Origin: Cereibacter ovatus
GTDB taxonomy: Bacteria > Pseudomonadota > Alphaproteobacteria > Rhodobacterales > Rhodobacteraceae
NCBI RefSeq assembly: GCF_900207575.1
Contig: NZ_OAOQ01000002.1
Coordinates: forward strand, 300,587-364,586
DNA length: 64,000 nt
Reading direction: 5' to 3'
The notes beneath the pieces are model-generated. The model did no database searches. It was given only the letters and a program-made list of their open reading frames with translations, and had not been told where the DNA came from. Made by a program: the position numbers and the translations under genes. Positions 1-64,000 of this stretch are shown in pieces (position 1 is the first letter of the stretch; every line of letters begins with the position of its first letter).

Positions 1-1322
1 CGCAAGAAGGCCGCGCGAAACCCGTCCGAGGTGAACATGCCGTGCAGGTAGCTGCCCGTCACGCGGCCATCGGGCGAACTTGCGCCCTCGGGGCGGCCCT
101 CGACATGGGCGAAAGGGCGGGCGCAGTCGGGGCCGTCGGTGGCGCCTATGTGGATCTCATAGCCTTCGATCGCCTCGGCCGTCGCCGCATGGCGGGCCGC
201 GATCCGTGTCAGCCGCTTGTCGGGGGTCATCACGGTTTCCACATCCAGAAGGCCAAGGCCCCGGGTCACGCCCGGCTCTCCTTCAAGGCCCAGAGGATCG
301 GCCACGCTGCGGCCAAGCATCTGATATCCCCCACAGATCCCCAGAATGCGCCCGCCGCGGCGGTGATGCGCGATCAGATCCACATCCCAGCCCTGCGACC
401 GCAGAAAGGCCAGATCGCCGCGGGTGGATTTGGTGCCGGGCAGGATCACCAGCGCGGCATTGGCCGGGATCGGCTGGCCGGGGCGCACCATGACCACCGT
501 CAGCCCCGGTTCCTGCTTCAGCGGATCAAGATCGTCGAAATTCGCCACGCGCGAAAACGCCAGCCACGCCACCGTGACCGGCCCGGTCCGGGTGGGGGTC
601 TTCATGTCCAGGGCATCCTCGGCCGGAAGCAGCGCCGCCTGCGGAAAGAACGGCACCACGCCAAAGCCGCGCCAGCCGGTATGCGTCTCGATCAGGCGAT
701 AGCCGTCGTCGAACAGGCGGACGTCGCCGCGGAACTTGTTGACCAGAAAGCCCGCGACCATCGCTGCATCCTCGGGGTCGATCACCGCCCTGGTACCGAC
801 GATCTGCGCGATTACGCCGCCACGGTCGATGTCGCCGGCCAGCACCACCGGCACATCCGCTGCCCGTGCAAAGCCCATGTTGGCAATGTCGCCCGTCCGC
901 AGGTTGACCTCGGCCGGGCTGCCGGCGCCTTCCACGATCACCAGATCGTGCGCGGCCGTCAGCCGGGCGAAGCTGTCCAGCACCGGCGCCATCAGTGCGG
1001 GCTTGCGGTCGAACCAGTCGCGCGCCTTCAGCGTGCCCACGCGCCGGCCCTGCACGATCACCTGCGATCCCTGATCGCTTTCGGGTTTCAGCAGCACCGG
1101 GTTCATGTCGGTCAGCGGCTCCAGCCCCGCGGCGCGGGCCTGAAGCGCCTGCGCGCGGCCGATCTCGCCGCCGTCGGCGGTTACGGCGGCATTGTTCGAC
1201 ATGTTCTGCGGCTTGAACGGGGCTACCGACAGCCCCCGCCGCAACGCCGCCCGGCACAGCCCCGCCACCAGCAGCGATTTGCCCACATCCGAGCCGGTTC
1301 CCTGGATCATCAGTGCCGGCAT
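1..1322 (-). CDS. cobQ: Cobyric acid synthase CobQ, 3' end outside window
   Basis: CobQ amidates carboxylates b, d, e and g of adenosylcobyrinate a,c-diamide using glutamine and ATP in cobalamin synthesis. About 440 codons are visible of a family near 480-490. The N-terminus carries the dethiobiotin-synthetase-like P-loop GTGSDVGKS (residues 8-16). The class I glutamine amidotransferase domain shows the nucleophile Cys about 330 in [10 protein letters not shown] and the catalytic His about 427 in GSYLHG, close to the window edge, so only the extreme C-terminus is missing. The ATG at 1322 follows AAGGGG at a rather long spacing; a 14-codon ORF with a better ribosome site overlaps this start. 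It is separated from the other cobalamin genes here (12319-14549) by nap and pqq. No B12 box is visible upstream. The product call is secure. Confidence 0.95.
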
Positions 1323-1354
1323 GGCTGGTGCCCCTTGTGCTGGTGTCGGTTCAT
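1310..1354 (-). CDS. Putative 14-aa His/Cys-rich leader ORF overlapping cobQ start
   Basis: The ORF reads [14 protein letters not shown] and stops with TGA 13 bases inside cobQ, in another frame. It is preceded by AGGAG at good spacing, a better ribosome site than the one in front of cobQ. Four His and one Cys in 14 residues is unusual and could bind a metal. It may be a translational-coupling leader for cobQ, or chance. There is no comparative evidence in hand. Confidence 0.3.
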
Positions 1355-1731
1355 CGCGCGCTCCTGTCGGTGGGGCGGTTCTGGCCGTTATGCCGCGATT
1401 TGCCAAGAGCGGGCGGTCTGCAAAAAGGGGGGCGTTCTGCCGGCACAGCGCCGCCCAGGGCTCCTTTTCCGACAGAATCGTTTGCCGCGCGCTGGCGGGA
1501 TTTCACCCGGATTGGCGGTCCGGCTGTGGTTCTTGCGTCATGGCCGACTGAGTCCCTGTGTTGCAACCATGGCGATAAAAAAACAGGAAAATATAGGGTT
1601 AAATGATCGCTTCTGGAATCGTTCAACTTTGAACCGTTGCCTTGATGCAGATCAAGGTTGCGGCGGCGCGTCGCAGGCTAACTGACCCTTACTAAATGGA
1701 CAAGACGCCAGAACCTTATCCAGCCAGTCCG
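1355..1731. other. Intergenic region between cobQ and napF
   Basis: This divergent spacer contains no convincing gene; open frames reaching into it are antisense to cobQ. It is A+T-rich around 1570-1630, unlike its surroundings, as expected for promoter DNA. It carries the FNR-type box at 1642-1655. The cobQ promoter should also lie here, but I cannot place it. Confidence 0.6.
1642..1655 (+). promoter_or_regulatory. FNR/FnrL-type box upstream of napF
   Basis: TTGATGCAGATCAA is a perfect match to the FNR-family consensus TTGAT-N4-ATCAA. If it acts as a class II site centred at -41.5, transcription would begin near 1690, leaving about a 40-nt leader before the ATG at 1732. This predicts induction of nap under low oxygen by FnrL or a relative such as Dnr/NnrR. 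The protein itself is not encoded in the window. Confidence 0.85.
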
Positions 1732-2229
1732 ATGACCGATCCCTCCGCCCGCCGCGATCTTCTGCGCGGCCGATTCACCGCAACCGCCGTTCCGCGCCCG
1801 CCGGGGGCGCTGGCAGGGCTTGCCTTTGGCGAAGCCTGCACCGGCTGCGGCGACTGCGCCCGGGCCTGCGGTGCGGCGATCATCCTGTGCGACGGCGAAG
1901 GGTTGCCGGTGGTGGACATGCGCGAGGGCGGCTGCACCTTCTGCGGCGATTGCACCCGCGCCTGCCCGACCGGGGCGCTGATGCCGGGGGCGCCATGGCC
2001 ATGGCGGGCCGAGGCAGGCCCCGCCTGCCTTGACGCAAATGGCATCCAGTGCCGCGCCTGCGAGGATTTCTGCGATGCCGCCGCGATCCGCTTTCGCCCG
2101 ATGATCGGCGGCCGCGCCCGCCCGGTGATCGACCCCGAGACCTGCACCGGCTGCGGCGCCTGCGTCGCGCCATGTCCCGCCGGGGCGATCAGCCTTTCCC
2201 CCCTCACTTCGGAGATCCGGCCATGCTGA
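1732..2229 (+). CDS. napF: Ferredoxin-type protein NapF
   Basis: NapF is a cytoplasmic iron-sulfur protein that helps mature NapA before export. From the ATG at 1732 it has 165 residues, close to E. coli NapF (164), and begins with the family-like SARRDLLRGRF segment. Four [4Fe-4S]-type cysteine groups are visible: CTGCGDCARAC, CTFCGDCTRACP, CRACEDFC and CTGCGACVAPCP. An in-frame ATG at 1696 would add 12 residues but would lie almost at the predicted transcription start, so 1732 is preferred; neither has a strong ribosome site. The gene overlaps napD by 7 bases. It is the first gene of napFDAGHBC. Confidence 0.9.
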   Translation: MTDPSARRDLLRGRFTATAVPRPPGALAGLAFGEACTGCGDCARACGAAIILCDGEGLPVVDMREGGCTFCGDCTRACPTGALMPGAPWPWRAEAGPACLDANGIQCRACEDFCDAAAIRFRPMIGGRARPVIDPETCTGCGACVAPCPAGAISLSPLTSEIRPC

Positions 2230-2483
2230 ACATCTGCGGCTGTCTCGTCCAGACGCTGCCCGAACTGACGCCGGCGGTGATCGCGGCCATCGATGCGACC
2301 GAGGGCGGCGCCGTTCATGCCCATGAGCCGGGCCGGATCGTCGTCACCATCGAGGATACCGCCACGCGCCGCGCCTCGGATCAGATCATGGATCTGCACC
2401 AGATCCCCGGCGTGCTGGGCGTGACCCTTGCCTACCACCATTTCGAGGCGCTCGCCGATGACGCGCCCGCCACCCTTTCCTGA
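2223..2483 (+). CDS. napD: NapA signal-peptide chaperone NapD
   Basis: NapD is a small ferredoxin-fold chaperone that binds the Tat signal of NapA and delays export until the Mo-bis-MGD cofactor is inserted. The product has 86 residues, typical of the family, with the conserved start LNICGCLVQ and the later [15 protein letters not shown] segment. Its start lies inside the end of napF, implying translational coupling, and it stops 13 bases before the napA ATG. Confidence 0.93.
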
Positions 2484-2496
2484 CGGGAGATCCCAG

Positions 2497-4986
2497 ATGA
2501 CCCTTACATCCTCGCGCCGCAGCTTCCTGAAGGCGACCGCCGCCGCGGCGACGGCCTCGGCCGCCGGTATCCCGCTTGCCGCCCCCGTCGCCGCCGCCGC
2601 GCCCGACAGCGAACTGCGCTGGGACAAGGCCGCCTGCCGGTTCTGCGGCACCGGTTGTTCGGTGCTGGTGGGCGTGAAAGAGGGCCGCGTGGTGGCGACG
2701 CAGGGCGACCCCGAAGCGCCGGTGAACCGCGGGCTGAACTGCATCAAGGGCTATTTCCTGTCCAAGATCATGTATGGTCAGGACCGGCTGACCACGCCGC
2801 TTCTGCGCAAGACCAATGGCGTTTATGACAAGAACGGCGAATTTGTCCCGGTGTCGTGGGACGAGGCGTTCGACATCATGGCCGAGAAGTGGAAGGCCAC
2901 GCTGAAGGCCAAGGGCCCCGAGGCCATCGGCATGTTCGGCTCGGGTCAGTGGACGATCTGGGAAGGCTACGCCGCCGCGAAGCTGATGAAGGCGGGGTTC
3001 CGGTCGAACAACCTTGATCCCAACGCGCGGCACTGCATGGCCTCGGCCGTCGCGGGCTTCATGCGCACCTTCGGCATCGACGAGCCGATGGGCTGCTATG
3101 ACGATCTCGAGGCCGCGGACACCTTCGTGCTCTGGGGGTCGAACATGGCCGAGATGCACCCGATCCTGTGGTCGCGCATGACCGACACGCGCCTGACCAG
3201 ACCGGGCTGCGAGGTGCATGTGCTGTCGACCTATGAACACCGCTCGTTCGAGCTGGCCGACAACGGCATGGTGTTCACGCCCCAGACCGACCTTGCGATC
3301 CTGAACTATATCGCGAACCACATCATCCAGACCGATGCGGTGAACTGGGATTTCGTCAACAAGCACACGACGTTCTTCAAGACCAAGACCGACATCGGCT
3401 ATGGCCTGCGCCCGACCCATGCGCTGGAAGAAGGTGTGGACCCCAAGACCACCGGCGACATGGAGCCGATCACCTTCGAGGAGTTCAAGGCCGCCGTCGC
3501 GGATTACACGCTGGAAAAGGTCGCCGCGCTGTCGGGTGTGCCGGCTGAAAAGCTGGAACGGCTGGCCAAGCAATATGCCGACCCGAACCGCAAGGTCATG
3601 TCGCTTTGGACCATGGGCTTCAACCAGCACACCCGTGGCTCTTGGGTGAACTCGAACTGCTACAACGTCCACCTTCTGGTCGGAAAGATCGCGGAGCCGG
3701 GCAATTCGCCGTTCTCGCTGACGGGGCAGCCCTCGGCCTGTGGCACCGCGCGCGAGGTGGGCACGTTCTCGCACCGGCTGCCGGCGGACATGGTGGTGAC
3801 GAACCCCGAACACCGCCACCATGCCGAAGACATCTGGGGCCTGCCCGCGGGCACCATCCCCGAAAAGGTCGGCGCCCATGCGGTGCTTCAGAACCGGATG
3901 CTGAAAGACGGCAAGATCAACGCCTACTGGGTGCAGTGCAACAACAACATGCAGGCCGCGCCCAACATGAACGAGGAAGGCTGGCCGGGCTATCGCAACC
4001 CGGAAAACTTCATCGTCGTGTCCGATCCCTATCCGACCGTGACCGCACTGGCCGCCGACCTGATCCTGCCCACCGCGATGTGGGTGGAAAAGGAAGGCGC
4101 CTATGGCAACGCCGAACGCCGCACCCAGTTCTGGCGCCAGCAGGTGCAGGCCCCGGGCGAGGCGAAGTCCGACCTGTGGCAGCTTGTCGAGTTTTCAAAA
4201 CGCTTCACCACCGACGAGGTCTGGCCGGCCGAGCTTCTGGACCAGAAGCCCGAACTGCGCGGGCGCACGCTTTTTGACGTGCTTTATGCCAATGGCGTGG
4301 TGAACCGCTTCCCGGTGACCGAGACCGCCGAAGGCTTCGAGAACGACGAAAGCCGGCACTTTGGCTTCTATCTGCAAAAGGGCCTGTTCGAGGAATACGC
4401 CATCTTCGGCCGCGACCATGGCCACGATCTGGCCGAGTTCCAGACCTATCATCAGGCCCGCGGCCTGCGCTGGCCGGTCGTGGACGGCAAGGAAACGCTG
4501 TACCGCTTCCGCGAGGGCTATGACCCCTATGTGAAGGCCGGCGAGGGCGTGCGCTTCTACGGCAACAAGGACGGCAAGGCCAAGATCATCTTCGCCCCCT
4601 ACGAGCCGCCGGCCGAGGTTCCGGATGCCGAATATGACCTGTGGCTTGGCACCGGCCGGGTGCTGGAACACTGGCACTCTGGCTCGATGACGCGGCGGGT
4701 GCCGGAACTGCACAAGGCGTTCCCGTCGGCGGTGACCTTCATGCACCCCGAAGATGCGGCAGAGCGCGGCCTGAAGCGCGGTCAGGAAATCGCGATCACC
4801 ACCCGCCGCGGCCGGATGCTGAGCCGGGTCGAGACACGCGGCCGCAACAAGATGCCGAAGGGCATGATCTTCATCCCGTGGTTCGACGAACATCAGCTGG
4901 TGAACCAGCTGACGCTGGATGCGACCTGCCCGATCTCGAAAGAGGCCGACTTCAAGAAATGCGCCTGCAAGGTGGAGCGCGTCTGA
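2497..4986 (+). CDS. napA: Periplasmic nitrate reductase catalytic subunit NapA
   Basis: NapA reduces nitrate to nitrite in the periplasm with Mo-bis-MGD and one [4Fe-4S] cluster. From the ATG at 2497 (GGGAGA ahead) it has 829 residues, against 828 in E. coli. The N-terminus is a Tat signal with SRRSFLK and an Ala-rich h-region. Cluster ligands are Cys47, Cys50, Cys54 (CRFCGTGC) and Cys82; the molybdenum ligand is Cys180 in ARHCMAS. The C-terminal molybdopterin dinucleotide-binding domain begins around residue 710. An ATG further upstream would place extra residues before the twin arginines and is rejected. The key motifs are intact, so the enzyme should be functional. Confidence 0.98.
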
Positions 4987-4987
4987 C

Positions 4988-5782
4988 ATGGCCCCCCGCC
5001 GCCCCGCCCCGCCGATCGACCGCCGCCGCTTCCTGACGGATGCGGCACGGGCGGCGGCCGGCTGCGCGGTGGCGGGCAGCCTTCTGGCGCTTTACGCCCG
5101 CGATGCAAGGGCGCTTCCGGCCGAGGCCCTGCGCCCGCCGGGGGCGCTGGACGAGCCCGACTTTCTGGCCGCCTGCATCCGCTGCGGCCTGTGTGTGCGC
5201 GACTGTCCCTATGACACGCTGTCGCTGGCCGATCTGGGCGAGGGGGCGGCCACCGGCACGCCCTTTTTCACCGCCCGTCAGATCCCCTGCGAGATGTGCG
5301 ACGACATTCCCTGCGTGAAAGCCTGCCCGACCGGCGCGCTGGACCCGGCGCTGACCGATATCGACGATGCGAAGATGGGCGTGGCGGTGCTGGTGGATCA
5401 GGAAAACTGCCTGAACGCGCTGGGGCTGCGCTGCGATGTCTGCTATCGCGTCTGCCCGGCGATCGACAAGGCGATCACGCTGGACCGGATGCACAACGAA
5501 CGCTCGGGGCATCACGCGATCTTTCTGCCCACCGTTCATGCCGAACACTGCACCGGCTGCGGCAAGTGCGAACAGGCCTGCGTCCTGCCCGAAGCCACGA
5601 TCAAGGTGCTGCCGATCCGACTGGCCCGCGGCAAGGCTGCCGAACACTATCGGCTGGGCTGGGAAGAGATGGAACGCAAGGGCGGCCCGGTGGTCGAAGG
5701 CATCATCGACCTGCCGGACCGGCTGCCCGAAGAGGCCCCGGATTTCGCCCCCCTGATGAAACTGCCGGGGACAGGACAATGA
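4988..5782 (+). CDS. napG: Quinol dehydrogenase ferredoxin subunit NapG
   Basis: NapG is a periplasmic four-cluster ferredoxin that, with membrane NapH, moves electrons from quinol toward NapC/NapB/NapA. It has 264 residues, a Tat-type start (DRRRFL then a hydrophobic Ala-rich stretch) and cysteine groups [35 protein letters not shown] and [11 protein letters not shown]. It starts one base after the napA stop, and its TGA overlaps the napH ATG in ATGA. NapG is standard in E. coli-type nap operons but absent from the textbook Rhodobacter/Paracoccus napEDABC operon. Confidence 0.95.
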
Positions 5783-6690
5783 CCGACAAGTTGACCCCCG
5801 GCCGGGATGCCGTCAGACGCAAGGGCTGGCTGGGCGCCCATCGCTGGCTGATCCTGCGGCGGCTGTCGCAGGCGGTCTTTCTGGGCATTTTCCTTCTGGG
5901 GCCATGGGCGGGGATCTGGTGGGTCAAGGGCGACCTTGCCGGTTCGATGACCTTTGACGTGCTGCCGCTGACCGATCCGCTGATCCTGTTGCAGGGAATG
6001 GTGGCCGGGCACTGGCCGGAACTGACCGCGCTGACCGGCGCGCTGATCGTGCTGGCGGTCTATGCGCTGGTGGGCGGGCGGGTCTATTGTTCGTGGGTCT
6101 GCCCGGTCAATCCGGTGACGGATGCCGCGCATTGGCTTCATGCCCGGCTGGGCCTGCCCAAGGGCTGGCAACCCAAGGCGTCCACCCGGCTGTGGCTGCT
6201 TGGCACGGTGCTTGCCGTATCGGCCCTGACCGGCACGATTGCCTGGGAACTGGTGAACCCGGTCACCATGCTGCAACGCGGGATTGTGTTCGGCATGACC
6301 GCGGGCTGGGCGCTGATCGGGGCGGTGTTCCTGTTCGACCTCCTGCTGGCCCGGCGCGGCTGGTGCGGCCGGCTGTGCCCGGTCGGTGCCTTCTACGGGC
6401 TGGTGGGGCAGAAATCGGTGCTGCGTGTCTCGGCCGCCAACCGCGCCGCTTGCGACGACTGCATGGACTGTTTCGCCGTCTGCCCCGAGATGGCGGTCAT
6501 CACGCCTGCCCTGCGCGGGACCACGGCCGAAACGCCGCTGATCCTGTCGCCCGACTGCACCAATTGCGGGCGCTGCATCGACGTCTGTGCCCAGGACGTC
6601 TTTCGCTTCACCCACCGTTTCGACGCCCACCCCGCGCCGGGCCGGGCAGACCCCACCCCTTCGCCGGCCCGTCAGCGCCGCGCTGCATAA
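5779..6690 (+). CDS. napH: Quinol dehydrogenase membrane subunit NapH
   Basis: NapH is an integral membrane protein of the NapGH ubiquinol-oxidising module. The 303-residue product shows about four hydrophobic segments (around residues 28-48, 85-100, 138-155 and 170-195), the membrane-proximal cysteine motifs CSWVCP and CGRLCPVG, and two C-terminal [4Fe-4S] motifs, [12 protein letters not shown] and [11 protein letters not shown]. The ATG sits in an ATGA overlap with napG. The C-terminal tail after residue 275 is Pro/Arg-rich and unremarkable. Confidence 0.95.
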
Positions 6691-6711
6691 GATCACACGG
6701 AGACCCCAGCC

Positions 6712-7158
6712 ATGAAAAAGCTTGCCTTCCTTGGCGCCCTGGCCCTTCCGGCCATTGTTGTCGCCGGCCTTGCCCTTGCCCAGTCGGCGGCCGAAACCGG
6801 CGCGGGCGTCAAGTCGCTGCGCGGCGTGCAGCCCGACGTGGAACTGGATGTCGAGCCGGTGTTCCATCAGGAAAAGCAGCGGTTCGTGCGCAACTACCGG
6901 CTTCAGCCGCCGCTGATCCCGCATTCGATCGACAAGTATCAGATCGACATGAGGGCCAACGAATGCCTTGCCTGCCACGATTGGAAGAACGCCGGCAACC
7001 GTGGCGCGCCGACGCTGTCGATGACCCATTACACCGACCGCGACGGCATCCAGACCGAAAACGTCGCCTCGCGTCGCTGGTTCTGCAACCAGTGCCATGT
7101 TCCGCAGGCCGATGCGCCGGCGCTGGTGGAAAACCTTTTCCACTCGCTTGGGCAATAA
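6712..7158 (+). CDS. napB: Diheme cytochrome c NapB, nitrate reductase small subunit
   Basis: NapB is the periplasmic diheme electron-transfer partner of NapA. The 148-residue product has a Sec signal peptide ending near LALAQSA and two c-type heme motifs, CLACH (Cys85, Cys88, His89) and CNQCH (Cys125, Cys128, His129). The segment HSIDKYQI and the TLSMTHY region between the hemes are typical of NapB. It starts 21 bases after napH behind GGAGA. Confidence 0.96.
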   Translation: MKKLAFLGALALPAIVVAGLALAQSAAETGAGVKSLRGVQPDVELDVEPVFHQEKQRFVRNYRLQPPLIPHSIDKYQIDMRANECLACHDWKNAGNRGAPTLSMTHYTDRDGIQTENVASRRWFCNQCHVPQADAPALVENLFHSLGQ

Positions 7159-7180
7159 GGCGCGGCAGGGGAGAGCGACG

Positions 7181-7891
7181 ATGAAACGCACTGACACTGC
7201 CGCCCGACCGGGCCTTCCGCGCCGGATCTGGCGGTTTCTGGCCTCGCCCTCGGGGGTGATCTCGGTCGGCGTTCTGGCCTTCGGCGGCTTCGCTGCCGGC
7301 GTGCTGTTCTGGGGCGGCTTTCACACCGCGCTGGAAATGACCAACAACGAACAGTTCTGCATCTCGTGTCACGAGATGAAGGACAACGTCTATGCCGAGT
7401 ATCAGGGCACCATCCACCAGAACAACGCATCCGGCGTGCGGGCGACCTGCCCCGATTGCCATGTTCCGAAAGAGTGGGGCCCGAAGATGCTGCGCAAGAT
7501 CAAGGCATCAAAGGAACTTTACGGCCACTTCGTCACCCAGTCGATCTGGACCGAGCAGAAGTTCAACGAAAAGCGCATCGATCTTGCCGCCAACGAATGG
7601 GCGCGGATGAAGTCGAACGACAGCCACGAATGCCGCAACTGTCACAACTTCGGTTTCATGGACTTTACGCTTCAGGAAAACCGCGCCGCGGCCGATCACC
7701 AGACGGCCATCGACGGCGGCAAGACCTGCATCGACTGCCATCAGGGCATCGCGCATGACCTGCCGGCGAACTATCTCGACCGCTATCGCGAGGTGGTCAC
7801 CGATCTGGAAAACCGCGGCGTGATCCCGCGCGCAAGCCAGCCAGAGGTGGCGGCGGTCTCGGCCTTTGTGGGCGAAACCCGGCTTGACTGA
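7181..7891 (+). CDS. napC: Tetraheme cytochrome c quinol dehydrogenase NapC
   Basis: NapC of the NapC/NirT family oxidises quinol at the outer face of the membrane and feeds NapB. The 236-residue product has one N-terminal membrane anchor (about 22-48) and four CxxCH motifs starting at Cys60, Cys90, Cys151 and Cys183 (CISCH, CPDCH, CRNCH, CIDCH). The ATG at 7181 follows GGGGAGA. It is the last nap gene and is followed by an intrinsic terminator. With NapGH also present, the system has two possible quinol inputs, as in E. coli. Confidence 0.96.
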   Translation: MKRTDTAARPGLPRRIWRFLASPSGVISVGVLAFGGFAAGVLFWGGFHTALEMTNNEQFCISCHEMKDNVYAEYQGTIHQNNASGVRATCPDCHVPKEWGPKMLRKIKASKELYGHFVTQSIWTEQKFNEKRIDLAANEWARMKSNDSHECRNCHNFGFMDFTLQENRAAADHQTAIDGGKTCIDCHQGIAHDLPANYLDRYREVVTDLENRGVIPRASQPEVAAVSAFVGETRLD

Positions 7892-7928
7892 CGCCTGCTG
7901 ACCGGCCGGCCATCGACAAGAGGGGTGG

Positions 7929-7955
7929 GGGCGGTGCGGGGGCGCCGCCCTTTTT
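7929..7955 (+). terminator. Intrinsic terminator of the nap operon
   Basis: GGGCGG (7929-7934) pairs with CCGCCC (7945-7950), extended by a T-G and a G-C pair around a 6-base loop. TTTTT follows directly (7951-7955). It lies 37 bases after the napC stop and ends the operon before the LysR gene. Confidence 0.85.
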
Positions 7956-8054
7956 CGTTCACCGGTGTTTCCGGTCCGGCCTGTCCTCCCTTTGGCTGAG
8001 ATGACGGCGCGGCGTTCTGCTGTCAGGCTTGGCTGCCTACGGGGGGGGTCTGAC

Positions 8055-9059
8055 ATGCCAAAGCCGGAACGCGCCGCGGATGGGCCGGACCTGCGCCTTG
8101 TTGCGCAGGCGGGGCCGGAACTGACGCTGCGCAAGCTGCGCGCCTTCTGGGCGGTGGCGCAGTCGCAATCGCTGACCGGGGCTGCGAAGATCCTTGGCAT
8201 CGCGCAGCCGTCCTTGTCGCAGCAGATCATCGGGCTGGAACAGTCGCTGGGGGTGGCCCTGTTCACCCGCCGCTCGAACCGGATGATCCTGACCGAGGCC
8301 GGAATCCTGATGCTGCGCAAGGCCGAGCCGGTCCTGCGCGGGATGCAGGAGCTGGAAGATACGCTGGCCGCCTATGTCAGCGGGGCACGGCATCCCTTGC
8401 GCCTTGCGGGGGTGGAATCGCTTCTGCGCACCATCCTGCCCGAGGCGCTGCGCCATATGGATCTGGATGGCACCACTGAATGCGATCTGCTGGAAGGTGC
8501 CCCGGCCGATGTGCTGGAAATGCTGTATTCCCGCCGTGTCGACATCGGGCTTCTGGCGGCGAACTCGATCGCAGAGGCCAGCACCGGCTTTATCCAGATC
8601 CCGATCATGTCCGATCCCACCGTGCTGGCCGTGCCCGAGGCGCTGGATCTGGGCAAGGTGGCGCGGCTGTCGGACCTGTCCGACGATCATCAGGCGATCC
8701 TGAACGCCTCGATCCAGATCGCTTTCGGCAGCCAGCACAGCCGCCGCATCGAAAGCTGGTTCGCCGAGATGCTGCCGCAGAACCGCATGACCGCCCGCGT
8801 CCGCAGTTTTGAAACCGCGCTGTCGATGGTGCGCGCGGGTCTTGGCGTCTGCATCGTGCCGGCCTTGTCGGTGGGCGCCGCACCGGGGCTGCGGCTTTAC
8901 CATGCCGGGATCGAGCCGCGGCGCATCGTGGCGCTGATCCAGCCGGCCCAGCACCGTTCGGGCCGCCACGCGGCGGCGATCGCCGCGCTGCAAGCCGCCG
9001 GCCGCGAGATCCGCCTGCCGCCGATCGCGCCGCTGCCGCCGCTGCTGGCCCGCCCATAG
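8055..9059 (+). CDS. LysR-family transcriptional regulator between nap and pqq
   Basis: The 334-residue product has an N-terminal LysR winged helix (about residues 25-85, with LRKLRAFWAVAQSQSLTGAA and SQQIIGLEQSLG) and a substrate-binding effector domain (about 110-310). The ATG at 8055 follows a run of eight G; an upstream in-frame ATG at 7965 would add 30 residues of poor LysR likeness. It lies between the nap terminator and pqqA, on the same strand, 102 bases before pqqA. That position suggests control of pqq, but LysR regulators are usually divergent from their targets, so the target is inferred only. Confidence 0.85.
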   Translation: MPKPERAADGPDLRLVAQAGPELTLRKLRAFWAVAQSQSLTGAAKILGIAQPSLSQQIIGLEQSLGVALFTRRSNRMILTEAGILMLRKAEPVLRGMQELEDTLAAYVSGARHPLRLAGVESLLRTILPEALRHMDLDGTTECDLLEGAPADVLEMLYSRRVDIGLLAANSIAEASTGFIQIPIMSDPTVLAVPEALDLGKVARLSDLSDDHQAILNASIQIAFGSQHSRRIESWFAEMLPQNRMTARVRSFETALSMVRAGLGVCIVPALSVGAAPGLRLYHAGIEPRRIVALIQPAQHRSGRHAAAIAALQAAGREIRLPPIAPLPPLLARP

Positions 9060-9065
9060 GCTGGG

Positions 9066-9083
9066 CCTATCAGCAAGGATAGG
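9066..9083. promoter_or_regulatory. Inverted repeat between the LysR gene and pqqA
   Basis: CCTATC-AGCAAG-GATAGG has perfect 6-bp arms just after the LysR stop and about 80 bases before pqqA. There is no T tract, so an operator is more likely than a terminator. It is a candidate site for the adjacent LysR protein or another pqq regulator. Confidence 0.4.
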
Positions 9084-9161
9084 TGGCGACCTTTTGCCGC
9101 GCCCCCGATACTTCAAGACAGCCGCTTGCAAACGGCCCCATCGCAACAGAGGAGGATACCG

Positions 9162-9242
9162 ATGGCCTGGAAGACCCCGCGTTACGACGAGACCCCGGTC
9201 GGCATGGAAATCAACATGTATTCCTGCGCCAAGCGCAAGTGA
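9162..9242 (+). CDS. pqqA: PQQ precursor peptide PqqA
   Basis: PqqA is the 20-30 residue ribosomal precursor from which PQQ is built. The 26-residue peptide contains the invariant Glu16 and Tyr20 in GMEINMY, the two side chains that PqqE joins and that become the PQQ skeleton. AGAGGAGGA lies immediately upstream, an unusually strong ribosome site that suits a substrate needed in excess. It is the first gene of pqqABCDE and precedes pqqB by 17 bases. The short tail SCAKRK after Tyr20 is ordinary variation. Confidence 0.95.
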   Translation: MAWKTPRYDETPVGMEINMYSCAKRK

Positions 9243-9259
9243 TCCTGGGGCCTGCTGCG

Positions 9260-10162
9260 ATGCTTCGGATCATTGTCCTCGGCTCCGCAGCAGGTGGCGG
9301 CCTGCCGCAGTGGAACTGCAACTGCGCAGGCTGCCGAACCGCCCGCACCACGCCTGCGCTGCGCAACGGCCAATGCGCGCTGGCTGCCAGCGCCGACGGG
9401 GAAAACTGGTTCCTTGTCAACGCCTCGCCCGATCTGCGCCAGCAGATCCTGGATACACCGGCGCTGCAACCACGGCACGGCCTGCGCCATTCGCCCATCG
9501 CCGGCGTGATCCTGACCAACGCCGAGGTGGATGCCGTGGCGGGCCTTCTGACCCTGCGCGAAGGCTGGCCCTTTGCCCTTCATGCCCATGCCGACGTGCT
9601 GGCGGTTCTGACCGCCAACCCGATCTTTGACGTGCTGCGCGCGGATCTGGTGCCGCGCCTGCCCATGGCGCCCGAGGTGCCGTTCCAGCCGGCGCTGCCG
9701 GACGGGGCGCCTTCGGGGTTGACGGTCCGGGCTTTCACCGTCCCCGGCAAGCCCGCGCTTTACCGCGAGGACGCAGGTGCGGCCGAGGGCGACACGCTGG
9801 GTCTGCATCTGTCGGCCGGGGGGCGCCATGCCTTCATCCTGCCGGGCTGCGCCGAGGTGACGCCGGCGCTGGCCCAGCGGCTGCGGGGGGCGGATCTGGT
9901 GTTCTTTGACGGCACGCTCTGGTCGGATGACGAGATGATCCGCACCGGGCTGTCACAAAAGACCGGGCGGCGGATGGGGCATATCTCGATCTCGGGGCCG
10001 GATGGCGCGATGGCGGCGCTGGAACCCCTGGGCATCGCGCGCAAGGTGTTCGTCCATATCAACAATTCGAACCCGGTGCTGATCCCGGGTTCCCTGGAAA
10101 GAGCAGAGGTCGAACGCGCCGGCTGGTGCGTGCCCATCCCCGGAACGGAGTTTGTCGCATGA
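9260..10162 (+). CDS. pqqB: PQQ biosynthesis protein PqqB
   Basis: PqqB is a metallo-beta-lactamase-fold protein thought to hydroxylate the tyrosine part of the PQQ intermediate before PqqC. The 300-residue product starts LRIIVLGSAAGGGLPQWNC and carries the paired cysteines NCNCAGC near the N-terminus, typical of PqqB, followed by the NASPDLRQQI and DGTLWSDDE segments. The start at 9260 fits the family; longer frames run through pqqA. It overlaps pqqC in ATGA. Confidence 0.96.
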   Translation: MLRIIVLGSAAGGGLPQWNCNCAGCRTARTTPALRNGQCALAASADGENWFLVNASPDLRQQILDTPALQPRHGLRHSPIAGVILTNAEVDAVAGLLTLREGWPFALHAHADVLAVLTANPIFDVLRADLVPRLPMAPEVPFQPALPDGAPSGLTVRAFTVPGKPALYREDAGAAEGDTLGLHLSAGGRHAFILPGCAEVTPALAQRLRGADLVFFDGTLWSDDEMIRTGLSQKTGRRMGHISISGPDGAMAALEPLGIARKVFVHINNSNPVLIPGSLERAEVERAGWCVPIPGTEFVA

Positions 10163-10926
10163 GCCTTGACCTGACCCCGATGCTGTCGCCTGCCCGCCCG
10201 CTGGACAGCGCCGATGCGCTGGAAGACCGCCTGCGCGAAATCGGTGCCGCGCGCTATCACGACCGCCACCCGTTCCACCATCTGCTGCATGGCGGGCAGC
10301 TGACCAAGGGGCAGGTGCAGGCCTGGGCGCTGAACCGCTATTATTACCAATGCTCGATCCCGGTGAAGGATGCGGTGGTGATCTCGCGGTTTCGCGACCG
10401 GGCGACGCGGATCGAATGGCGCCACCGGCTGGAAGACCACGACGGGTCTGAAACGACCGAGGGCGGGATTGAACGCTGGCTGATCCTGACCGACGCGCTG
10501 GGCCTTGACCGCGGCTATGTGGAAAAGACCGAAGGCATCCTGCCGGCGACCCGGTTTGCGGTGGATGCCTATGTGCATTTCGTGCGCGACCAAACCCCGC
10601 TCGAGGCGATCGCCTCGTGTCTGACGGAACTGTTCGCGCCGAACATCCACCGTGAACGGATCGCGGGGATGCTGGCGCATTACGATTTCGTCAATCCCGG
10701 CGTGATGGCCTATTTCCAGCGCCGCCTGACACAGGCGCCGCGCGATGCCGATTATGCGCTGCGCTATGTGCGTGCGCATGCAACCACCCCCGAAACGCGC
10801 GAGGCGGTCTGTAACGCCCTGATCTTCAAGACCCAGGTGCTGTGGACCCAGCTTGACGCGCTGCACCATGCCTATGTTCTGGGCCACATCCCCCCCGGCG
10901 CCTTCGTCCCCGAGGAGATGCGATGA
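10159..10926 (+). CDS. pqqC: Pyrroloquinoline-quinone synthase PqqC
   Basis: PqqC is a cofactor-free oxidase with a heme-oxygenase-like helical fold. It performs the final ring closure and eight-electron oxidation of AHQQ to PQQ. The 255-residue product has the diagnostic YHDRHPFHHLLHGG and NRYYYQCSIPVKDA stretches and the EDHDG segment. ATGA overlaps with pqqB and pqqD indicate a tightly coupled operon. Confidence 0.97.
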   Translation: MSLDLTPMLSPARPLDSADALEDRLREIGAARYHDRHPFHHLLHGGQLTKGQVQAWALNRYYYQCSIPVKDAVVISRFRDRATRIEWRHRLEDHDGSETTEGGIERWLILTDALGLDRGYVEKTEGILPATRFAVDAYVHFVRDQTPLEAIASCLTELFAPNIHRERIAGMLAHYDFVNPGVMAYFQRRLTQAPRDADYALRYVRAHATTPETREAVCNALIFKTQVLWTQLDALHHAYVLGHIPPGAFVPEEMR

Positions 10927-11219
10927 GCCGCGCGGTCCTGATCCCCGACAGCCGCGTGAGCCTTGCCCGGCACGCCAGGCTGCGCTTTGACGGCCTGCGC
11001 GGGCGCTGGATGCTGCTGGTGCCGGAAAAGGTGATGACGCCCGACGATATCTGCGTCGAGATCCTTCAGCTTTGCGATGGGCAGGCCAGCATCGCCAGCA
11101 TCGCCGCCACGCTTGAGGCGAAATATGTGGCCCCCCCCGGCGTGATCGCGCGCGAGGTGCTGGACCTGCTGCAAGACCTGTCCGACCGGGGCTTTCTGAC
11201 CGACAGACAGGTCGCTTGA
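10923..11219 (+). CDS. pqqD: PqqA-binding chaperone PqqD
   Basis: PqqD is a winged-helix RiPP recognition element that presents PqqA to the radical SAM enzyme PqqE. The 98-residue product contains the family signatures RFDGLRGRWMLLVPE and ILQLCDG. An eight-C run at 11132-11139 lies within the Ala-Pro-Pro codons. It overlaps pqqC by ATGA and its TGA shares a base with the pqqE ATG. Confidence 0.95.
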   Translation: MSRAVLIPDSRVSLARHARLRFDGLRGRWMLLVPEKVMTPDDICVEILQLCDGQASIASIAATLEAKYVAPPGVIAREVLDLLQDLSDRGFLTDRQVA

Positions 11220-12355
11220 TGGAAGATCGCGCCCTTCCCGACACCGAGACCCCCACCGCCTACAGCATCCCGATGGCGGTGCTGGCGGAACTGACGCATC
11301 GCTGCCCGTTGCAATGCCCCTATTGCTCGAACCCGGTCGAGATGGAGCAGGCCAGCCGCGAACTGTCCACCGCCGAATGGCAGCGCGTGATGGGCGAGCT
11401 GGCGGCGCTGGGGGTGTTGCAGATCCACTTTTCGGGCGGCGAGCCCTTGGTGCGCAAGGATCTGGTGGATCTGGTGGCCCATGCCGACGGGGTGGGGCTT
11501 TATACCAACCTGATCACCTCGGCGGTGATGCTGACCGAAGCCAGGGTCGCGGCACTGGCCGAAGCGGGGCTGGCGCATGTCCAGATCAGCGTGCAGGGTG
11601 CGACGGCGGCGGTTGCCGACCGGGTGGGCGGCTTTCGCGACGGCCACGCAAAGAAGGTGCAGGCGGCGGAATGGGTGCGTGCGGCGGGGCTTGCGCTGAC
11701 GCTGAATGCGGTGATGCATCGCCAGAACCTGCACCAACTGCCCGAGATCGTCGACATGGCGGTGGCGATGGGGGCGCAGCGGCTTGAGGTGGCCCATGTG
11801 CAGTATTACGGCTGGGCGCTGAAGAACCGCGCGGCGCTGATGCCCTCGGTCGCGCAACTGGACGAAGCGACACGGGTGGTCGAACAGGCACAGGCGCGCC
11901 TGTCCGGGGTGCTGGCGATCGATTATGTGATCCCCGACTATTACGCGGTGCGGCCCAAGACCTGCATGGGGGGCTGGGGGCGGCAGTTCTTCAATATCTC
12001 GCCCTCGGGCAAGGTGCTGCCCTGCCATGCGGCCGAAACCATCACCGGCCTGCGGTTCGATTCGGTGCGCGAGGCGCCGCTGGCCGAGATCTGGCACCGA
12101 TCCGAGGCGCTGAACCGCTATCGCGGCACGGCCTGGATGAAAGAGCCGTGCCGAAGCTGCGCCCATGCCGAAGAGGATTTCGGCGGCTGCCGCTGTCAGG
12201 CTTTCGCACTGGCGGGCGATGCCGCGGCGACCGACCCGGCCTGCGCGCTGTCGCCGCTTCATGCGCAGGTCTTTGCGCTGGCGGATACCGAGGCAGCGAC
12301 GGGGGGGGATCGGTTCCTTTACCGCAACTTCTCGGGCGGGGTGCCTGAGGCCTGA
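11219..12355 (+). CDS. pqqE: Radical SAM enzyme PqqE
   Basis: PqqE uses SAM to form the C-C bond between the Glu and Tyr of PqqA, the first step of PQQ synthesis. The 378-residue product has the radical SAM motif Cys29-x3-Cys33-x2-Cys36 (CPLQCPYC), GGEP-type SAM contact SGGEPL, and a C-terminal SPASM domain with auxiliary-cluster cysteines around CMGGWG, CHAA and CRSCAHAEEDFGGCRC. The ATG at 11219 overlaps the pqqD stop. A G8 run at 12301-12308 lies near the 3' end. Its last 37 bases overlap the convergent decarboxylase gene. Confidence 0.97.
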   Translation: MEDRALPDTETPTAYSIPMAVLAELTHRCPLQCPYCSNPVEMEQASRELSTAEWQRVMGELAALGVLQIHFSGGEPLVRKDLVDLVAHADGVGLYTNLITSAVMLTEARVAALAEAGLAHVQISVQGATAAVADRVGGFRDGHAKKVQAAEWVRAAGLALTLNAVMHRQNLHQLPEIVDMAVAMGAQRLEVAHVQYYGWALKNRAALMPSVAQLDEATRVVEQAQARLSGVLAIDYVIPDYYAVRPKTCMGGWGRQFFNISPSGKVLPCHAAETITGLRFDSVREAPLAEIWHRSEALNRYRGTAWMKEPCRSCAHAEEDFGGCRCQAFALAGDAAATDPACALSPLHAQVFALADTEAATGGDRFLYRNFSGGVPEA

Positions 12356-13311
12356 AGGGCGGAGTCAAGCCGGTGCCATTCCGGTTCCTCGCCCGGCAGG
12401 CCAAGGCGGATCAGCCGGTCGGACCATGGGAAGATCCGGCTCCAGATCCTTGCACGGGCTAGGTGGTCCTGCGCGGCGGTGGCGTCGGGCGTGGCGTAAA
12501 GCCGGAACAGATGCGCGCCGCCGGCAAGGGTCCAGCCGGCGCGGGCGGCGATGGCGTCAAGGCGCAGGGTCTCGGCTTCAAGCCGGGCGGTGGTGTCCCG
12601 GACCCAGGCTCTGTCGGCCAGCGCCACCGCCCCGGCCACAAGCGCAGGCCCCGAGACCGCCCAAGGCCCCGCCAGTCCCGTCAGCCGGTCGATGTCGGCT
12701 GGGCTGCCCAGAACGAAGCCCAGCCGCAGCCCCGCCAGCCCATAGAACTTGCCGAACGACCGCAGCACCAGCAGGCCGGGCAGCCCCGCCTCGGGGGTCA
12801 GCGACAGCGCGGGCACCGGATCGGCGAAGCTTTCATCGACCAGCAGCCGGCCCACCCGTGGCAGCAGCGCCTTCAGCGCGTCGGGTTCATGCCGGCGTCC
12901 GTCGGGGTTGTTCGGATTGACCACCACCGCGAGGTCGGCGCCAGCCAGTGCGGGCAGGTCGGCAACCTCTTCGACGCGCCAGCCGGCGGCGCGCAGGCTG
13001 GCGGCGTGTTCGTTGTAGGTCGGCCCCAGCACGCGCGCCATGCCGGGCGCGGCCAGCCGCGGCACCAACTGGATCGCCGCCTGCGCCCCGGCGACGGCCA
13101 GCATCGGCGCTGCGGTCCGATAGGCGGTGCGGGCGGCCTGTGTCAGCGCCGCCAGCGCCGCGGCATCGGGCAGGGCGGTCAGCGCGCGGGCAGGCAGCGC
13201 GGGCATCGGATAGGGGCGGCGGTTGATCCCGGTCGACAGGTCAAGCCAGTCGTCGGGCGCGCCGCCAAAGAGGGCCGCCGCCGCATCGAGATTGCCACCG
13301 TGATCGCGCAT
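12319..13311 (-). CDS. cobC: L-threonine-O-3-phosphate decarboxylase (CobC / enteric CobD)
   Basis: This PLP fold-type I aminotransferase-like enzyme decarboxylates threonine phosphate to (R)-1-amino-2-propanol phosphate, the linker of the cobalamin nucleotide loop. The 330-residue product has NPNNPDGR, the VDESFAD segment and the PLP lysine at about residue 188 in RSFGKFYGLAGLR. It starts 12 bases after the kinase gene and is the third gene of the riboswitch operon. Its final 37 bases overlap the end of convergent pqqE. The name follows the aerobic-pathway nomenclature; the Salmonella homologue is CobD. Confidence 0.92.
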   Translation of the reverse strand: MRDHGGNLDAAAALFGGAPDDWLDLSTGINRRPYPMPALPARALTALPDAAALAALTQAARTAYRTAAPMLAVAGAQAAIQLVPRLAAPGMARVLGPTYNEHAASLRAAGWRVEEVADLPALAGADLAVVVNPNNPDGRRHEPDALKALLPRVGRLLVDESFADPVPALSLTPEAGLPGLLVLRSFGKFYGLAGLRLGFVLGSPADIDRLTGLAGPWAVSGPALVAGAVALADRAWVRDTTARLEAETLRLDAIAARAGWTLAGGAHLFRLYATPDATAAQDHLARARIWSRIFPWSDRLIRLGLPGEEPEWHRLDSALQASGTPPEKLR

Positions 13312-13323
13312 GTCGTCCTCTGT

Positions 13324-14166
13324 TCAGGCGGGGGAAGGTCCACCTATCCCGAACCGGGTGATGAGCGAAAAGCCCGCCGCGCGCAACATCCCCTCGGCAG
13401 GCAAGGGGGCCTGACCGGGCGGAAAGATCAGCGCCCGCGCCGGCCCGGTATGGCCGATCGCCCAGCCAAGCGCACCCAGCCGCGCGGCCAGCGCAGGCGT
13501 CGGGTCATGGGCCGGGCCCCGCAGCGCAAGGCAGCGCGCCGCCGATTCCGAGGCAAGAACCGCCAGCCGCGCCAGATTGGCCCCGCGCCAGTCGGCCACC
13601 AGATCGGAAATGTCGGGAAAGCGCAGGTCGGCGGGATCGGTGCGGCAGGCCGGGCCCAGAAAGCCGCCGACGATGTCCATCCGCGGCAGCGGCGGCAGCC
13701 GGTCCAGCACCCGCCCCATGCGCGATGCCCAGAGCATCCGGCCGGGATCGGTGAACATCAGCGGGTCGCTGGCGCCCTCGCTGTCAAGGCAGGCGCGGGC
13801 GATCCGGTCCTCGTCGGTCACGCCCGCCGCGCGCAGCACCGCCACCCGCGCCGCGGTCGAGGCCCCCGCGCCGCCCCCCGGCGGCATGTCGGCCGTCAGC
13901 CGGAACCGCCCGTGCGGGGATACCCCCGCCGCTGCGCACAGCCGGCGCAGCACCGGCAGCGTCAAGAGCCGTGCCCCCGGCTGATGCAGCGCCAACCGGC
14001 CCGCGTGCCAATGCACTTCGGCGGCCAGACTGGGGCAGGGCAGGGTGACAAGCGCCAGCGGGCCGTCGGGGCCAAGGCGGCCCTGAAGCAACTCGCCCAG
14101 ATGGCCCGCGACCCGCACGGTCGGGCCGGGGCGGGCCGCGGCCGCGGTCAGCCGGTCAAGCCGCAT
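13324..14166 (-). CDS. GHMP-family L-threonine kinase (PduX/BluE type)
   Basis: The 280-residue product has the GHMP-kinase glycine-rich ATP loop PPGGGAGASTA at residues 95-105 and an N-terminal RVAGHLGELLQG segment typical of the PduX group. In this pathway such a kinase phosphorylates L-threonine for the downstream decarboxylase; a rhodobacterial L-threonine kinase has been described under the name BluE. The ATG at 14166 shares a base with the upstream TGA (TGATG). The adjacent decarboxylase and upstream riboswitch make the assignment strong, although the exact subfamily name is inferred. Confidence 0.82.
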   Translation of the reverse strand: MRLDRLTAAAARPGPTVRVAGHLGELLQGRLGPDGPLALVTLPCPSLAAEVHWHAGRLALHQPGARLLTLPVLRRLCAAAGVSPHGRFRLTADMPPGGGAGASTAARVAVLRAAGVTDEDRIARACLDSEGASDPLMFTDPGRMLWASRMGRVLDRLPPLPRMDIVGGFLGPACRTDPADLRFPDISDLVADWRGANLARLAVLASESAARCLALRGPAHDPTPALAARLGALGWAIGHTGPARALIFPPGQAPLPAEGMLRAAGFSLITRFGIGGPSPA

Positions 14167-14549
14167 CAATGCAACCCCGCCGCTGACCGGGCCGATTGCG
14201 CCACGACCATCGCCGCCGGTTCCGGCCGCGCCCGCGCCGGGCGCCCGCTGCCGCCTGCGCCCAGCAACAGGTCGGCCATGTCCACCAGATCGGGCGACCA
14301 GTCCGACGGCTCCATGTCGCAGAACAGGTGCAGCCGGTCCGGCGTCAGCCGGAACAGCGCGGTGCAGGCCCGGTCGCAGCCCGACAGGCGGACACAGCCC
14401 TGCATCTCGAATCCCGGTTGAAGCAGCGCACCGGCCGTCGTCACCGAGCGCCCGAGATGGTCCAGCACCGCAAGCCCTTCGCGGCATGGCTCGCCGCGGT
14501 GCCGGCACAGGGTGCAACTGTAGGTCCGGCCATTCTTCGTCACGATCAT
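14166..14549 (-). CDS. DUF1636-like cysteine-rich protein in cobalamin operon
   Basis: The 127-residue product has seven cysteines: Cys12, Cys15, Cys22, Cys52, Cys58, Cys62 and Cys77. The CTLCRHRGEPC start, the GCVRLSGCDRAC core and the LFCDMEP end match the DUF1636 (COG5469) family of predicted metal-binding proteins, which resemble thioredoxin-like ferredoxins. The ATG at 14549 follows GGAGG; no good start lies between it and the riboswitch. It is the first gene of the riboswitch-controlled operon and is coupled to the threonine kinase. Its biochemical role is unknown; metal handling or an iron-sulfur redox role for cobalamin assembly is inference. Confidence 0.75.
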   Translation of the reverse strand: MIVTKNGRTYSCTLCRHRGEPCREGLAVLDHLGRSVTTAGALLQPGFEMQGCVRLSGCDRACTALFRLTPDRLHLFCDMEPSDWSPDLVDMADLLLGAGGSGRPARARPEPAAMVVAQSARSAAGLH

Positions 14550-14631
14550 CGCGCCCTCCGCGCAGCGAAGGCAGGCAGGCGCAGGGACAGCCCCTTGCGC
14601 CGGGACACCCTGCCCGGGGTCAACATATGAC

Positions 14632-14800
14632 GGCAGGTCTCCTGACTTGCGGGTCATCGCTTGTCCCGCCCTTCCCGGCCTGTCCTGTGCCAGTGGGCAT
14701 GATGGGACGCACTTACCGCCTACAGTTGCGGGGGCAGTCGTGGCTTTGGGCCGGGGCCCGCACCACATTCCCTTTTCACCCGGATCTGGATCCGGGAACC
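14632..14800 (-). ncRNA. Cobalamin (AdoCbl) riboswitch
   Basis: Read on the minus strand, the region carries the conserved aptamer blocks in order: AAGGGAATGTGGTGC, AAAGCCACGACTGCCCCCGC, the GCAACTGTAG block, GCCCACTGGC, CCGGGAAGG, and the B12 box AGTCAGGAGACCTGCC at 14647-14632. The 5' boundary near 14800 is approximate; a GGATCCAGATCCGG palindromic segment lies there. It sits about 80 bases upstream of the DUF1636 gene start and should repress this operon when adenosylcobalamin is abundant. Confidence 0.95.
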
Positions 14801-14857
14801 GTCGCGGTCAGCATCGGGCTTTCCCTGTCGCCGCGCAAGTCCCGCCGCGCCGCAGGG

Positions 14858-15877
14858 CTACAGGTCGATGTCGAGCGTTACCGGAAAATGGTCCGAGGCC
14901 GAAAGCAGCGCCTGCTGCAACTCGGGCGTGCGCAGGCAGTTCGGATCGTTCAGCGGATGCCAGATCCGCCAGTGCGGCGCCTTGGCCGCAAGATCGGGCG
15001 AGACCATGATGAAATCCAGCAGCGCCTCGAAATACTGCTGGTCGGGGGCCAGCCAGAAACGGGCGGTGCTGGGGGTGATGCCCACCTTCTGCGTCAGGGC
15101 CATCCGGGCGTGCGGTTCGTGCAGGCGCATGTCGGGCGGGACATCGGCGCCCAGAACGATTTCGACCCCGGAATGACCGAACAGCTTTTCATATTCGTCC
15201 AGACCGGGGCCATCGTTGAAATCGCCCATCACGATCAGGCTTTGATGCCGCGCCAGATGCGTGTCGACCCGGCGCCGCAGCCAGACACATTCGGCCAGTT
15301 GCTGGCGCCGGTTCTGAATGCCGGCCCGGGCCATCTCGGACGGGCTGCGGGCGCCGCGCGGGGCCTTGGACTTGGCATGAACCCCGATCATGCGCAGCGG
15401 ATGGCCCTCGGCCCGGATGGCGAGTTCCAGCGGCGGCTTGGAAAAGCTGATCAATTCGGGGGTGGCATCCACGTCGATGTCGAAGCGGAACGTCTCGTCG
15501 AAGCGGGGCGCCCTGGCCGAGTGCCAGGGATCGTGGCGGGCCTCGATCCGGGCGGGATCATAAAGCAGCGCGATTTCCTGATCGGTCGGGTTGGCAAAGC
15601 CCATGACGGCGCGGCTGGTGCGCAACTCGAAGGCTTTCGCGAAGGACTCCAGTGCCTTGACGGTCGATCGGCGCGAGCCCTGATTGGGGGCCTCGATCAC
15701 CATGATCGCGTCGGCATCCATCGCGGTGAAGACGATGCCCAGCGATTCGATCTGGTCGCGGCGGGTGATCTCATAGCGGCCTGACAGTTCGTTGTCGGGC
15801 AGCAGCCGGCCGCGGTCGTCAAACAGGCTGTTGAACCATTCGATGTTGTAGGTTGCGATTCGGAACCGCGCGGCCAT
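14858..15877 (-). CDS. Endonuclease/exonuclease/phosphatase-family protein
   Basis: The 339-residue product belongs to the EEP fold (Mg-dependent phosphodiesterases such as ExoIII, DNase I and inositol phosphatases). Motifs are ATYNIEWF near the N-terminus, the metal-binding Glu in IMVIEAPN, VMGDFNDGPG and the C-terminal SASDHFPV with the catalytic Asp-His pair. No signal peptide is seen, so it is probably cytoplasmic. It begins one base after the J-domain gene stop. The substrate is unknown. It closes the co-directional run from perM. Confidence 0.8.
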   Translation of the reverse strand: MAARFRIATYNIEWFNSLFDDRGRLLPDNELSGRYEITRRDQIESLGIVFTAMDADAIMVIEAPNQGSRRSTVKALESFAKAFELRTSRAVMGFANPTDQEIALLYDPARIEARHDPWHSARAPRFDETFRFDIDVDATPELISFSKPPLELAIRAEGHPLRMIGVHAKSKAPRGARSPSEMARAGIQNRRQQLAECVWLRRRVDTHLARHQSLIVMGDFNDGPGLDEYEKLFGHSGVEIVLGADVPPDMRLHEPHARMALTQKVGITPSTARFWLAPDQQYFEALLDFIMVSPDLAAKAPHWRIWHPLNDPNCLRTPELQQALLSASDHFPVTLDIDL

Positions 15878-15878
15878 C

Positions 15879-16562
15879 TTACGCTGCCTGTTTCGCGCTG
15901 ATTTCTTCCCACGCGCGGTTGATGTCGATCAGGCGCCGCTCGGCCAGCCTGACGGCTTCCTCGGGGACGCCTCGGGCCACCATCCGGTCGGGGTGACAGT
16001 TGCGCACCGCCTGTTTCCAGGCCCGGCGCACCTCGGGCAGCGGGGCATCCGCCGCCACGCCCAGCACGTCGTAAGGATCGCGGGGGGCGGTGTCGACGAA
16101 CCGGGCGCGCAACGCGCGAAAGCAGCGATCGCCCACGCCGAAGATGCGTGCGACCTCGGTCAGAAAGGCATCCTCGCGCGGGTGATAGTGGCCGTCCGCG
16201 ACCGAGATATGAAACAGCCCTTCCAGCAGATCGACAAGGATGCGGTCGTCGCCCTTGAACATGCCCTTGATCTTGCGGGCATAAGCGTCAAAGCCCGCCA
16301 CATCCTGCCGGGCAAGGTTGAACACGCGGGCGGCGTTCGCTTCTTCGCCGGGCGGGATGGCAAAGATCTGGCGAAAGGCCGCCACCTCGTCGCGGGTCAC
16401 CTGTCCGTCGGCCTTGGCCATCTTGGCCCCCAGCGCGATCACCGCAATGGTGAACGCGACCGAGCGTTCGGGCCGGGCGCGCAGGCGGTCCAGCACGACC
16501 GACAGCCCTTCGCCGGTGGCAAGGGCCGACACGGCGGCGGTGATGCGGCTCCAGATCGACAT
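15879..16562 (-). CDS. TerB/J-domain co-chaperone (DjlA-like)
   Basis: The 227-residue product combines an N-terminal TerB-like helical domain (about 25-150, with AKADGQVTRDEV and SVADGHYHPREDAFL acidic repeats) with a C-terminal J domain whose HPD motif is residues 190-192. This is the DjlA/DjiA arrangement, which stimulates DnaK ATPase. No clear transmembrane segment is present, unlike E. coli DjlA, though residues 34-48 are hydrophobic. It is followed immediately by the EEP gene. Confidence 0.85.
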   Translation of the reverse strand: MSIWSRITAAVSALATGEGLSVVLDRLRARPERSVAFTIAVIALGAKMAKADGQVTRDEVAAFRQIFAIPPGEEANAARVFNLARQDVAGFDAYARKIKGMFKGDDRILVDLLEGLFHISVADGHYHPREDAFLTEVARIFGVGDRCFRALRARFVDTAPRDPYDVLGVAADAPLPEVRRAWKQAVRNCHPDRMVARGVPEEAVRLAERRLIDINRAWEEISAKQAA

Positions 16563-16593
16563 GGGGCCAGCATAGCCCCCCGGGAACCCGCTG

Positions 16594-17070
16594 TCAGGAG
16601 AGGAATTTCTGCATCAGCACAAGGTCAAGCCACTGTCCCGCCTTGCGCCCCACCTGCGGCAGCACCGCCACTTCCGCAAAACCCACCGCGGCATGGAAGG
16701 CGCGGCCTTCGGGATTGGCCGCGCTGACGCCTGCAAACAGCGAATGGGCGCCGCCGGCGCGGGCGTGATCCTCGATGGCTGAGATCAGCGCCCGGCCGAC
16801 CCCGCGACCGCGTGCCGCAGGCCCGAGGATGATCGTATGTTCCATCGTGTGGCGATAGCCGACGCCGCCGCGGAACTGGGTGTAGGTGGCGAAGCCCAAC
16901 GGCCCCGCGCCTTCGTCCGCGACAAGGAAAGCGGGGCGGGTGGCGATCATCTCGCGCATCTCGTCGGCGGTCTTTTCAATCCAGTTGAAGGTCACCAGCG
17001 TCTCGCGGATTTCCGCGTTCCAGATCGCCAGCAGCGCGGGCACATCCTCGGGGGTGGCGGGGCGGATCAT
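16594..17070 (-). CDS. GNAT N-acetyltransferase, phosphinothricin-acetyltransferase-like
   Basis: The 158-residue single-domain GNAT has the acetyl-CoA loop GPAARGRGVGRAL and the PAT-type features WNAEIRETLVTFNW and RHTMEHTIILGP. Proteins of this group acetylate phosphinothricin-like amino acids, methionine derivatives or other small amines; the natural substrate cannot be read from sequence. Its ATG overlaps the ppx stop in ATGA, so it is co-translated with the polyphosphate genes. Confidence 0.82.
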   Translation of the reverse strand: MIRPATPEDVPALLAIWNAEIRETLVTFNWIEKTADEMREMIATRPAFLVADEGAGPLGFATYTQFRGGVGYRHTMEHTIILGPAARGRGVGRALISAIEDHARAGGAHSLFAGVSAANPEGRAFHAAVGFAEVAVLPQVGRKAGQWLDLVLMQKFLS

Positions 17071-18608
17071 GCGGCGGTCCTGACCTGCGGCATGGCCCCC
17101 AGTGCAAGGGCCAGCGACTTGAACCGCGCCTGTGCCACCTCGCCGTAAAGCGCCGCGCCTTCGGGGGTCAGGGTCAGTTCCAGCACCTTCTTCTTCGGCA
17201 TCAGCTTCAGGCTGCCCGCCGCCGAAGGGTCTTCGATCGAGAACATCGAGCCGAACCGCATCGCCTTGCCCAGCACCTCGGCATCGCGCATCTGGTCTTC
17301 GGTCAGCAGCCGGAACAAGGGTTCCAGCCGCGACCCCGAGCGAGAGTTCTTGTAGCGGTGCAACAGCGCCAGCCCCAGAAACACCCGCCCCGGATGGTCC
17401 AGCCCGCCAAGGTTGGCCCGTGTGGCATTGTCAAAGCACAGTTCGGCCCGGTAGTCGGGATGGGCGCGCCATGTGGTGTCATGCAGCAGACAGGCGGCCT
17501 TGATCAGCCGTTCGCGTTCGGGTGTCGTATCGCGGAACAGCGGCGACAGGAACTGATAGAGCTTCTTGCCGAAACCGGGCACCCGGGCCGAGGTCGCCTC
17601 GGCCACCCGTGCGGCTTCGATCAGCGGATCGCGGGCGCGCAGGCGGGGCGGCATCTGTTCGTAAAGCAGCCCCTCGCGGATGCCATAGGCCGAAACGTCG
17701 ATCTCTTTCGGTTTGAAGATGCGCACCAGTTCGCGCAGCACTTCGGTGGCCAGCGGCACCAGTTCCATCCGTTCCGGCGATGTGCCGGTGCGCACCCGCA
17801 GCGCGGCCAGATCGCTGGTCTCGATCCAGTCCAGCGTTTCCAGCAGGCTTTTCGGTTGCATCCGGTATTCATGCAGCACCGTCAGCGGATAGCTGCGCCG
17901 TTCCATGTCCAGCCGCGCGATCACCCGCCAGGATCCGCCCACCAGATAGATCCGGTCGCGGTCGGGCTGAATCCGGGCCTTCAGCCCTTCGATGATCTTG
18001 GCGATATGGGCCTGCCGCTCTTTCTTGCCGCCCTTGACCTGTTGCAGCCGGAACGGCCCAAGGGGCGATGTCTCGCGTGCGCCGACCTTGCCGCCGCCGA
18101 TCCGGGCCAGCTCCATCGAGTTGCCGCCGATGTCGCAGACGATGCCGCGCGCGTCGGGCCAGCCCAGCAGCACGCCCTGCGCCGACAGCCGGGCTTCCTC
18201 GTCGCCGTCGATCACCCACAGCCGCAGGCCGGTTTCGCGCAGGACTTCGGCATGGAAGGCGGGGCCGTCCTCGGCCTCGCGCACGGCCGCTGTCGCCACG
18301 CAGGTCATGGGCGAGACCTTCATGCCGCGCGCCAGCAGCGCAAAGCGTTTCAGCGCGGCCAGGGCGCGTTCGCGCCCGCGGGGGTTCAGCAGGTTGGTTT
18401 CGGCCAGCCCCAGCCCCAGCCCGCACATGATCTTTTCGTTGAAGAAATACGCCGGGCTGCGGGCCGCGCCGTCAAAGACCACCATCCGGACCGAGTTCGA
18501 TCCCACATCCACCACGCCGACGCGCGACAAGGCGCGGGCCGAGGGGTCTTCGAACAGGGGCCTGCCGAAGGGGCCGAACTCGTCATGGCTGTCCGCGGCA
18601 TCGGTCAC
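17067..18608 (-). CDS. ppx: Exopolyphosphatase, Ppx/GppA family
   Basis: Ppx hydrolyses terminal phosphates from polyphosphate or acts on pppGpp. The 513-residue product has the ASKHA phosphate-binding motifs VVDVGSNSVRMVV near residue 33 and the DIGGNSMELARI loop, with a C-terminal HD-like helical region containing LLHDTTW. The start is GTG at 18608 with AGGAGAG eight bases ahead; no suitable ATG exists. It lies 61 bases after ppk, giving a synthesis/degradation pair. Confidence 0.92.
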   Translation of the reverse strand: MTDAADSHDEFGPFGRPLFEDPSARALSRVGVVDVGSNSVRMVVFDGAARSPAYFFNEKIMCGLGLGLAETNLLNPRGRERALAALKRFALLARGMKVSPMTCVATAAVREAEDGPAFHAEVLRETGLRLWVIDGDEEARLSAQGVLLGWPDARGIVCDIGGNSMELARIGGGKVGARETSPLGPFRLQQVKGGKKERQAHIAKIIEGLKARIQPDRDRIYLVGGSWRVIARLDMERRSYPLTVLHEYRMQPKSLLETLDWIETSDLAALRVRTGTSPERMELVPLATEVLRELVRIFKPKEIDVSAYGIREGLLYEQMPPRLRARDPLIEAARVAEATSARVPGFGKKLYQFLSPLFRDTTPERERLIKAACLLHDTTWRAHPDYRAELCFDNATRANLGGLDHPGRVFLGLALLHRYKNSRSGSRLEPLFRLLTEDQMRDAEVLGKAMRFGSMFSIEDPSAAGSLKLMPKKKVLELTLTPEGAALYGEVAQARFKSLALALGAMPQVRTAA

Positions 18609-18669
18609 GGCATCATCTCTCCTGCAAGGGGCGCGGGGCGAAGGGCTTTGCGCGGCACCGCGTCAACGG

Positions 18670-20856
18670 TCAAGCCAGCCCCTCATCGCGCAGCATGTCA
18701 AGCCGCTGGACATCCTTGGCCCCCGCCGTGCCGCGCCCGGAAAGCGATGGGTTTTCCATGAAGAACTCGTGGCACGAGAACAGGGGTTCGTCGGGGCCGC
18801 CCAAGGGGCGCAGATAGCGGCCGTCGGGTTGCAAAAGCCAGCTTTGCGCCTCGTCGGCAAGGTTTGCGGCCATGATCTGGCCGATGATCTGCGCCTTGAC
18901 GGTGGGGTTCAGCGCCTCGACCAGCGTTTCCACCCGGCGGTCCATGTTGCGCCCCATCCAGTCGGCCGAGGAAAAGAACACCCGCGCTTTCTTGGACGGC
19001 AGCCCCGCGCCATTGCCGAAACAGACGATCCGGCTGTGTTCCAGAAAGCGGCCCACGACCGATTTCACCCGGATGTTTTCTGACAGCCCCTTCACGCCGG
19101 GCCGCAGGCCGCAGATGCCGCGCACGATCAGGTTGACCCTGACCCCGGCCTGACTGGCGGCATAAAGCGCGTCGATCAACTCGGGGTCGATGATCGAATT
19201 GACCTTCAGCCAGATTTCCGCCGGGCGGCCGGCGCGGGCGTGATCTGCTTCGGCTGCGATCAGTTCGTTCAGGCGGCCGCGCAGGGTGACGGGGGCGATG
19301 GCCACGTTTTCCAGCCCCGCCGGCTGCACATAGCCCGACAGATAGTTGAAGATCTTGGTGGCATCGCGCCCCAGCGCCGGATCGCAGGTGAAGAACGACA
19401 GGTCGGTGTAGATCCGCGCCGTGATCGGGTGATAGTTGCCGGTGCCATAGTGGGTATAGGTCACCAGAGTGTCGCCCTCGCGCCGGACCACGGTGGAAAT
19501 CTTGGCGTGGGTTTTCAGATGCATGAAGCCATAGACGACATGCGCGCCCGCCCGTTCCAGCCGGCGGCTCTGGCGGATGTTCGCGGCCTCGTCGAAGCGG
19601 GCTTTCAGTTCGACCAGTGCGGTGACCGACTTTCCGGCCTCGGCGGCCTCGCAGAGCGCGCTGACGATCGGGCTGTCCCAGCTTGTGCGGTAAAGCGTCT
19701 GCTTGATCGCCAGCACGTTCGGATCGCTGGCCGCCTGTTGCAGAAAGCGGATCACCAGATCGAAGGTTTCATAGGGGTGATGCAGCAGGATGTCCTTTTG
19801 CCGGATCGCCGAAAACATGTCGCCTTCGTGGTCGCCCAGCCGTTCGGGCACCCGCGGCGCGAACGGCGGCCACAGCAGATCGGGCCGCGACGAGATCACC
19901 AGTTCCTTCAGATCCGCGATGCCGATCACGCCGCGCACCTCGATCACCTCGTCCGAGGTGACGCCAAGTTCATCCATGATCAGGGCATGAAGTTCCTGCG
20001 GCGCGCCGGCCGAGATCTTCATCCGGATCACCTCGCCGCGGCGGCGGCGCTTCAGCGCGGTTTCGAACTCGCGCACCAGATCCTCGGCTTCGTCCTCGAC
20101 TTCCAGATCGCTGTCGCGCAGCACGCGGAAGGCGCAATGGCCGCGCTCGGTATAGCCGGGGAACAGCATCCCCAGATGCAGCAGCAGCAATTCCTCGAGC
20201 GGCAGGAACCGAAGCTCGCCCGGTTTTGCGGGCAGTTCGATGAAGCGCCGGATCTGCTGCGGGATCGGCAGCAGCGCCTGCAACTGGCGCCGGTCCGACA
20301 CCCGTTCCAGTTCCAGCCCAAGGCAGAAGCCGGTGTTGGGGATGAAGGGGAAGGGATGGGCTGGGTCGATCGCCAACGGCGACAGGACCGGAAACACCTT
20401 CGAGATAAAGTGTTCCTCAAGGAATTTCAGATCGCGCGCCGCCAGCTTTGACCGGGTCAGGATCGAGATCCCCTGACCCTCCATCTCGCGCTTCAGCCGG
20501 TTCCAGACGCTTTGCTGGGTCTGCATCAGCCGCCGCGCGTCGGCATTGATCAGCTTCAGCTGATCGGCGGGGGTGCGGCCATCCTCGGACGGGATCGGGT
20601 TGCCGCCCCGCACCAGCGCCCGAAGGCCCGCCACGCGGACGGTGTAGAACTCGTCAAGGTTGGTGGCCGAGATCGACAGGAAGCGAAGCCGTTCCAGCAG
20701 CGGAACCCTTGGGTTCGACGCCTCGTCCAGCACGCGCCAGTTGAAGGCCAGCCAGCTGAGTTCGCGGTTGAAGAACCGCTGCGGGCCGTGGATTTCGTCG
20801 TCGGGAAGGGCGACGGGTTCGGGGAAGGGGGATTTCAGGAAATCTGCGGGGGTCAT
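18670..20856 (-). CDS. ppk: Polyphosphate kinase PPK1
   Basis: PPK1 makes inorganic polyphosphate from ATP. The 728-residue product has the N-domain signature [17 protein letters not shown], the [12 protein letters not shown] segment, and the two phospholipase-D-like C domains, with the phosphorylated histidine in FMHLKTHAK and a second conserved [10 protein letters not shown] segment. An ATG at 20856 gives MTPADFLK; the frame remains open further upstream, but that part overlaps hda and lacks family likeness. It lies 55 bases after hda and 61 before ppx. Confidence 0.95.
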
Positions 20857-20911
20857 GCTCTGTGCCTCGGTCGGGTCGCTTTGCCCGCTTTCTGTGATGG
20901 GTTCATGACAA

Positions 20912-21592
20912 TCATTCACTCTCGGACGCGCCAAGCAGATCGGCCGCCATCTGCCGAGAGATCGGCCGCCTTTCGGCCAGCGAGCGCGCATCCAGCGCCG
21001 CCACCAGCGCGCGGGCAGCGTCGCAGGAACGGTCCATCCGCGCCACCAGCCACGGGATCAGCGTCGGCGGCACCGCGATCTGGCGATCGGCGAACAACTT
21101 GACCAGCATGGCCGACAACAGCGCGTCGTCGGGCGGGTCAAGCCGGGTGACGGCGGCGGCCTGCATCCGGCTTTTCAGATCGGGCAGGCACAGCCCCCAG
21201 TCGCGCGGCGGGCTGGCCGCCGTGATCAGCAGGACGCCCCCCAACTCGATCAGCAGGTTGTGAAGGTGAAACAGCGCCTCTTCGGCGGCGGCGTCGCCGG
21301 CGATGGTGTCGGCATCCTCGACCGCAACCGCGCCATTGGCCGCCAGACGGGGCAGATCGGTCGCGGCCAGCGCCTCGGCCGGGATCAGATCGGCGCCGGT
21401 CTGCGCGGCCCAGACATGGGCCAGATGCGTCTTGCCGGACCCCGACGGCCCCACCAGCACCATCTTGCCGCGCGGCCAGCCGCGCCAGCCGTCAAGGCTG
21501 GCCAGCGCCAGCGCATTGGCGGGCGAGACAAAGAAATCCTCGCGGCGCAGCGCCGGGCGCACGGCCAGATCGAAGGCAAGCTGACCCTTCAC
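20912..21592 (-). CDS. hda: DnaA regulatory inactivator, Hda/HdaA type
   Basis: Hda-type proteins bind the DNA sliding clamp and stimulate ATP hydrolysis on DnaA, preventing over-initiation. The 226-residue product starts with the clamp-binding motif QLAFDL (residues 4-9), followed by an AAA+ domain with Walker A GPSGSGKT (48-55) and Walker B VAVEDAD. It uses GTG at 21592, overlapping the perM TGA as GTGA, which indicates coupling. The short C-terminal lid is typical, and there is no DnaA domain IV. Confidence 0.9.
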
Positions 21593-22662
21593 CGATCGTC
21601 CTCGGTGATGATGTGGGTGCCGCGATACAGCCGCGATCCGGTGTATTGCCGGATACCGAAGCGGGCAAAGACGCCGATGGCGGCCGCGACCGGCACCGCA
21701 ACCAGCATGCCCACGAAGCCGAACAGCGATCCGAAGGCCGACAGCGCGAACAGAAGCCACAACGGATGCAGCCCGACCGAGCCGCCGACAAGCCGCGGGG
21801 TGATGACATTGCCTTCAAGGAACTGGCCCAGCGCAAACACGCCGGCCACCAGCCCGATGGACAGCCAGTCGCCCCAGAACTGGAACAGCGCCAGCCCGAT
21901 GGCCAGCGCGCCGCCGATCAGCGCGCCGACGTAAGGGATGAAGGTGATCGCGCCGGCAATGGCGCCGACCACAAGGCCGAACTGCAACCCCACCGCCATC
22001 AGCGCCACCGCATAGAAGGTGCCCAGCACAAGGCAGACCGACATCTGGCCGCGCACGAAGCCCGCCAGCACCTGATCGATTTCGCGGGCAAGGCGGCGGA
22101 TCGTGGGCAGATGGTCGCGCGGCAGCCAGCTGTCGACCTTGGCCACCATATGATCCCAGTCCAGCAGCAGGTAAAAGCTGACCACCGGCACCACGACCAT
22201 GAAGATCACCGCGTTGATGATGCCATAGGCCGAGATCAGGACCGTGTTGGCCAGCTCTCCGCCGCGCTGCTTGATCGTGTCGCCGATGGACACCAGTGTC
22301 TGGCGCACCGTGCTGGTTTCGTCGGCAAGGTCGGGGAAATGTTCCAGAAGGAAGGTGTGAAGCTGGCGGAAGATCGTCGGCGCCGCGTTGATCAGCGCCG
22401 TGGTCTGGCTGACCAGCGTCGGGATCACCGCCAGCACCAGCAGCACCACCACCAGCAGCATCACGACCGAGATCACCGCCGTCGCGCCAACCCGGCTGAG
22501 GCCCGCCCTCTCCAGCCGGTCGGCCACCGGGTCAAGGAAATAGGCGATGGCCCCGCCCACGATGAAGGGCAGGATCACGTCTCCGAGAGTCCAGAGCGCG
22601 ATCAGGAAGATGAAGGCCGAAAGGCCCCACCATTTGGCTTGTTCGCGGACAGGAAGGGCCAT
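21589..22662 (-). CDS. perM: AI-2E (PerM) family membrane permease
   Basis: The product has about 357 residues from the ATG at 22662 ([13 protein letters not shown]); an in-frame ATG at 22704 would add 14 polar residues and no better ribosome site. It shows about eight hydrophobic segments and the PerM signatures [33 protein letters not shown] and [13 protein letters not shown]. The family includes quorum-signal exporters and ion transporters; the substrate is unknown here. It is located head-to-tail with hda and divergent from proS, as in many alphaproteobacteria. Confidence 0.88.
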
Positions 22663-22824
22663 TGTGCTGTCGAACTCTGGTTGCTTTCCGCAGAAATGGC
22701 CCATGGGGCGGCCCCTTGCAAGGGAAAGCCGGGCGGAAACGCGCGGCGCGGCGCGGGCGGCGCTTGCCTGCCCCCGCCGCCTATCCTAAACCGCTTGGCA
22801 AACAGCCAAGACAAGGGGCCCCCG

Positions 22825-24162
22825 ATGCGCCTGAGCCGCTATTTCCTGCCCGTCCTGAAAGAGAACCCGTCAGAGGCGCAGATCGTCAGCCACCGTTACA
22901 TGCTGCGTGCCGGCATGATCAAGCAACAGGCGGCGGGGATCTATTCCTGGCTGCCCATGGGCTTCAAGGTGCTCAAGCGCATCGAACAGATCGTGCATGA
23001 GGAACAGATCCGCGCCGGTCACATCCCGCTGCTGATGCCGACGCTGCAACCGGCGGACCTGTGGCGCGAGTCGGGGCGCTATGACGATTACGGCGAAGAG
23101 ATGCTGCGCATCACCGACCGCCACAAGCGCGAGATGCTGTATGGCCCGACGAACGAGGAGATGATCACCGACATCTTCCGCAGCCATGTGAACAGCTACA
23201 AGGATCTGCCGCTGACACTGTATCACATCCAGTGGAAGTTCCGCGACGAGATCCGCCCGCGCTTTGGCGTGATGCGGGGGCGCGAGTTCCTGATGAAGGA
23301 CGGCTATAACTTCGATCTGGATTTCGACAGCGCGATCCATGCCTATAATCGCCACATGGTCAGCTATCTGCGGACCTATGAACGGATGGGGCTTCAGGCA
23401 ATTCCGATGCGCGCGGCCTCGGGGCCGATCGGCGGCGACAACACGCACGAGTTCCTTGTGCTGGCGTCCACCGGCGAGTCGGAAGTGTTCTATGACGCCG
23501 CGATCACCGATCTGAAGTTCGGCGACCGCGTGGTGGACTATGACAACCGCGAGGAATGCGAGGCGATCGTCAAGGAATGGACGACGCCCTATGCCCGCAC
23601 CGACGAGACCCATGACGAGGCGATCTTCAACGCCATCCCCGAAGACCGTCGGCGGAGCTCGCGCGGGATCGAGGTGGGCCAGATCTTCTATTTCGGCACC
23701 AAGTATTCGGAACCGATGGGGGCCACCGTGGTCACCGCCGACGGGGCCCGCGTGCCTGTCCACATGGGGTCGCACGGGATCGGGGTGTCGCGGCTGCTGG
23801 GCGCGATCATCGAGGCCAGCCACGACGACAAGGGGATCATCTGGCCCGAAGGTGTCACGCCCTTCCACGTCGGGATCGTGAACCTGAAGCAGGGCGACAG
23901 TTCCACCGATCCGGCTTGCGAGGCGCTGTATCGCGAGCTGTCGGCCAAGGGGCTGGAGCCGCTTTACGACGACCGCGACGAGCGGGCGGGGGCGAAATTC
24001 GCCACGATGGATCTGATCGGCCTGCCGTGGCGGATCACCGTCGGCCCGCGCGGCATCGCCTCGGGCAAGGTCGAGCTGACCTGCCGGCGCACCGGCGAGA
24101 GCGAGGAGCTGTCAGCGGGGGCGGCGGTGGACCGGCTGGCGCAGATCTACGCGCAGATCTGA
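22825..24162 (+). CDS. proS: Prolyl-tRNA synthetase, short alphaproteobacterial type
   Basis: ProRS charges tRNA-Pro. At 445 residues it is the short form that lacks the INS editing domain of E. coli ProRS (572). Class II motifs are visible: [20 protein letters not shown] near the N-terminus, [21 protein letters not shown] without breaks, and the motif 3 region [14 protein letters not shown]. The C-terminal anticodon-binding domain follows. The ATG at 22825 is 12 bases after AAGGGG. The spacer of about 160 bases to perM holds both divergent promoters. Confidence 0.96.
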
Positions 24163-24185
24163 GGCGGCGGAACCCCGGGCCGGCG

Positions 24186-24238
24186 CCGGGGGGCTGTCTG
24201 CCCCCCGGACCCCCCGAGGATATTTGAGCCAGAATGAA
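24186..24238 (+). repeat. Hairpin plus GGATATTTG repeat, copy 1
   Basis: A perfect 8-bp stem CCGGGGGG / CCCCCCGG with loop CTGTCTG (24186-24208) is followed by the core CGAGGATATTTGAGCCAGAATGAA. It lies 23 bases after proS. Two more copies lie at 38369-38420 and 62168-62220. It may also act as the proS terminator, although no T tract follows the stem directly. Confidence 0.85.
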
Positions 24239-24312
24239 AGGGCGATGGCATCGCCCGAATCGGGGTTTGCCGGATCTGTCCGAGAGGCGGCCGGAGGGGA
24301 AGGGCAGGGATC

Positions 24313-25599
24313 ATGGCGAGCCGGACCAGACCGTTTGCCGCGTTCGAATGGATGATCGCCTGGCGCTATCTGCGGGCGCGCCGCGCCGAGGGGGGCGTGT
24401 CGGTGATGACTTGGATCAGTCTGATCGGGATCACGCTGGCGGTCTTTGCGCTGATTGCGACGCTGGCGGTGCGGGCGGGGTTCCGGGCCGAGTTTGTCGA
24501 CACGATTCTGGGGGCGAATGCGCATGTCTCGGTCTATTCCGCAGGGCGGGTGGCCGAGACCGGGCAGCTTCTGCGCGGATTTGAGGATTATGACGCGGTG
24601 GCTGTGCGGTTGCGGCAGGTGCCGGGGGTGGTTCGGGCGGCGCCGGTCGTGAAGGGGCAGGTGATGGCCGCCGGGCGCGGGGCCTCGACCGGGGTCGAGG
24701 TGTTCGGGATGCGGTCGGAGGATCTGGCATCGATCCCGCGGGTCGGGGTCGGGGCGGATGCCTATGGCGACATTGGCCGGTTTGGCGAGGGGATCGCCAT
24801 CGGATCGGGGGTTGCGCAGGAGTTGGGGGTGACGGTCGGCGACCGTATCCGGCTGATCTCGCCCGATGGGGTGAAGACCGCGTTCGGCACCTCGCCCCGG
24901 GTCTCGGCCTATGAGGTGGTCTATGTCTTTACCGCGGGCCGCTATGACATCGATCGGACGCGGGTCTACATGCCGCTGGCCGAGGCGCAGAGCTATTTCA
25001 ACCGCGAGGGTCGGGCCGACGAGATCGAGGTGATGGTGGCCGCGCCCGAGAGGGTCGACGATCTGGGGCCGGTGCTGATGGCTGCGGCGGGGGCGGGCGC
25101 GATGGTCTGGACCTGGCGGGATTCGGCGGGGGCATTCCTGCGGGCGCTGGATATCGAGGACAATGTGATGTTCGTGATCCTGTCGATTCTGGTGTTGATC
25201 GCGTCGATGAACATCATCTCGGGGTTGATCATGCTGGTGAAGAACAAGGGCCGCGACATCGGCATCCTGCGCACGATGGGGTTGACCGAGGGGTCGATCC
25301 TGCGGGTGTTCTTCCTGTGCGGGGCCTCGACCGGGTTGATCGGGACGGCGATCGGTGTGGTGCTGGGCTGTCTGTTCGCGATCTATATCGATCCGATCTT
25401 TTCGGCGGTGAACTATGTTGCGGGGGGCGGGGTCTGGGATCCGTCGATCCGCGGCATCTATGCGCTGCCGGCGAAGTTGCAGGTTCAGGATGTGGTGTCG
25501 GCGGTGGCGCTGTCCTTGGGGCTGTCTTTCGTTGTCACGCTGGTGCCGGCCCGGCGGGCGGCGCGGATGAACCCGGTCGAGGCCCTGCGCTATGAGTGA
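24313..25599 (+). CDS. lolC: Lipoprotein-releasing ABC permease LolC/LolE
   Basis: LolC/E proteins form the membrane part of LolCDE, which extracts outer-membrane lipoproteins from the inner membrane. The 428-residue product has one N-terminal transmembrane segment (about 29-52), a large periplasmic MacB-like domain, and three C-terminal segments (about 288-310, 332-355, 390-410). The ending [15 protein letters not shown] is diagnostic of the family. A single LolC/E-type gene next to lolD is common in alphaproteobacteria (LolF-like). It overlaps lolD by 8 bases. Confidence 0.92.
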
Positions 25600-26266
25600 G
25601 ATGCTGGGGCTTCGGGGGCTGACGAAGGCCTACAACCGCGGCAAGCCCGGCGAGGTCGCGGTGTTGCGCGGGGCCACGCTGTCGGTGGCTGCCGGCGAGG
25701 TGGTGGCGCTGGTCGCGCCCTCGGGGGCGGGGAAATCGACGCTGCTGCATATCGCGGGATTGCTGGATACACCTGATGCGGGGGTGGTCGAGATCGGCGG
25801 TGCCGCCATGGGCGGGCTTGGCGACCGTGCCCGGACCGAGGCGCGGCGGCGCGATGTGGGGTTCATCTATCAGTTCCACCATCTGCTGCCCGAGTTCACC
25901 GCGTTGGAGAATGTGGTTCTGCCGCAGTTGGCCAATGGCACCCCCCGGCGCGCGGCCGAGGCGCGGGCGCGCGATCTGCTGGAGCGGGTCGGCGTGGGCG
26001 CGCGGGCGGGGCATCGGCCTGCCGCGCTGTCGGGGGGCGAGCAGCAGCGCGTGGCCTTCTGTCGGGCGCTGGCGAACGGGCCGCGGCTGCTTTTGGCCGA
26101 CGAGCCGACGGGGAACCTTGATCCCGGCACCTCGGATCAGGTGTTCGGGGTGCTGATGGATCTGGTGCGTCACACCGGGCTTTCGGCGCTGATCGCCACG
26201 CACAATCTGGATCTGGCCGCGCGGATGGACCGGGTGGTGCGGCTGGAGGCCGGCCGCGTCGTCTGA
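25592..26266 (+). CDS. lolD: Lipoprotein-releasing ABC ATPase LolD
   Basis: LolD is the ATPase of the lipoprotein export complex. The 224-residue product has Walker [10 protein letters not shown] (residues 42-50), signature LSGGEQQRV, Walker [10 protein letters not shown] and the H-loop ATHNLD. Position 42 is Ala where the consensus has Gly; this is the first, least critical position of the loop. It begins inside the 3' end of lolC, so the two are co-translated. Confidence 0.95.
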
Positions 26267-26269
26267 GGC

Positions 26270-26283
26270 ATGATCTGCGTCAA
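26270..26283 (+). promoter_or_regulatory. Near-consensus FNR/FnrL box upstream of lipocytochrome c
   Basis: ATGATCTGCGTCAA matches TTGAT-N4-ATCAA at eight of the ten defined positions. It lies just after lolD and 49 bases ahead of the cytochrome c ATG, a plausible place for an FNR-family activator. Confidence 0.45.
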
Positions 26284-26331
26284 GGCCCGCCGCTGGGCGG
26301 GGTGGTTCTGTCGACAAAAAGGGAGGTTGCC

Positions 26332-26721
26332 ATGAAATCTGCGGCTGTTCTGGGGCTTTTGCTGCCGCTTGCGGCCTGTGTGGCCCAGCCCGACATTCCC
26401 TCCGCGCGGGCCGATTTCACGGCGCTTTGCGCGGGCTGTCATGGCGATGGCGGGCGGGGCGACGGCGACATGGCCGACACGCTGGACCAGAAGCCGGCCG
26501 ATCTGACGACGCTTGCGGCCCGCAACAAGGGGGCCTTTCCGGGCACGCGGGTGATGGCGCAGATCTGGGGCTATGCCAAGCCCGGCGGGCGCGTCATGCC
26601 GGAATTTGCCGTGCTGTTGGACAGCGAAGTGGTGCCCTATGACGGCGGCGACGGCATCCTGACGCCGACGCCGATCCGGCTGGTGCAACTGGAACAATAT
26701 CTGCGCACGCTGCAACGCTAG
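26332..26721 (+). CDS. Small c-type cytochrome, predicted lipoprotein
   Basis: The 129-residue product has a short signal peptide ending in the lipobox LAAC (Cys16) and one heme c motif CAGCH (Cys33, Cys36, His37), followed by [12 protein letters not shown] Met in GRVMPEF could be the sixth ligand. It is probably anchored to a membrane and faces the periplasm as an electron carrier. GGGAGG lies before the ATG at 26332. A near-FNR box upstream suggests oxygen control. The partner enzyme is not evident from neighbours. Confidence 0.85.
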
Positions 26722-26779
26722 CCTTCGGTCTGCGGTCACGTTAGGGTCCGGTTTCCCGTTTCACGACTGCCGGACTGCC

Positions 26780-29095
26780 ATGACCCAAGCCCTCCGCCGC
26801 ATCCCCTTGTTGATCGCCGCCGAGATCGGGGCCCGCCCCGATCAGGTTTCCGCCGCCATCGATCTGCTGGATGGTGGCGCGACGGTGCCCTTCGTCGCAC
26901 GCTACCGCAAAGAGGTGACGGGGGGGCTGGACGATACGCAGTTGCGCACCCTGTCGGAAAGGTTGGCCTATCTGCGCGAGCTTGAGGCCCGGCGCGAGAC
27001 GATCCTTGGCTCGATCCGCGATCAGGGGAAGCTGACGCCCGAACTGGAAGCGCAGGTCGCGAAGGCCGTGACCAAGGCCGAACTGGAAGACATCTACCTG
27101 CCCTACAAGCCCAAGCGCCGCACCAAGGCGATGATCGCGCGGGAAAACGGCCTTGGCCCGCTGGCCGAGGCGATCCTGGCCGACCGTGCCGCGGTGCCCG
27201 CCGATCTGGCGGCGGCGTTTCTTTCGGATGCCGTGCCGGATGTGAAGGCCGCGCTGGACGGCGCGCGGGATATCATTGCCGAGGGGCTGTCGGAAAATGC
27301 CGACCTGCTGGGCCGGCTGCGCGCCCATATGAAGCAGGTGGGCCGCATCGCCGCAAAGGTGGTCGAGGGGAAAGAGGCCGAGGGGGCCAAGTTCTCGGAT
27401 TACTTCGCCCATTCCGAGGGCTGGGCCACCGCCGCCGGCCACCGGGTTCTGGCGATGCTGCGCGGCCGGAACGAAGGCTTCCTGACGCTGGATCTGGAAG
27501 TGGACGCCGACGCCCCCCGAGGCGACAGCCCGGCCGAGCGGATGGCCGGCATGGCGCTTCAGGCCGCGGGCCGGGGGCCGGGCGATCTCTGGCTGCGCGA
27601 GGCGGCTTCGTGGGCGTGGCGGGTGAAGCTGAAAACCTCGTTGACGCTGGATCTGATGGCCGAGTTGCGCGACCGGGCCGAGGCCGAGGCGATCGGGGTT
27701 TTCGCGCGCAACCTGCGTGACCTGCTGCTGGCCGCGCCCGCCGGTGGCAAGGTCACGATGGGGATCGATCCGGGCATCCGCACCGGCTGCAAGGTGGCGG
27801 TGGTGGATGCGACGGGCAAGCTGCTGGCGACATCGACGGTCTATCCGTTCCAGCCCAAGAATGACCTGCGCGGCGCGCAGATCGAGTTGATGAAGCTGAT
27901 CCGGGCCCATGGCGTCACGCTGATCGCCATCGGCAACGGCACCGCCAGCCGTGAAAGCGAAAAGATGGTGGCCGATCTGCTGGCCGCGCTGCCGGGGGAT
28001 GCGCCCAAGCCCGTGAAGGTGATCGTCAGCGAGGCCGGCGCCTCGGTCTATTCGGCCAGTGCGCTGGCGGCGGCGGAATTTCCCGATCTGGATGTGTCCT
28101 TGCGTGGCGCGGTGTCGATCGCCCGGCGGTTGCAAGACCCCTTGGCCGAACTGGTGAAGATCGAACCGAAATCGATCGGCGTCGGCCAGTATCAGCATGA
28201 CGTCGATCAGCACCGGCTGGGGCGCTCGCTGGAAGCGGTGGTCGAGGATGCGGTGAACGCGGTGGGCGTGGATCTGAACACCGCCTCGGCGCCGCTCTTG
28301 GCGCGTGTCTCGGGCGTGGGGCCGGGGCTGGCCGAGGCGATCGTCACGCACAGAAACGCCAATGGCCCCTTTGCGAAGCGCCGCGATCTGCTGAAGGTGC
28401 CGCGCCTTGGCCCCCGCGCGTTCGAACAGGCGGCCGGCTTCCTGCGCATCCCGAACGGGGCCGAGCCGCTGGATGCATCAAGCGTCCATCCCGAAGCCTA
28501 TGACGTGGCCCGCCGGATCGTCGCCGCCTGCGGGCGCGACCTGCGCAGCCTGATGGCCGAGCCGCACCGGCTGCGTGCGCTGGACCCGGCCGAGTTTACC
28601 GACGACCGTTTCGGCCTGCCGACGGTGAAGGACATCCTTGCGGAACTGGAAAAGCCCGGCCGCGACCCGCGCCCGACCTTCAAGACCGCGACCTTCACCG
28701 AAGGCGTCGACCAGATCTCGGATCTGAAACCGGGGATGCTGCTGGAAGGCACCGTGACCAACGTCGCGGCCTTTGGCGCTTTCGTCGACATTGGCGTGCA
28801 TCAGGACGGGCTGGTGCATGTCAGCCAGTTGGCAGACCGTTTCGTGAAAGACCCGCACGAGGTGGTGAAGGCGGGCGATGTGGTGAAGGTGCGCGTGGTC
28901 GAGGTGGACGTGGCGCGCAAGCGCATCGGCCTGACCATGCGCAAGGACAGCGCCGATGCCCGTGCCGAGGCCGCCGAGCGCCGCACCGCCGAGCCTTCCC
29001 GCAAGGGCGCCAAGCCCGCGCCCCGGTCGGCCGCCCCGCGCGAAAGCGCAGGCAACGCTTTCGCTGATGCGCTAAAGGGGCTGCGCCGCCCCTGA
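26780..29095 (+). CDS. tex: RNA-binding transcription accessory protein Tex
   Basis: Tex is a conserved nucleic-acid-binding protein related to eukaryotic Spt6. The 771-residue product shows the N-terminal helical domain ([15 protein letters not shown]), the YqgF/RNase H-like domain ([16 protein letters not shown]), helix-hairpin-helix modules ([17 protein letters not shown]) and a C-terminal S1 domain (about 650-720, [20 protein letters not shown]). A basic low-complexity tail follows. It is complete. Confidence 0.96.
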
Positions 29096-29490
29096 GACGG
29101 CGCAGACACCGCGACGGGGAAATCTTGGCGGTGGGTTCGCAGCCCCCCCCGTGGCGGTCCAGAGCCCTTCCGGCGGCTGTGTTGGCGGCGATGTGCGGGC
29201 CATGGGGCATGTGACGCCCTGCGGTTGGGCAATTTCCCCGGGTCTGGCAGGTCGGCCGAGGCGTTCCGCGTGTTGTGTGCGGAACGTGTGCAGCCTGCGG
29301 ATGGCAGGGGTCACACGGCGCCAGCCACGTTCATCAGGCGGCGCAAGGCCACTGGGCCGGCGTCGGCCAAGGGCCGCGGTGTGGCCCCCAGATCGCGCGT
29401 GCTGACATTCGGCCGCCCATCGCCTTGCCGAACCACGCGTGCGTTTCGGCCCTTGCGCGGATCGCCCCGAGCGTTTATGAGAACCGCGGC
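29096..29490. other. 395-base spacer between tex and tRNA-Thr
   Basis: I see no gene with family likeness or a good ribosome site here. It contains a C8 run near 29146 and ordinary GC-rich sequence. The tRNA promoter must lie at its right end, where TTTATGAGAA (29474-29483) is locally A+T-rich. Confidence 0.5.
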
Positions 29491-29566
29491 GCCGCACTAG
29501 CTCAGCTGGTAGAGCAATCGCTTCGTAAGCGATGGGTCGGGGGTTCGAGTCCCTTGTGCGGCACCA
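29491..29566 (+). tRNA. tRNA-Thr (CGT)
   Basis: The 76-nt cloverleaf has acceptor arms GCCGCAC and GTGCGGC, D-arm AGCTCAGCTGGTAGAGC, anticodon loop TTCGTAA with anticodon CGT (reads ACG), T-arm GGGGGTTCGAGTCCC, and an encoded CCA end (29564-29566). It marks the left border of a small mobile-DNA region. Confidence 0.97.
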
Positions 29567-29582
29567 TAATTCTAAAGTAAGC

Positions 29583-29608
29583 TTCTGTTTTAAATGAGCA
29601 AAACAGAA
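29583..29608 (+). terminator. A/T-rich hairpin 16 bases after tRNA-Thr
   Basis: TTCTGTTTT (29583-29591) and AAAACAGAA (29600-29608) form a perfect 9-bp stem around AAATGAGC. It could terminate the tRNA transcript or be part of an old integration site. Its A+T content is unlike the surrounding DNA. Confidence 0.45.
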
Positions 29609-29672
29609 TATTGGGTTCGGTGTATCCCCCCAATTATCCACCCTTTGGGCCTTGCTTAAGCTTTCGGGCGGG

Positions 29673-29984
29673 TCAGTCGGGGGCGTGTTTTTCTCGCAAA
29701 GCCTTCTCTACCAGCGCCCCGGATGCCCAGCGCGGTGCTTTGCCGGTTGCAAGCGCGTCGCGGCCATTGTCGGGCAGAAAAACCGCGCCAGCTCCACCCG
29801 CGTTGGCCCGAGCCGTGAAGGCTTCCACCGTTTCCCCATCTTCGCGGGTCAGCGTGCCGCCGCCCATCAGCATCGCGGCCAAGGGTTCACCGGATTCGGC
29901 TTCGCAAAGGAAAATCACGGAAGGCCCTACCGCAGCAGCGCCCCGCTTGCCTTCCAGCCGTGAAAGCCGCCGCCCCAAGGTCAT
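29673..29984 (-). CDS. Small phage-like hypothetical protein
   Basis: The 103-residue product begins MTLGRRLSRLEGK and contains a GGGTLTREDGETVEAF segment. I recall proteins of this kind beside DUF5681/terminase genes of alphaproteobacterial prophages, but no function is known. Its ATG overlaps the stop of the upstream DUF5681 remnant in ATGA, so the pair came as a unit. No structural phage genes remain nearby. Confidence 0.5.
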   Translation of the reverse strand: MTLGRRLSRLEGKRGAAAVGPSVIFLCEAESGEPLAAMLMGGGTLTREDGETVEAFTARANAGGAGAVFLPDNGRDALATGKAPRWASGALVEKALREKHAPD

Positions 29985-30270
29985 GTCGCGCCCCCTTCCA
30001 GTGCCGCCACGCGGGCTTCTAGTTCGCTTGTTTCCAGGGTGCGCCGGAAGGTTTCTACCAGCTCCATAATATGCGCCCCTTCGGTTGGGGTTAGTTCACC
30101 TTCCGCCACCGCTTCCAGCACCGCGCCAGCAGCCGTTGCCGCGTCGCGGGCGGTTTCCATGCGGGGCAAGTCGAAGGTCACGGGGGCGTCACGCCGGGGC
30201 GGGGCGATACGCTCCAAGCAAAGGCGCAGCGCCGCCCCGTCGCCATCAAGCGCCAGTTCCACCGCCTTGA
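29981..30270 (-). pseudogene. 5'-truncated DUF5681-family gene (prophage remnant)
   Basis: The segment beginning KAVELALDGDGAALRLCLER and continuing through PPRRDAPVTFDLP to LETSELEARVAALE matches the C-terminal half of DUF5681 proteins, which lie beside phage terminase genes. The usual N-terminal DUF5681 domain is missing. Upstream of about 30270 the same frame continues into low-complexity Thr/Ala/Ser codons that look non-coding, so I place the breakpoint there. The frame is open to 30385, and a GTG at 30262 could still give a short product. Confidence 0.5.
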
Positions 30271-30542
30271 CCGCGGCGGGTTGTCGGCCTGAGGACGTCA
30301 AGGCGGATGCTGCGCCCGGCGATGTGGGAGGCATTTTCGCAGTGGTCGATGTCGCGGTCGACCCGCAAGCCGTCGGCGCCCTCAAAGAGACACAAAGTCA
30401 CGCCATCCACGGGATGAACCACGCCCGAGAAGCTCTTGAAGTTGTTGAGCAAGCGCGGCGTGGAACGGACTGGGCTGGACCCGCAGTCCAGACATCGGAC
30501 GTGGATCCACCAGTGGTTGCGACCTGGAGAAGGAGAGACAGC
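30271..30542. other. Region of uncertain content inside the tRNA-flanked island
   Basis: Open frames exist on both strands (minus 30246-30452 starting MLNNFKSFSG; plus read-through with HAIHGMNHAREALEVVEQ). None shows a family I recognise. The junction with the DUF5681 remnant is at its left edge and the ribosome site of the 85-codon gene at its right edge. Confidence 0.35.
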
Positions 30543-30800
30543 ATGACGACCGCGAGCAAACCGGCTTCAAGACAGCCAAGCCTCCAGCCTCAGGCTTGGG
30601 CAGGCGGGTTCATCAGCACCGCTCGGATCGAGGCATGGCGGGGGCTGGCCGCGCAGCTGGCGGTGCGTGATCCGGTCTATCTGCCCATCTTCGAGCGGCT
30701 GGAGATCGAGGTGGAAGTGGCCAAGGCGCGCGTGTCGGACAACCCGGTGGAGGCTGCCCGAGCACTGGTGCGACTTCGGCAGGCATGCGCGGCCGGATGA
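30543..30800 (+). CDS. 85-aa hypothetical protein in tRNA-flanked island
   Basis: The product starts MTTASKPASRQPSLQPQAW and has a soluble, probably helical C-terminal half (VYLPIFERLEIEVEVAKARV, then NPVEAARALVRLRQA). GGAGAAGGAGAG lies before the ATG. I do not recognise the family. It is followed by a strong hairpin nine bases after the stop, so it may be an independent small transcription unit. Confidence 0.5.
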   Translation: MTTASKPASRQPSLQPQAWAGGFISTARIEAWRGLAAQLAVRDPVYLPIFERLEIEVEVAKARVSDNPVEAARALVRLRQACAAG

Positions 30801-30809
30801 AGCGTCAAG

Positions 30810-30829
30810 GGCGGGCTCAGCGGCCCGCC
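30810..30829 (+). terminator. GC-rich hairpin after the 85-aa gene
   Basis: GGCGGGC (30810-30816) and GCCCGCC (30823-30829) form a perfect 7-bp stem with loop TCAGCG. Only TT follows, so terminator strength is uncertain. Confidence 0.4.
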
Positions 30830-30959
30830 TTCACGTCATGTCGTTTTGGCACCCTCGCGGAAGCGAGTGACGAATGGCTCGGCGCAAGCGATCCTGCTGG
30901 CCCGAACCTCGCTCCCGTTCGCCGTGGCGCTGATCAAGTCGGCCATAGCGAGCCGGATC

Positions 30960-31081
30960 GTAAGCGTCGTTGGACGGCCACCCGGTTTTCAGGTTGACGG
31001 CTGGTAATTCCACGGGAGCAACTCGTCCAGCCGGCCTTGCGGATGGCCGGCGGCGATGGCTTCGAGGGTGGATTTCAGATA
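30960..31081 (-). mobile_element. IS66-family element, right-end remnant
   Basis: On the minus strand 31081-30989 encodes YLKSTLEAIAAGHPQGRLDE followed by LLPWNYQPST and a stop, the characteristic C-terminal end of the IS66 TnpC transposase. About 30 bases further on, the plus strand reads GTAAGCGTCGTTGG at 30960, matching the GTAAGCG terminal inverted repeat of IS66 elements. The rest of the element, including the catalytic DDE domain, is absent, so it is inactive. Confidence 0.75.
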
Positions 31082-31316
31082 ACCAGAATGCCAGATAGGC
31101 GGAGTCCACCACCCATGCCGGCACGCAGGGGGACGGACCGTCGGCGACACACACGACGCTAGACTTGAAGAACTGTCCGACGCCAAGCAGAAGCGATCCG
31201 AGGACCGTGCCGGTGACCCGTATGATCTTGACCGATTTCGAAGCGCGCCGCAGGAGGGCTTCTGCGTGATCCCAAGCCTGAGCCAATAATATACTCCCTG
31301 CCGAATCTCGGTTCAT
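31082..31316 (-). pseudogene. Possible truncated ORF fused to the IS66 remnant
   Basis: From ATG 31316 a frame reads MNRDSAGSILLAQAWDHAEA and includes one hydrophobic stretch (VTGTVLGSLLLGVGQFF). It runs out of frame into the IS66 tail near 31081. I do not recognise it; it may be a gene fragment interrupted by the IS or chance. Confidence 0.25.
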
Positions 31317-31457
31317 TCTGCTGCGGAGCGTTCTCTTCCGCCAGATTGAAGCCTGACGCAGCGGCGGCGCTTTGTCCCCCAGCTGTCCCCCAAAGCGGCC
31401 TGCTCCGGCGGCTTCACCGGGTGCCCGACCTCAACTGCTTGTAAAGCATAGAGAAGA
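31317..31457. other. Spacer next to the tRNA-Lys 3' end
   Basis: On the minus strand this sequence directly follows the tRNA-Lys CCA end, where integrases usually insert. It includes CCCCCAGCTGTCCCCC at 31377-31392, an imperfect palindrome. I saw no clear direct repeat of the tRNA 3' end elsewhere in the island. Confidence 0.3.
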
Positions 31458-31532
31458 TGGTGAGCGGGGTGGGTATCGAACCCACGACCAGCTGATTAAA
31501 AGTCAGCTGCTCTACCACTGAGCTACCCGCCC
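31458..31532 (-). tRNA. tRNA-Lys (TTT)
   Basis: On the minus strand the 75-nt cloverleaf has acceptor arms GGGCGGG and CCCGCTC (one G-T pair), D-arm AGCTCAGTGGTAGAGC, anticodon loop CTTTTAA with anticodon TTT, T-arm GTGGGTTCGATACCCAC and an encoded CCA. It points toward tRNA-Thr and marks the right border of the mobile-DNA region. Confidence 0.97.
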
Positions 31533-31677
31533 TCACCAGCGCCAGATCGACCGTTTGTCACTGTCGTTCCTGACTGCGCCGCTCTCTACGCACTCGGCTG
31601 CGGGGGGTCAAGGGCCAATCGCGCAGAAAATTCGCCTGCTCTGGCAAAAACATCAGGATCGTCGTATAGGGTGCGGC

Positions 31678-32514
31678 ATGATGGACATGGGCACACTCAC
31701 TGGGCTTGGCTTCCTGAAGATGCATGGGGCCGGCAACGACTTTGTGGTGATCGACTCGCGCGGGCGCGGGGCGGTGACGACGCCTGCGCTGGCGCGGGCC
31801 TTGGGCGATCGCAACCGCGGTGTGGGGTTCGATCAGTTGGCCGAGATCCGCGACAGCGGAGAGGCCGATTTCGAACTGGATTTCTGGAACTCGGACGGAT
31901 CGCGCGCGGGGGCCTGCGGGAATGCCACGCGCTGCGTCTGCGATCTGGTGATGCGGGGCCTTGGGCGCGATGCGGTCTCGTTGGTGACGGCGCGGGGGCG
32001 GCTTCATGCGGTGCGGGGCGCGGATGGCCTTGTGTCGGTGAACATGGGCGCGCCGCAACGGCTGTGGTCCGAGATCCCGCTGGCCGAAGCGGTGGACCCG
32101 GCCCATCTGCCACTTGCCGGCGATCCGGCGGCGGTGGGCATGGGTAATCCGCATTGCATCTTCTTCGTGCCCGATGCCGAGGCGGTGGACCTTGCCGCCC
32201 GCGGCCCCGAAATCGAGCATCACCCGTTGTTTCCCCAGCGCACCAACGTGGAATTTGCCAGCCTTGTCGCCCCCGACCGCCTGCGCCTGCGGGTGTGGGA
32301 GAGGGGGGCAGGCATCACGCTGGCCTGCGGATCGGGCGCCTGCGCCACGGCGGTGGCGGCGGCCGAACGGGGGCTGACCGGCCGCCGCGTCACGCTGGAG
32401 ATGGACGGCGGCAGGCTGGAAGTGGACTGGCGCAAGGATGGCGTCTGGCTGTCCGGCCCGGTGGCCACTGTGTTTGAGGGGCGTCTTTCCCCCGCGATGA
32501 TGGCACAGGCATGA
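31678..32514 (+). CDS. dapF: Diaminopimelate epimerase DapF
   Basis: DapF converts LL- to meso-diaminopimelate for lysine and peptidoglycan synthesis. The 278-residue product has [13 protein letters not shown] near the N-terminus and the two catalytic cysteines in ACGNATRC and [10 protein letters not shown]. Three in-frame ATGs (31678, 31681, 31687) are all possible; none has a clear ribosome site. Its TGA overlaps the mtaB ATG. Confidence 0.96.
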
Positions 32515-33788
32515 GCGCGCCGGTCTTTTCCACGCTGGGCTGCCGGCTGAACGCCTATGAAACCGAGGCGATGAGGGAACTTGCCGCCGCGGCGGGGGTG
32601 GACAATGCGGTGGTGGTGAACACCTGCGCCGTGACGGCCGAGGCGGTGCGCAAGGCCAAGCAAGAGATCCGCCGCCTGCGTCGCGACAATCCGCAGGCCA
32701 CCATCATCGTCACCGGCTGCGCGGCGCAGACCGAACCCGCCACCTTCGCGGCCATGCCCGAGGTGGATCGGGTGATCGGCAATACCGAAAAGATGCAGCC
32801 CGCCACATGGGCCGCGATGACCCCTGACCTGATCGGCCAGACCGAACGGGTGCAGGTCGATGACATCCTGTCGGTGCGCGAGACGGCCGGCCATCTGATC
32901 GACGGCTTTGGCCGCCATCGCGCCTATGTGCAGGTTCAGAACGGCTGCGATCACCGCTGCACCTTTTGCATCATCCCCTATGGCCGGGGCAATTCGCGGT
33001 CCGTCCCTGCGGGGGTGGTGGTCGATCAGATCAAGCGGCTGGTGGACAAGGGATTCGCCGAGGTGGTGCTGACCGGGGTGGACCTGACCTCTTGGGGGGC
33101 CGATCTTCCGGCCGCGCCGCGGCTGGGCGATCTGGTGCTGCGCATCCTGCGGCTGGTGCCGGATCTGGCGCGTCTGCGGATCAGCTCCATCGATTCGATC
33201 GAGGCGGACCCCGCGCTGATGCAGGCCATCGCGACCGAGCCGCGGCTGATGCCGCATCTGCACCTGAGCCTGCAACATGGCGACGATCTGATCCTGAAGC
33301 GGATGAAGCGCCGCCACCTGCGCGATGACGCCATCCGTTTCTGCGACGAGGCACGGCGCCTGCGCCCCGATCTGGTCCTTGGCGCCGACATCATCGCGGG
33401 TTTTCCGACCGAAACCGAAGCGGCGTTTGAAAACTCGGTGCGGCTGGTGGATGATTGCGGGCTGACCTTCCTGCATGTGTTCCCGTTCTCGGCCCGTGCG
33501 GGCACGCCGGCGGCCCGGATGCCGCAGCTTGCCGGCCCGGTGATCCGCGCGCGTGCGGCGCGGCTGCGCGCTGCGGGCGATCTGCGGCTGTCGGCACATC
33601 TTCAGGCGCAACAGGGCCTGACCCACCCCGTCCTGATGGAAGGCCCGCGCATGGGCCGGACCGAGCAGTTCACCGAGGTCGGTTTTGCCCATGACCTGCC
33701 CGAGGGTCGGATCATTTCCGCCACCATCACCGGCCATGCCGAAGGCCGGCTGACCGGCGTGGTTGCCGAGGCGGGCCTTGCGGCGTAA
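32511..33788 (+). CDS. mtaB: tRNA t6A37 methylthiotransferase MtaB
   Basis: MtaB is a radical SAM enzyme that converts t6A37 to ms2t6A in tRNAs reading ANN codons. The 425-residue product has the N-terminal MTTase domain with [19 protein letters not shown] and TGCAAQ cysteines, and the radical SAM motif Cys146-x3-Cys150-x2-Cys153 in [10 protein letters not shown]-terminal TRAM-like stretch follows. It is coupled to dapF by ATGA. That pairing is common in Rhodobacterales. Confidence 0.93.
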
Positions 33789-33818
33789 AACCCCGCCAGA
33801 TCAGTGAAAGGCCCTGTC

Positions 33819-35339
33819 ATGTCCGCACCGAAACCCGTCGTTCTCTGCATTCTTGACGGCTGGGGCCTTCGCGAAACCCGCGAGGCCAATGCCGTGGCGC
33901 TGGCCGATACGCCGTGTTTTGATCGGCTGATGGCGACCTGCCCCAACGCGACGCTGATCACCCATGGCCCCGATGTGGGCCTGCCGCGCGGGCAGATGGG
34001 CAATTCCGAGGTGGGTCACACCAATATCGGCGCGGGCCGGGTGGTGGCGATGGATCTTGGTGCCATCGATCTGGCGATCGAGGAGGGCACCTTTGCGCAG
34101 AACCCGGCGCTGCGCGACTTCATCGCCAAGGTGAAGGCTGCGGGCGGCACGGCACATCTGATGGGGGTCGTCTCGGACGGCGGGGTGCATGGCCACATCC
34201 AGCACCTGATCGCGGCGGTCAGGGTGATCGCGGCCGAAGGCGTGCCGGTGGTGATCCATGCGATCACCGACGGCCGCGACGTGGCGCCGACCTCGGCCGG
34301 CGACTTCATGGGCCAGTTGCTGCGCGACCTGCCCGCGGGCGCCCGCATCGGCACCGTGATCGGCCGCTACTGGGCGATGGACCGCGACAAACGCTGGGAT
34401 CGGGTGCAGCGCGCCAGCGATGCGATGCTGCATGCCCGCGGCGGCCATGCCGCCGATGCAGCCTCGGCCGTGGCCGAGGCGCTGGCCCGGGGCGAGACGG
34501 ATGAATTCATCGCCCCCACCGTGGTGGGCGATTATGCCGGTGCGCGGGATGACGACGGCTTCTTCTGCCTGAACTTCCGCGCTGACCGTGCGCGCGAGAT
34601 CCTGTCGGGTCTGGGTCAGCCCGGCTTTGCCGATTATGACGCCGGCACGCGGCCGGCATGGTCGACCTTTCTTGGCATGGTCGATTATTCGGCGGCCCAT
34701 GATGCCTTCATGTCCACCGCCTATCCCAAGCAGGTGATCCGCAACACGCTGGGCGAATGGGTGGCCAAACAGGGCCTGCGGCAGTTCCGCATCGCCGAGA
34801 CCGAGAAATATCCCCATGTCACCTTCTTCCTGAACGGCGGCAAAGAGGTGCCGGAACCGGCGGAAGATCGCTATATGGCGGCCTCGCCCAAGGTGGCGAC
34901 CTATGACCTGCAACCCGAGATGTCGGCGCCCGATGTGACCGAACATCTCGTGCAGGCGATCGGGCAGGGGTATGATCTGATCGTGGTGAACTATGCCAAT
35001 CCCGACATGGTGGGCCATACCGGCGATCTGGCCGCCGCGATGGCCGCCTGCGCCGAGGTCGACCGCGGCCTTGCCCGTGCGACGGCGGCGGTTCAGGCGG
35101 CGGGCGGCGCGATGATCGTGACCGCCGACCATGGCAATTGCGAGACGATGGTGGACCCGGAAACCGGCGGCCCGCATACCGCCCACACCACCAATCCGGT
35201 GCCGGTGATCCTGTTCAACGGCCCCGCGGGGGCACGGCTGCGCGCCGGCCGGCTGGCCGATCTGGCGCCGACGCTGCTGCATCTGATGGGTCTGCCCCAG
35301 CCCGAGGAGATGACGGGCCAAAGCCTGATCGAGGCATGA
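33819..35339 (+). CDS. gpmI: 2,3-bisphosphoglycerate-independent phosphoglycerate mutase
   Basis: GpmI interconverts 3- and 2-phosphoglycerate with two Mn ions. The 506-residue product has the alkaline-phosphatase-fold metal motif LDGWGLR (Asp13), the phosphoserine Ser63 in GNSEVGHTNIG, FRADRAREI, ANPDMVGHTG and TADHGNCETM. The ATG at 33819 gives the family N-terminus. Its TGA overlaps the next ATG. Confidence 0.97.
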   Translation: MSAPKPVVLCILDGWGLRETREANAVALADTPCFDRLMATCPNATLITHGPDVGLPRGQMGNSEVGHTNIGAGRVVAMDLGAIDLAIEEGTFAQNPALRDFIAKVKAAGGTAHLMGVVSDGGVHGHIQHLIAAVRVIAAEGVPVVIHAITDGRDVAPTSAGDFMGQLLRDLPAGARIGTVIGRYWAMDRDKRWDRVQRASDAMLHARGGHAADAASAVAEALARGETDEFIAPTVVGDYAGARDDDGFFCLNFRADRAREILSGLGQPGFADYDAGTRPAWSTFLGMVDYSAAHDAFMSTAYPKQVIRNTLGEWVAKQGLRQFRIAETEKYPHVTFFLNGGKEVPEPAEDRYMAASPKVATYDLQPEMSAPDVTEHLVQAIGQGYDLIVVNYANPDMVGHTGDLAAAMAACAEVDRGLARATAAVQAAGGAMIVTADHGNCETMVDPETGGPHTAHTTNPVPVILFNGPAGARLRAGRLADLAPTLLHLMGLPQPEEMTGQSLIEA

Positions 35340-36448
35340 TCCGCACGCTTGCCCTTGCGATGCTGCTGGCCGCCCCGGTGCATGCCTTCACCGTGGCCGA
35401 GGAAGCGGCGCAGGCGGCACGCGATCTTCAGGACGCGGTGGCCGAAATCCAGAAGGCCGAGGGCGCCCGCGATCGGGTGGCCGCGCTGACCATCACGATC
35501 CGCGCCTATGAAAAGGGGCTTGAGGCGCTGCGCGAAAATCTGCGGCAGGCGGCGATTCGCCAGTCGACGCTGGAACTGCTGCTGGAAGCCAAACGGGATG
35601 AGGTCTCGCAGCTTCTGGGGGTGCTGGCGCGGATGGATGCCCGGCCGGGACCGCTGCTTCTGATGCATCCGGCGGGGCCCTTGGGCACCGCGCGGTCGGG
35701 CATGATCCTGAGCGAGGTGACGCCGGCGCTGCTGGCGCAGGCCGAGTCGCTGCGCCAGCAGGTGCAGGAAATGCGCGAACTGCGCGAGTTGCAGGCCGCC
35801 GCCGGCAAGACGCTGGCCGAGGGGCTGGCGGTTGCGCAACAGGCGCGCACAGCACTGTCGCAGGCGATCTCGGATCGGGTCGATCTGCCGCGCCGCTTCA
35901 CCGACGATCCCGAAGTGCTGAAGGGTCTGCTGGAAAGCGCCGACACGCTGGAGGCTTTCGCCGTCGGGTTGGCGGCGGTCGCCCCCGGCACCGCGCCGGC
36001 ACCGGATTTCGAAGGCGCGCGGGGCCGGTTGCCGCTGCCGGTGCTGGGCACGATCCTGCACCGCGCAAACGAGGCCGACGCCGCCGGCGTGCGCCGTCCG
36101 GGCATGGTGGTGGTGACGCGGCCGCAGGCGCTGGTGACGGCGCCATGGCCGGCGACGATCCGCTATCGCGGGCCGCTGCTTGACTACGGAAATGTGATGA
36201 TCCTTGAACCCGGCGCCGGCTATCTGCTTGTATTGGCGGGGCTGGGGACCGTCTATGGTGAGACGGGCGAGGTCGTTTCGGCCGGTGCGCCGCTGGGGCT
36301 GATGGGGGGCGACGGGGGGATGGGCGACGGGGCGGGGGGCGCCGGTCAGGGTGCTGGCGCCCGCGATACGGAAACGCTTTACTTGGAACTTAGGCAAGGG
36401 GCCGCGCCGGTCGATCCGGCAGAGTGGTTCGGGGCAAACGGGGATTAG
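35336..36448 (+). CDS. envC: Murein hydrolase activator EnvC-like protein
   Basis: EnvC-type proteins activate cell-wall amidases at the division site from the periplasm. The 370-residue product has a signal peptide (cut near PVHA), a long coiled coil (about 20-190) and a C-terminal LytM/M23-like domain. The zinc ligands are lost: the usual HxxxD and HxH positions read ILEPGAG, LAGLG and LYLEL, as in non-enzymatic EnvC activators. It is coupled to gpmI by ATGA and followed 7 bases later by ctpA, a frequent alphaproteobacterial order. Confidence 0.88.
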   Translation: MIRTLALAMLLAAPVHAFTVAEEAAQAARDLQDAVAEIQKAEGARDRVAALTITIRAYEKGLEALRENLRQAAIRQSTLELLLEAKRDEVSQLLGVLARMDARPGPLLLMHPAGPLGTARSGMILSEVTPALLAQAESLRQQVQEMRELRELQAAAGKTLAEGLAVAQQARTALSQAISDRVDLPRRFTDDPEVLKGLLESADTLEAFAVGLAAVAPGTAPAPDFEGARGRLPLPVLGTILHRANEADAAGVRRPGMVVVTRPQALVTAPWPATIRYRGPLLDYGNVMILEPGAGYLLVLAGLGTVYGETGEVVSAGAPLGLMGGDGGMGDGAGGAGQGAGARDTETLYLELRQGAAPVDPAEWFGANGD

Positions 36449-36455
36449 GACCGCC

Positions 36456-37811
36456 ATGAGGAAATACGTGATGGCCGCGCTGGGCGGCACCGTCGCCGGC
36501 CTGCTGCTGACGACGCAGGTGGCCGGCCCGCTTGTCGCGCAGGAACAGGCGCGCTCGAAATCGGTCTATGAACAGCTTGATCTGTTCGGCGACATCTTCG
36601 AACGCATCCGCGGCCAGTATGTCGAAGAGGTCGAGACCGACAAGCTGATCGAGGCCGCGATCAACGGGATGCTGACCTCGCTTGATCCGCATTCCAGCTA
36701 TCTGCCGCCCGAGGATTTCGACGACATGCAGGTGCAGACCCGCGGCGAATTCGGCGGGTTGGGCATCGAGGTCACCCAAGAGGACGGCTTCGTGAAGGTC
36801 GTCTCGCCAATGGATGGCACGCCCGCGGATGCCGCCGGGATCGAGGCGGGCGATTTCATCACCCATGTGAACGGCGAATCCATGCTGGGTCTGACGCTGG
36901 ATCAGGCGGTGGACATGATGCGCGGGCCGGTGGGGTCCGAGATCATCATCACCGTCGTCCGCGAGGGCAAGACCGAGCCGTTCGACGTGTCGATCATCCG
37001 CGACACGATCAAGCTGGTCGCCGCGCGCAGCCGCGTGGTTGGCGATACCGTGGTGGTGCGGCTGACCACCTTCAACGATCAGACCTTCTCGGGGCTGAAA
37101 GAGGGGTTGGAAAAGGGCGCCAAGGAACTGGGCGGGCTCGACAAGGTGAATGGCGTGGTGCTGGACTTGCGCAACAACCCCGGCGGGCTGCTGACGCAGG
37201 CGATTCAGGTGTCGGATGCCTTCCTTGACAAGGGCGAGATCGTCTCGACCCGCGGTCGGGAGGCTGGCGATGGCGAGCGGTTCAACGCCACGCCGGGCGA
37301 CCTGATCGGCGGCAAGCCGATGGTGGTGCTGATCAATAGCGGTTCGGCCTCGGCCTCCGAGATCGTGGCGGGTGCGTTGCAGGATCACCGCCGGGCGATC
37401 GTGGTGGGCAACAAAAGCTTTGGCAAGGGGTCGGTCCAGACCGTGATCCCGCTGCGCGGCGAGGGCGCGATGCGGCTGACCACGGCGCGCTATTACACGC
37501 CCTCGGGGCGGTCGATCCAGGCGCTGGGTGTGGCGCCCGACATCGTGGTGAACCAGCCGCCGGCAAAGCCCGCCGAAACCGAGGCCGAGACCGAAACCGA
37601 GGCGCAGGCGTCGGCCGCCGCGCGCAGCCGGTCCGAGGCCGACCTGCGCGGCGTGCTGTCGAACGATTCGATGACCGAAGACGAGAAGAAGCAGATGGAA
37701 GCCGAACGCGCCCGCGCCGAGGAAGCCGCCAAGCTGCGCGACGAGGATTATCAGCTGGCCTATGCCGTCGATATCCTGAAGGGCCTGTCGGCCATCGCGC
37801 CGAAACCGTGA
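36456..37811 (+). CDS. ctpA: Carboxy-terminal processing protease CtpA, S41 family
   Basis: CtpA is a periplasmic serine protease that trims or degrades envelope proteins, including cell-wall hydrolases. The 451-residue product has a signal or anchor segment, a PDZ domain (about 95-175) and the S41 catalytic domain with Ser299 in GSASASEI and Lys324 in FGKGSVQ. The C-terminus is a charged Glu/Ala-rich helix. It sits just after envC, consistent with shared cell-wall roles. Confidence 0.95.
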
Positions 37812-37824
37812 TAGGGGGGCGGGG

Positions 37825-38313
37825 ATGGACCGTGTGATCGACGCCGAGGCGCTGCCCTATCGGCCCTGTGTGGGGATCGTGCTGATCAATGCCGAGGGGC
37901 TGATCTTTGCCGGGCAGCGCATCGACAGCCCGGTGCCGGCCTGGCAGATGCCGCAGGGCGGGATCGACGAGGGCGAGAAGCCCCGCGAAGCCGCCCTGCG
38001 CGAGTTGTGCGAGGAGACCGGCATCACCGCCGATCTGGTCGAGTTCGTGGCCAAGGCGCCGGAGTGGGTGACCTACGATCTGCCGCCCGAGTTGCTGGGC
38101 AAGGTCTGGGGCGGGAAATACCGCGGCCAGCGGCAGAAGTGGTTCCTGCTCCGCTATCTGGGCACCGACGATCAGGTGGGAATCGGCACCGATCATGCCG
38201 AATTCTCGCGCTGGTGCTGGATCGGGGCGGATGAGATGATCGCGGCGATCGTGCCGTTCAAGCGCGCGGTCTATGAGCAGGTGGTGGGGATGTTCCGCAG
38301 CCATCTGCGTTGA
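37825..38313 (+). CDS. rppH: RNA pyrophosphohydrolase RppH
   Basis: RppH removes pyrophosphate from mRNA 5' ends and so starts RNase E decay. The 162-residue product has an intact Nudix box [17 protein letters not shown] then CEETG, and the RppH-type start [11 protein letters not shown] and WQMPQGGI. It follows ctpA by 13 bases, with a GGGGGG ribosome site. Confidence 0.94.
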
Positions 38314-38368
38314 GGGTCGGCGCCGGGTATGGTTCCCGGGCGGTGCGGTTCGTGCCATGGGCCGGGCG

Positions 38369-38420
38369 CCGGGGGCTTCGCGCCCCCGGACCCCCGCGGG
38401 ATATTTGGGCCAGAATGAAG
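38369..38420 (+). repeat. Hairpin plus GGATATTTG repeat, copy 2
   Basis: The stem CCGGGGGC / GCGCCCCCGG region (38369-38389, loop around TTCGC) is followed by CGCGGGATATTTGGGCCAGAATGAAG. It differs from copy 1 at a few core positions. It lies between the convergent rppH and folC and could terminate both. Confidence 0.85.
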
Positions 38421-38439
38421 GGGGATGCCCCGGGGGGCT

Positions 38440-39714
38440 TCAGCCGTTTTCGCGCAGGATCGTGCCGGCGAGGTAGAGTGAGCCGCAGATCAGGACGCGG
38501 GCGGCGGGGGTTTGAGTTGCGATCGTGGCAAGGGCCGCGGTGACCGATGTGGCGGTGCTGGCCTTTATACCGGCGGCGCGGGCGCTGGTGGCGGTGGTTT
38601 CGGCGGGCAGCGTGTTCTGTTCGCCGGGGATTTCCACGGCGTGGAGGTGGGTGGTGTGCGGTGCGAGCGGGCGCATGTAGCCGGTCACGTCCTTGGTGTT
38701 CAGCATCCCGCAGATCAGGTGGGTCGGGCGTGGGGGCATCCGGGCGAGGGTGGCGGCGATGGCTTCGCCTCCGGCCGGGTTATGGCCGCCGTCGAGCCAG
38801 AGTTCGATGCCGGGGGCGCTGTCCGCCAGCGGGCCGCGGCGCAGGCGTTGCATCCGTGCGGGCCAGTCGGCGCGGGTGACGGCGGCTTCGGCCGCGGTTT
38901 CGGGTTGGCCGAGGTGGCGCAGCGCCATCAGTGCGGCGCCGGCGTTCTGGATCTGATGGGGGCCGGGCAGGTTCGGCAGCGGCAGGTCGAGAAGGCCGGT
39001 TTCGTCCTGAAAGATCAGGCGGCCGCGGTCTTCGAACGCGTGCCAGTGCTGGCCATGGGCAAGGAGGGGGGCGCCGAGGCGGGCGGCGCGGGTCTCGATC
39101 ACGGCAAGCGCCTCGGGGAGTTGCGGGCCGACGATGCAGGGGGTGAGGCGTTTCAGGATGCCGGCCTTTTCACCGGCGATCTCGGGCAGGGTTTCGCCCA
39201 GATACTGCTGATGGTCGATCGAGATCGGGGTGAGGATCGTCAGGCGGGGGCTGTCCACCACATTGGTCGCGTCGAGCCGGCCGCCGAGGCCCACTTCCAG
39301 AAGTGTGACGTCGGCGGGGGTTCGGGCGAAGGCCAGCAGCGCCGCGCAGGTGGTGATTTCGAAGAAGGTGATCGGCTCGGGACCGTTCGCGTCCAGGCAT
39401 TCGTCCAGCAGGGCTGACAGCGCCGGTTCCGAGATCAGATCGCCCGCAAGGCGGATGCGTTCGTGAAACCGCGCCAGATGGGGCGAGGTATAGGCGTGGA
39501 CCTTCTGCCCCTGCGATTCCAGCCCGGCACGGATCATCGCCTGGGTCGATCCTTTGCCGTTGGTTCCGGCGATATGGATCACCGGGGGCAGGCGGCGTTC
39601 GGGGTGGCCGAGTGCTGCCAGAAGCCGATGCACCCGGTCAAGTGTCAGGTCGATGATCTTCGGATGCAGCGACATCATCCGCTGCAGGATGAGGTCCGAG
39701 GCGGGCAGGCTCAC
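38440..39714 (-). CDS. folC: Folylpolyglutamate/dihydrofolate synthase FolC
   Basis: FolC adds glutamate to dihydropteroate and folates. The 424-residue product has the ATP loop HIAGTNGKGST, HERIRLAGDLI, the LGGRLDATN segment and LDGGHNPAG. The start is GTG at 39714, overlapping the accD TGA as GTGA; an ATG at 39678 is the alternative. It is co-translated with accD, as in many proteobacteria. Confidence 0.95.
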   Translation of the reverse strand: MSLPASDLILQRMMSLHPKIIDLTLDRVHRLLAALGHPERRLPPVIHIAGTNGKGSTQAMIRAGLESQGQKVHAYTSPHLARFHERIRLAGDLISEPALSALLDECLDANGPEPITFFEITTCAALLAFARTPADVTLLEVGLGGRLDATNVVDSPRLTILTPISIDHQQYLGETLPEIAGEKAGILKRLTPCIVGPQLPEALAVIETRAARLGAPLLAHGQHWHAFEDRGRLIFQDETGLLDLPLPNLPGPHQIQNAGAALMALRHLGQPETAAEAAVTRADWPARMQRLRRGPLADSAPGIELWLDGGHNPAGGEAIAATLARMPPRPTHLICGMLNTKDVTGYMRPLAPHTTHLHAVEIPGEQNTLPAETTATSARAAGIKASTATSVTAALATIATQTPAARVLICGSLYLAGTILRENG

Positions 39715-40664
39715 TCGGCGGCTTTCTCTGGGATCACGGCTTCGGGGGTGGCGGGGGGCGGCAGGTCGATCACCGGCTTGATCTCCGGGGCGGGCAGGTC
39801 GCCCTTGATCGCCGGGGGCTGGTTCATCAGCATCCGCAGGATGGTGACCAGTTCCTCGCGCATGTTCTTGCGGTGGGTCACGCGGTCAAGCATCCCGTGA
39901 TCGAGCAGATATTCCGCGCGCTGGAAGCCTTCGGGCAGTTTCTCGCGGATGGTCTGTTCGATCACGCGGGGGCCGGCAAAGCAGATCAGGGCGTTGGGTT
40001 CGGCGATCTGCACATCGCCCAGCATGGCATAGGATGCGGTGACGCCGCCGGTGGTGGGATGGGTCAGCACGCAGATGTAGGGCAGGCCGGCCTCGCGCAG
40101 CATCTGCACCGCGACGGTGGTGCGCGGCATCTGCATCAGCGACAGGATGCCTTCCTGCATCCGTGCGCCCCCGGCTGCGGCGAACAGGACCAGCGGGCAT
40201 TTGCGCTGCACGGCGCGTTCGGCGGCGGCGATGATCGCATTGCCGACATACATCCCCATGGAGCCCGCCATGAAGCTGAAATCCTGCGCGGCGGCGACCA
40301 CGGGGGTGCGGGCCATCTCGCCTTCGACGACCAGCATCGCCTCTTTTTCGCCGGTCGCGTTGCGGGCGGCCTTCATCCGCTCGGGGTATTTCTTCTGGTC
40401 GCGGAACACCAGCGGGTCGGCCAGCGGCTGCGGCACCTCGACCTCGGTGAAGATGCCGCCGTCGAACATCGCGGCGAACCGATCGCGCGGGCTGATGCCC
40501 ATGTGATGGTCGCAGGTCGAGCAGACATTCAGGTTCTCGGCCAGCTCGCGGTGAAACAGCATCGTTCCGCATTCCGGGCACTTGGTCCACAGGTTCTCGG
40601 GCACCTCGCGGCGCGAGAACAGCGAGTTGATCTTCGGGCGGACGTAGTTGGAGATCCAGTTCAT
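39711..40664 (-). CDS. accD: Acetyl-CoA carboxylase carboxyltransferase beta subunit AccD
   Basis: AccD with AccA transfers the carboxyl group from biotin to acetyl-CoA to make malonyl-CoA. The 317-residue product starts MNWISNYVRPKI, has the four-cysteine zinc finger CPECG and CSTCDHH, and the crotonase-like core with GGARMQEGILSLMQMP. A Pro/Ala-rich tail of about 35 residues is added at the C-terminus, common in this order. The frame is open upstream of 40664, but homology begins at that ATG. Confidence 0.97.
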   Translation of the reverse strand: MNWISNYVRPKINSLFSRREVPENLWTKCPECGTMLFHRELAENLNVCSTCDHHMGISPRDRFAAMFDGGIFTEVEVPQPLADPLVFRDQKKYPERMKAARNATGEKEAMLVVEGEMARTPVVAAAQDFSFMAGSMGMYVGNAIIAAAERAVQRKCPLVLFAAAGGARMQEGILSLMQMPRTTVAVQMLREAGLPYICVLTHPTTGGVTASYAMLGDVQIAEPNALICFAGPRVIEQTIREKLPEGFQRAEYLLDHGMLDRVTHRKNMREELVTILRMLMNQPPAIKGDLPAPEIKPVIDLPPPATPEAVIPEKAAE

Positions 40665-40848
40665 GCGGGGCTTGCCCTTCCGGTCGCGGCGTTGAAGGGG
40701 AAATAGTCCGGGGGGGCGGGAAATGCAATCGGGCGGGCGGCCCCTGTGACGCCCTGTGCCGCCGGGCGGGGCGGGGGCGGCGCGATCCTGCTTGCCGCGC
40801 AGGGTTGGCGCCAGTATTCCCGAAACAGCCACCATGCCAGAGGCCAGG

Positions 40849-40947
40849 ATGAGGAACGCGCGTCCCGACAGGTCGAAGCAGCCCCGGCGCCGCGGTTCGG
40901 GCGGCGGGGCGCAGATGCGGTTCGGCCGCAAGGGTCACGCCCGATGA
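40849..40947 (+). CDS. Possible 32-aa basic peptide ORF
   Basis: The ORF starts MRNARPDRSKQPRRRG and ends in an ATGA overlap with the next gene, which suggests coupling. It is very basic, preceded by a weak GAGG. It may instead be fortuitous in GC-rich DNA. Confidence 0.25.
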   Translation: MRNARPDRSKQPRRRGSGGGAQMRFGRKGHAR

Positions 40948-41498
40948 GGCGCTGGACCGTCAGGGCCGGTCTGGCCGCGCTTTTGCTGAGCCTTGCGCCG
41001 GCTGTGCTGGCCGAAGGGGTGCGTGTCGCGCCCCCTTCGGGCTATTGCATCGACAAAGAGGCGTCGGCCCGGACCGGCCTTGTGCTGATCGGCCGGTGCG
41101 AGGGCGTGACCGACCGCCCCCCCGCGATCCTGACCGCGGTGGTGGGCGCGCCGGGATCGGGGATGGATCTGGACGGTCGGGGGCAGGAACTGGCGGCGTT
41201 TTTCGCCTCGGATGCCGGTCGGGCGGCGCTCAGCCGGTCGGGCGATCCGCGTCGGGTCGAGATGCTTGAGGCTTGGGGCGTGGACGATGCCTTTCTGCTG
41301 CGGCTGCGCGATACCAGCCGCGGCCATCATGGCCAGACCGAAAGCTGGCGCGCGGTGGTGTCGTTGAAGGGGCGGCTGGTGACGCTGACCGCGACCGGCA
41401 CCGCCGCGGCCCCGCTGGCGCGCGAGAACGGCAAGCGGCTGATCGGGGCCTTCGTGACCGCGATGAAGGCTGCGAACCGCGGCCCCGCGCGCAACTGA
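40944..41498 (+). CDS. Secreted hypothetical protein
   Basis: The 184-residue product has a Sec signal peptide (RAGLAALLLSLAPAVLAEG) and a small periplasmic domain beginning VRVAPPSGYCIDKEASART. Two cysteines (in GYCID and GRCEG) could form a disulfide. I do not recognise a named family, but similar short exported proteins occur in Rhodobacterales. It stops 2 bases before the DUF6478 gene, so the two form a unit. Confidence 0.7.
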   Translation: MRRWTVRAGLAALLLSLAPAVLAEGVRVAPPSGYCIDKEASARTGLVLIGRCEGVTDRPPAILTAVVGAPGSGMDLDGRGQELAAFFASDAGRAALSRSGDPRRVEMLEAWGVDDAFLLRLRDTSRGHHGQTESWRAVVSLKGRLVTLTATGTAAAPLARENGKRLIGAFVTAMKAANRGPARN

Positions 41499-41500
41499 CC

Positions 41501-42277
41501 ATGGGCCGGCGCTTTGACACTGTGATCGACCGGCTTGTGCACAGGGCTGCGCTGCGGCGCTGGCGTCGGGCCGCCGATGCCGCCGCTGCCGCCGTCGATC
41601 CCGCCACGCTGCGGCTGTTGCGCGGGCGCGGGCGGGCGCTGCGGCGCCAGATCGACCGCTTGCTGCATGTGGCCGAGGATCGGCTGCGGCTGCCGATGAT
41701 CGGCTCGACCGCGATGCGCCGGCCGCTGGGCACCGACTGGTCGTGGCGCCCGGATCTGTGGCGCCTGCCGGCGCCGCTGCCCGGCATGGCCCCCGCGCCC
41801 CCCCGCGCCGAGATCGCCCCCGGTGCCACGCTGTTCCACGACTGCCGCGACAGCGAAATCACGCTGCGCCAGATCCGCACCACGGGCGAGGCCGACCTTG
41901 CGCCCTATGGTCTGCGGATCGAGGTGTTCGGCTTTGATGGCCGCTTTCTGTCGCTGGTGCTGGATCTGCCGGATGCGGCGGCGCAGGGCCTGCAAAAGCG
42001 GCATCTGATCCGGTTGGAAACCGCGCTGGATCTGGAACGGCCGATGCGCATCTATGCCCGGCTGAACGTCCGCCACGGCCCCAACACCGAACAGATCGTG
42101 CGCGAACTGCCCCCCGGTGAGGTGGCGCCGGTGGTCGAGTTCGACCTTGGCTACACCGCGATCGACGAGGCGCGGGTGGACAGGCTGTGGCTTGACCTGA
42201 TCTTTGATGCGCCGCGGATGAACCGGGTTCTGCTGCGCGATCTCACGCTTGGCCGGCGCCCGCGGGCCGAGGTGTAG
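41501..42277 (+). CDS. DUF6478-family protein
   Basis: The 258-residue product matches the Rhodobacterales-restricted DUF6478 family as I know it: SWRPDLWR, TLFHDCRDSEITLRQIR, PYGLRIEVFGFDGRFLSLVL and LNVRHGPNTEQIVRELP are its conserved segments. The N-terminal 60 residues are Arg/Ala-rich and helical. No signal peptide or transmembrane segment is visible and no biochemical function is known. It follows the secreted protein by 2 bases and precedes a 121-aa protein by about 110 bases. Confidence 0.75.
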   Translation: MGRRFDTVIDRLVHRAALRRWRRAADAAAAAVDPATLRLLRGRGRALRRQIDRLLHVAEDRLRLPMIGSTAMRRPLGTDWSWRPDLWRLPAPLPGMAPAPPRAEIAPGATLFHDCRDSEITLRQIRTTGEADLAPYGLRIEVFGFDGRFLSLVLDLPDAAAQGLQKRHLIRLETALDLERPMRIYARLNVRHGPNTEQIVRELPPGEVAPVVEFDLGYTAIDEARVDRLWLDLIFDAPRMNRVLLRDLTLGRRPRAEV

Positions 42278-42389
42278 CCATGACAGGCGCGGCACGCGAC
42301 ACCCTGTGGTCGGCCGGCAGGCTGCACGCGTGCGGCGCCGATCATCCGGCAGGGGCGCGGCCATGGCCGCCAACACGGGAGCTGTGACG

Positions 42390-42755
42390 ATGATCCTGAT
42401 GCAGACTGCCATCCGCGCCGGTATCTGGCAGGGGCTGTTGACGGGGGCTGCGACCGCACCCGAACTTGAGGCGGTCCACCACGACACGGCATTGCCCGCG
42501 CCGGATGTGACCGCTGTGCCGGGTCGTCCCGGCGAATGGCAGGTGCGTCTGCCGATCCCGCCCGAGGTTCTGTCCGAAGGGGGGCAGGTCATCCTGATCC
42601 GTGACCGGGCATCGGATCAGACGCTGGCCCATGTCACGATCCTGACCGGCGAGCCGGTTGATCAGGATCTGCGGGCCGAGGTGGATCTGTTGCGCGCGGA
42701 ACTTGACATGCTGAAGCAGGCGTTCCGGCGGCATTGCGTCGAGACGGCGGGCTGA
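42390..42755 (+). CDS. Rhodobacterales conserved hypothetical protein beside DUF6478
   Basis: The 121-residue product ends with a predicted coiled helix DLRAEVDLLRAELDMLKQAF then RRHC, which I have seen in proteins beside DUF6478 genes. GGGAGC at good spacing supports the ATG at 42390 over the in-frame ATG at 42363. The middle is beta-rich (WQVRLPIPPEVLSEGGQVIL). Function is unknown; the helix suggests oligomerisation. Confidence 0.65.
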   Translation: MILMQTAIRAGIWQGLLTGAATAPELEAVHHDTALPAPDVTAVPGRPGEWQVRLPIPPEVLSEGGQVILIRDRASDQTLAHVTILTGEPVDQDLRAEVDLLRAELDMLKQAFRRHCVETAG

Positions 42756-42770
42756 CGCGCCGGCCGTCTC
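42741..42770. terminator. Long hairpin between convergent small genes
   Basis: GAGACGGC (42741-42748) and GCCGTCTC (42763-42770) pair perfectly; after one mismatch, three inner pairs close a TGACGC loop. It spans the stop of the 121-aa gene and lies 15 bases from the stop of the convergent 46-aa gene. It has no T tract. Confidence 0.45.
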
Positions 42771-42784
42771 GCGCGGCATGAAGA

Positions 42785-42925
42785 TCAGTCGCGGCTGTAG
42801 TAGCCATACATCTGGTCAAGAATGCTGAGGCTCCGAAGCTGCCGGGTGTTCCGCTCGGGCGTGAAATACGCCGGTGTCATTTCGGCGGCGCGGGCGGCAG
42901 TCATCGGACGAGGTGCATGTTTCAT
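42785..42925 (-). CDS. 46-aa small protein
   Basis: The product starts MKHAPRPMTAARAAEMTP and ends with SLSILDQMYGYYSRD. AAAGGAGAA lies at ideal spacing before the ATG at 42925, which argues for real translation. The C-terminal Leu/Tyr-rich helix could be a protein interaction motif. I do not know its function. It lies alone, divergent from the LysR gene at 43255. Confidence 0.6.
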   Translation of the reverse strand: MKHAPRPMTAARAAEMTPAYFTPERNTRQLRSLSILDQMYGYYSRD

Positions 42926-43254
42926 GGTCGTTCTCCTTTGGCCTCTGATATAAACCTCATGGAATTCTTGACTTCTCCCTAATGCTGCATGCCACCCATG
43001 CCGGTGCTGCAACGCAGCGCGACAGCGTGACGCAATTTTCTTGCGCTTGCGGGCTTGGCTACGCGACATTGTGACCGTGACGCAAGGGAACCCCCGCGCG
43101 CGTCGTCGCAGGGCAGGGCGCAGGGCGCCGCGAATCGTTCCGGCGCGGCAGGCTGCACCAATCATCCGCAGTTTGCCCGCCCGCTTCCGCAATCCTGCCC
43201 GATTTCAGGATCAGTAATGGCAAAAGCCTCTGATTGTGCGCTGGGGAATCCACA
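42926..43254. other. Divergent promoter region, 46-aa gene and LysR
   Basis: This 329-base spacer holds no recognisable gene. A+T-rich segments near 42947-42985 probably include the promoter of the small gene. LysR-type autoregulation from a site here is likely but I see no clear T-N11-A palindrome. Confidence 0.45.
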
Positions 43255-44160
43255 ATGGACCGACTGACGGAAATGGAAGCCTTCGCCACCGTCGTGGATC
43301 AGGGCGGCTTTACCGATGCCGCCAAGAAGATGGGGATCTCGAAATCGGCCGTGTCGAAGCATGTTTCGGCACTGGAAGCTCGGCTGGGGGCGCGGCTTCT
43401 GAACCGCACCACCCGCCGCGTCAGCCCGACCGAGATCGGCCTTGCCTATTACGACCGCGCAAGGCGGGTGCTGAATGACGCGGGCGAGGCGGATGCGCTG
43501 GTGACCTCGATGCAGTCGGCCCCCTCGGGGCTGCTGCGGATTTCGGTCGCGACCGATTTCGGGGTGAACCTGCTGTCGCCGATTCTGGCCGATTTTCTGG
43601 CCGAATACCCCGAGATCACCGTGAACATGGTGCTGAACAACCGCTATGTCGAACTGATCTCGGAAGGGTTCGACATGGCGATCCGCGTGGGCGAGCTGGA
43701 GGATTCCACCCTGCGCGCCCGCAAGCTGACCGAAACGGCGAAGCGGATGATTGCAGCCCCCAGCTATTTCCAGCGCCACGGCCGGCCTGCGAAGATCGAC
43801 GATCTGAACGACCACAAGCTGCTGCACTATTCCAATCAGGCGAATGGAAATGTGTGGAAGATCATCTCGCCCACCGGCGAAAAGCGGCAGGTCCGCACCG
43901 CGGGCTGGCTGACGGTGAACGACGGCCAATCGCTGCTGAATGCTGCCATTTCCGGGCTTGGCATCGCCTATCTGCCGTCCTTCCTTTACGCCGAGGCGAT
44001 GCGCGAGGGGCTGGTGGAAGAGGCAATTCCCGGCCTGCCGGTCGAGACGCTGGGGATCTATGCCGTCTATCCGCCGGGGCGGTTCACCCAGCCCAAGGTG
44101 CGCGCCTTCATCGATTTTCTGGCGCGGCGCTATATGGACAAGGGCCCGGATCACTGGTGA
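43255..44160 (+). CDS. LysR-family transcriptional regulator
   Basis: The 301-residue product starts MDRLTEMEAFATVVDQGGFT, the CrgA/DsdC-like subgroup of LysR proteins, with the HTH AAKKMGISKSAVSKHVSALE at about 19-38 and an effector domain from about 90. Regulators of this subgroup often control small-molecule catabolism or redox genes. The divergent 46-aa gene is the natural candidate target. Its stop abuts that of the convergent OmpA-like gene with no gap. Confidence 0.9.
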   Translation: MDRLTEMEAFATVVDQGGFTDAAKKMGISKSAVSKHVSALEARLGARLLNRTTRRVSPTEIGLAYYDRARRVLNDAGEADALVTSMQSAPSGLLRISVATDFGVNLLSPILADFLAEYPEITVNMVLNNRYVELISEGFDMAIRVGELEDSTLRARKLTETAKRMIAAPSYFQRHGRPAKIDDLNDHKLLHYSNQANGNVWKIISPTGEKRQVRTAGWLTVNDGQSLLNAAISGLGIAYLPSFLYAEAMREGLVEEAIPGLPVETLGIYAVYPPGRFTQPKVRAFIDFLARRYMDKGPDHW

Positions 44161-45129
44161 TCAGGGCGCTGTCGGCACCACTTCGACGCGGCGATTGCGG
44201 GCGCGGCCGTCCTCGGTCCGGTTGGTGTCGCGCGGGGCAAGATAGCCCACGCCCTCGGCGGTGACCTGCGCCTCTGGAACGCCGTGGCGTGAGATCAGCC
44301 GTTCGCGCACCGATGCGGCGCGGGCCCGGCTGACAGTGACATTCGCCTCAAGACTGCCCGAGGCGTCGGTATGGCCGACGATGGCCACGCGGCGCGCGGC
44401 ATCGACCTTCAGCCAGTCCGCCAGATCGGCCAGCGCGGGATAGCTGCGATCCTCAAGCCGGGACGAGCCGCTGGCAAACGCCAGATCTTCCAGCACCACA
44501 GGCCCGCCGTCGGACAGCCGGTCACCGATCGTCCCGGGCTGCGGTTCGGGCGATTTCGACGAGGCCGACAGGTCCGGGACCGGCGCGGCCTGCACGCGGG
44601 CGCCGACCCGCACCAGTTGCACGAACCCCGTCGCGGCCGAACGGCTGACCAGAAGACTGATCGCCTCGGGGCCGTCGGGGGTGTCGCGCAACGCCGACAG
44701 AAAGCGGAAATCGCCCAGATCGACATGCATTTCCGGTTCCGGCAGCACGTCGGCCGCATAGCGGAAGTCAAACCCGCCACAGCTTTCGGTTTCGCACTGG
44801 AACAGCGGGCGAAAGCCGTGGGCTTCCAGCGCCGCGCGCAGCGGGGTCAGCAGATCAAGGGTCGATCCGCCCTCCAGCGGGCGCTGAAACGCGCTGCGTG
44901 TCACCGCGCCTTCGATCTCGCGGGTGGGCAGGCCCTGTGGCACCCACCGCCCGATGGGCAGACGATAGCTGGAAGCGGGCGTCTCGGTCCGGGCGGCAAG
45001 CGCCCATGGCGCCGGCAGGTCAAGGGCTGCGGCAAAGGCGGGATGCGCGATCAGGACCAGCGCCGTCACGGCTGTCAAAACCGGACGGCGGCGGCGCCCG
45101 GCCCCCTGTCGCAATGCTGTCGCTGGCAC
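44161..45129 (-). CDS. OmpA-family peptidoglycan-binding protein
   Basis: The 322-residue product has a basic N-terminus and signal peptide (VLTAVTALVLIAHPAFA), a family-unassigned periplasmic N-domain with a Cys pair (FQCETESCGG), and a C-terminal OmpA domain (about 210-320) with VAIVGHTDASGS, SRARAASVRERL and the NRRVEV end that bind diaminopimelate. It is probably a periplasmic or outer-membrane protein anchored to peptidoglycan. No beta-barrel is evident. Confidence 0.87.
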   Translation of the reverse strand: MPATALRQGAGRRRRPVLTAVTALVLIAHPAFAAALDLPAPWALAARTETPASSYRLPIGRWVPQGLPTREIEGAVTRSAFQRPLEGGSTLDLLTPLRAALEAHGFRPLFQCETESCGGFDFRYAADVLPEPEMHVDLGDFRFLSALRDTPDGPEAISLLVSRSAATGFVQLVRVGARVQAAPVPDLSASSKSPEPQPGTIGDRLSDGGPVVLEDLAFASGSSRLEDRSYPALADLADWLKVDAARRVAIVGHTDASGSLEANVTVSRARAASVRERLISRHGVPEAQVTAEGVGYLAPRDTNRTEDGRARNRRVEVVPTAP

Positions 45130-45149
45130 CTGCTCGGCCTCTCTGGGGC

Positions 45150-45860
45150 TTATGTCGTGCGATAGTGATACTGTCCCACACCTTGCAGGCCCAGAGAAGC
45201 ATAGAGAGCGCGGGCCGGCAGGTTCGCGCTTGTCACCACCAGCGACAGCCGCGTGGCGCCCTGCTCACCGGCCCAGCAGGCCGCGCGGCGCACCATCGCC
45301 GCGGCCGAACCCATCCGGCGCAGCGCGGGCGTCACCTCCAGCGCATGCAGCATCGCATCCTGCCCGTGCAGTGCCACGAAACAGGCGCCCGAGGCGCGGT
45401 CGTTCTGGCGGCCAAGGATGGCGCATTTCGGGCCGGTCACCCGGTCCATCACCGCAACGCGGGCGGGGCCGATGCCGGCTTCGGCCCAAAGATCGCGCAC
45501 GATGCCCAGGGGCGGCCAATGCGGAAAGGCCGACATATGTGGCGGCGCATCGGCGGCAAGCGTCGCGACCGGCGCGGCATAGGCCGTCACCGGATCGTTG
45601 ATGCGGTATCCGCGGCCCTCAAGCGCCGCATCCAGCGCCTCGTCGCCCGTGCGAAGCATGAACAGCGGGCGCTGGCCAAGGGCCACCATTGCCGCCTCGG
45701 CGGTGGCGATGTCGCCGGGCTGCCACGGGCCGTCCGCGGTGGCGGCCGAGACGCGCTGACCGCCGCCGCGCCCTTCGCGGATCGTCCACGGGCCCTGCCG
45801 TGTCAGGCCGGCGGCGGGCCATGTCGCATCCAGCGTGGCGAAAAGCGCATCCGGCGTCAT
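45150..45860 (-). CDS. GNAT-family N-acetyltransferase
   Basis: The 236-residue product is a GNAT protein with a degenerate N-terminal half and a C-terminal acetyl-CoA site (LEVTPALRRMGSAAAMVRRA, then SANLPARALYASLGL). The substrate is unknown. It begins within the end of the CinA-like gene (ATGA-type overlap) and is likely co-translated with it. Confidence 0.8.
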   Translation of the reverse strand: MTPDALFATLDATWPAAGLTRQGPWTIREGRGGGQRVSAATADGPWQPGDIATAEAAMVALGQRPLFMLRTGDEALDAALEGRGYRINDPVTAYAAPVATLAADAPPHMSAFPHWPPLGIVRDLWAEAGIGPARVAVMDRVTGPKCAILGRQNDRASGACFVALHGQDAMLHALEVTPALRRMGSAAAMVRRAACWAGEQGATRLSLVVTSANLPARALYASLGLQGVGQYHYRTT

Positions 45861-46588
45861 TGCGGCTGCGGAAACAGCGCGGCCAGCCGCGTCATCGCCG
45901 CCGAGATCCGGCCGGCATCGGTGCCCCGGATCACCAGATTGGCGCCATAGGCCCCGTTCCGGATGAACGGATAGCTGCCCATCTGAAGGTCGGGAAACTC
46001 GGCCGCCAGCGCGGCGAAGGGGGCGGCAATCTCGCCCTCGCCGCGGTCCACGCGCAGCGACTGGCTTAGAAGCGGCTCGCCTCCGGTCAGCGTCGGCATG
46101 ACCGAGGCGACCATGGCCTGAAAGATGTTCGGAACCCCCGCCATCACATGCACATTGCCCAGGGTAAAGCCCGGCGCGGCCGAGACCGGGTTTTCAATCA
46201 GGCGGGCGCCGTCGGGGATGCGCGCCATGCGCTGGCGGGCCTCGTTGAACTCCAACCCGGTGCGGGCGTAATGCGCGGCCAGAAGGTCATGGGCATCCTG
46301 GCGGATGGCGATCGGCACGCCAAAGGCGGCGGCGATGGCCTCGGCGGTGATGTCGTCATGGGTCGGGCCGATACCGCCGCAGGTGAATACGTGATCCCAG
46401 GCCGCGCGCAGCGCGTTCACCGCGGCGATGATGGCATCGCGGTCGTCGGCCACCACCCGGATTTCGCACAGCCGGATGCCGTGGCGGGTCAACTCGCCGG
46501 CAAGGTAATGGCTGTTGCCGTCGCGGGTGCGGCCCGACAGGATCTCGTCTCCGATCACAAGCATGGCGGCGGTTGGGTTCGCGGTCAT
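45857..46588 (-). CDS. CinA-like molybdopterin-binding-domain protein (COG1058)
   Basis: The 243-residue product has the MoCF/MogA-like domain of CinA: VIGDEILSGRTRDGNSHYLA and FTCGGIGPTHDDIT. The C-terminal nicotinamide-nucleotide amidase domain of full-length CinA is absent, as in many alphaproteobacterial paralogues. Proteins with this N-domain hydrolyse ADP-ribose in related CinA. The function here is inferred only. Confidence 0.85.
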   Translation of the reverse strand: MTANPTAAMLVIGDEILSGRTRDGNSHYLAGELTRHGIRLCEIRVVADDRDAIIAAVNALRAAWDHVFTCGGIGPTHDDITAEAIAAAFGVPIAIRQDAHDLLAAHYARTGLEFNEARQRMARIPDGARLIENPVSAAPGFTLGNVHVMAGVPNIFQAMVASVMPTLTGGEPLLSQSLRVDRGEGEIAAPFAALAAEFPDLQMGSYPFIRNGAYGANLVIRGTDAGRISAAMTRLAALFPQPQ

Positions 46589-46678
46589 CGGCGTCTCCTT
46601 CGGATTGTTCAGCTATAGGCCCGCCCGCGCGGTGTTTCAAACCTTTCGCCGCTGGCACGGATCTGGCAAAGGTCGCAG

Positions 46679-47581
46679 ATGTTGACTATCTTCAACCGAT
46701 ATCAGGACCAGAAGGATTCAGGCGCAGTGGACGAGACGCGCGGTCGCATCACCAAGAACGGCATCCGGATCTACGAGCCCGAGGATTTCGCCGGCATGCG
46801 CACGGCCGGTCGTGTCGCGGCCGAGATCCTTGACATGCTGGCCCCCCTTGTCCAGCCGGGGGTGACCACGGCCGACATCGACCGCTTCATCACCGAAGAG
46901 ATCGGGCGTCGTGGCGTCACCTCGGCCACCATCGGCTACAAGGGGTATCAGCACGCATCCTGCATCTCGGTCAACCATGTGGTCTGCCACGGGATTCCGG
47001 GTGCCAAGGTGCTGAAGGACGGCGACATCCTGAACATCGACGTGACGGTGATCGTCGATGGCTGGTTTGGCGATACCAGCCGGATGTATGTGGCCGGCAC
47101 CCTGTCGCGCAAGGCCGAGCGGCTGATCCAGGTGACCCATGACGCGCTGATGAAGGGGATCGCGGCGGTCAGGCCCGGCGCCACCTTTGGCGACATCGGC
47201 TGCGCGATCCAGACCTATGTCGAGGCCAACCGCATGTCGGTGGTGCGCGATTTTTGCGGCCACGGGCTGGGGCGGGTGTTCCATGCGCCGCCGAACGTGC
47301 TGCATTACGCGAACTTCCGCTATGACGAGCAGGGCCGCAAGGTCACGCCGCTGGGCAACCACACCGAAGATCGCACCCCCGAGCTTGAGGAAGGCATGTT
47401 CTTCACCATCGAGCCGATGGTGAACCTTGGCCGCCCCGAGACCAAGGTTCTGGCCGATGACTGGACCGCCGTGACCCGCGACAAGTCGCTGTCGGCGCAG
47501 TTCGAACATGCGGTCGGCGTGACGGCGGACGGATGCGAGATCTTCACCCTGTCGCCGGCGGGCAAGTTCTACCCGATCTGA
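46679..47581 (+). CDS. map: Type I methionine aminopeptidase
   Basis: Map removes the initiator methionine. The 300-residue product has the five metal ligands of the pita-bread fold in NIDVTVIVDGWFGDTS (two Asp), FCGHGLGRVFH (His), TIEPMV (Glu) and the last Glu in AQFEHAV. An insertion of about 20 residues, NFRYDEQGRKVTPLGNHTED, lies before the EEGMFF segment. The ATG at 46679 follows AAAGG; a GTG at 46727 behind GAAGGA is an equally plausible start and matches family length better. It is complete. Confidence 0.95.
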   Translation: MLTIFNRYQDQKDSGAVDETRGRITKNGIRIYEPEDFAGMRTAGRVAAEILDMLAPLVQPGVTTADIDRFITEEIGRRGVTSATIGYKGYQHASCISVNHVVCHGIPGAKVLKDGDILNIDVTVIVDGWFGDTSRMYVAGTLSRKAERLIQVTHDALMKGIAAVRPGATFGDIGCAIQTYVEANRMSVVRDFCGHGLGRVFHAPPNVLHYANFRYDEQGRKVTPLGNHTEDRTPELEEGMFFTIEPMVNLGRPETKVLADDWTAVTRDKSLSAQFEHAVGVTADGCEIFTLSPAGKFYPI

Positions 47582-47585
47582 TCGG

Positions 47586-48527
47586 TCAGCGGACGAAGCT
47601 GATCGGCAGCGAAAGGCTGTAGCTGGCGTCGGTCAGACCGGCGGGGGCGGGCGGAAAGCGCCCGGCCGCCCGCACCGCCCGCAATGCCATCGCATCCAGC
47701 CGCGGATTGCCCGACGACCGCGCGACCCCGACCGAGATCAGCGCCCCGCTGCGGTCGACGACCAGCAGCATCGCCACCTCGCCGGACATCCCCCGCGCCG
47801 CGCGTGTGCGGCGCTGGACCCGCTGGCGGATCTCGGCACCCCATTTCGCTTTCAGCCGGTCGATCTGGCCGGGCGATGCGGCGGCGACCGCCGGGGCCGG
47901 CTGGCCGGTCGCGGCTTGCGGGGCAGGGGCTGCCTGCCGGGGCTGTGTGCGCCGGGGTTGATCGTTCGGCGTTTCATCCGGGCGCGGCGGGTCTGGGCGG
48001 CGCTGTGGTCGCCGGTCGGGGGGCGGGTCGGATGTGATCTGTTCCGGCGGCGGATCGGGACGGAAACGGTCTTCGGGCAAGGCGGTGGGCATCGGCTGGC
48101 GGGCCAGATCGGCGGGCGGGTCAAGGTCGGCCGGGCGCGGCGGCAGGGCCGGCGCGGGATCGGCCTCTGCCGGTGGTGGGGCAGCCTGTGGCGGATCGGG
48201 CGGCGGCGCAGGCTGGGGGGCGGTCAGGGCCGCGAACTCGGCCGTCGTCAGCACCGAGACCGAGACCGCCGCAACCGCGGGTGCATGGGCGGGCTGGAAA
48301 ATCCGGCCGCCCAACAGCAGCCACAGGATCAGCGCGCCATGCGCCACGGCCGAGGCGATCCCCCCTGCCGTCGCGATCCGGCCTGTGTCCCTGTCCGTGG
48401 TGGCCGTGGCCGTCACCAAAAGCGGCGTCGGCGGGCGCGTCCCCGGACCCGCATCCCGCGCGCGGATCGGATCAAGCCGTCGGAAGCCAACAGGATCGGG
48501 CGCGGGAACGAAGGTCATGGGAAGCAT
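47586..48527 (-). CDS. TonB-like energy-transducing protein
   Basis: The 313-residue product has a single N-terminal hydrophobic segment (about 55-75), a long Pro-rich periplasmic linker (about 100-215, DPP/PAP repeats) and a C-terminal TonB domain (about 225-313, KWGAEIRQRVQRRTRAARG, GNPRLDAMALRAVRAAG). TonB proteins transmit ExbBD energy to outer-membrane receptors. ExbBD and receptors are not adjacent. A cytoplasmic stretch of about 50 residues before the membrane segment is longer than usual. It stops 4 bases from the end of convergent map. Confidence 0.85.
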   Translation of the reverse strand: MLPMTFVPAPDPVGFRRLDPIRARDAGPGTRPPTPLLVTATATTDRDTGRIATAGGIASAVAHGALILWLLLGGRIFQPAHAPAVAAVSVSVLTTAEFAALTAPQPAPPPDPPQAAPPPAEADPAPALPPRPADLDPPADLARQPMPTALPEDRFRPDPPPEQITSDPPPDRRPQRRPDPPRPDETPNDQPRRTQPRQAAPAPQAATGQPAPAVAAASPGQIDRLKAKWGAEIRQRVQRRTRAARGMSGEVAMLLVVDRSGALISVGVARSSGNPRLDAMALRAVRAAGRFPPAPAGLTDASYSLSLPISFVR

Positions 48528-48732
48528 CTTCCGCGATTCGCCGCGCCGGGGCGGCGCCGCTTTCTGGACTGTCCCGCGTGTTCGGGCAATGGCCCGCCGT
48601 CATCCCTGCCGCAGGTGGCCCCGATCCCGCACCGGGGCCGGTGGTGCCCCACCTGCACGCCACGGACCTGTGTGGTGCCCGGCTGTTGATCCCCCGCGCC
48701 GGGGGGCGGGGGGGCACCCGGACACGGCCCGC

Positions 48733-49509
48733 TCAGGCCGTCAGGCGGCCCAGCAGATCGGCGTGAACGCCCGCGGGCGCGGCGATGACGCCGGCGGTTT
48801 GTGGATGCGCGGCATTGAATCCCAGCGGCTGGCCGAAACGGTCGGTGACCGTCGCGCCGGCGCGTTCCGCGATCAGGCTGCCGGCGGCGATGTCCCATTC
48901 CCATGCCTCGCGCAGGGTCAGCATCCCGTCATGGCGCCCCTCGGCCACAAGGCACAGCCGGAACGCCAGACTGGTGCGGAAGCTGCGCTTCACATCCGGC
49001 ACGCCGCCGGGCCAGTGGCTTTCGCCCAGCGTGGGGCGGGTTGCCAGCAGCGTGGCGCCCGCGGCCTCCGGGCGGCCCGAGGCGCGGATCGGCTGGCCGT
49101 CGCGCATCGCCGGTGCCGAAACGCTGGCAGTATAAAGCCGGTCAAGCGCCGGCAGATAGACCGCCGCCGCGATCACCCGGCCGGCTTCGGCAACGGCAAG
49201 GGAATGGGCGAATGTATCCTCGCCGGCCATGAAGGCGCGGGTGCCGTCGATCGGGTCGATGATGAACACCCGCCGCGCCGACAGCCGGGCGGCGGTGTCG
49301 GTGCTTTCTTCGGACAACCAGCCGTAATCGGGCCGCGCCGCGCGCAGACGGGCGGCAAGGTGATCGTTCACCGCAAGGTCGGCCTCGGTCACGGGGCCGG
49401 CGCCGGCGCCCTTGTCCCATGCCTGCGGGCTGTTCTTCCAGAAGCCAAGCGCGATCCGGCCAGCCTCGCGTGCGGCTTCGGTCAGCAGGGCAAGGTCATG
49501 CCCCGGCAA
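48733..49509 (-). CDS. cysQ: 3'(2'),5'-bisphosphate nucleotidase CysQ / IMPase family
   Basis: The 258-residue product has the inositol-monophosphatase-fold metal sites LSEESTD, DPIDGTRAF and WEWDIAAGSL. CysQ removes phosphate from PAP left after sulfate assimilation; inositol monophosphatase is the alternative activity. Its start overlaps the pmbA stop by 14 bases, a common rhodobacterial pairing. Confidence 0.85.
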   Translation of the reverse strand: MPGHDLALLTEAAREAGRIALGFWKNSPQAWDKGAGAGPVTEADLAVNDHLAARLRAARPDYGWLSEESTDTAARLSARRVFIIDPIDGTRAFMAGEDTFAHSLAVAEAGRVIAAAVYLPALDRLYTASVSAPAMRDGQPIRASGRPEAAGATLLATRPTLGESHWPGGVPDVKRSFRTSLAFRLCLVAEGRHDGMLTLREAWEWDIAAGSLIAERAGATVTDRFGQPLGFNAAHPQTAGVIAAPAGVHADLLGRLTA

Positions 49510-50839
49510 TCGTCAGACCCTCCACCAGAAGGCTGGGCACCCGGCTGGACAGATGCGCCCGCGCGTCGTTTGCAGGAATGATGGTGCGCAGCATGTCGCG
49601 CAGATTGCCTGCGATGGTGCATTCGTTCACCGGGCCGACGATCTCGCCACCCTCGACCCAGAAACCCGAGGCGCCGCGGGAATAATCGCCGGTGTTGCCG
49701 TTGACCGACGACCCCATCAGCGCGGTGACCAGAAGCCCGGTGCCCATCTGCGCGATCAGCCCGGCGCGCGTCAGATCACCGGGTGTCAGTTCGGTGTTCG
49801 ACACCGACGGCTGCGGCGGCTGTGTGGTGCTGCGCGCGGCATTGGCGGTGCTTTCCATCTTCAGCTTGCGCGCGGTGGCCAGATCCAGCGTCCAGCCGGT
49901 CAGGATGCCGTTTTCCACGATGGCGCGGCGGCGCGTCGGCAGGCCCTCGGCGTCAAAGGGGCGGGACAGGCCGATGCGCGGGCGCAACGGATCTTCGATG
50001 AAGGACAGCCCCGCCGGCAGCACCTGCTGCCCCAGCGCGTCGCGCAGCCACGATCCGCCCCGCGCGATGGTGCTGCCGTTCACCGCCGACAGCAGATGCC
50101 CCATCAGCGAGGCGGCGATGCGTTCGTCATAGATCACCGGGAAATGGCCGGTCGGCGGCTTGCGGGCGCCCACGCGGGCCAGCGCACGTTCGGCCGCCAG
50201 TTGGCCCACGGTCTCTGCGCCGGGCAAATCGGCGGCAAAGACGCGTGATTCGCCGGCCCAGTCCCGTTCCATCCCGGTGCCCTGCCCGGTGAAGGCCACC
50301 GCCGAGACCGACCGCGACGTGCGGACATAGCCGCCGGAAAAGCCGTTCGTTGCCGCCAGATGAACCTCGCGCCGGGAATAGGCGCCCGAGGCTTCGACCT
50401 GAAAGATGCCCGGATGCGCCAGCGCCGCGGCCTCGGCCCGGCGGGCATCCTGTTCCAGTGTCGCGGGGGCGGGTTCCTCGGCCGGGTCGTGCAGTTCCAG
50501 ACCGGACGGGTCGCGGTCGCGCGCGATCTGGCCCGGATCGGCCAGTCCCACGGTCGGGTCTTCCGGCGCCTCGCGGGCCATGGCCACCGCGCGTTCGGCC
50601 ATCGCCAGCAGCGTGGCCTGCGACATGTCCGAGGCCGAAACGCAGGCCTGCCGGCCGCCGATCAGCACCCGCAGGCCGATCTCGGTGCTTTCGGCGCGTT
50701 CGGCCTGTTCCAGCGCCCGTTCGCGGATGTCGATCGACAGCGACGTGCCGCGCACCGCGATCGCATCGGCGGCCTCGGCCCCGGCGCGGCGGGCGGCATC
50801 AAGCAGCCGATCGGTCAGGCGGTCGAGCGGTTCGGTCAT
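49496..50839 (-). CDS. pmbA: PmbA/TldE-family metallopeptidase component
   Basis: The 447-residue product belongs to the TldD/PmbA family (PmbA is also called TldE), which degrades or matures small peptides such as microcin B17 and CcdA. Segments IRERALEQAERAESTEIGLR, GNTGDYSRGASGFWVEGG and VNECTIAGNLRDML are typical of PmbA. In the family the zinc-binding HExxxH lies in the TldD partner; PmbA lacks it, as here. TldD is not in the window. Confidence 0.92.
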   Translation of the reverse strand: MTEPLDRLTDRLLDAARRAGAEAADAIAVRGTSLSIDIRERALEQAERAESTEIGLRVLIGGRQACVSASDMSQATLLAMAERAVAMAREAPEDPTVGLADPGQIARDRDPSGLELHDPAEEPAPATLEQDARRAEAAALAHPGIFQVEASGAYSRREVHLAATNGFSGGYVRTSRSVSAVAFTGQGTGMERDWAGESRVFAADLPGAETVGQLAAERALARVGARKPPTGHFPVIYDERIAASLMGHLLSAVNGSTIARGGSWLRDALGQQVLPAGLSFIEDPLRPRIGLSRPFDAEGLPTRRRAIVENGILTGWTLDLATARKLKMESTANAARSTTQPPQPSVSNTELTPGDLTRAGLIAQMGTGLLVTALMGSSVNGNTGDYSRGASGFWVEGGEIVGPVNECTIAGNLRDMLRTIIPANDARAHLSSRVPSLLVEGLTIAGA

Positions 50840-50912
50840 GGCGGACTCCTGTGGTTCAGCCCCGAGGTAAGCCGCGCAGGGCGCGGAAACAAGTCGGGGC
50901 CCGGAATGGAAA

Positions 50913-50933
50913 GCGGCCCCGCAAAGGGGCCGC
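50913..50933 (-). terminator. Intrinsic terminator after the DUF2125 gene
   Basis: GCGGCCCC / GGGGCCGC form a perfect 8-bp stem with a 5-base loop. On the minus strand TTTCC follows. It lies 24 bases after the DUF2125 stop. Confidence 0.7.
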
Positions 50934-50956
50934 CTGTCGCAAAGGTCTTGCCGCGG

Positions 50957-52486
50957 TTACTGAAGCCGCTGGCCGTTGGCGTAAAAGCCCTTGTCCTTGA
51001 ATTCCAGCGTCGAGGTCAGCGTGTCCTGACCCTCGCCCGGACGCGCGAACATGCCCAGCATCATCCGCGCCCCCATCGCCTGATCGTTGGGCACAAGGCC
51101 GATGGCCACCAGCTTGTCGATCAGCGCATTCGCGCCGACCAGTTTCATGTCCAGCTTGCCGGTCGGTGCGGGCATCCCGTTGAAGGTCGTGGTATCGGTG
51201 TTGTCGAAGATGAAACCGCCGTTGCCGGTCAGCGTCGCGCCGGCCAGCGTCAGCTTCATCTCTTGCAGCGACAGCGATTCCAGCGTGCCGGGCGCCTTGC
51301 CGCCCAGCTGTTCGACCGCCACCGGATCAAGCAGATCGACATCCAGCTTCGCCGTGCCCGTCGCATCCACCACCAGCGTTGCCGGATCGCGCGGAAGCTG
51401 CTTCATCGGGTCGAACATGGCCCAGATCTCGTCCGAGACCTTCAGATCCACCACTTTCGTCAGCAGCCGGAACCCCTGCGGCGCATCGGCCTTGACCACC
51501 GGGGCCAGCAGTTCGAACGCGGCTTCGGCATAGGACATGTTAAAGCTGGGGAACGGGATCTGATTGCCGCTGAGCGTCAGGTTCACGCCCTTGGCGCCGC
51601 CCTTGTAGGACAGGCCGCCTTCGTTCATCCCCACCTCAAGATGCCCGCTGGCGACGCTGCTGGAGCCTTTCATCCTGTCCGTGGCATCGGTCACGTCGAA
51701 TTCGACCGTGGCCGGGCCGTAGGTGAACCGGCCGTTGGAGGTGGCCCCGTCGCGCAGGGCGCCGGCAAGATCCGTCATGCCGATCGGGCCGATCATCTGC
51801 CCCGCGGACGTGCCCTTGATGTCGGTTGCGCTGGCGCGCACGTTCGCCTTGCCGCCATTTTCGGGATCGGTCATGGCAAAGGTCATCTCGGCCACGGCGG
51901 CGGTAAAGTCGCTGGTGATCGCGCGCTTGTCGGCGCCTTCGGTCCGGTAGGTGCCGCCAAGATCGCTCAGCGAGACTTCGGCCACCAGATCCATCGTCTT
52001 GGCATCGACCCCATCGACCTTGGTGATCGCCACCGTCGACGAGGGCGCGTTCAGCGTGACCGACGAAACCGCGCCCCCGTCGCCTGCCGCCACCATGACA
52101 AGGCCCGGCTGACGGATCGTCAGTTCCACCGTCGTCGGTTCCGGCGGCGGGGCGCCTTCCTCGGGGTCGTCCTGCACGGTCATGTCCACCGGAAATTCGG
52201 GCGACATGGTTATTTCAACAGTGCCGTCGCCGCGCTGGGTCAGGTTCACCTCGGGGATGACGCCGTCGATCAGCATCCCCGGTTGTTCGAAGTGAAGGCG
52301 CACGCCTTCAAGTTTCAGCGTGTCGCCGCTGCGGCTTTGGTTCGCGGCGGTCAGGCCCTGCCCTGCCGCGGCGCCCATCTCTTGCCAGCTTTGCCAGACC
52401 AGTTCGGGCGTCACATCTGCCGAGGCCTGCCCCGCCACCACAAGAGCCGTCAGCGCGGTGCTGCCCGCCAGTGTCCTGAAATACAT
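50957..52486 (-). CDS. DUF2125-family periplasmic protein
   Basis: The 509-residue product has a signal peptide (TLAGSTALTALVVAGQASA) and a long beta-rich body with repeated TVEI, GDTLKLEG and LTLSGNQIPF-type strands, fitting the DUF2125 family of alphaproteobacterial exported proteins. Two adjacent ATGs (52489, 52486) follow GGGAAGG; the second has better spacing. Function is unknown. Its AsmA-like lengthy beta character suggests an envelope role, which is inference. Confidence 0.8.
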   Translation of the reverse strand: MYFRTLAGSTALTALVVAGQASADVTPELVWQSWQEMGAAAGQGLTAANQSRSGDTLKLEGVRLHFEQPGMLIDGVIPEVNLTQRGDGTVEITMSPEFPVDMTVQDDPEEGAPPPEPTTVELTIRQPGLVMVAAGDGGAVSSVTLNAPSSTVAITKVDGVDAKTMDLVAEVSLSDLGGTYRTEGADKRAITSDFTAAVAEMTFAMTDPENGGKANVRASATDIKGTSAGQMIGPIGMTDLAGALRDGATSNGRFTYGPATVEFDVTDATDRMKGSSSVASGHLEVGMNEGGLSYKGGAKGVNLTLSGNQIPFPSFNMSYAEAAFELLAPVVKADAPQGFRLLTKVVDLKVSDEIWAMFDPMKQLPRDPATLVVDATGTAKLDVDLLDPVAVEQLGGKAPGTLESLSLQEMKLTLAGATLTGNGGFIFDNTDTTTFNGMPAPTGKLDMKLVGANALIDKLVAIGLVPNDQAMGARMMLGMFARPGEGQDTLTSTLEFKDKGFYANGQRLQ

Positions 52487-52612
52487 CATCAGCCTTCCCC
52501 GGTACGAACGATGGCCCACAATCTTCTGCGCGTTCCAGAGGGTCAAGCCTTTCCGTCGAATGCAATCATCGGCTAACAAGTTTGTCAGGACGACCACGGG
52601 AAGGAGCGCGCA

Positions 52613-53365
52613 ATGATCAATCTTCAGGGCAGGGTGGTGGTGATCACCGGGGCAAGTCGCGGCATCGGCGCGGCCGCGGCGCGGGTCTTTGCCCAGGCCG
52701 GCGCGCGGGTGGCCCTGCTGGCGCGCAGCGAGGCCGAGATCACCGCACTGGCCGCCGAGATCGGCGGCGGCGCCTTCGCGATCCGCTGCGACGTGGGCGA
52801 CTGGGGCCAGACCCGGGCCGCCATCGACGCGGTGGTGGCCACGGCGGGGCGGATCGACGTTCTGATCAACAACGCCGGCGTGATCGAGCCGATCGCCCGC
52901 ATGGCCGACAGCGACCCCGACGCCTGGGCCCGTGCCATCGACATCAACCTGAAGGGCGTGTTCTTCGGGATGCGCGCGGCCATTCCGCACATGCGCGGCA
53001 AGGGCGGCACCATCATCACCGTCAGTTCCGGCGCGGCGCAGAACGCGCTGGAAGGCTGGAGCGCCTATTGCAGTTCCAAGGCCGGGGCCGCGATGCTGAC
53101 CCGCTGCGCCCATCTGGAAGAGGCGGTGAACCGCATCCGCATCATGGGCCTGTCGCCCGGCACGGTCGCCACCGGGATGCAGGACGCGATCCGCGAAAGC
53201 GGGGTGAACCCGGTCAGCCGGCTTGACCCTTCGGTGCATATCCCTGCCGACTGGCCGGCGAGGGCGCTGTTGTGGATGTGCGGGCATGGTGCGGACAAGT
53301 GGCTAGGTCAGGAAATCTCGTTGCGGGACGAGACGATCCGCCGTGCCGTGGGGCTGGTGGAATAA
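52613..53365 (+). CDS. Short-chain dehydrogenase/reductase
   Basis: The 250-residue classical SDR has the NAD(P) loop GASRGIG, the NNAGV motif, catalytic Ser in VSSGAAQ and the YxxxK site YCSSK. After the first beta strand the sequence has no clear basic residue that would dictate NADPH. It shares its stop with the start of the crotonase gene (TAATG), so the two work together. The substrate is probably an acyl-CoA or ketone derivative, inferred from the partner only. Confidence 0.88.
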   Translation: MINLQGRVVVITGASRGIGAAAARVFAQAGARVALLARSEAEITALAAEIGGGAFAIRCDVGDWGQTRAAIDAVVATAGRIDVLINNAGVIEPIARMADSDPDAWARAIDINLKGVFFGMRAAIPHMRGKGGTIITVSSGAAQNALEGWSAYCSSKAGAAMLTRCAHLEEAVNRIRIMGLSPGTVATGMQDAIRESGVNPVSRLDPSVHIPADWPARALLWMCGHGADKWLGQEISLRDETIRRAVGLVE

Positions 53366-53985
53366 TGATCCGCACGGCAGATGAGGGCGGGCTGCGGATC
53401 GTCACGCTGGATCGCGCCGACAAGGCGAACTCGTTGACCCGGGCGATGCTTGGCGAAATCGAGGCGGCGGTGGCCTCGGCTGCGGCGGATGGCGTGCGCG
53501 CCCTGGTGCTGACCGGGGCGGGGCGGGTGTTCTCGGCCGGGGCGGATCTGGACGAGGCCCGCGCCGGTCTTGCCACCGATCCGGTCTGGGAACGGCTGTC
53601 GGCCGCGGTGGCGGCGCTGCCCTGCCTGACGGTGGCGGCACTGAACGGCACCATCGCGGGCGGCGCGATGGGGATGGCGCTGGCCTGCGATCTGCGGATC
53701 GCGGTGCCCGAAACGCGGCTGTTCTATCCGGTGATGCGGCTGGGCTTTCGGCCGCAGCCCTCGGACGTGGGGCGGTTGGTGGCGCTGGCGGGGCCGGCGC
53801 GTGCCAGGATGATCCTGATGGCGGGGGTGAAGGCCACCTCCGACGAGGCGCTGGCCTGGGGCATCCTTGACCGGATCGTGCCGCCGGATCAGTTGCTGCC
53901 CGAGGCCGCACGCCTTGCCGCCGATGCGCTGGGCGCCAGCCCCGACCATGTCGCGGCGATCAAGGCGATGGTGGCCGCGGCCTAG
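53365..53985 (+). CDS. Crotonase-fold protein, catalytic glutamates missing
   Basis: The 206-residue product is a short enoyl-CoA hydratase/isomerase-fold protein (usual length about 260). The oxyanion-hole motifs SAGADLDEA and GTIAGGAMGMA are intact, so CoA thioesters should bind. Both general acid/base glutamates of rat enoyl-CoA hydratase (Glu144, Glu164) are replaced: GGAMGMALACD has Gly and FYPVMRLG has Val at these positions. The C-terminal trimerisation helices are shortened. It is therefore unlikely to be an ordinary hydratase. Its TAG overlaps the convergent sitD TAG in one CTAG. Confidence 0.82.
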   Translation: MIRTADEGGLRIVTLDRADKANSLTRAMLGEIEAAVASAAADGVRALVLTGAGRVFSAGADLDEARAGLATDPVWERLSAAVAALPCLTVAALNGTIAGGAMGMALACDLRIAVPETRLFYPVMRLGFRPQPSDVGRLVALAGPARARMILMAGVKATSDEALAWGILDRIVPPDQLLPEAARLAADALGASPDHVAAIKAMVAAA

Positions 53986-54830
53986 CCCTGCGGGCGCGCG
54001 GCGGCCATCGTCGCGCGCCGCACCTGCCATTGGCGGCGCAGGAACACGGTCACGAAGATCCCGCTCAGGATCAGGATGATGGTGGGCGCGGGCGCGCTGT
54101 CCAGGAAAAAGCTGGCATAGGTGCCGGCCAGCATCGCGCCAAGGCAGACAGCGACCGCCACCGCCAGCATGGCGCCAAAGCGGCGCACGGTCAGGAAGGC
54201 GATGGCGCCCGGCGCGATCAAGAGGCCGATGGCCAGGATCAGCCCGGTCGCCGTCAGCGTGGCCACGATGGTCAGCGCCAGCGCCGTCAGCAGCCCGTAA
54301 TGCAGCACCCCCACCCGCAGCCCCGACGCCCGCGCCTGCCCCGGATCGAAGGCATGCAGCAGCAGGTCGCGCCATGTCAGCAGCAGCACCGCCGTCACCG
54401 TGGCCGAGATCGCCCCCGCCACCAGCAGATCCTGCGCCCCCACCCCCAGCATGTTGCCAAACAGGATGTGATCCAGATGCACGTCCGTCTCGATCGAGGT
54501 GTAAAGCAGCAGCCCCAGCCCGAACATGCCCGAAAACACCACGCCCATCACGGTGTCCTGCTTGACCCGGCTGTTCCCGGCCAGAAAGCCCGTGGCCAGC
54601 GCGCACGTCATGCCGGCGGCAAAGGCGCCCAGCAGCAACGGCAGGCCGGTGACATAGGCCAGCACCACGCCCGGCAGAACCGCATGGCTGATCGCATCGC
54701 CCATCAGCGCCCAGCCCTTCAGCACCAGAAAGCACGACAGCAGCGCTGTCGGCACCGCAACCAGCATGCAGATCAGGAACGCCGTCTGCATGAAGGGAAA
54801 CTGAAACGGGAACAACAGCGTCTCGGTCAT
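53982..54830 (-). CDS. sitD: Manganese/iron ABC transporter permease SitD
   Basis: The 282-residue product is an ABC-3 family metal permease with eight or nine hydrophobic segments and the family motif GDAISHAVLPGVVLAY. It pairs with SitC as a heterodimeric channel. The genes overlap by ATGA, so SitABCD is one operon. The C-terminal tail (RRQWQVRRATMAAARPQG) is basic and cytoplasmic. Confidence 0.92.
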   Translation of the reverse strand: MTETLLFPFQFPFMQTAFLICMLVAVPTALLSCFLVLKGWALMGDAISHAVLPGVVLAYVTGLPLLLGAFAAGMTCALATGFLAGNSRVKQDTVMGVVFSGMFGLGLLLYTSIETDVHLDHILFGNMLGVGAQDLLVAGAISATVTAVLLLTWRDLLLHAFDPGQARASGLRVGVLHYGLLTALALTIVATLTATGLILAIGLLIAPGAIAFLTVRRFGAMLAVAVAVCLGAMLAGTYASFFLDSAPAPTIILILSGIFVTVFLRRQWQVRRATMAAARPQG

Positions 54831-55687
54831 TCGGCCTCCAGTGCCCGCGCGGCGCGGCGGCGGGCGGCCAGCATCCCGTGCTTGGGCGCAAAGGCGAAGG
54901 CCAGCAGGAACAGTGCGGTCTGAAGCGTGACGATCACCGGCCCCGTCGCCCCGTCAAGGAAATAGGACATGTAGGCGCCCAGAAAGCCGGTTGCCGTGCC
55001 GATGGCCACAGCCATCGTCAGAAGGCGCGGAAAGCGGTCGCACAGCAGATAGGCGGTGGCGCCCGGCGTCACCACCATCGCGATCACCAGAAACGCCCCC
55101 ACCGTCTGCATCGCCGCCACGACCGAGGCCGACAGCAGCGTGAAAAACAGCACCTTCAGCGCCCCCGTCCGCAGCCCGATGGATCGCGCGTGGCTTTCGT
55201 CAAAGAAGGTCACCATCAGATCCTTCCACGTCGCCAGCAGGATCGTCAGCGACACCACCCCGATCCCCGCCAGTTGGATCATGTCAAAGCGCGAGATCGC
55301 CAGAATGTTGCCCATCACGATGGTCTGGATCGACACCGCCATCGGATCGACCGAGATCATGAACAGCCCCAGCCCGAAGAACGAGGTGAAGATCAGCCCG
55401 ATCACCACGTCCGGCTTCAACCCGCTGCGATCCGACAGAAACAGCATCGCCCCCGCCGCCAGCCCTCCGGCGAGGAAGGCCCCCAGCGCGAAGGGCAGGC
55501 CCAGCATGTAGGCCCCCGCCACCCCCGGCACCACCGAATGCGAAAGCGCATCCCCGATCAGCGACCAGCCCTTCAGCATCAGGAAACACGACAGAAACGC
55601 GCAGACCGCCCCCACCAGCGCCGAAACCGCCATCGCATTGGCCATGTAGCCATACAGGAAAGGCTCGGTCAGCGCGGCGAAGGTCAT
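54827..55687 (-). CDS. sitC: Manganese/iron ABC transporter permease SitC
   Basis: The 286-residue ABC-3 metal permease has the motif [16 protein letters not shown] and about eight transmembrane segments. It differs from SitD throughout, so the two are a diverged pair as in other SitCD systems. It overlaps sitB and sitD by ATGA on each side. Confidence 0.92.
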
Positions 55688-56553
55688 TCGCCCTCCTGCC
55701 GGCGGATCCGGCCGCCGTATTCCACAAGGGGGCGTTCGTCGTCGGTCAGGATGCTGACCTCGCGCGGGTCGTCGTCGTCGTGCAGCAGCGTGCCCGACAG
55801 GGTGAAGCGGCGCAGCACGCCGCCAAAGGCGCGTTCCAGATTGGCGTGGGTGAAGGTGGTCTCGGTCGGGCCATGGGCCAGCACCGTGCCTTTCACCAGC
55901 ACCGTCCGGTCGCAGAACTCGGTGACCGAGCCAAGGTTGTGGGTCGAGACCAGCATCACCCGCCCCTCGGCGCGCAACTCGCGCAGAAGGGCGATGATCT
56001 CGGCCTCGGTCTGGACATCGACGCCGGTGAAGGGCTCGTCCAGCAGGATCACCTGACCCTCTTGCGCCAGTGCGCGGGCCAGAAACACCCGCTTGCGTTG
56101 CCCGCCCGACAGTTCCCCGATCTGGCGATGGCGCAGGGCCTCCATTCCCACGCGGGCCAGCGCCTCGGTCACGGCGGCGCGGTCGGCGGGCTTGGGGCGG
56201 CGCAGCAGGCCCATGTGGCCATAGCGCCCCATCATCACCACATCCTCGACCAGAACCGGGAAGGTCCAGTCCACTTCCTCGGCCTGCGGAACGTAGGCCA
56301 CAAGGTTTTCGCGCAGCGCCTGCGGCACTGTCCGGCCCAGAAGGCGGATCTGGCCGGCGCCCGCCGGCACCAGCCCCATGATTGCCTTGAACAGCGTGGA
56401 TTTCCCCGCGCCATTCACGCCCACCAGCGCCGTCACCGTGCCGCGCGGCAGGGCGAAACTGGCGTGGTGCAGCGCGGTCAGACCGTTGCGGTAGGTCACC
56501 GTCAGATCGCGGACAAGGATGCCCTCGCCTTCGGGGGGGGGCGCCATCTGCAT
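55684..56553 (-). CDS. sitB: Manganese/iron ABC transporter ATPase SitB
   Basis: The 289-residue ATPase has Walker [10 protein letters not shown], signature LSGGQRKRV, Walker [11 protein letters not shown] and the H-loop STHNLG. A C9 run (56533-56541 on the plus strand as G9) encodes Pro-Pro-Pro at codons 5-7, directly after the start. The C-terminal extension (about 240-289) is typical of SitB/YfeB. It shares one base with the sitA stop. Confidence 0.94.
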
Positions 56554-57455
56554 CAGCCGTCTCCTTGTTCCAGCCCGGCCGCGATGGTCTCGGCGGTGAC
56601 GCGCATCAGGTCGAGATAGGTCGGCACCGGCCCGTCCCGCGTGCTGAGGCTGTCGACATACAGCATCCCGCCATAGGCGGCGCCGGTTTCGCGCGCGATC
56701 TGACGGGCGGGGGCGTTGTTCACCGTGCTTTCGCAGAACACCGCCGGGATGCGGTGCTGCCGGACGCCATCGATCACCGCGCGCACCTGTTGCGGGGTGC
56801 CGACCTGATCGGCGTTCATCGGCCAGAGGTACAGCTCTTTCAGGCCGAAATCGCGGGCCAGATAGGGGAATGCGCCCTCGCAGGTCACCAGCCAGCGCCG
56901 ATCTTCGGGCAGCGCCGCGATCCGGTCGCGCAAGGGGCCGATCGCTTCGCGCAGGCGGGCCTTGTAGCTTTCGGCATTGGCGCGGTAGGTGGCGGCATTG
57001 GCGGGGTCGTGCGTGGCCAGCGCGTGGGCGATATTGTCGATGTAGATCAGAGCGTTATCCAGCCCCATCCAGGCGTGCGGATTGGGTTTGCCGCGATATT
57101 CGCCGCCCGCCACGGCGATGGGGTCTATCCCGTCGGACAGCGTGACCGAGGGCACGTCCTTCAGGTTGTCCAGAAACTGCGCGAACCAAAGCTCAAGGTT
57201 CAGCCCGTTCCACAGGATCAGGTCGGCATCCCATGCCCGCACGATGTCGCGCGGCGTCGGCTCGTATCCGTGGATCTCGGCGCCGGGGCGGGTGATCGAG
57301 ACCACCTCGGCCGCGTCGCCGGCCACGTTCTGCGCCATGTCGGCCAGAACCGTGAAGGTGGTCGCCACCTTCATCCGCGGCTCGCGCGCATCGGACGGGG
57401 CTGCCAGCAGCAGCGCAAGGGTTCCGGTCAGGGTGGCAAGCCATCGTATCCGCAT
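56553..57455 (-). CDS. sitA: Manganese/iron-binding periplasmic protein SitA
   Basis: SitA is the cluster A-I solute-binding protein of a Mn(II)/Fe(II) ABC importer. The 300-residue product has a signal peptide and the four metal ligand motifs of the SitA/YfeA group: EIHGYEPTP (His), NPHAWMG (His), [13 protein letters not shown] (Glu) and YVDSLS (Asp). This His2-Glu-Asp set and the lack of a His-rich loop favour Mn/Fe over Zn. Two palindromes precede the start. Confidence 0.93.
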
Positions 57456-57465
57456 GGAATGAAAA

Positions 57466-57480
57466 TGCGATGCATTCGCA
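57466..57480 (-). promoter_or_regulatory. Promoter-proximal palindrome upstream of sitA
   Basis: TGCGA-N5-TCGCA lies 10 bases before the sitA ATG and just downstream of a TTGACC -35-like hexamer (57489-57484, minus). Its position over the core promoter fits a repressor site for Mur (Fur-family Mn sensor), which controls sit genes in Rhodobacterales. Confidence 0.55.
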
Positions 57481-57493
57481 AAAGGTCAAGCAA

Positions 57494-57514
57494 AATTGCG
57501 AACCCTTCGCAATT
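57494..57514 (-). promoter_or_regulatory. Perfect palindrome, probable Mur/Fur-family box ahead of sitA
   Basis: AATTGCGAA-CCC-TTCGCAATT has perfect 9-bp arms. It shares the TTGCGAA half-site with the proximal palindrome and lies directly upstream of the -35-like TTGACC. This suggests a Fur/Mur-type metalloregulator site. The 9-bp arms between a GC-rich background and the spacing to the next gene (57524) make chance unlikely. Confidence 0.7.
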
Positions 57515-57523
57515 CCGTGAGGA

Positions 57524-58192
57524 TCAAAGGCCCAGAAGTCCGGGCAAGTCCCGCATGTCGGTGAAGGGGATGGCGCCTTCGGCCCGCAGCGCCGATGCCT
57601 GACCGTGGGGGGCATAGCCGAAGCAGGTCATGCCGGCGGCGCGGGCGGCGCGGGCGCCGGTCGGGCTGTCCTCGATCACGGCGGCATGGGCGGGGGGCAC
57701 GCCAAGCGCGCGGGCGGCGTGCAGGTAAAGATCGGGCGCGGGCTTTGGCGCGCCAAGGGTCTGCCCCGAGAACAGCCGGCCGTGCAGCTTTGCCAGCAGC
57801 GCCGGGTGCTGGCCCAGCGTCACCTGCATCTTGCGGTCTGACCCGTTCGACCCCACCGCATAGGCGATGCCCGCCGCATCCAGCGCCGCAATCACCCCCA
57901 GCACATCCGGGATCAGCGGCGTGCCTTCGGCCAGCCGGGCGTAAAGGCGTTCATAGAAATCATCGACCCAGTTCGCGGGCAGATCCGCCCCCAGCGCGCG
58001 GGCCTTGGCGGCGGCGCCGGGAATGGTGCCGCCCAGAAAATGCGCCTCCATCTCGGCATGGGTCAGCGGCAGGCCGTGGCGGGCCATATCCTCGCCCAGC
58101 ATGGCGAAGGCTGCGGGTTCACTGTCCACCAGCACGCCGTCGCAATCGAAGATCACGGCTTTGATATGGGGGGGCTGGGTCGGAAGGGTCAT
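57524..58192 (-). CDS. HAD-superfamily phosphatase, beta-phosphoglucomutase-like
   Basis: The 222-residue product has HAD motif I FDCDGVLVDSEP, motif II VGSNGS, motif III Lys in GAPKPAPD and motif IV VIEDSPTGARA. The cap is alpha-helical (subclass IA). The family includes phosphoglycolate phosphatase and sugar-phosphate phosphatases; substrate unknown. It is coupled to rsmD by ATGA. Confidence 0.87.
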   Translation of the reverse strand: MTLPTQPPHIKAVIFDCDGVLVDSEPAAFAMLGEDMARHGLPLTHAEMEAHFLGGTIPGAAAKARALGADLPANWVDDFYERLYARLAEGTPLIPDVLGVIAALDAAGIAYAVGSNGSDRKMQVTLGQHPALLAKLHGRLFSGQTLGAPKPAPDLYLHAARALGVPPAHAAVIEDSPTGARAARAAGMTCFGYAPHGQASALRAEGAIPFTDMRDLPGLLGL

Positions 58193-58743
58193 GGCGCCTC
58201 AAGTATGGTGACAAGCGTCTCGCCGTAGCGGCGCTGGTCAAGCTGGGTGAAGCCGTCGGGCGGGGTGGGGGGCTGGCTTTCCTCCCACACCACCAGCGCG
58301 CCGGGGGCAAGCCAGCCGGCATGGGCGGCCAGTGCCGCCTCGCCCAGCCGCTTGCCATAGGGCGGATCAAGAAAGCACAGCGTGACAGGCGCGGCGGGGG
58401 GCGGCGCGGGGCGTGTGGCATCGCGGCGCTGGATTTCGCAACTGTCTGCGGCGCGCATCAGCCCGATGTTCTGGCGCAGCAGCGCCAGCGCCGGGGCGCC
58501 GCTTTCGACAAAGATCACATCGGCCGCGCCGCGCGACAGCGCCTCAAGCCCCAGCGCGCCGGTGCCGGCGAACAGGTCCAGCACCCGCGCCCCCGCCACC
58601 GGATTGCCATAGCCGCCATTGATCAGCAGGTTGAAGATCGCCTCGCGCACCCGGTCCGAGGTCGGGCGCAGATGGGCCGCGGCATCACCCGCGCCGACCT
58701 CGGCCAGCCGAAGTCCACGCCGCGCCCCGCCGATGATCCTCAT
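58189..58743 (-). CDS. rsmD: 16S rRNA guanine-966 N2-methyltransferase RsmD
   Basis: RsmD methylates G966 in helix 31 of 16S rRNA. The 184-residue product has the start RIIGGARRGLRL, the SAM loop LDLFAGTGALGLEAL and the catalytic DPPY in FLDPPYGK. ATGA overlaps join it to the reductase and HAD genes. Confidence 0.94.
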   Translation of the reverse strand: MRIIGGARRGLRLAEVGAGDAAAHLRPTSDRVREAIFNLLINGGYGNPVAGARVLDLFAGTGALGLEALSRGAADVIFVESGAPALALLRQNIGLMRAADSCEIQRRDATRPAPPPAAPVTLCFLDPPYGKRLGEAALAAHAGWLAPGALVVWEESQPPTPPDGFTQLDQRRYGETLVTILEAP

Positions 58744-59942
58744 AGCAGCGCCTTCAGCGGCACCGACAGATCCGAGACCTGCGCGGGGGCGGGGCTGTGG
58801 CCGGCCTCGATCAGGCGCTTGCCGACCATGTAGGCGCGCGGATCGTTCATCGCATCCACGGCCAGTAACGCATCGCCGCGGAAATACCAGAACGAGACCG
58901 CGCCCCCTTCCGGCCCGCGCGTCACCACCCGGTCATAGCCAAGGTTCAGTCCCGCGATCTGCAATTTCATGTCATACTGATCCGACCAGAACCACGGCAT
59001 CGGCCGATAGTCCTGCCCCGCGCCCAGCATGTTCGCGGCCACCAGTTCCGCCTGATCGATGGCGTTCTGCACCGACTCCAGCCGCAACCGCCCGCCTTGC
59101 CACGGAAAAGAGGTGCAGTCCCCCGCGGCCCAGATCGCCGGGTCCGAGGTGCGGCCCTGCGCATCGACCGCGATGCCGTTGTCCAGTGCCAGTCCCGCGG
59201 CTTCGGCCAGTGCGGTGGCGGGCAGGATGCCCACGCCTGCGATCACGAAATCGGTCGGCAGTTCGGTGCCGTCGGCCAACCGCGCGGCCTGAACCCGGCC
59301 CTCTCCCACAAGCCGGTCCAGCGCCATGCCTTCGATGATGCGGACGCCGTGGGCGGTATGCAGCGCGCGGACCCAGTCCGAGGTTTCGGGCGCGGCCACC
59401 CGTTGCAGGATGCGCGGTGCCATTTCGACCACGGTGACCTGAAGGCCCAGCTTTGCGGCCACGGCGGCCGCCTCAAGCCCGACATAGCCGCCGCCGATCA
59501 CCACCAGCCGCCGGCCCGCTGCGAATTCTTTCCGCATTGCATCGACATCGGCCAGCGTGCGCACGACATGCACCCCGGCCAGCGCCCCGCCTGCGGCATC
59601 GGGCAGGCGGCGCGGGACTGATCCGGTCGTCAGCGCCAACTGGTCATAGTGAACCGTCTGCCCGTCCACTGTCACTGTCCGGGCCGTGCGGTCGATGGCG
59701 GTGACCGGCTGCCCAAGGCGCAGATCGATCCCGGCTTCGGCATAGAAGGCGGGGTTGCGCAGCCACAGCCGCGTTTCCTCCATCTCGCCCAGCAGATAGG
59801 CCTTGGACAGCGGCGGGCGCTGGTAGGGCGGGCTTTGTTCCGCGCCGATCAGGGTCAGGCTGCCGGAATGGCCCAGGGCACGCAGTTTCGCCACAAGGGC
59901 CGCCCCGGCCTGACCGGCCCCGATCACCACGATATCCGACAT
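58740..59942 (-). CDS. FAD-dependent ferredoxin reductase-like oxidoreductase
   Basis: The 400-residue product resembles putidaredoxin/rhodocoxin reductases: FAD loop VIGAGQAGAALVAKLR, PPYQRPPLSKAYLLG, NAD loop VVIGGGYVGLEAAAVAAKLG and the second FAD contact AAGDC. The C-terminal domain ends SVPLKALL. Such enzymes reduce a [2Fe-2S] ferredoxin for a P450 or oxygenase, but no such partner is adjacent. It is the first gene of the reductase-rsmD-HAD unit. Confidence 0.86.
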   Translation of the reverse strand: MSDIVVIGAGQAGAALVAKLRALGHSGSLTLIGAEQSPPYQRPPLSKAYLLGEMEETRLWLRNPAFYAEAGIDLRLGQPVTAIDRTARTVTVDGQTVHYDQLALTTGSVPRRLPDAAGGALAGVHVVRTLADVDAMRKEFAAGRRLVVIGGGYVGLEAAAVAAKLGLQVTVVEMAPRILQRVAAPETSDWVRALHTAHGVRIIEGMALDRLVGEGRVQAARLADGTELPTDFVIAGVGILPATALAEAAGLALDNGIAVDAQGRTSDPAIWAAGDCTSFPWQGGRLRLESVQNAIDQAELVAANMLGAGQDYRPMPWFWSDQYDMKLQIAGLNLGYDRVVTRGPEGGAVSFWYFRGDALLAVDAMNDPRAYMVGKRLIEAGHSPAPAQVSDLSVPLKALL

Positions 59943-60045
59943 CCTACACCTCTGTTACCGCGCCTGCGACAAAACGACTGGTCGGGCGCCGGGTCGGACC
60001 CTATATCCCGGAACATCGGAAACGCAACGCGCGAGGGAGACGGAA

Positions 60046-60534
60046 ATGGGGATTTCGGTGGGGGACCGGCTGCCCGAGGCCACGCTGATCCGGCTGGGGG
60101 CCGAGGGCCCCGAGCAGGTGGCGCTGTCTGACCGGCTGAAGGGCCGCAATGTGGTGATCTTTGCCGTGCCGGGCGCTTACACGCCCACCTGCCATTCGGC
60201 CCATGTGCCCAGCTTCATCCGCACCCTGCCGCAGTTCCGCGACAAGGGCGTGGACGAGGTGATCTGCATCGCGGTGAACGACCCCTTCGTGATGAAAGCC
60301 TGGGGCGAGGCGACCGGCGCGACCGAGGCCGGCATCACCCTGCTGTCGGATGCCGAAAGCGCCTTTACCAAGGCGATGGGTCTTGATTTCGACGCGCTGC
60401 CCGTCGGGCTGATCGGACGGTCGAAGCGTTATGCGTTGCAGGCGGTGGACGGGGTGGTGAAGGTGCTTCACCTGGAGCAAAGCCCCGGCGTCTGCGAGAC
60501 CTCGGGCGGCGAGGCGCTGCTGGCTGCGATCTGA
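60046..60534 (+). CDS. Peroxiredoxin, Prx5 family
   Basis: The 162-residue product has the Prx5 active site PGAYTPTCHSAHVPS with peroxidatic Cys49, the LSDAESAFTKAMGLDFD region and a second Cys at about 150 in SPGVCETSGG as possible resolving cysteine. It reduces peroxides with glutathione/glutaredoxin or thioredoxin. GAGGGAGACGG precedes the ATG. It stands alone. Confidence 0.93.
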   Translation: MGISVGDRLPEATLIRLGAEGPEQVALSDRLKGRNVVIFAVPGAYTPTCHSAHVPSFIRTLPQFRDKGVDEVICIAVNDPFVMKAWGEATGATEAGITLLSDAESAFTKAMGLDFDALPVGLIGRSKRYALQAVDGVVKVLHLEQSPGVCETSGGEALLAAI

Positions 60535-60632
60535 TCTGCGGGGTGCGGGCGGGTCGGTGCAAGGTCCGTCCGCCCATCCTCGACGGCCAGAGCGGGATCC
60601 CCCGCCCGCCCTTTCCCGCCTGCGTTTGCCCG

Positions 60633-60920
60633 TCAGCCGCGGGTCAGGTCGTCCATCCGACGCGCAAGTTTCACATCCCGGGCCGTCAGCCCGCCCGCGT
60701 CATGGGTGGTCAGCGTCACCTCGACCGTGCCATAGACATTGCGCCATTCCGGGTGGTGGTTCCATTTCTCGGCCCAGAGCGCGGCACGGGTCATGAAGCC
60801 GAAGGCATCCACGAAGGTGTCGAAGCGATAGGTCTTGCAGAGCGCGCCGCGGCTGTCGTCATGGCGCCAGCCGCTGGCGATCAGCGGGGCAAGATCTGCG
60901 GGATCGATCGGGTCGGTCAT
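60633..60920 (-). CDS. phhB: Pterin-4a-carbinolamine dehydratase
   Basis: The 95-residue product has the family motif [20 protein letters not shown] with the conserved His-His-Pro and the [10 protein letters not shown] end. It recycles the pterin cofactor of phenylalanine hydroxylase and also may maintain pterin pools. No phhA gene lies nearby. Confidence 0.93.
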
Positions 60921-60961
60921 CGGTCATCTCCTTCCGGGGGCTGGGGCATGTCCATCGTCGG

Positions 60962-62140
60962 TCACTCGTCGTTGCCGCCGCGGCGGAACGGGCCATAGGC
61001 GGTCAGAACCTCGATGTCTTCGGTCGTGGCGCGACGTTCGGCCTGAAGATAGCGCGCGACAGCCTCGGCCAGGCCCGGATCTGCGAACCAGTGCAGTGAA
61101 TGGACCGGAACCGGCAGATAGCCGCGGGCCAGCTTGTGTTCGCCCTGCGCGCCGGCCTCGACCCGGTGCAGGCCATGGGCGATCGCCCAGTCGATGGCCT
61201 GATGATAGCAGAGTTCGAAGTGAAGGCAGGGGTGATCCTCGGTGCAGCCCCAGTAGCGGCCGAAAAGCGTGCGCCGCCCGATGAAGTTCAGCGCGCCCGC
61301 GACCGGGCGGCCGGCGCGTTCGGCCAGAACCAGCAGGATGTCGTGGCGCATCCTGTCGTGAAATTCCGTAAACGCACGACGGGTCAGGTAGGGTCGGCCC
61401 CATTTGCGGTTGCCGGTGTCCTGATAGAAGGCCCAGAAGGCATCCCAATGGGCGGGCTCGATCTGGTCGCCGGTCAGGCAGCGGATGGTGCCGCCGAAGG
61501 CCTGTGCGGTGTCGCGTTCCTTGCGGATGGCCTTGCGCTTGCGCGACGACAGGTCGGCAAGGAAGTCGGCAAAGCTGGTGTAGCCGCGGTTTTCCCAATG
61601 GAACTGCTGGGTGGTGCGCGGCATGAGGCCAAGGCGGGCGCCGGCCTCGGCCTCGGCCGCGGTGCAGAAGGTGACGTGCAGCGAGGAAAGCGCATTGCGT
61701 TCGGCAAGGTTCAGCGTGCCGCGGATCAGGGCGGTGCGGCCGGTGTCTTCGTCCCCCGGGCGGGTCAGGAAGCGCCGGCCGGTGGCCGGGGTGAAAGGCA
61801 CCGCCAGTTGCAGTTTGGGGTAATAGCGCCCGCCCGCGCGTTCGTAGGCATGGGCCCAGTTGTGGTCGAAGATATATTCGCCCTGACTGTGGCTTTTGGC
61901 GTAAAGCGGCGCCGCGGCGATCAGGCGCCCGTCGGCACGCGCCACCAGAGGCAGCGGCTGCCAGCCGGTGCCCGGCCCGACCGAGTCTGAGCGTTCCAGT
62001 GCCGACAGGAAGCGGTGGGTGGTGAACGGGTCTTCGGGCCGGCCCGTGGCCGCTTCGGGGCAGGCCACCGCATCCCAGCAGGTTTCCGGGATCTCGGCGA
62101 TGGAGGCGTGGGCGGTGATCTCGATCTCGGGTCGGGTCAT
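60962..62140 (-). CDS. FemAB/GNAT-related protein, COG3146 family
   Basis: The 392-residue product matches the COG3146 (formerly DUF482) group: EDPFTTHRFLSALERS, GEYIFDHNWAHAYERAGG, SSRKRKAIRKERDTA and GAQGEHKLARGYLP. These are FemAB-like acyltransferases of unknown substrate, sometimes annotated as peptidogalycan synthesis. It is cytoplasmic by sequence. Copy 3 of the repeat lies directly upstream. Confidence 0.8.
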   Translation of the reverse strand: MTRPEIEITAHASIAEIPETCWDAVACPEAATGRPEDPFTTHRFLSALERSDSVGPGTGWQPLPLVARADGRLIAAAPLYAKSHSQGEYIFDHNWAHAYERAGGRYYPKLQLAVPFTPATGRRFLTRPGDEDTGRTALIRGTLNLAERNALSSLHVTFCTAAEAEAGARLGLMPRTTQQFHWENRGYTSFADFLADLSSRKRKAIRKERDTAQAFGGTIRCLTGDQIEPAHWDAFWAFYQDTGNRKWGRPYLTRRAFTEFHDRMRHDILLVLAERAGRPVAGALNFIGRRTLFGRYWGCTEDHPCLHFELCYHQAIDWAIAHGLHRVEAGAQGEHKLARGYLPVPVHSLHWFADPGLAEAVARYLQAERRATTEDIEVLTAYGPFRRGGNDE

Positions 62141-62167
62141 GCGGGGTGTGTTTCCGGAACCGGTGGA

Positions 62168-62220
62168 GCGGGGGGCTGTCTGCCCCCCGCGCCCCCCGAG
62201 GATATTTGTGCCAGAATGAA
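62168..62220 (+). repeat. Hairpin plus GGATATTTG repeat, copy 3
   Basis: The stem GCGGGGGG / CCCCCCGC with loop CTGTCTG (same loop as copy 1) is followed by CGAGGATATTTGTGCCAGAATGAA. It lies between two minus-strand genes, downstream of the GDPD and upstream of the FemAB-like gene, so here the core is antisense to transcription, unlike copy 1. Confidence 0.85.
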
Positions 62221-62228
62221 GGGGGCTG

Positions 62229-62999
62229 TCAGGTGGGAAGTGGGGCGAGGTAGTGTTCGAAGGTGATGTTCTGGGCGATGCGGCGGGCGGCGGCTTCGTC
62301 CTTTGGTGAGCGGATGGTCCAGCACAGGATGGCGGCGCCTTGCGCCTTGAGTTCGGCCACGCGCGGGCGGTCGAGGTCGGGGGCTTCGTGTGAGAGGAAG
62401 CTGGCGTCGGTGCGGTCGTAGTCGGGGATCGCGCGCAGGCGGTCGCAGGTTTCAGTCGGGACGGGGGCCCAGTCTTCGGGGCGGTAGGACGAGGTGACGA
62501 GGCCGCGCGGAAGGTGGGGGGCGAGGCGGGCCATTTCGGCGATGCTGTGCGGGTTGAAGGACATCACGGCCACCGGGCCGGTGTAGTCTTGCAGGGCGCG
62601 GGCGGTGGCGGCTTCGAGTGGGCCAACTGCCGGGCAGAGGGTGCCGGACTGGTCCTTGATCTCGATCAGCAGGGGGGCGCGGCCTGCGACGAGGGTCAGC
62701 ACCTCGGGCAGGGTGGGGATGGTGTCGTCGCTGTCGCGCAGGGGGATGCGGCCGAGGTCGGCGGCGGTGCGGGCGGCGACGGGACCGGAGGCGTGGGTCA
62801 GGCGGTCGAGGGTTTCGTCGTGGAACACCATCGCTTGGCCATCGGACGACAGTTGCAGGTCGATTTCGATGGCATAGCCGGCCGTGATTGCCGCGCGGAT
62901 GGCGGCGGGCGAGTTTTCGGGCCGGCGCGCCCTGCGGTCATGCAGGGCGCGGTGGGCGATGGGCAGGTGCAGGAACGGGGCGGGCAGGGGGATGCGCAT
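62229..62999 (-). CDS. Glycerophosphodiester phosphodiesterase family protein
   Basis: The 256-residue TIM-barrel product has the GDPD motifs IAHRALHDRRARRPENS (His and Glu), EIDLQLSSDGQAMVFHDETL and LIEIKDQ. It hydrolyses glycerophosphodiesters to glycerol-3-phosphate. No signal peptide is seen, so it is probably cytoplasmic. Its ATG shares a base with the RidA-like stop. Confidence 0.9.
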   Translation of the reverse strand: MRIPLPAPFLHLPIAHRALHDRRARRPENSPAAIRAAITAGYAIEIDLQLSSDGQAMVFHDETLDRLTHASGPVAARTAADLGRIPLRDSDDTIPTLPEVLTLVAGRAPLLIEIKDQSGTLCPAVGPLEAATARALQDYTGPVAVMSFNPHSIAEMARLAPHLPRGLVTSSYRPEDWAPVPTETCDRLRAIPDYDRTDASFLSHEAPDLDRPRVAELKAQGAAILCWTIRSPKDEAAARRIAQNITFEHYLAPLPT

Positions 63000-63457
63000 C
63001 AGCGGATCTCGAAGATCGCCTCGATCTCGACGGCGACGCCGAAGGGCAGGCTGGCGGCCGAGACGGCCGAGCGGGCATGGCGGCCGGCATCGCCGAGGGC
63101 TGCCACAAGGAAGTCCGAGGCGCCGTTGATGACCTTGGGCTGGTCGGTGAAGTCGGGGGTCGAGTTCACGAAACCCGTCAGCTTCACGACCCGCACGAGG
63201 CGTGTCAGGTCGCCGTCGCAGGCGCGGCGCAGTTGGGCCAGCAGGCTGATGGCGCAGGCTTTTGCGGCCGCGGCGCCGGCTTCGGTTTCCATGTCGGCGC
63301 CGAGGCGGCCCTTGATCATCCCGTCCGCGGTCTGGCTGATCTGGCCCGAGACATGGACGAGGTTTCCCGTCACCACGAAGGGGACGTAGTTTGCGGCCGG
63401 GGCCGGCGCGTCGGGCAGGGTCACGCCAAGTTCGGCAAGGCGGGCTTCGATGGTCAT
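62999..63457 (-). CDS. RidA/YjgF-family protein
   Basis: The 152-residue product has the YjgF fold motifs GNLVHVSGQISQTADG, SLLAQLRRACDGDL and RHARSAVSAASLPFGVAVEI. It belongs to the longer Rid subfamily with a short N-terminal helix. The conserved Arg of imine deaminases is in GRHARSA. Canonical RidA deaminates 2-aminoacrylate; subfamily activity may differ. It is coupled to the GDPD gene. Confidence 0.88.
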   Translation of the reverse strand: MTIEARLAELGVTLPDAPAPAANYVPFVVTGNLVHVSGQISQTADGMIKGRLGADMETEAGAAAAKACAISLLAQLRRACDGDLTRLVRVVKLTGFVNSTPDFTDQPKVINGASDFLVAALGDAGRHARSAVSAASLPFGVAVEIEAIFEIR

Positions 63458-63528
63458 CGGGGATCTCCGGCTGGTTCGGGGCGGAGGCTAGCCCTGCCGC
63501 CCCGGGCCGGCAAGCCCATGTCTTGGGT

Positions 63529-64000
63529 TCAGGTCTCGCGCAGGGCGCGGTTGAAATAATCGGTGAAAGGTTTCAGCAGGTAGGCCAGCGGCGTGCGCTC
63601 GCCCGTTCGGATGAAGGCTTCGACCGGCATGCCGGGCAGCAGGGTGCGGTCTTCGAGCTTTTGCAGCTCTCCTTCGTCCAGCACGATTTCGGCGCGGTAA
63701 TAGGGGGCCTCGTTCTGCTGATCGGTCAGGGCGTCGGCCGACAGCACCGAGACATGCCCCATCAGTTCCGGCGTGGTGCGGCTGGAGAAGGCCGAGAACA
63801 CGAGGCGGACCGGCTGGCCCACGGCGACCTCGTCGATGTGGATCGGCTGCACCTTGGCCGCGATGACCAGCGGGCGGTCCTGCGGGATCAGATACAGCAC
63901 CGGATCGGCCGGGCGCACCACCGAGCGGGGGGTGGTCACCTGAAGCCCCAGCACCACGCCCGACACCGGCGCCCGCAGGTCAAGGCGCGCGATCTGTTCG
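63529..64000 (-). CDS. HlyD-family type I secretion adaptor, 5' end outside window
   Basis: Only the C-terminal 156 or so residues lie in the window. They include RLDLRAPVSGVVLGLQVTTP, VIAAKVQPIHIDEVAVGQP and LLPGMPVEAFIRTGERTPLA, followed by YLLKPFTDYFNRALRE, the end typical of HlyD/PrtE-type membrane fusion proteins. These link an inner-membrane ABC exporter to a TolC-type channel for secretion of RTX-like proteins. The ATPase and substrate genes should lie beyond the window. Confidence 0.93.
   Translation of the reverse strand, partial: EQIARLDLRAPVSGVVLGLQVTTPRSVVRPADPVLYLIPQDRPLVIAAKVQPIHIDEVAVGQPVRLVFSAFSSRTTPELMGHVSVLSADALTDQQNEAPYYRAEIVLDEGELQKLEDRTLLPGMPVEAFIRTGERTPLAYLLKPFTDYFNRALRET

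Follow-up and report, generated by a model that had tools for sequence, protein, structure and literature searches.

Triple-helix H-type pseudoknots are known from RNA, where telomerase RNA and the SAM-II riboswitch contain them. In bacterial DNA, intrastrand-triplex repeats named TM-ECO or PIT have been described from E. coli and other proteobacteria (Holder et al. 2015, PMC4666352; Hoyne and Maher, cited there). The intrastrand purine triplexes of E. coli are stable in vitro; the repeats are intergenic, show no strand bias, and are numerous in some strains but missing from relatives, and neither promoter or terminator activity nor any function has been found for them (PMC4666352). Rhodobacterales have a hairpin motif, HRC-8-4, which has been described mainly between ccoNOQP and ccoGHIS and consists of a stem followed by a U-run, with a conserved loop tip (PMC8632094). 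Whether intrastrand triplexes act in bacterial cells is an open question, and covariation bears on it.

Here we describe a dispersed repeat of the Rhodobacteraceae, three copies of which lie in a 64,000-nt stretch of Cereibacter ovatus DNA (the window). We found no description of it in the open-access literature that we searched; an older account under another name is possible.

Copies in the window and the genome

A first-pass annotation of the window had reported three copies of an intergenic repeat, all on the plus strand, and its positions hold: the core is exact at 24218-24238, 38399-38419 and 62200-62220, against a chance expectation of 0.01 for the 64-kb window. The parts of the three copies are as follows.

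24186-24208, plus strand: copy 1 stem S1, with CC-GGGGGG (24186-24193), closing C24194, loop TGTCT (24195-24199), G24200 and CCCCCC-GG (24201-24208); hairpin predicted, stem extension from covariation
24209-24215, plus strand: copy 1 linker A (24209) and candidate third strand CCCCCC (24210-24215), equal in length to the stem G-run
24216-24217, plus strand: copy 1 tail GA, putative pseudoknot S2 with loop TC (24197-24198), from complementarity
24218-24238, plus strand: copy 1 core GGATATTTGAGCCAGAATGAA, in the gap between proS (22825-24162, plus) and an FtsX/LolC-like permease gene (24313-25599, plus)
38369-38389, plus strand: copy 2 stem S1, with CC-GGGGG (38369-38375), C38376, loop TTCGC (38377-38381), G38382 and CCCCC-GG (38383-38389); hairpin predicted
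38390-38398, plus strand: copy 2 linker A (38390), candidate third strand CCCCC (38391-38395) and tail GCG (38396-38398), complementary to loop CGC (38379-38381)
38399-38419, plus strand: copy 2 core GGATATTTGGGCCAGAATGAA, in the convergent gap between a NUDIX gene (37825-38313, plus) and a Mur-ligase/FolC-like gene (38440-39714, minus)
62168-62190, plus strand: copy 3 stem S1, with GC-GGGGGG (62168-62175), C62176, loop TGTCT (62177-62181), G62182 and CCCCCC-GC (62183-62190); hairpin predicted
62191-62199, plus strand: copy 3 linker G (62191), candidate third strand CCCCCC (62192-62197) and tail GA (62198-62199), complementary to loop TC (62179-62180)
62200-62220, plus strand: copy 3 core GGATATTTGTGCCAGAATGAA, antisense between two minus-strand genes, a GDPD-like gene (62229-62999) that ends just past the core and a FemAB-like gene (60962-62140) next

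Compensatory variation in the stem and conservation of the non-coding core, both claimed at first pass, are borne out. The stems differ and still pair (CCGGGGGG/CCCCCCGG in copy 1, CCGGGGG/CCCCCGG in copy 2, GCGGGGGG/CCCCCCGC in copy 3), and the relation to genes differs as described: tandem on the plus strand after proS, convergent between the NUDIX and Mur-ligase genes, and antisense between two minus-strand genes. Single-strand folding without pseudoknots predicts S1 on both strands of all three. No sigma-70-like promoter was found at the three window copies, and at their S1 stems there is no terminator-like hairpin followed by a T-run, the signature of an intrinsic terminator. The only terminator-like match near them is separate from S1: a palindrome, GGGCGATGCCATCGCCC, at 24240-24256 (minus) that abuts the copy 1 core and is followed by TTTCATTC on the minus strand. 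The window also holds a cobalamin riboswitch aptamer (14615-14816, minus, 129 bits) and two tRNA genes (29491-29563, plus; 31461-31532, minus).

A genome-wide scan for the core, proposed in the first-pass annotation as the check on whether the copies number only three, found 102 in the genome that holds the window (G000; 3.8 Mb, 62 contigs; at most 3 mismatches), 49 forward and 53 reverse, compared with 0 matches for the reversed pattern. Three congeners carry similar numbers (61 in G001, 62 in G002, 60 in G004), a fourth, G003, has 0 genome-wide, and several further genera have 30-60 copies each. A copy with the same core also lies in Cereibacter sphaeroides (CP031752.1; L288, ~1501-1556), between gap and the fructose-bisphosphate aldolase gene, beside a RuBisCO gene.

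We extracted 163 copies from G000 and G002 to define their anatomy. The main plan, class A (102/163), reads G(n)-loop-C(n), then 3 nt of linker, a second C(n), a tail X (1-3 nt) and the core; class B (34/163) replaces the linker with a second GC hairpin; class C (19/163) has another conserved head, GTCGGAGCCTCCGGCGG, before the same core and lacks the triple run; and 8 copies are decayed or odd. The run length n is 4, 5 or 6, with 4 or 5 triples in most copies. Of 135 copies, 127 have a second C-run as long as the stem (shuffled sets average 50 and reach 67 at most), and in 131 the loop contains the reverse complement of tail X (at most 97 after shuffling). The stem runs two pairs below the triple run, since the two bases 5' of the G-run pair with linker bases 1 and 2 (87/98; shuffle maximum 66). 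Two class C copies form an inverted pair ~150-170 bp apart that is kept in both species (G000 C31:257047/257217; G002 C1:1251680/1251829) and resembles the inverted pairs reported for TM-ECO.

The first-pass annotation had thus seen the hairpin and the core. What it had overlooked is that a second C-run of stem length follows, that the bases behind this run pair with the loop, and that the genome has 102 copies. Its list of options (a protein site, a processed RNA or a REP-like sequence) likewise omitted a third strand coded in base triples together with a loop-tail pseudoknot.

Covariation of loop and tail across the family

A strict 36-nt pattern that leaves loop and tail free was run over 295 genomes (294 genera) of one family, which named records identify as Rhodobacteraceae. 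It matches 121 of these genomes, in 120 genera, and its reversed control matches 0; in 285 other alphaproteobacterial genomes the pattern, with one mismatch allowed, is absent save for one low-complexity match. In 80 distinct sequences, hand-picked among the matches listed and omitting rows whose runs are in another register, S2 pairs in 93.8% of cells compared with 64.5% after shuffling. Both sides are altered in 87 cells, and 0 of 500 shuffles reached an equally high value; these 80 sequences are related by descent, so that shuffle counts are not probabilities and more weight rests on the recurrence across many genera. All slid-register controls are far lower. The S2 pair types include CAC:GTG, CGC:GCG, TGC:GCA, TCC:GGA, CAG:CTG and GCC:GGC, and the core differs between genera.

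Outside the family, a Rhizobium leguminosarum plasmid (NZ_CP016290.1, conjugative; L287 401-442) carries a lone triple-run element, CCAGGGGGCTGTCTGCCCCCCTGGACCCCCGAGGATATTTG, whose core is truncated. Transfer between lineages is possible in this case.

Third strand and predicted fold

The order of bases in the second pyrimidine run distinguishes two origins: a copied 3' arm gives a direct repeat, and a Hoogsteen strand lying along the purine arm gives a mirror. Searching all GTDB genomes for GAGGG-N7-CCCTC-NNN-YYYYY returned 56 stretches, 46 of which read CTCCC, the mirror, and 0 of which read CCCTC; of the 46, 42 come from Rhodobacterales and 4 from Candidatus Competibacter. Opposite GAGGG, CTCCC stands in 42 of the 44 Rhodobacterales matches and CCCTC in 0. 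An independent pattern agrees, in which a GGGAGG/CCTCCC stem is followed by the third strand CCCTCC. Among 42 asymmetric A-containing stems at retrieved loci, a set that overlaps that of the GAGGG search, 30 are perfectly parallel and 0 antiparallel, and one element conserved between G000 and G002 keeps the parallel order with a stem G5-T-G4 and a third strand C5-GA-C4 or C5-G-C4. We also considered a Watson-Crick helix between the G-run and the second C-run; it requires the direct repeat CCCTC, which was seen 0 times, and we rejected it.

The four Candidatus Competibacter repeats (L176, L178, L191, L194) read GAGGG-CGTTCCC-CCCTC-GCG-CTCCC-CCC-GGATATTTGTTCTCC; in this gammaproteobacterium the same mirrored triple run occurs without the core.

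Three parts present together define a triplex pseudoknot: a stem, a loop-tail helix, and a third strand whose register is that of base triples. We therefore consider it very probable that the repeat encodes a triple helix made by one strand folding back, with a loop pseudoknot as its lock, and covariation shows this predicted fold to be under selection. That the triplex forms in cells is something we infer from the same patterns. The plus strand would give the pyrimidine motif and the minus strand the purine motif. With consecutive G triples, the purine motif is the one stable at neutral pH, and consecutive protonated C triples, as on the plus strand, are unfavourable there. The types of mismatch do not decide which strand folds: the loop-tail helix has 4 A-C and 0 G-T mismatches, and the stem extension 4 A-C and 3 G-T.

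It could be argued that the C-runs and the loop complementarity are by-products of a GC-rich base composition, of tandem duplication or of gene conversion, and that the fold is not selected. The genome is indeed high in GC, conversion between copies is possible, and head types are few and shared, so that copies are not independent. However, the shuffle and slide controls contradict this account, the third strand is parallel rather than a direct repeat, and compensatory types recur in ~120 genera. We regard it as highly improbable.

Genomic context

Genes were called with a GC3-seeded caller, whose calls in the window were compared with Pfam as a check. As REP sequences do, the copies lie outside genes and at gene 3' ends (157 of 163 intergenic). 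They occupy 56 tandem gaps in the same sense, 42 tandem gaps in antisense, 54 convergent gaps and 5 divergent gaps; the 938 background gaps comprise 247, 289, 148 and 254, respectively. Divergent gaps are avoided (5/157 vs 254/938, p = 8e-14), convergent gaps are enriched (54/157 vs 148/938, p = 2e-7), and orientation in tandem gaps is near neutral (56 vs 42, p = 0.19). In tandem gaps the foot of the hairpin lies a median of 14 nt after the stop codon in one orientation, and the core 12 nt after it in the other. The copies are anchored to gene ends by either face.

This placement invites an explanation at the level of RNA, in which a transcribed 3' UTR folds as a triplex pseudoknot that blocks 3'-to-5' exonucleases or halts RNA polymerase, and so protects or ends the upstream mRNA. 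Copies at 12-14 nt after stop codons and the enrichment in convergent gaps fit such a role, as does the AUAUUU that follows the fold on the plus strand. A compact Watson-Crick pseudoknot is available to the RNA whichever strand is transcribed, which makes an RNA 3'-end role a serious rival. Yet the triplex motif and the core are strand-specific, and the near-neutral tandem orientation is hard to square with them in RNA; moreover, S1 in the three window copies lacks the hairpin and T-run of a terminator, and the C. sphaeroides copy sits within an operon-like run of genes. On balance we consider the RNA-level account possible and somewhat unlikely.

The first-pass annotation had also raised orientation along the replication axis. 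This idea did not hold up: in single-contig G002, whose origin and terminus were placed from sampled regions only, copies on either strand occur before and after the skew switch, and no replichore-following (KOPS-like) orientation was seen.

Evolution at orthologous loci

Of 45 loci with both flanks matched between G000 and G002, 39 keep the element, 37 of them in the same orientation. Core identity at these loci is 93%, compared with 40-43% for ungapped neighbouring stretches. At some loci all runs shift together, and loop and tail shift together: between G000 C34:333871 and G002:1663204 both C-runs go from 6 to 5, TC:GA becomes CC:GG, and the linker hairpin is kept, a change for which replacement by another copy is a poor explanation. 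At other loci the head type is swapped and the core is unchanged.

Loss of the core at the same locus in relatives, which the first-pass annotation had set as a test, gave a divided answer at proS. The element is present in the proS gap of G000 and its core is kept in G001, G002 and G004, and it is absent in G003 and in other genera with the same gene order. The absence in G003 is general: all 17 distinct orthologous gaps (within 400 kb) are empty, there are 0 copies genome-wide, and no decayed cores were found above background in that genome. Two G003 gaps keep hairpin-like fragments. In a tree of nine genes (3,214 columns), G003 falls inside the copy-bearing group and G000 outside it (support 93/95 for G003+G002+G004, 100 for G002+G004). 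Given this nesting and the loci common to G000 and G002, wholesale loss from a G003 ancestor that had copies would be the simplest reading, supported but not certain. Among the genes missing in G003, the ~400 kb compared yielded only four candidates, none of them nucleic-acid-binding-like by eye.

These patterns also bear on a mobile or selfish, REP-like origin, in which some enzyme would recognise the folded single strand and the core, and copies would be retained at harmless gene ends. Dispersed copies with cores that differ between genera are what one would expect of such an element, as are a proS-gap copy shared by four congeners and missing from other genera with the same gene order, the all-or-none presence among congeners, and the head-type swaps at fixed loci. 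However, a Y1 (RAYT-type) transposase (PF01797) had 0 matches in G000-G004, G013, G016, G020 and G025-G027, including the copy-rich genomes tested, and searches for a core-recognising transposase or a phage origin found nothing. Orthologous loci mostly retain their copy and its orientation, and coordinated compensatory change in place implies that selection acts on copies that stay put as well as on any that move. We thus find a mobile origin rather improbable. The first-pass term "REP-like" remains apt in the loose sense of a dispersed gene-end repeat; a REP-type transposase was not found in the copy-rich genomes tested.

Proposed explanation

We propose that the purine arm and a pyrimidine arm of one strand would form the hairpin S1, and that after a short turn the second pyrimidine run would become a third strand, placed alongside the stem and parallel with the purine arm. 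The triples would be C on G-C and T on A-T, and on the other strand purine-motif G on G-C and A on A-T. The 1-3 bases after the third strand would then pair with the hairpin loop (S2), locking the triple helix as a pseudoknot, with the 21-base conserved core directly beyond the S2 tail. While transiently single-stranded during transcription or replication, the G-rich (minus) strand could adopt the purine-motif triplex; the core may be the duplex landing site of a putative family-specific factor; and the element could serve as a boundary or barrier between a gene end and its neighbour in either orientation.

For this explanation as a whole, a triplex at the DNA level with a core read by a factor at a boundary, we put the chances at about even. 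Its parts differ in strength. DNA is favoured over RNA because orientation is neutral, and we hold the choice of DNA to be evenly poised. Dependence on a trans-acting factor could equally go either way, and the core is a possible protein site. The boundary role is a tentative suggestion. It is tempting to speculate about a dedicated gene-end system, in which a selected triplex pseudoknot and a genus-specific core read by a trans-acting factor would be lost together with all sites in lineages such as G003, an idea that we offer as doubtful but worth stating.

Some observations weigh against the proposed explanation. The 19 class C copies (of 163) have the core without the triple run, and the E. 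coli analogue showed no triplex signal when in duplex DNA, with in vivo footprinting that did not support a stable triplex (PMC4666352). Nevertheless, among hundreds of copies over ~120 genera each one's variation tracks the base-triple code and the loop lock, and this is evidence from evolution that the fold is in use. This variation points to a selected job for triple-stranded DNA or RNA in bacteria. With a defined core, a natural loss in G003 and close copies in Cereibacter (Rhodobacter) sphaeroides, a tractable laboratory species, both the fold and its putative reader are open to testing.

Comparison with known systems

Like HRC-8-4, the repeat is a hairpin motif restricted to an order, but HRC-8-4 is not a dispersed triple-run repeat (PMC8632094). 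With the triple-helix H-type pseudoknots of RNA it shares a stem, a loop paired with the 3' side and a third strand along the stem. Those, however, are single RNAs or riboswitch leaders, whereas this is a genome-wide repeat without transcription orientation, and no Rfam family matched it above the gathering score. REP, BIME and REPIN elements with their RAYTs are similar as short extragenic palindromic repeats found after genes in dozens to ~100 copies. They differ in that the Y1 transposase is absent from the copy-rich genomes tested and the copies here are mostly fixed at their loci; the third strand, the pseudoknot and the core are not REP features.

The likeness to TM-ECO/PIT goes further. 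Both are dispersed, intergenic, G/C-rich repeats of three runs, with the potential for a purine-motif triplex on one strand and a pyrimidine-motif triplex on the other, a 3-nt second loop, no strand bias, copy numbers that range from many to none between close relatives, and no linkage to phages or transposons. In the present repeat, too, three runs on one strand are able to form G.G-C/A.A-T or C.G-C/T.A-T triples. Nevertheless, the order of the runs on the G-rich strand is purine-N3-purine-loop-pyrimidine here and pyrimidine-loop-purine-N3-purine in TM-ECO, so that both run order and sequence depart from the TM-ECO consensus CCCTCNCCC-N3-6-GGGNGAGGG-N3-GGGNGAGGG. The stems have 4-6 triples compared with 9, and most copies fall short of the ITxF search rule of at least 6 triples, which only the n = 6 copies would pass. 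Placement is at gene ends here and more often upstream of ORFs in TM-ECO, and loci are mostly stable here and unstable there. Finally, the loop-tail pseudoknot lock and the fixed 21-nt core belong to the Rhodobacteraceae repeat and not to TM-ECO. TM-ECO/PIT is thus the closest known kind of element, to which the Rhodobacteraceae repeat adds a loop lock and a core; it is not TM-ECO.
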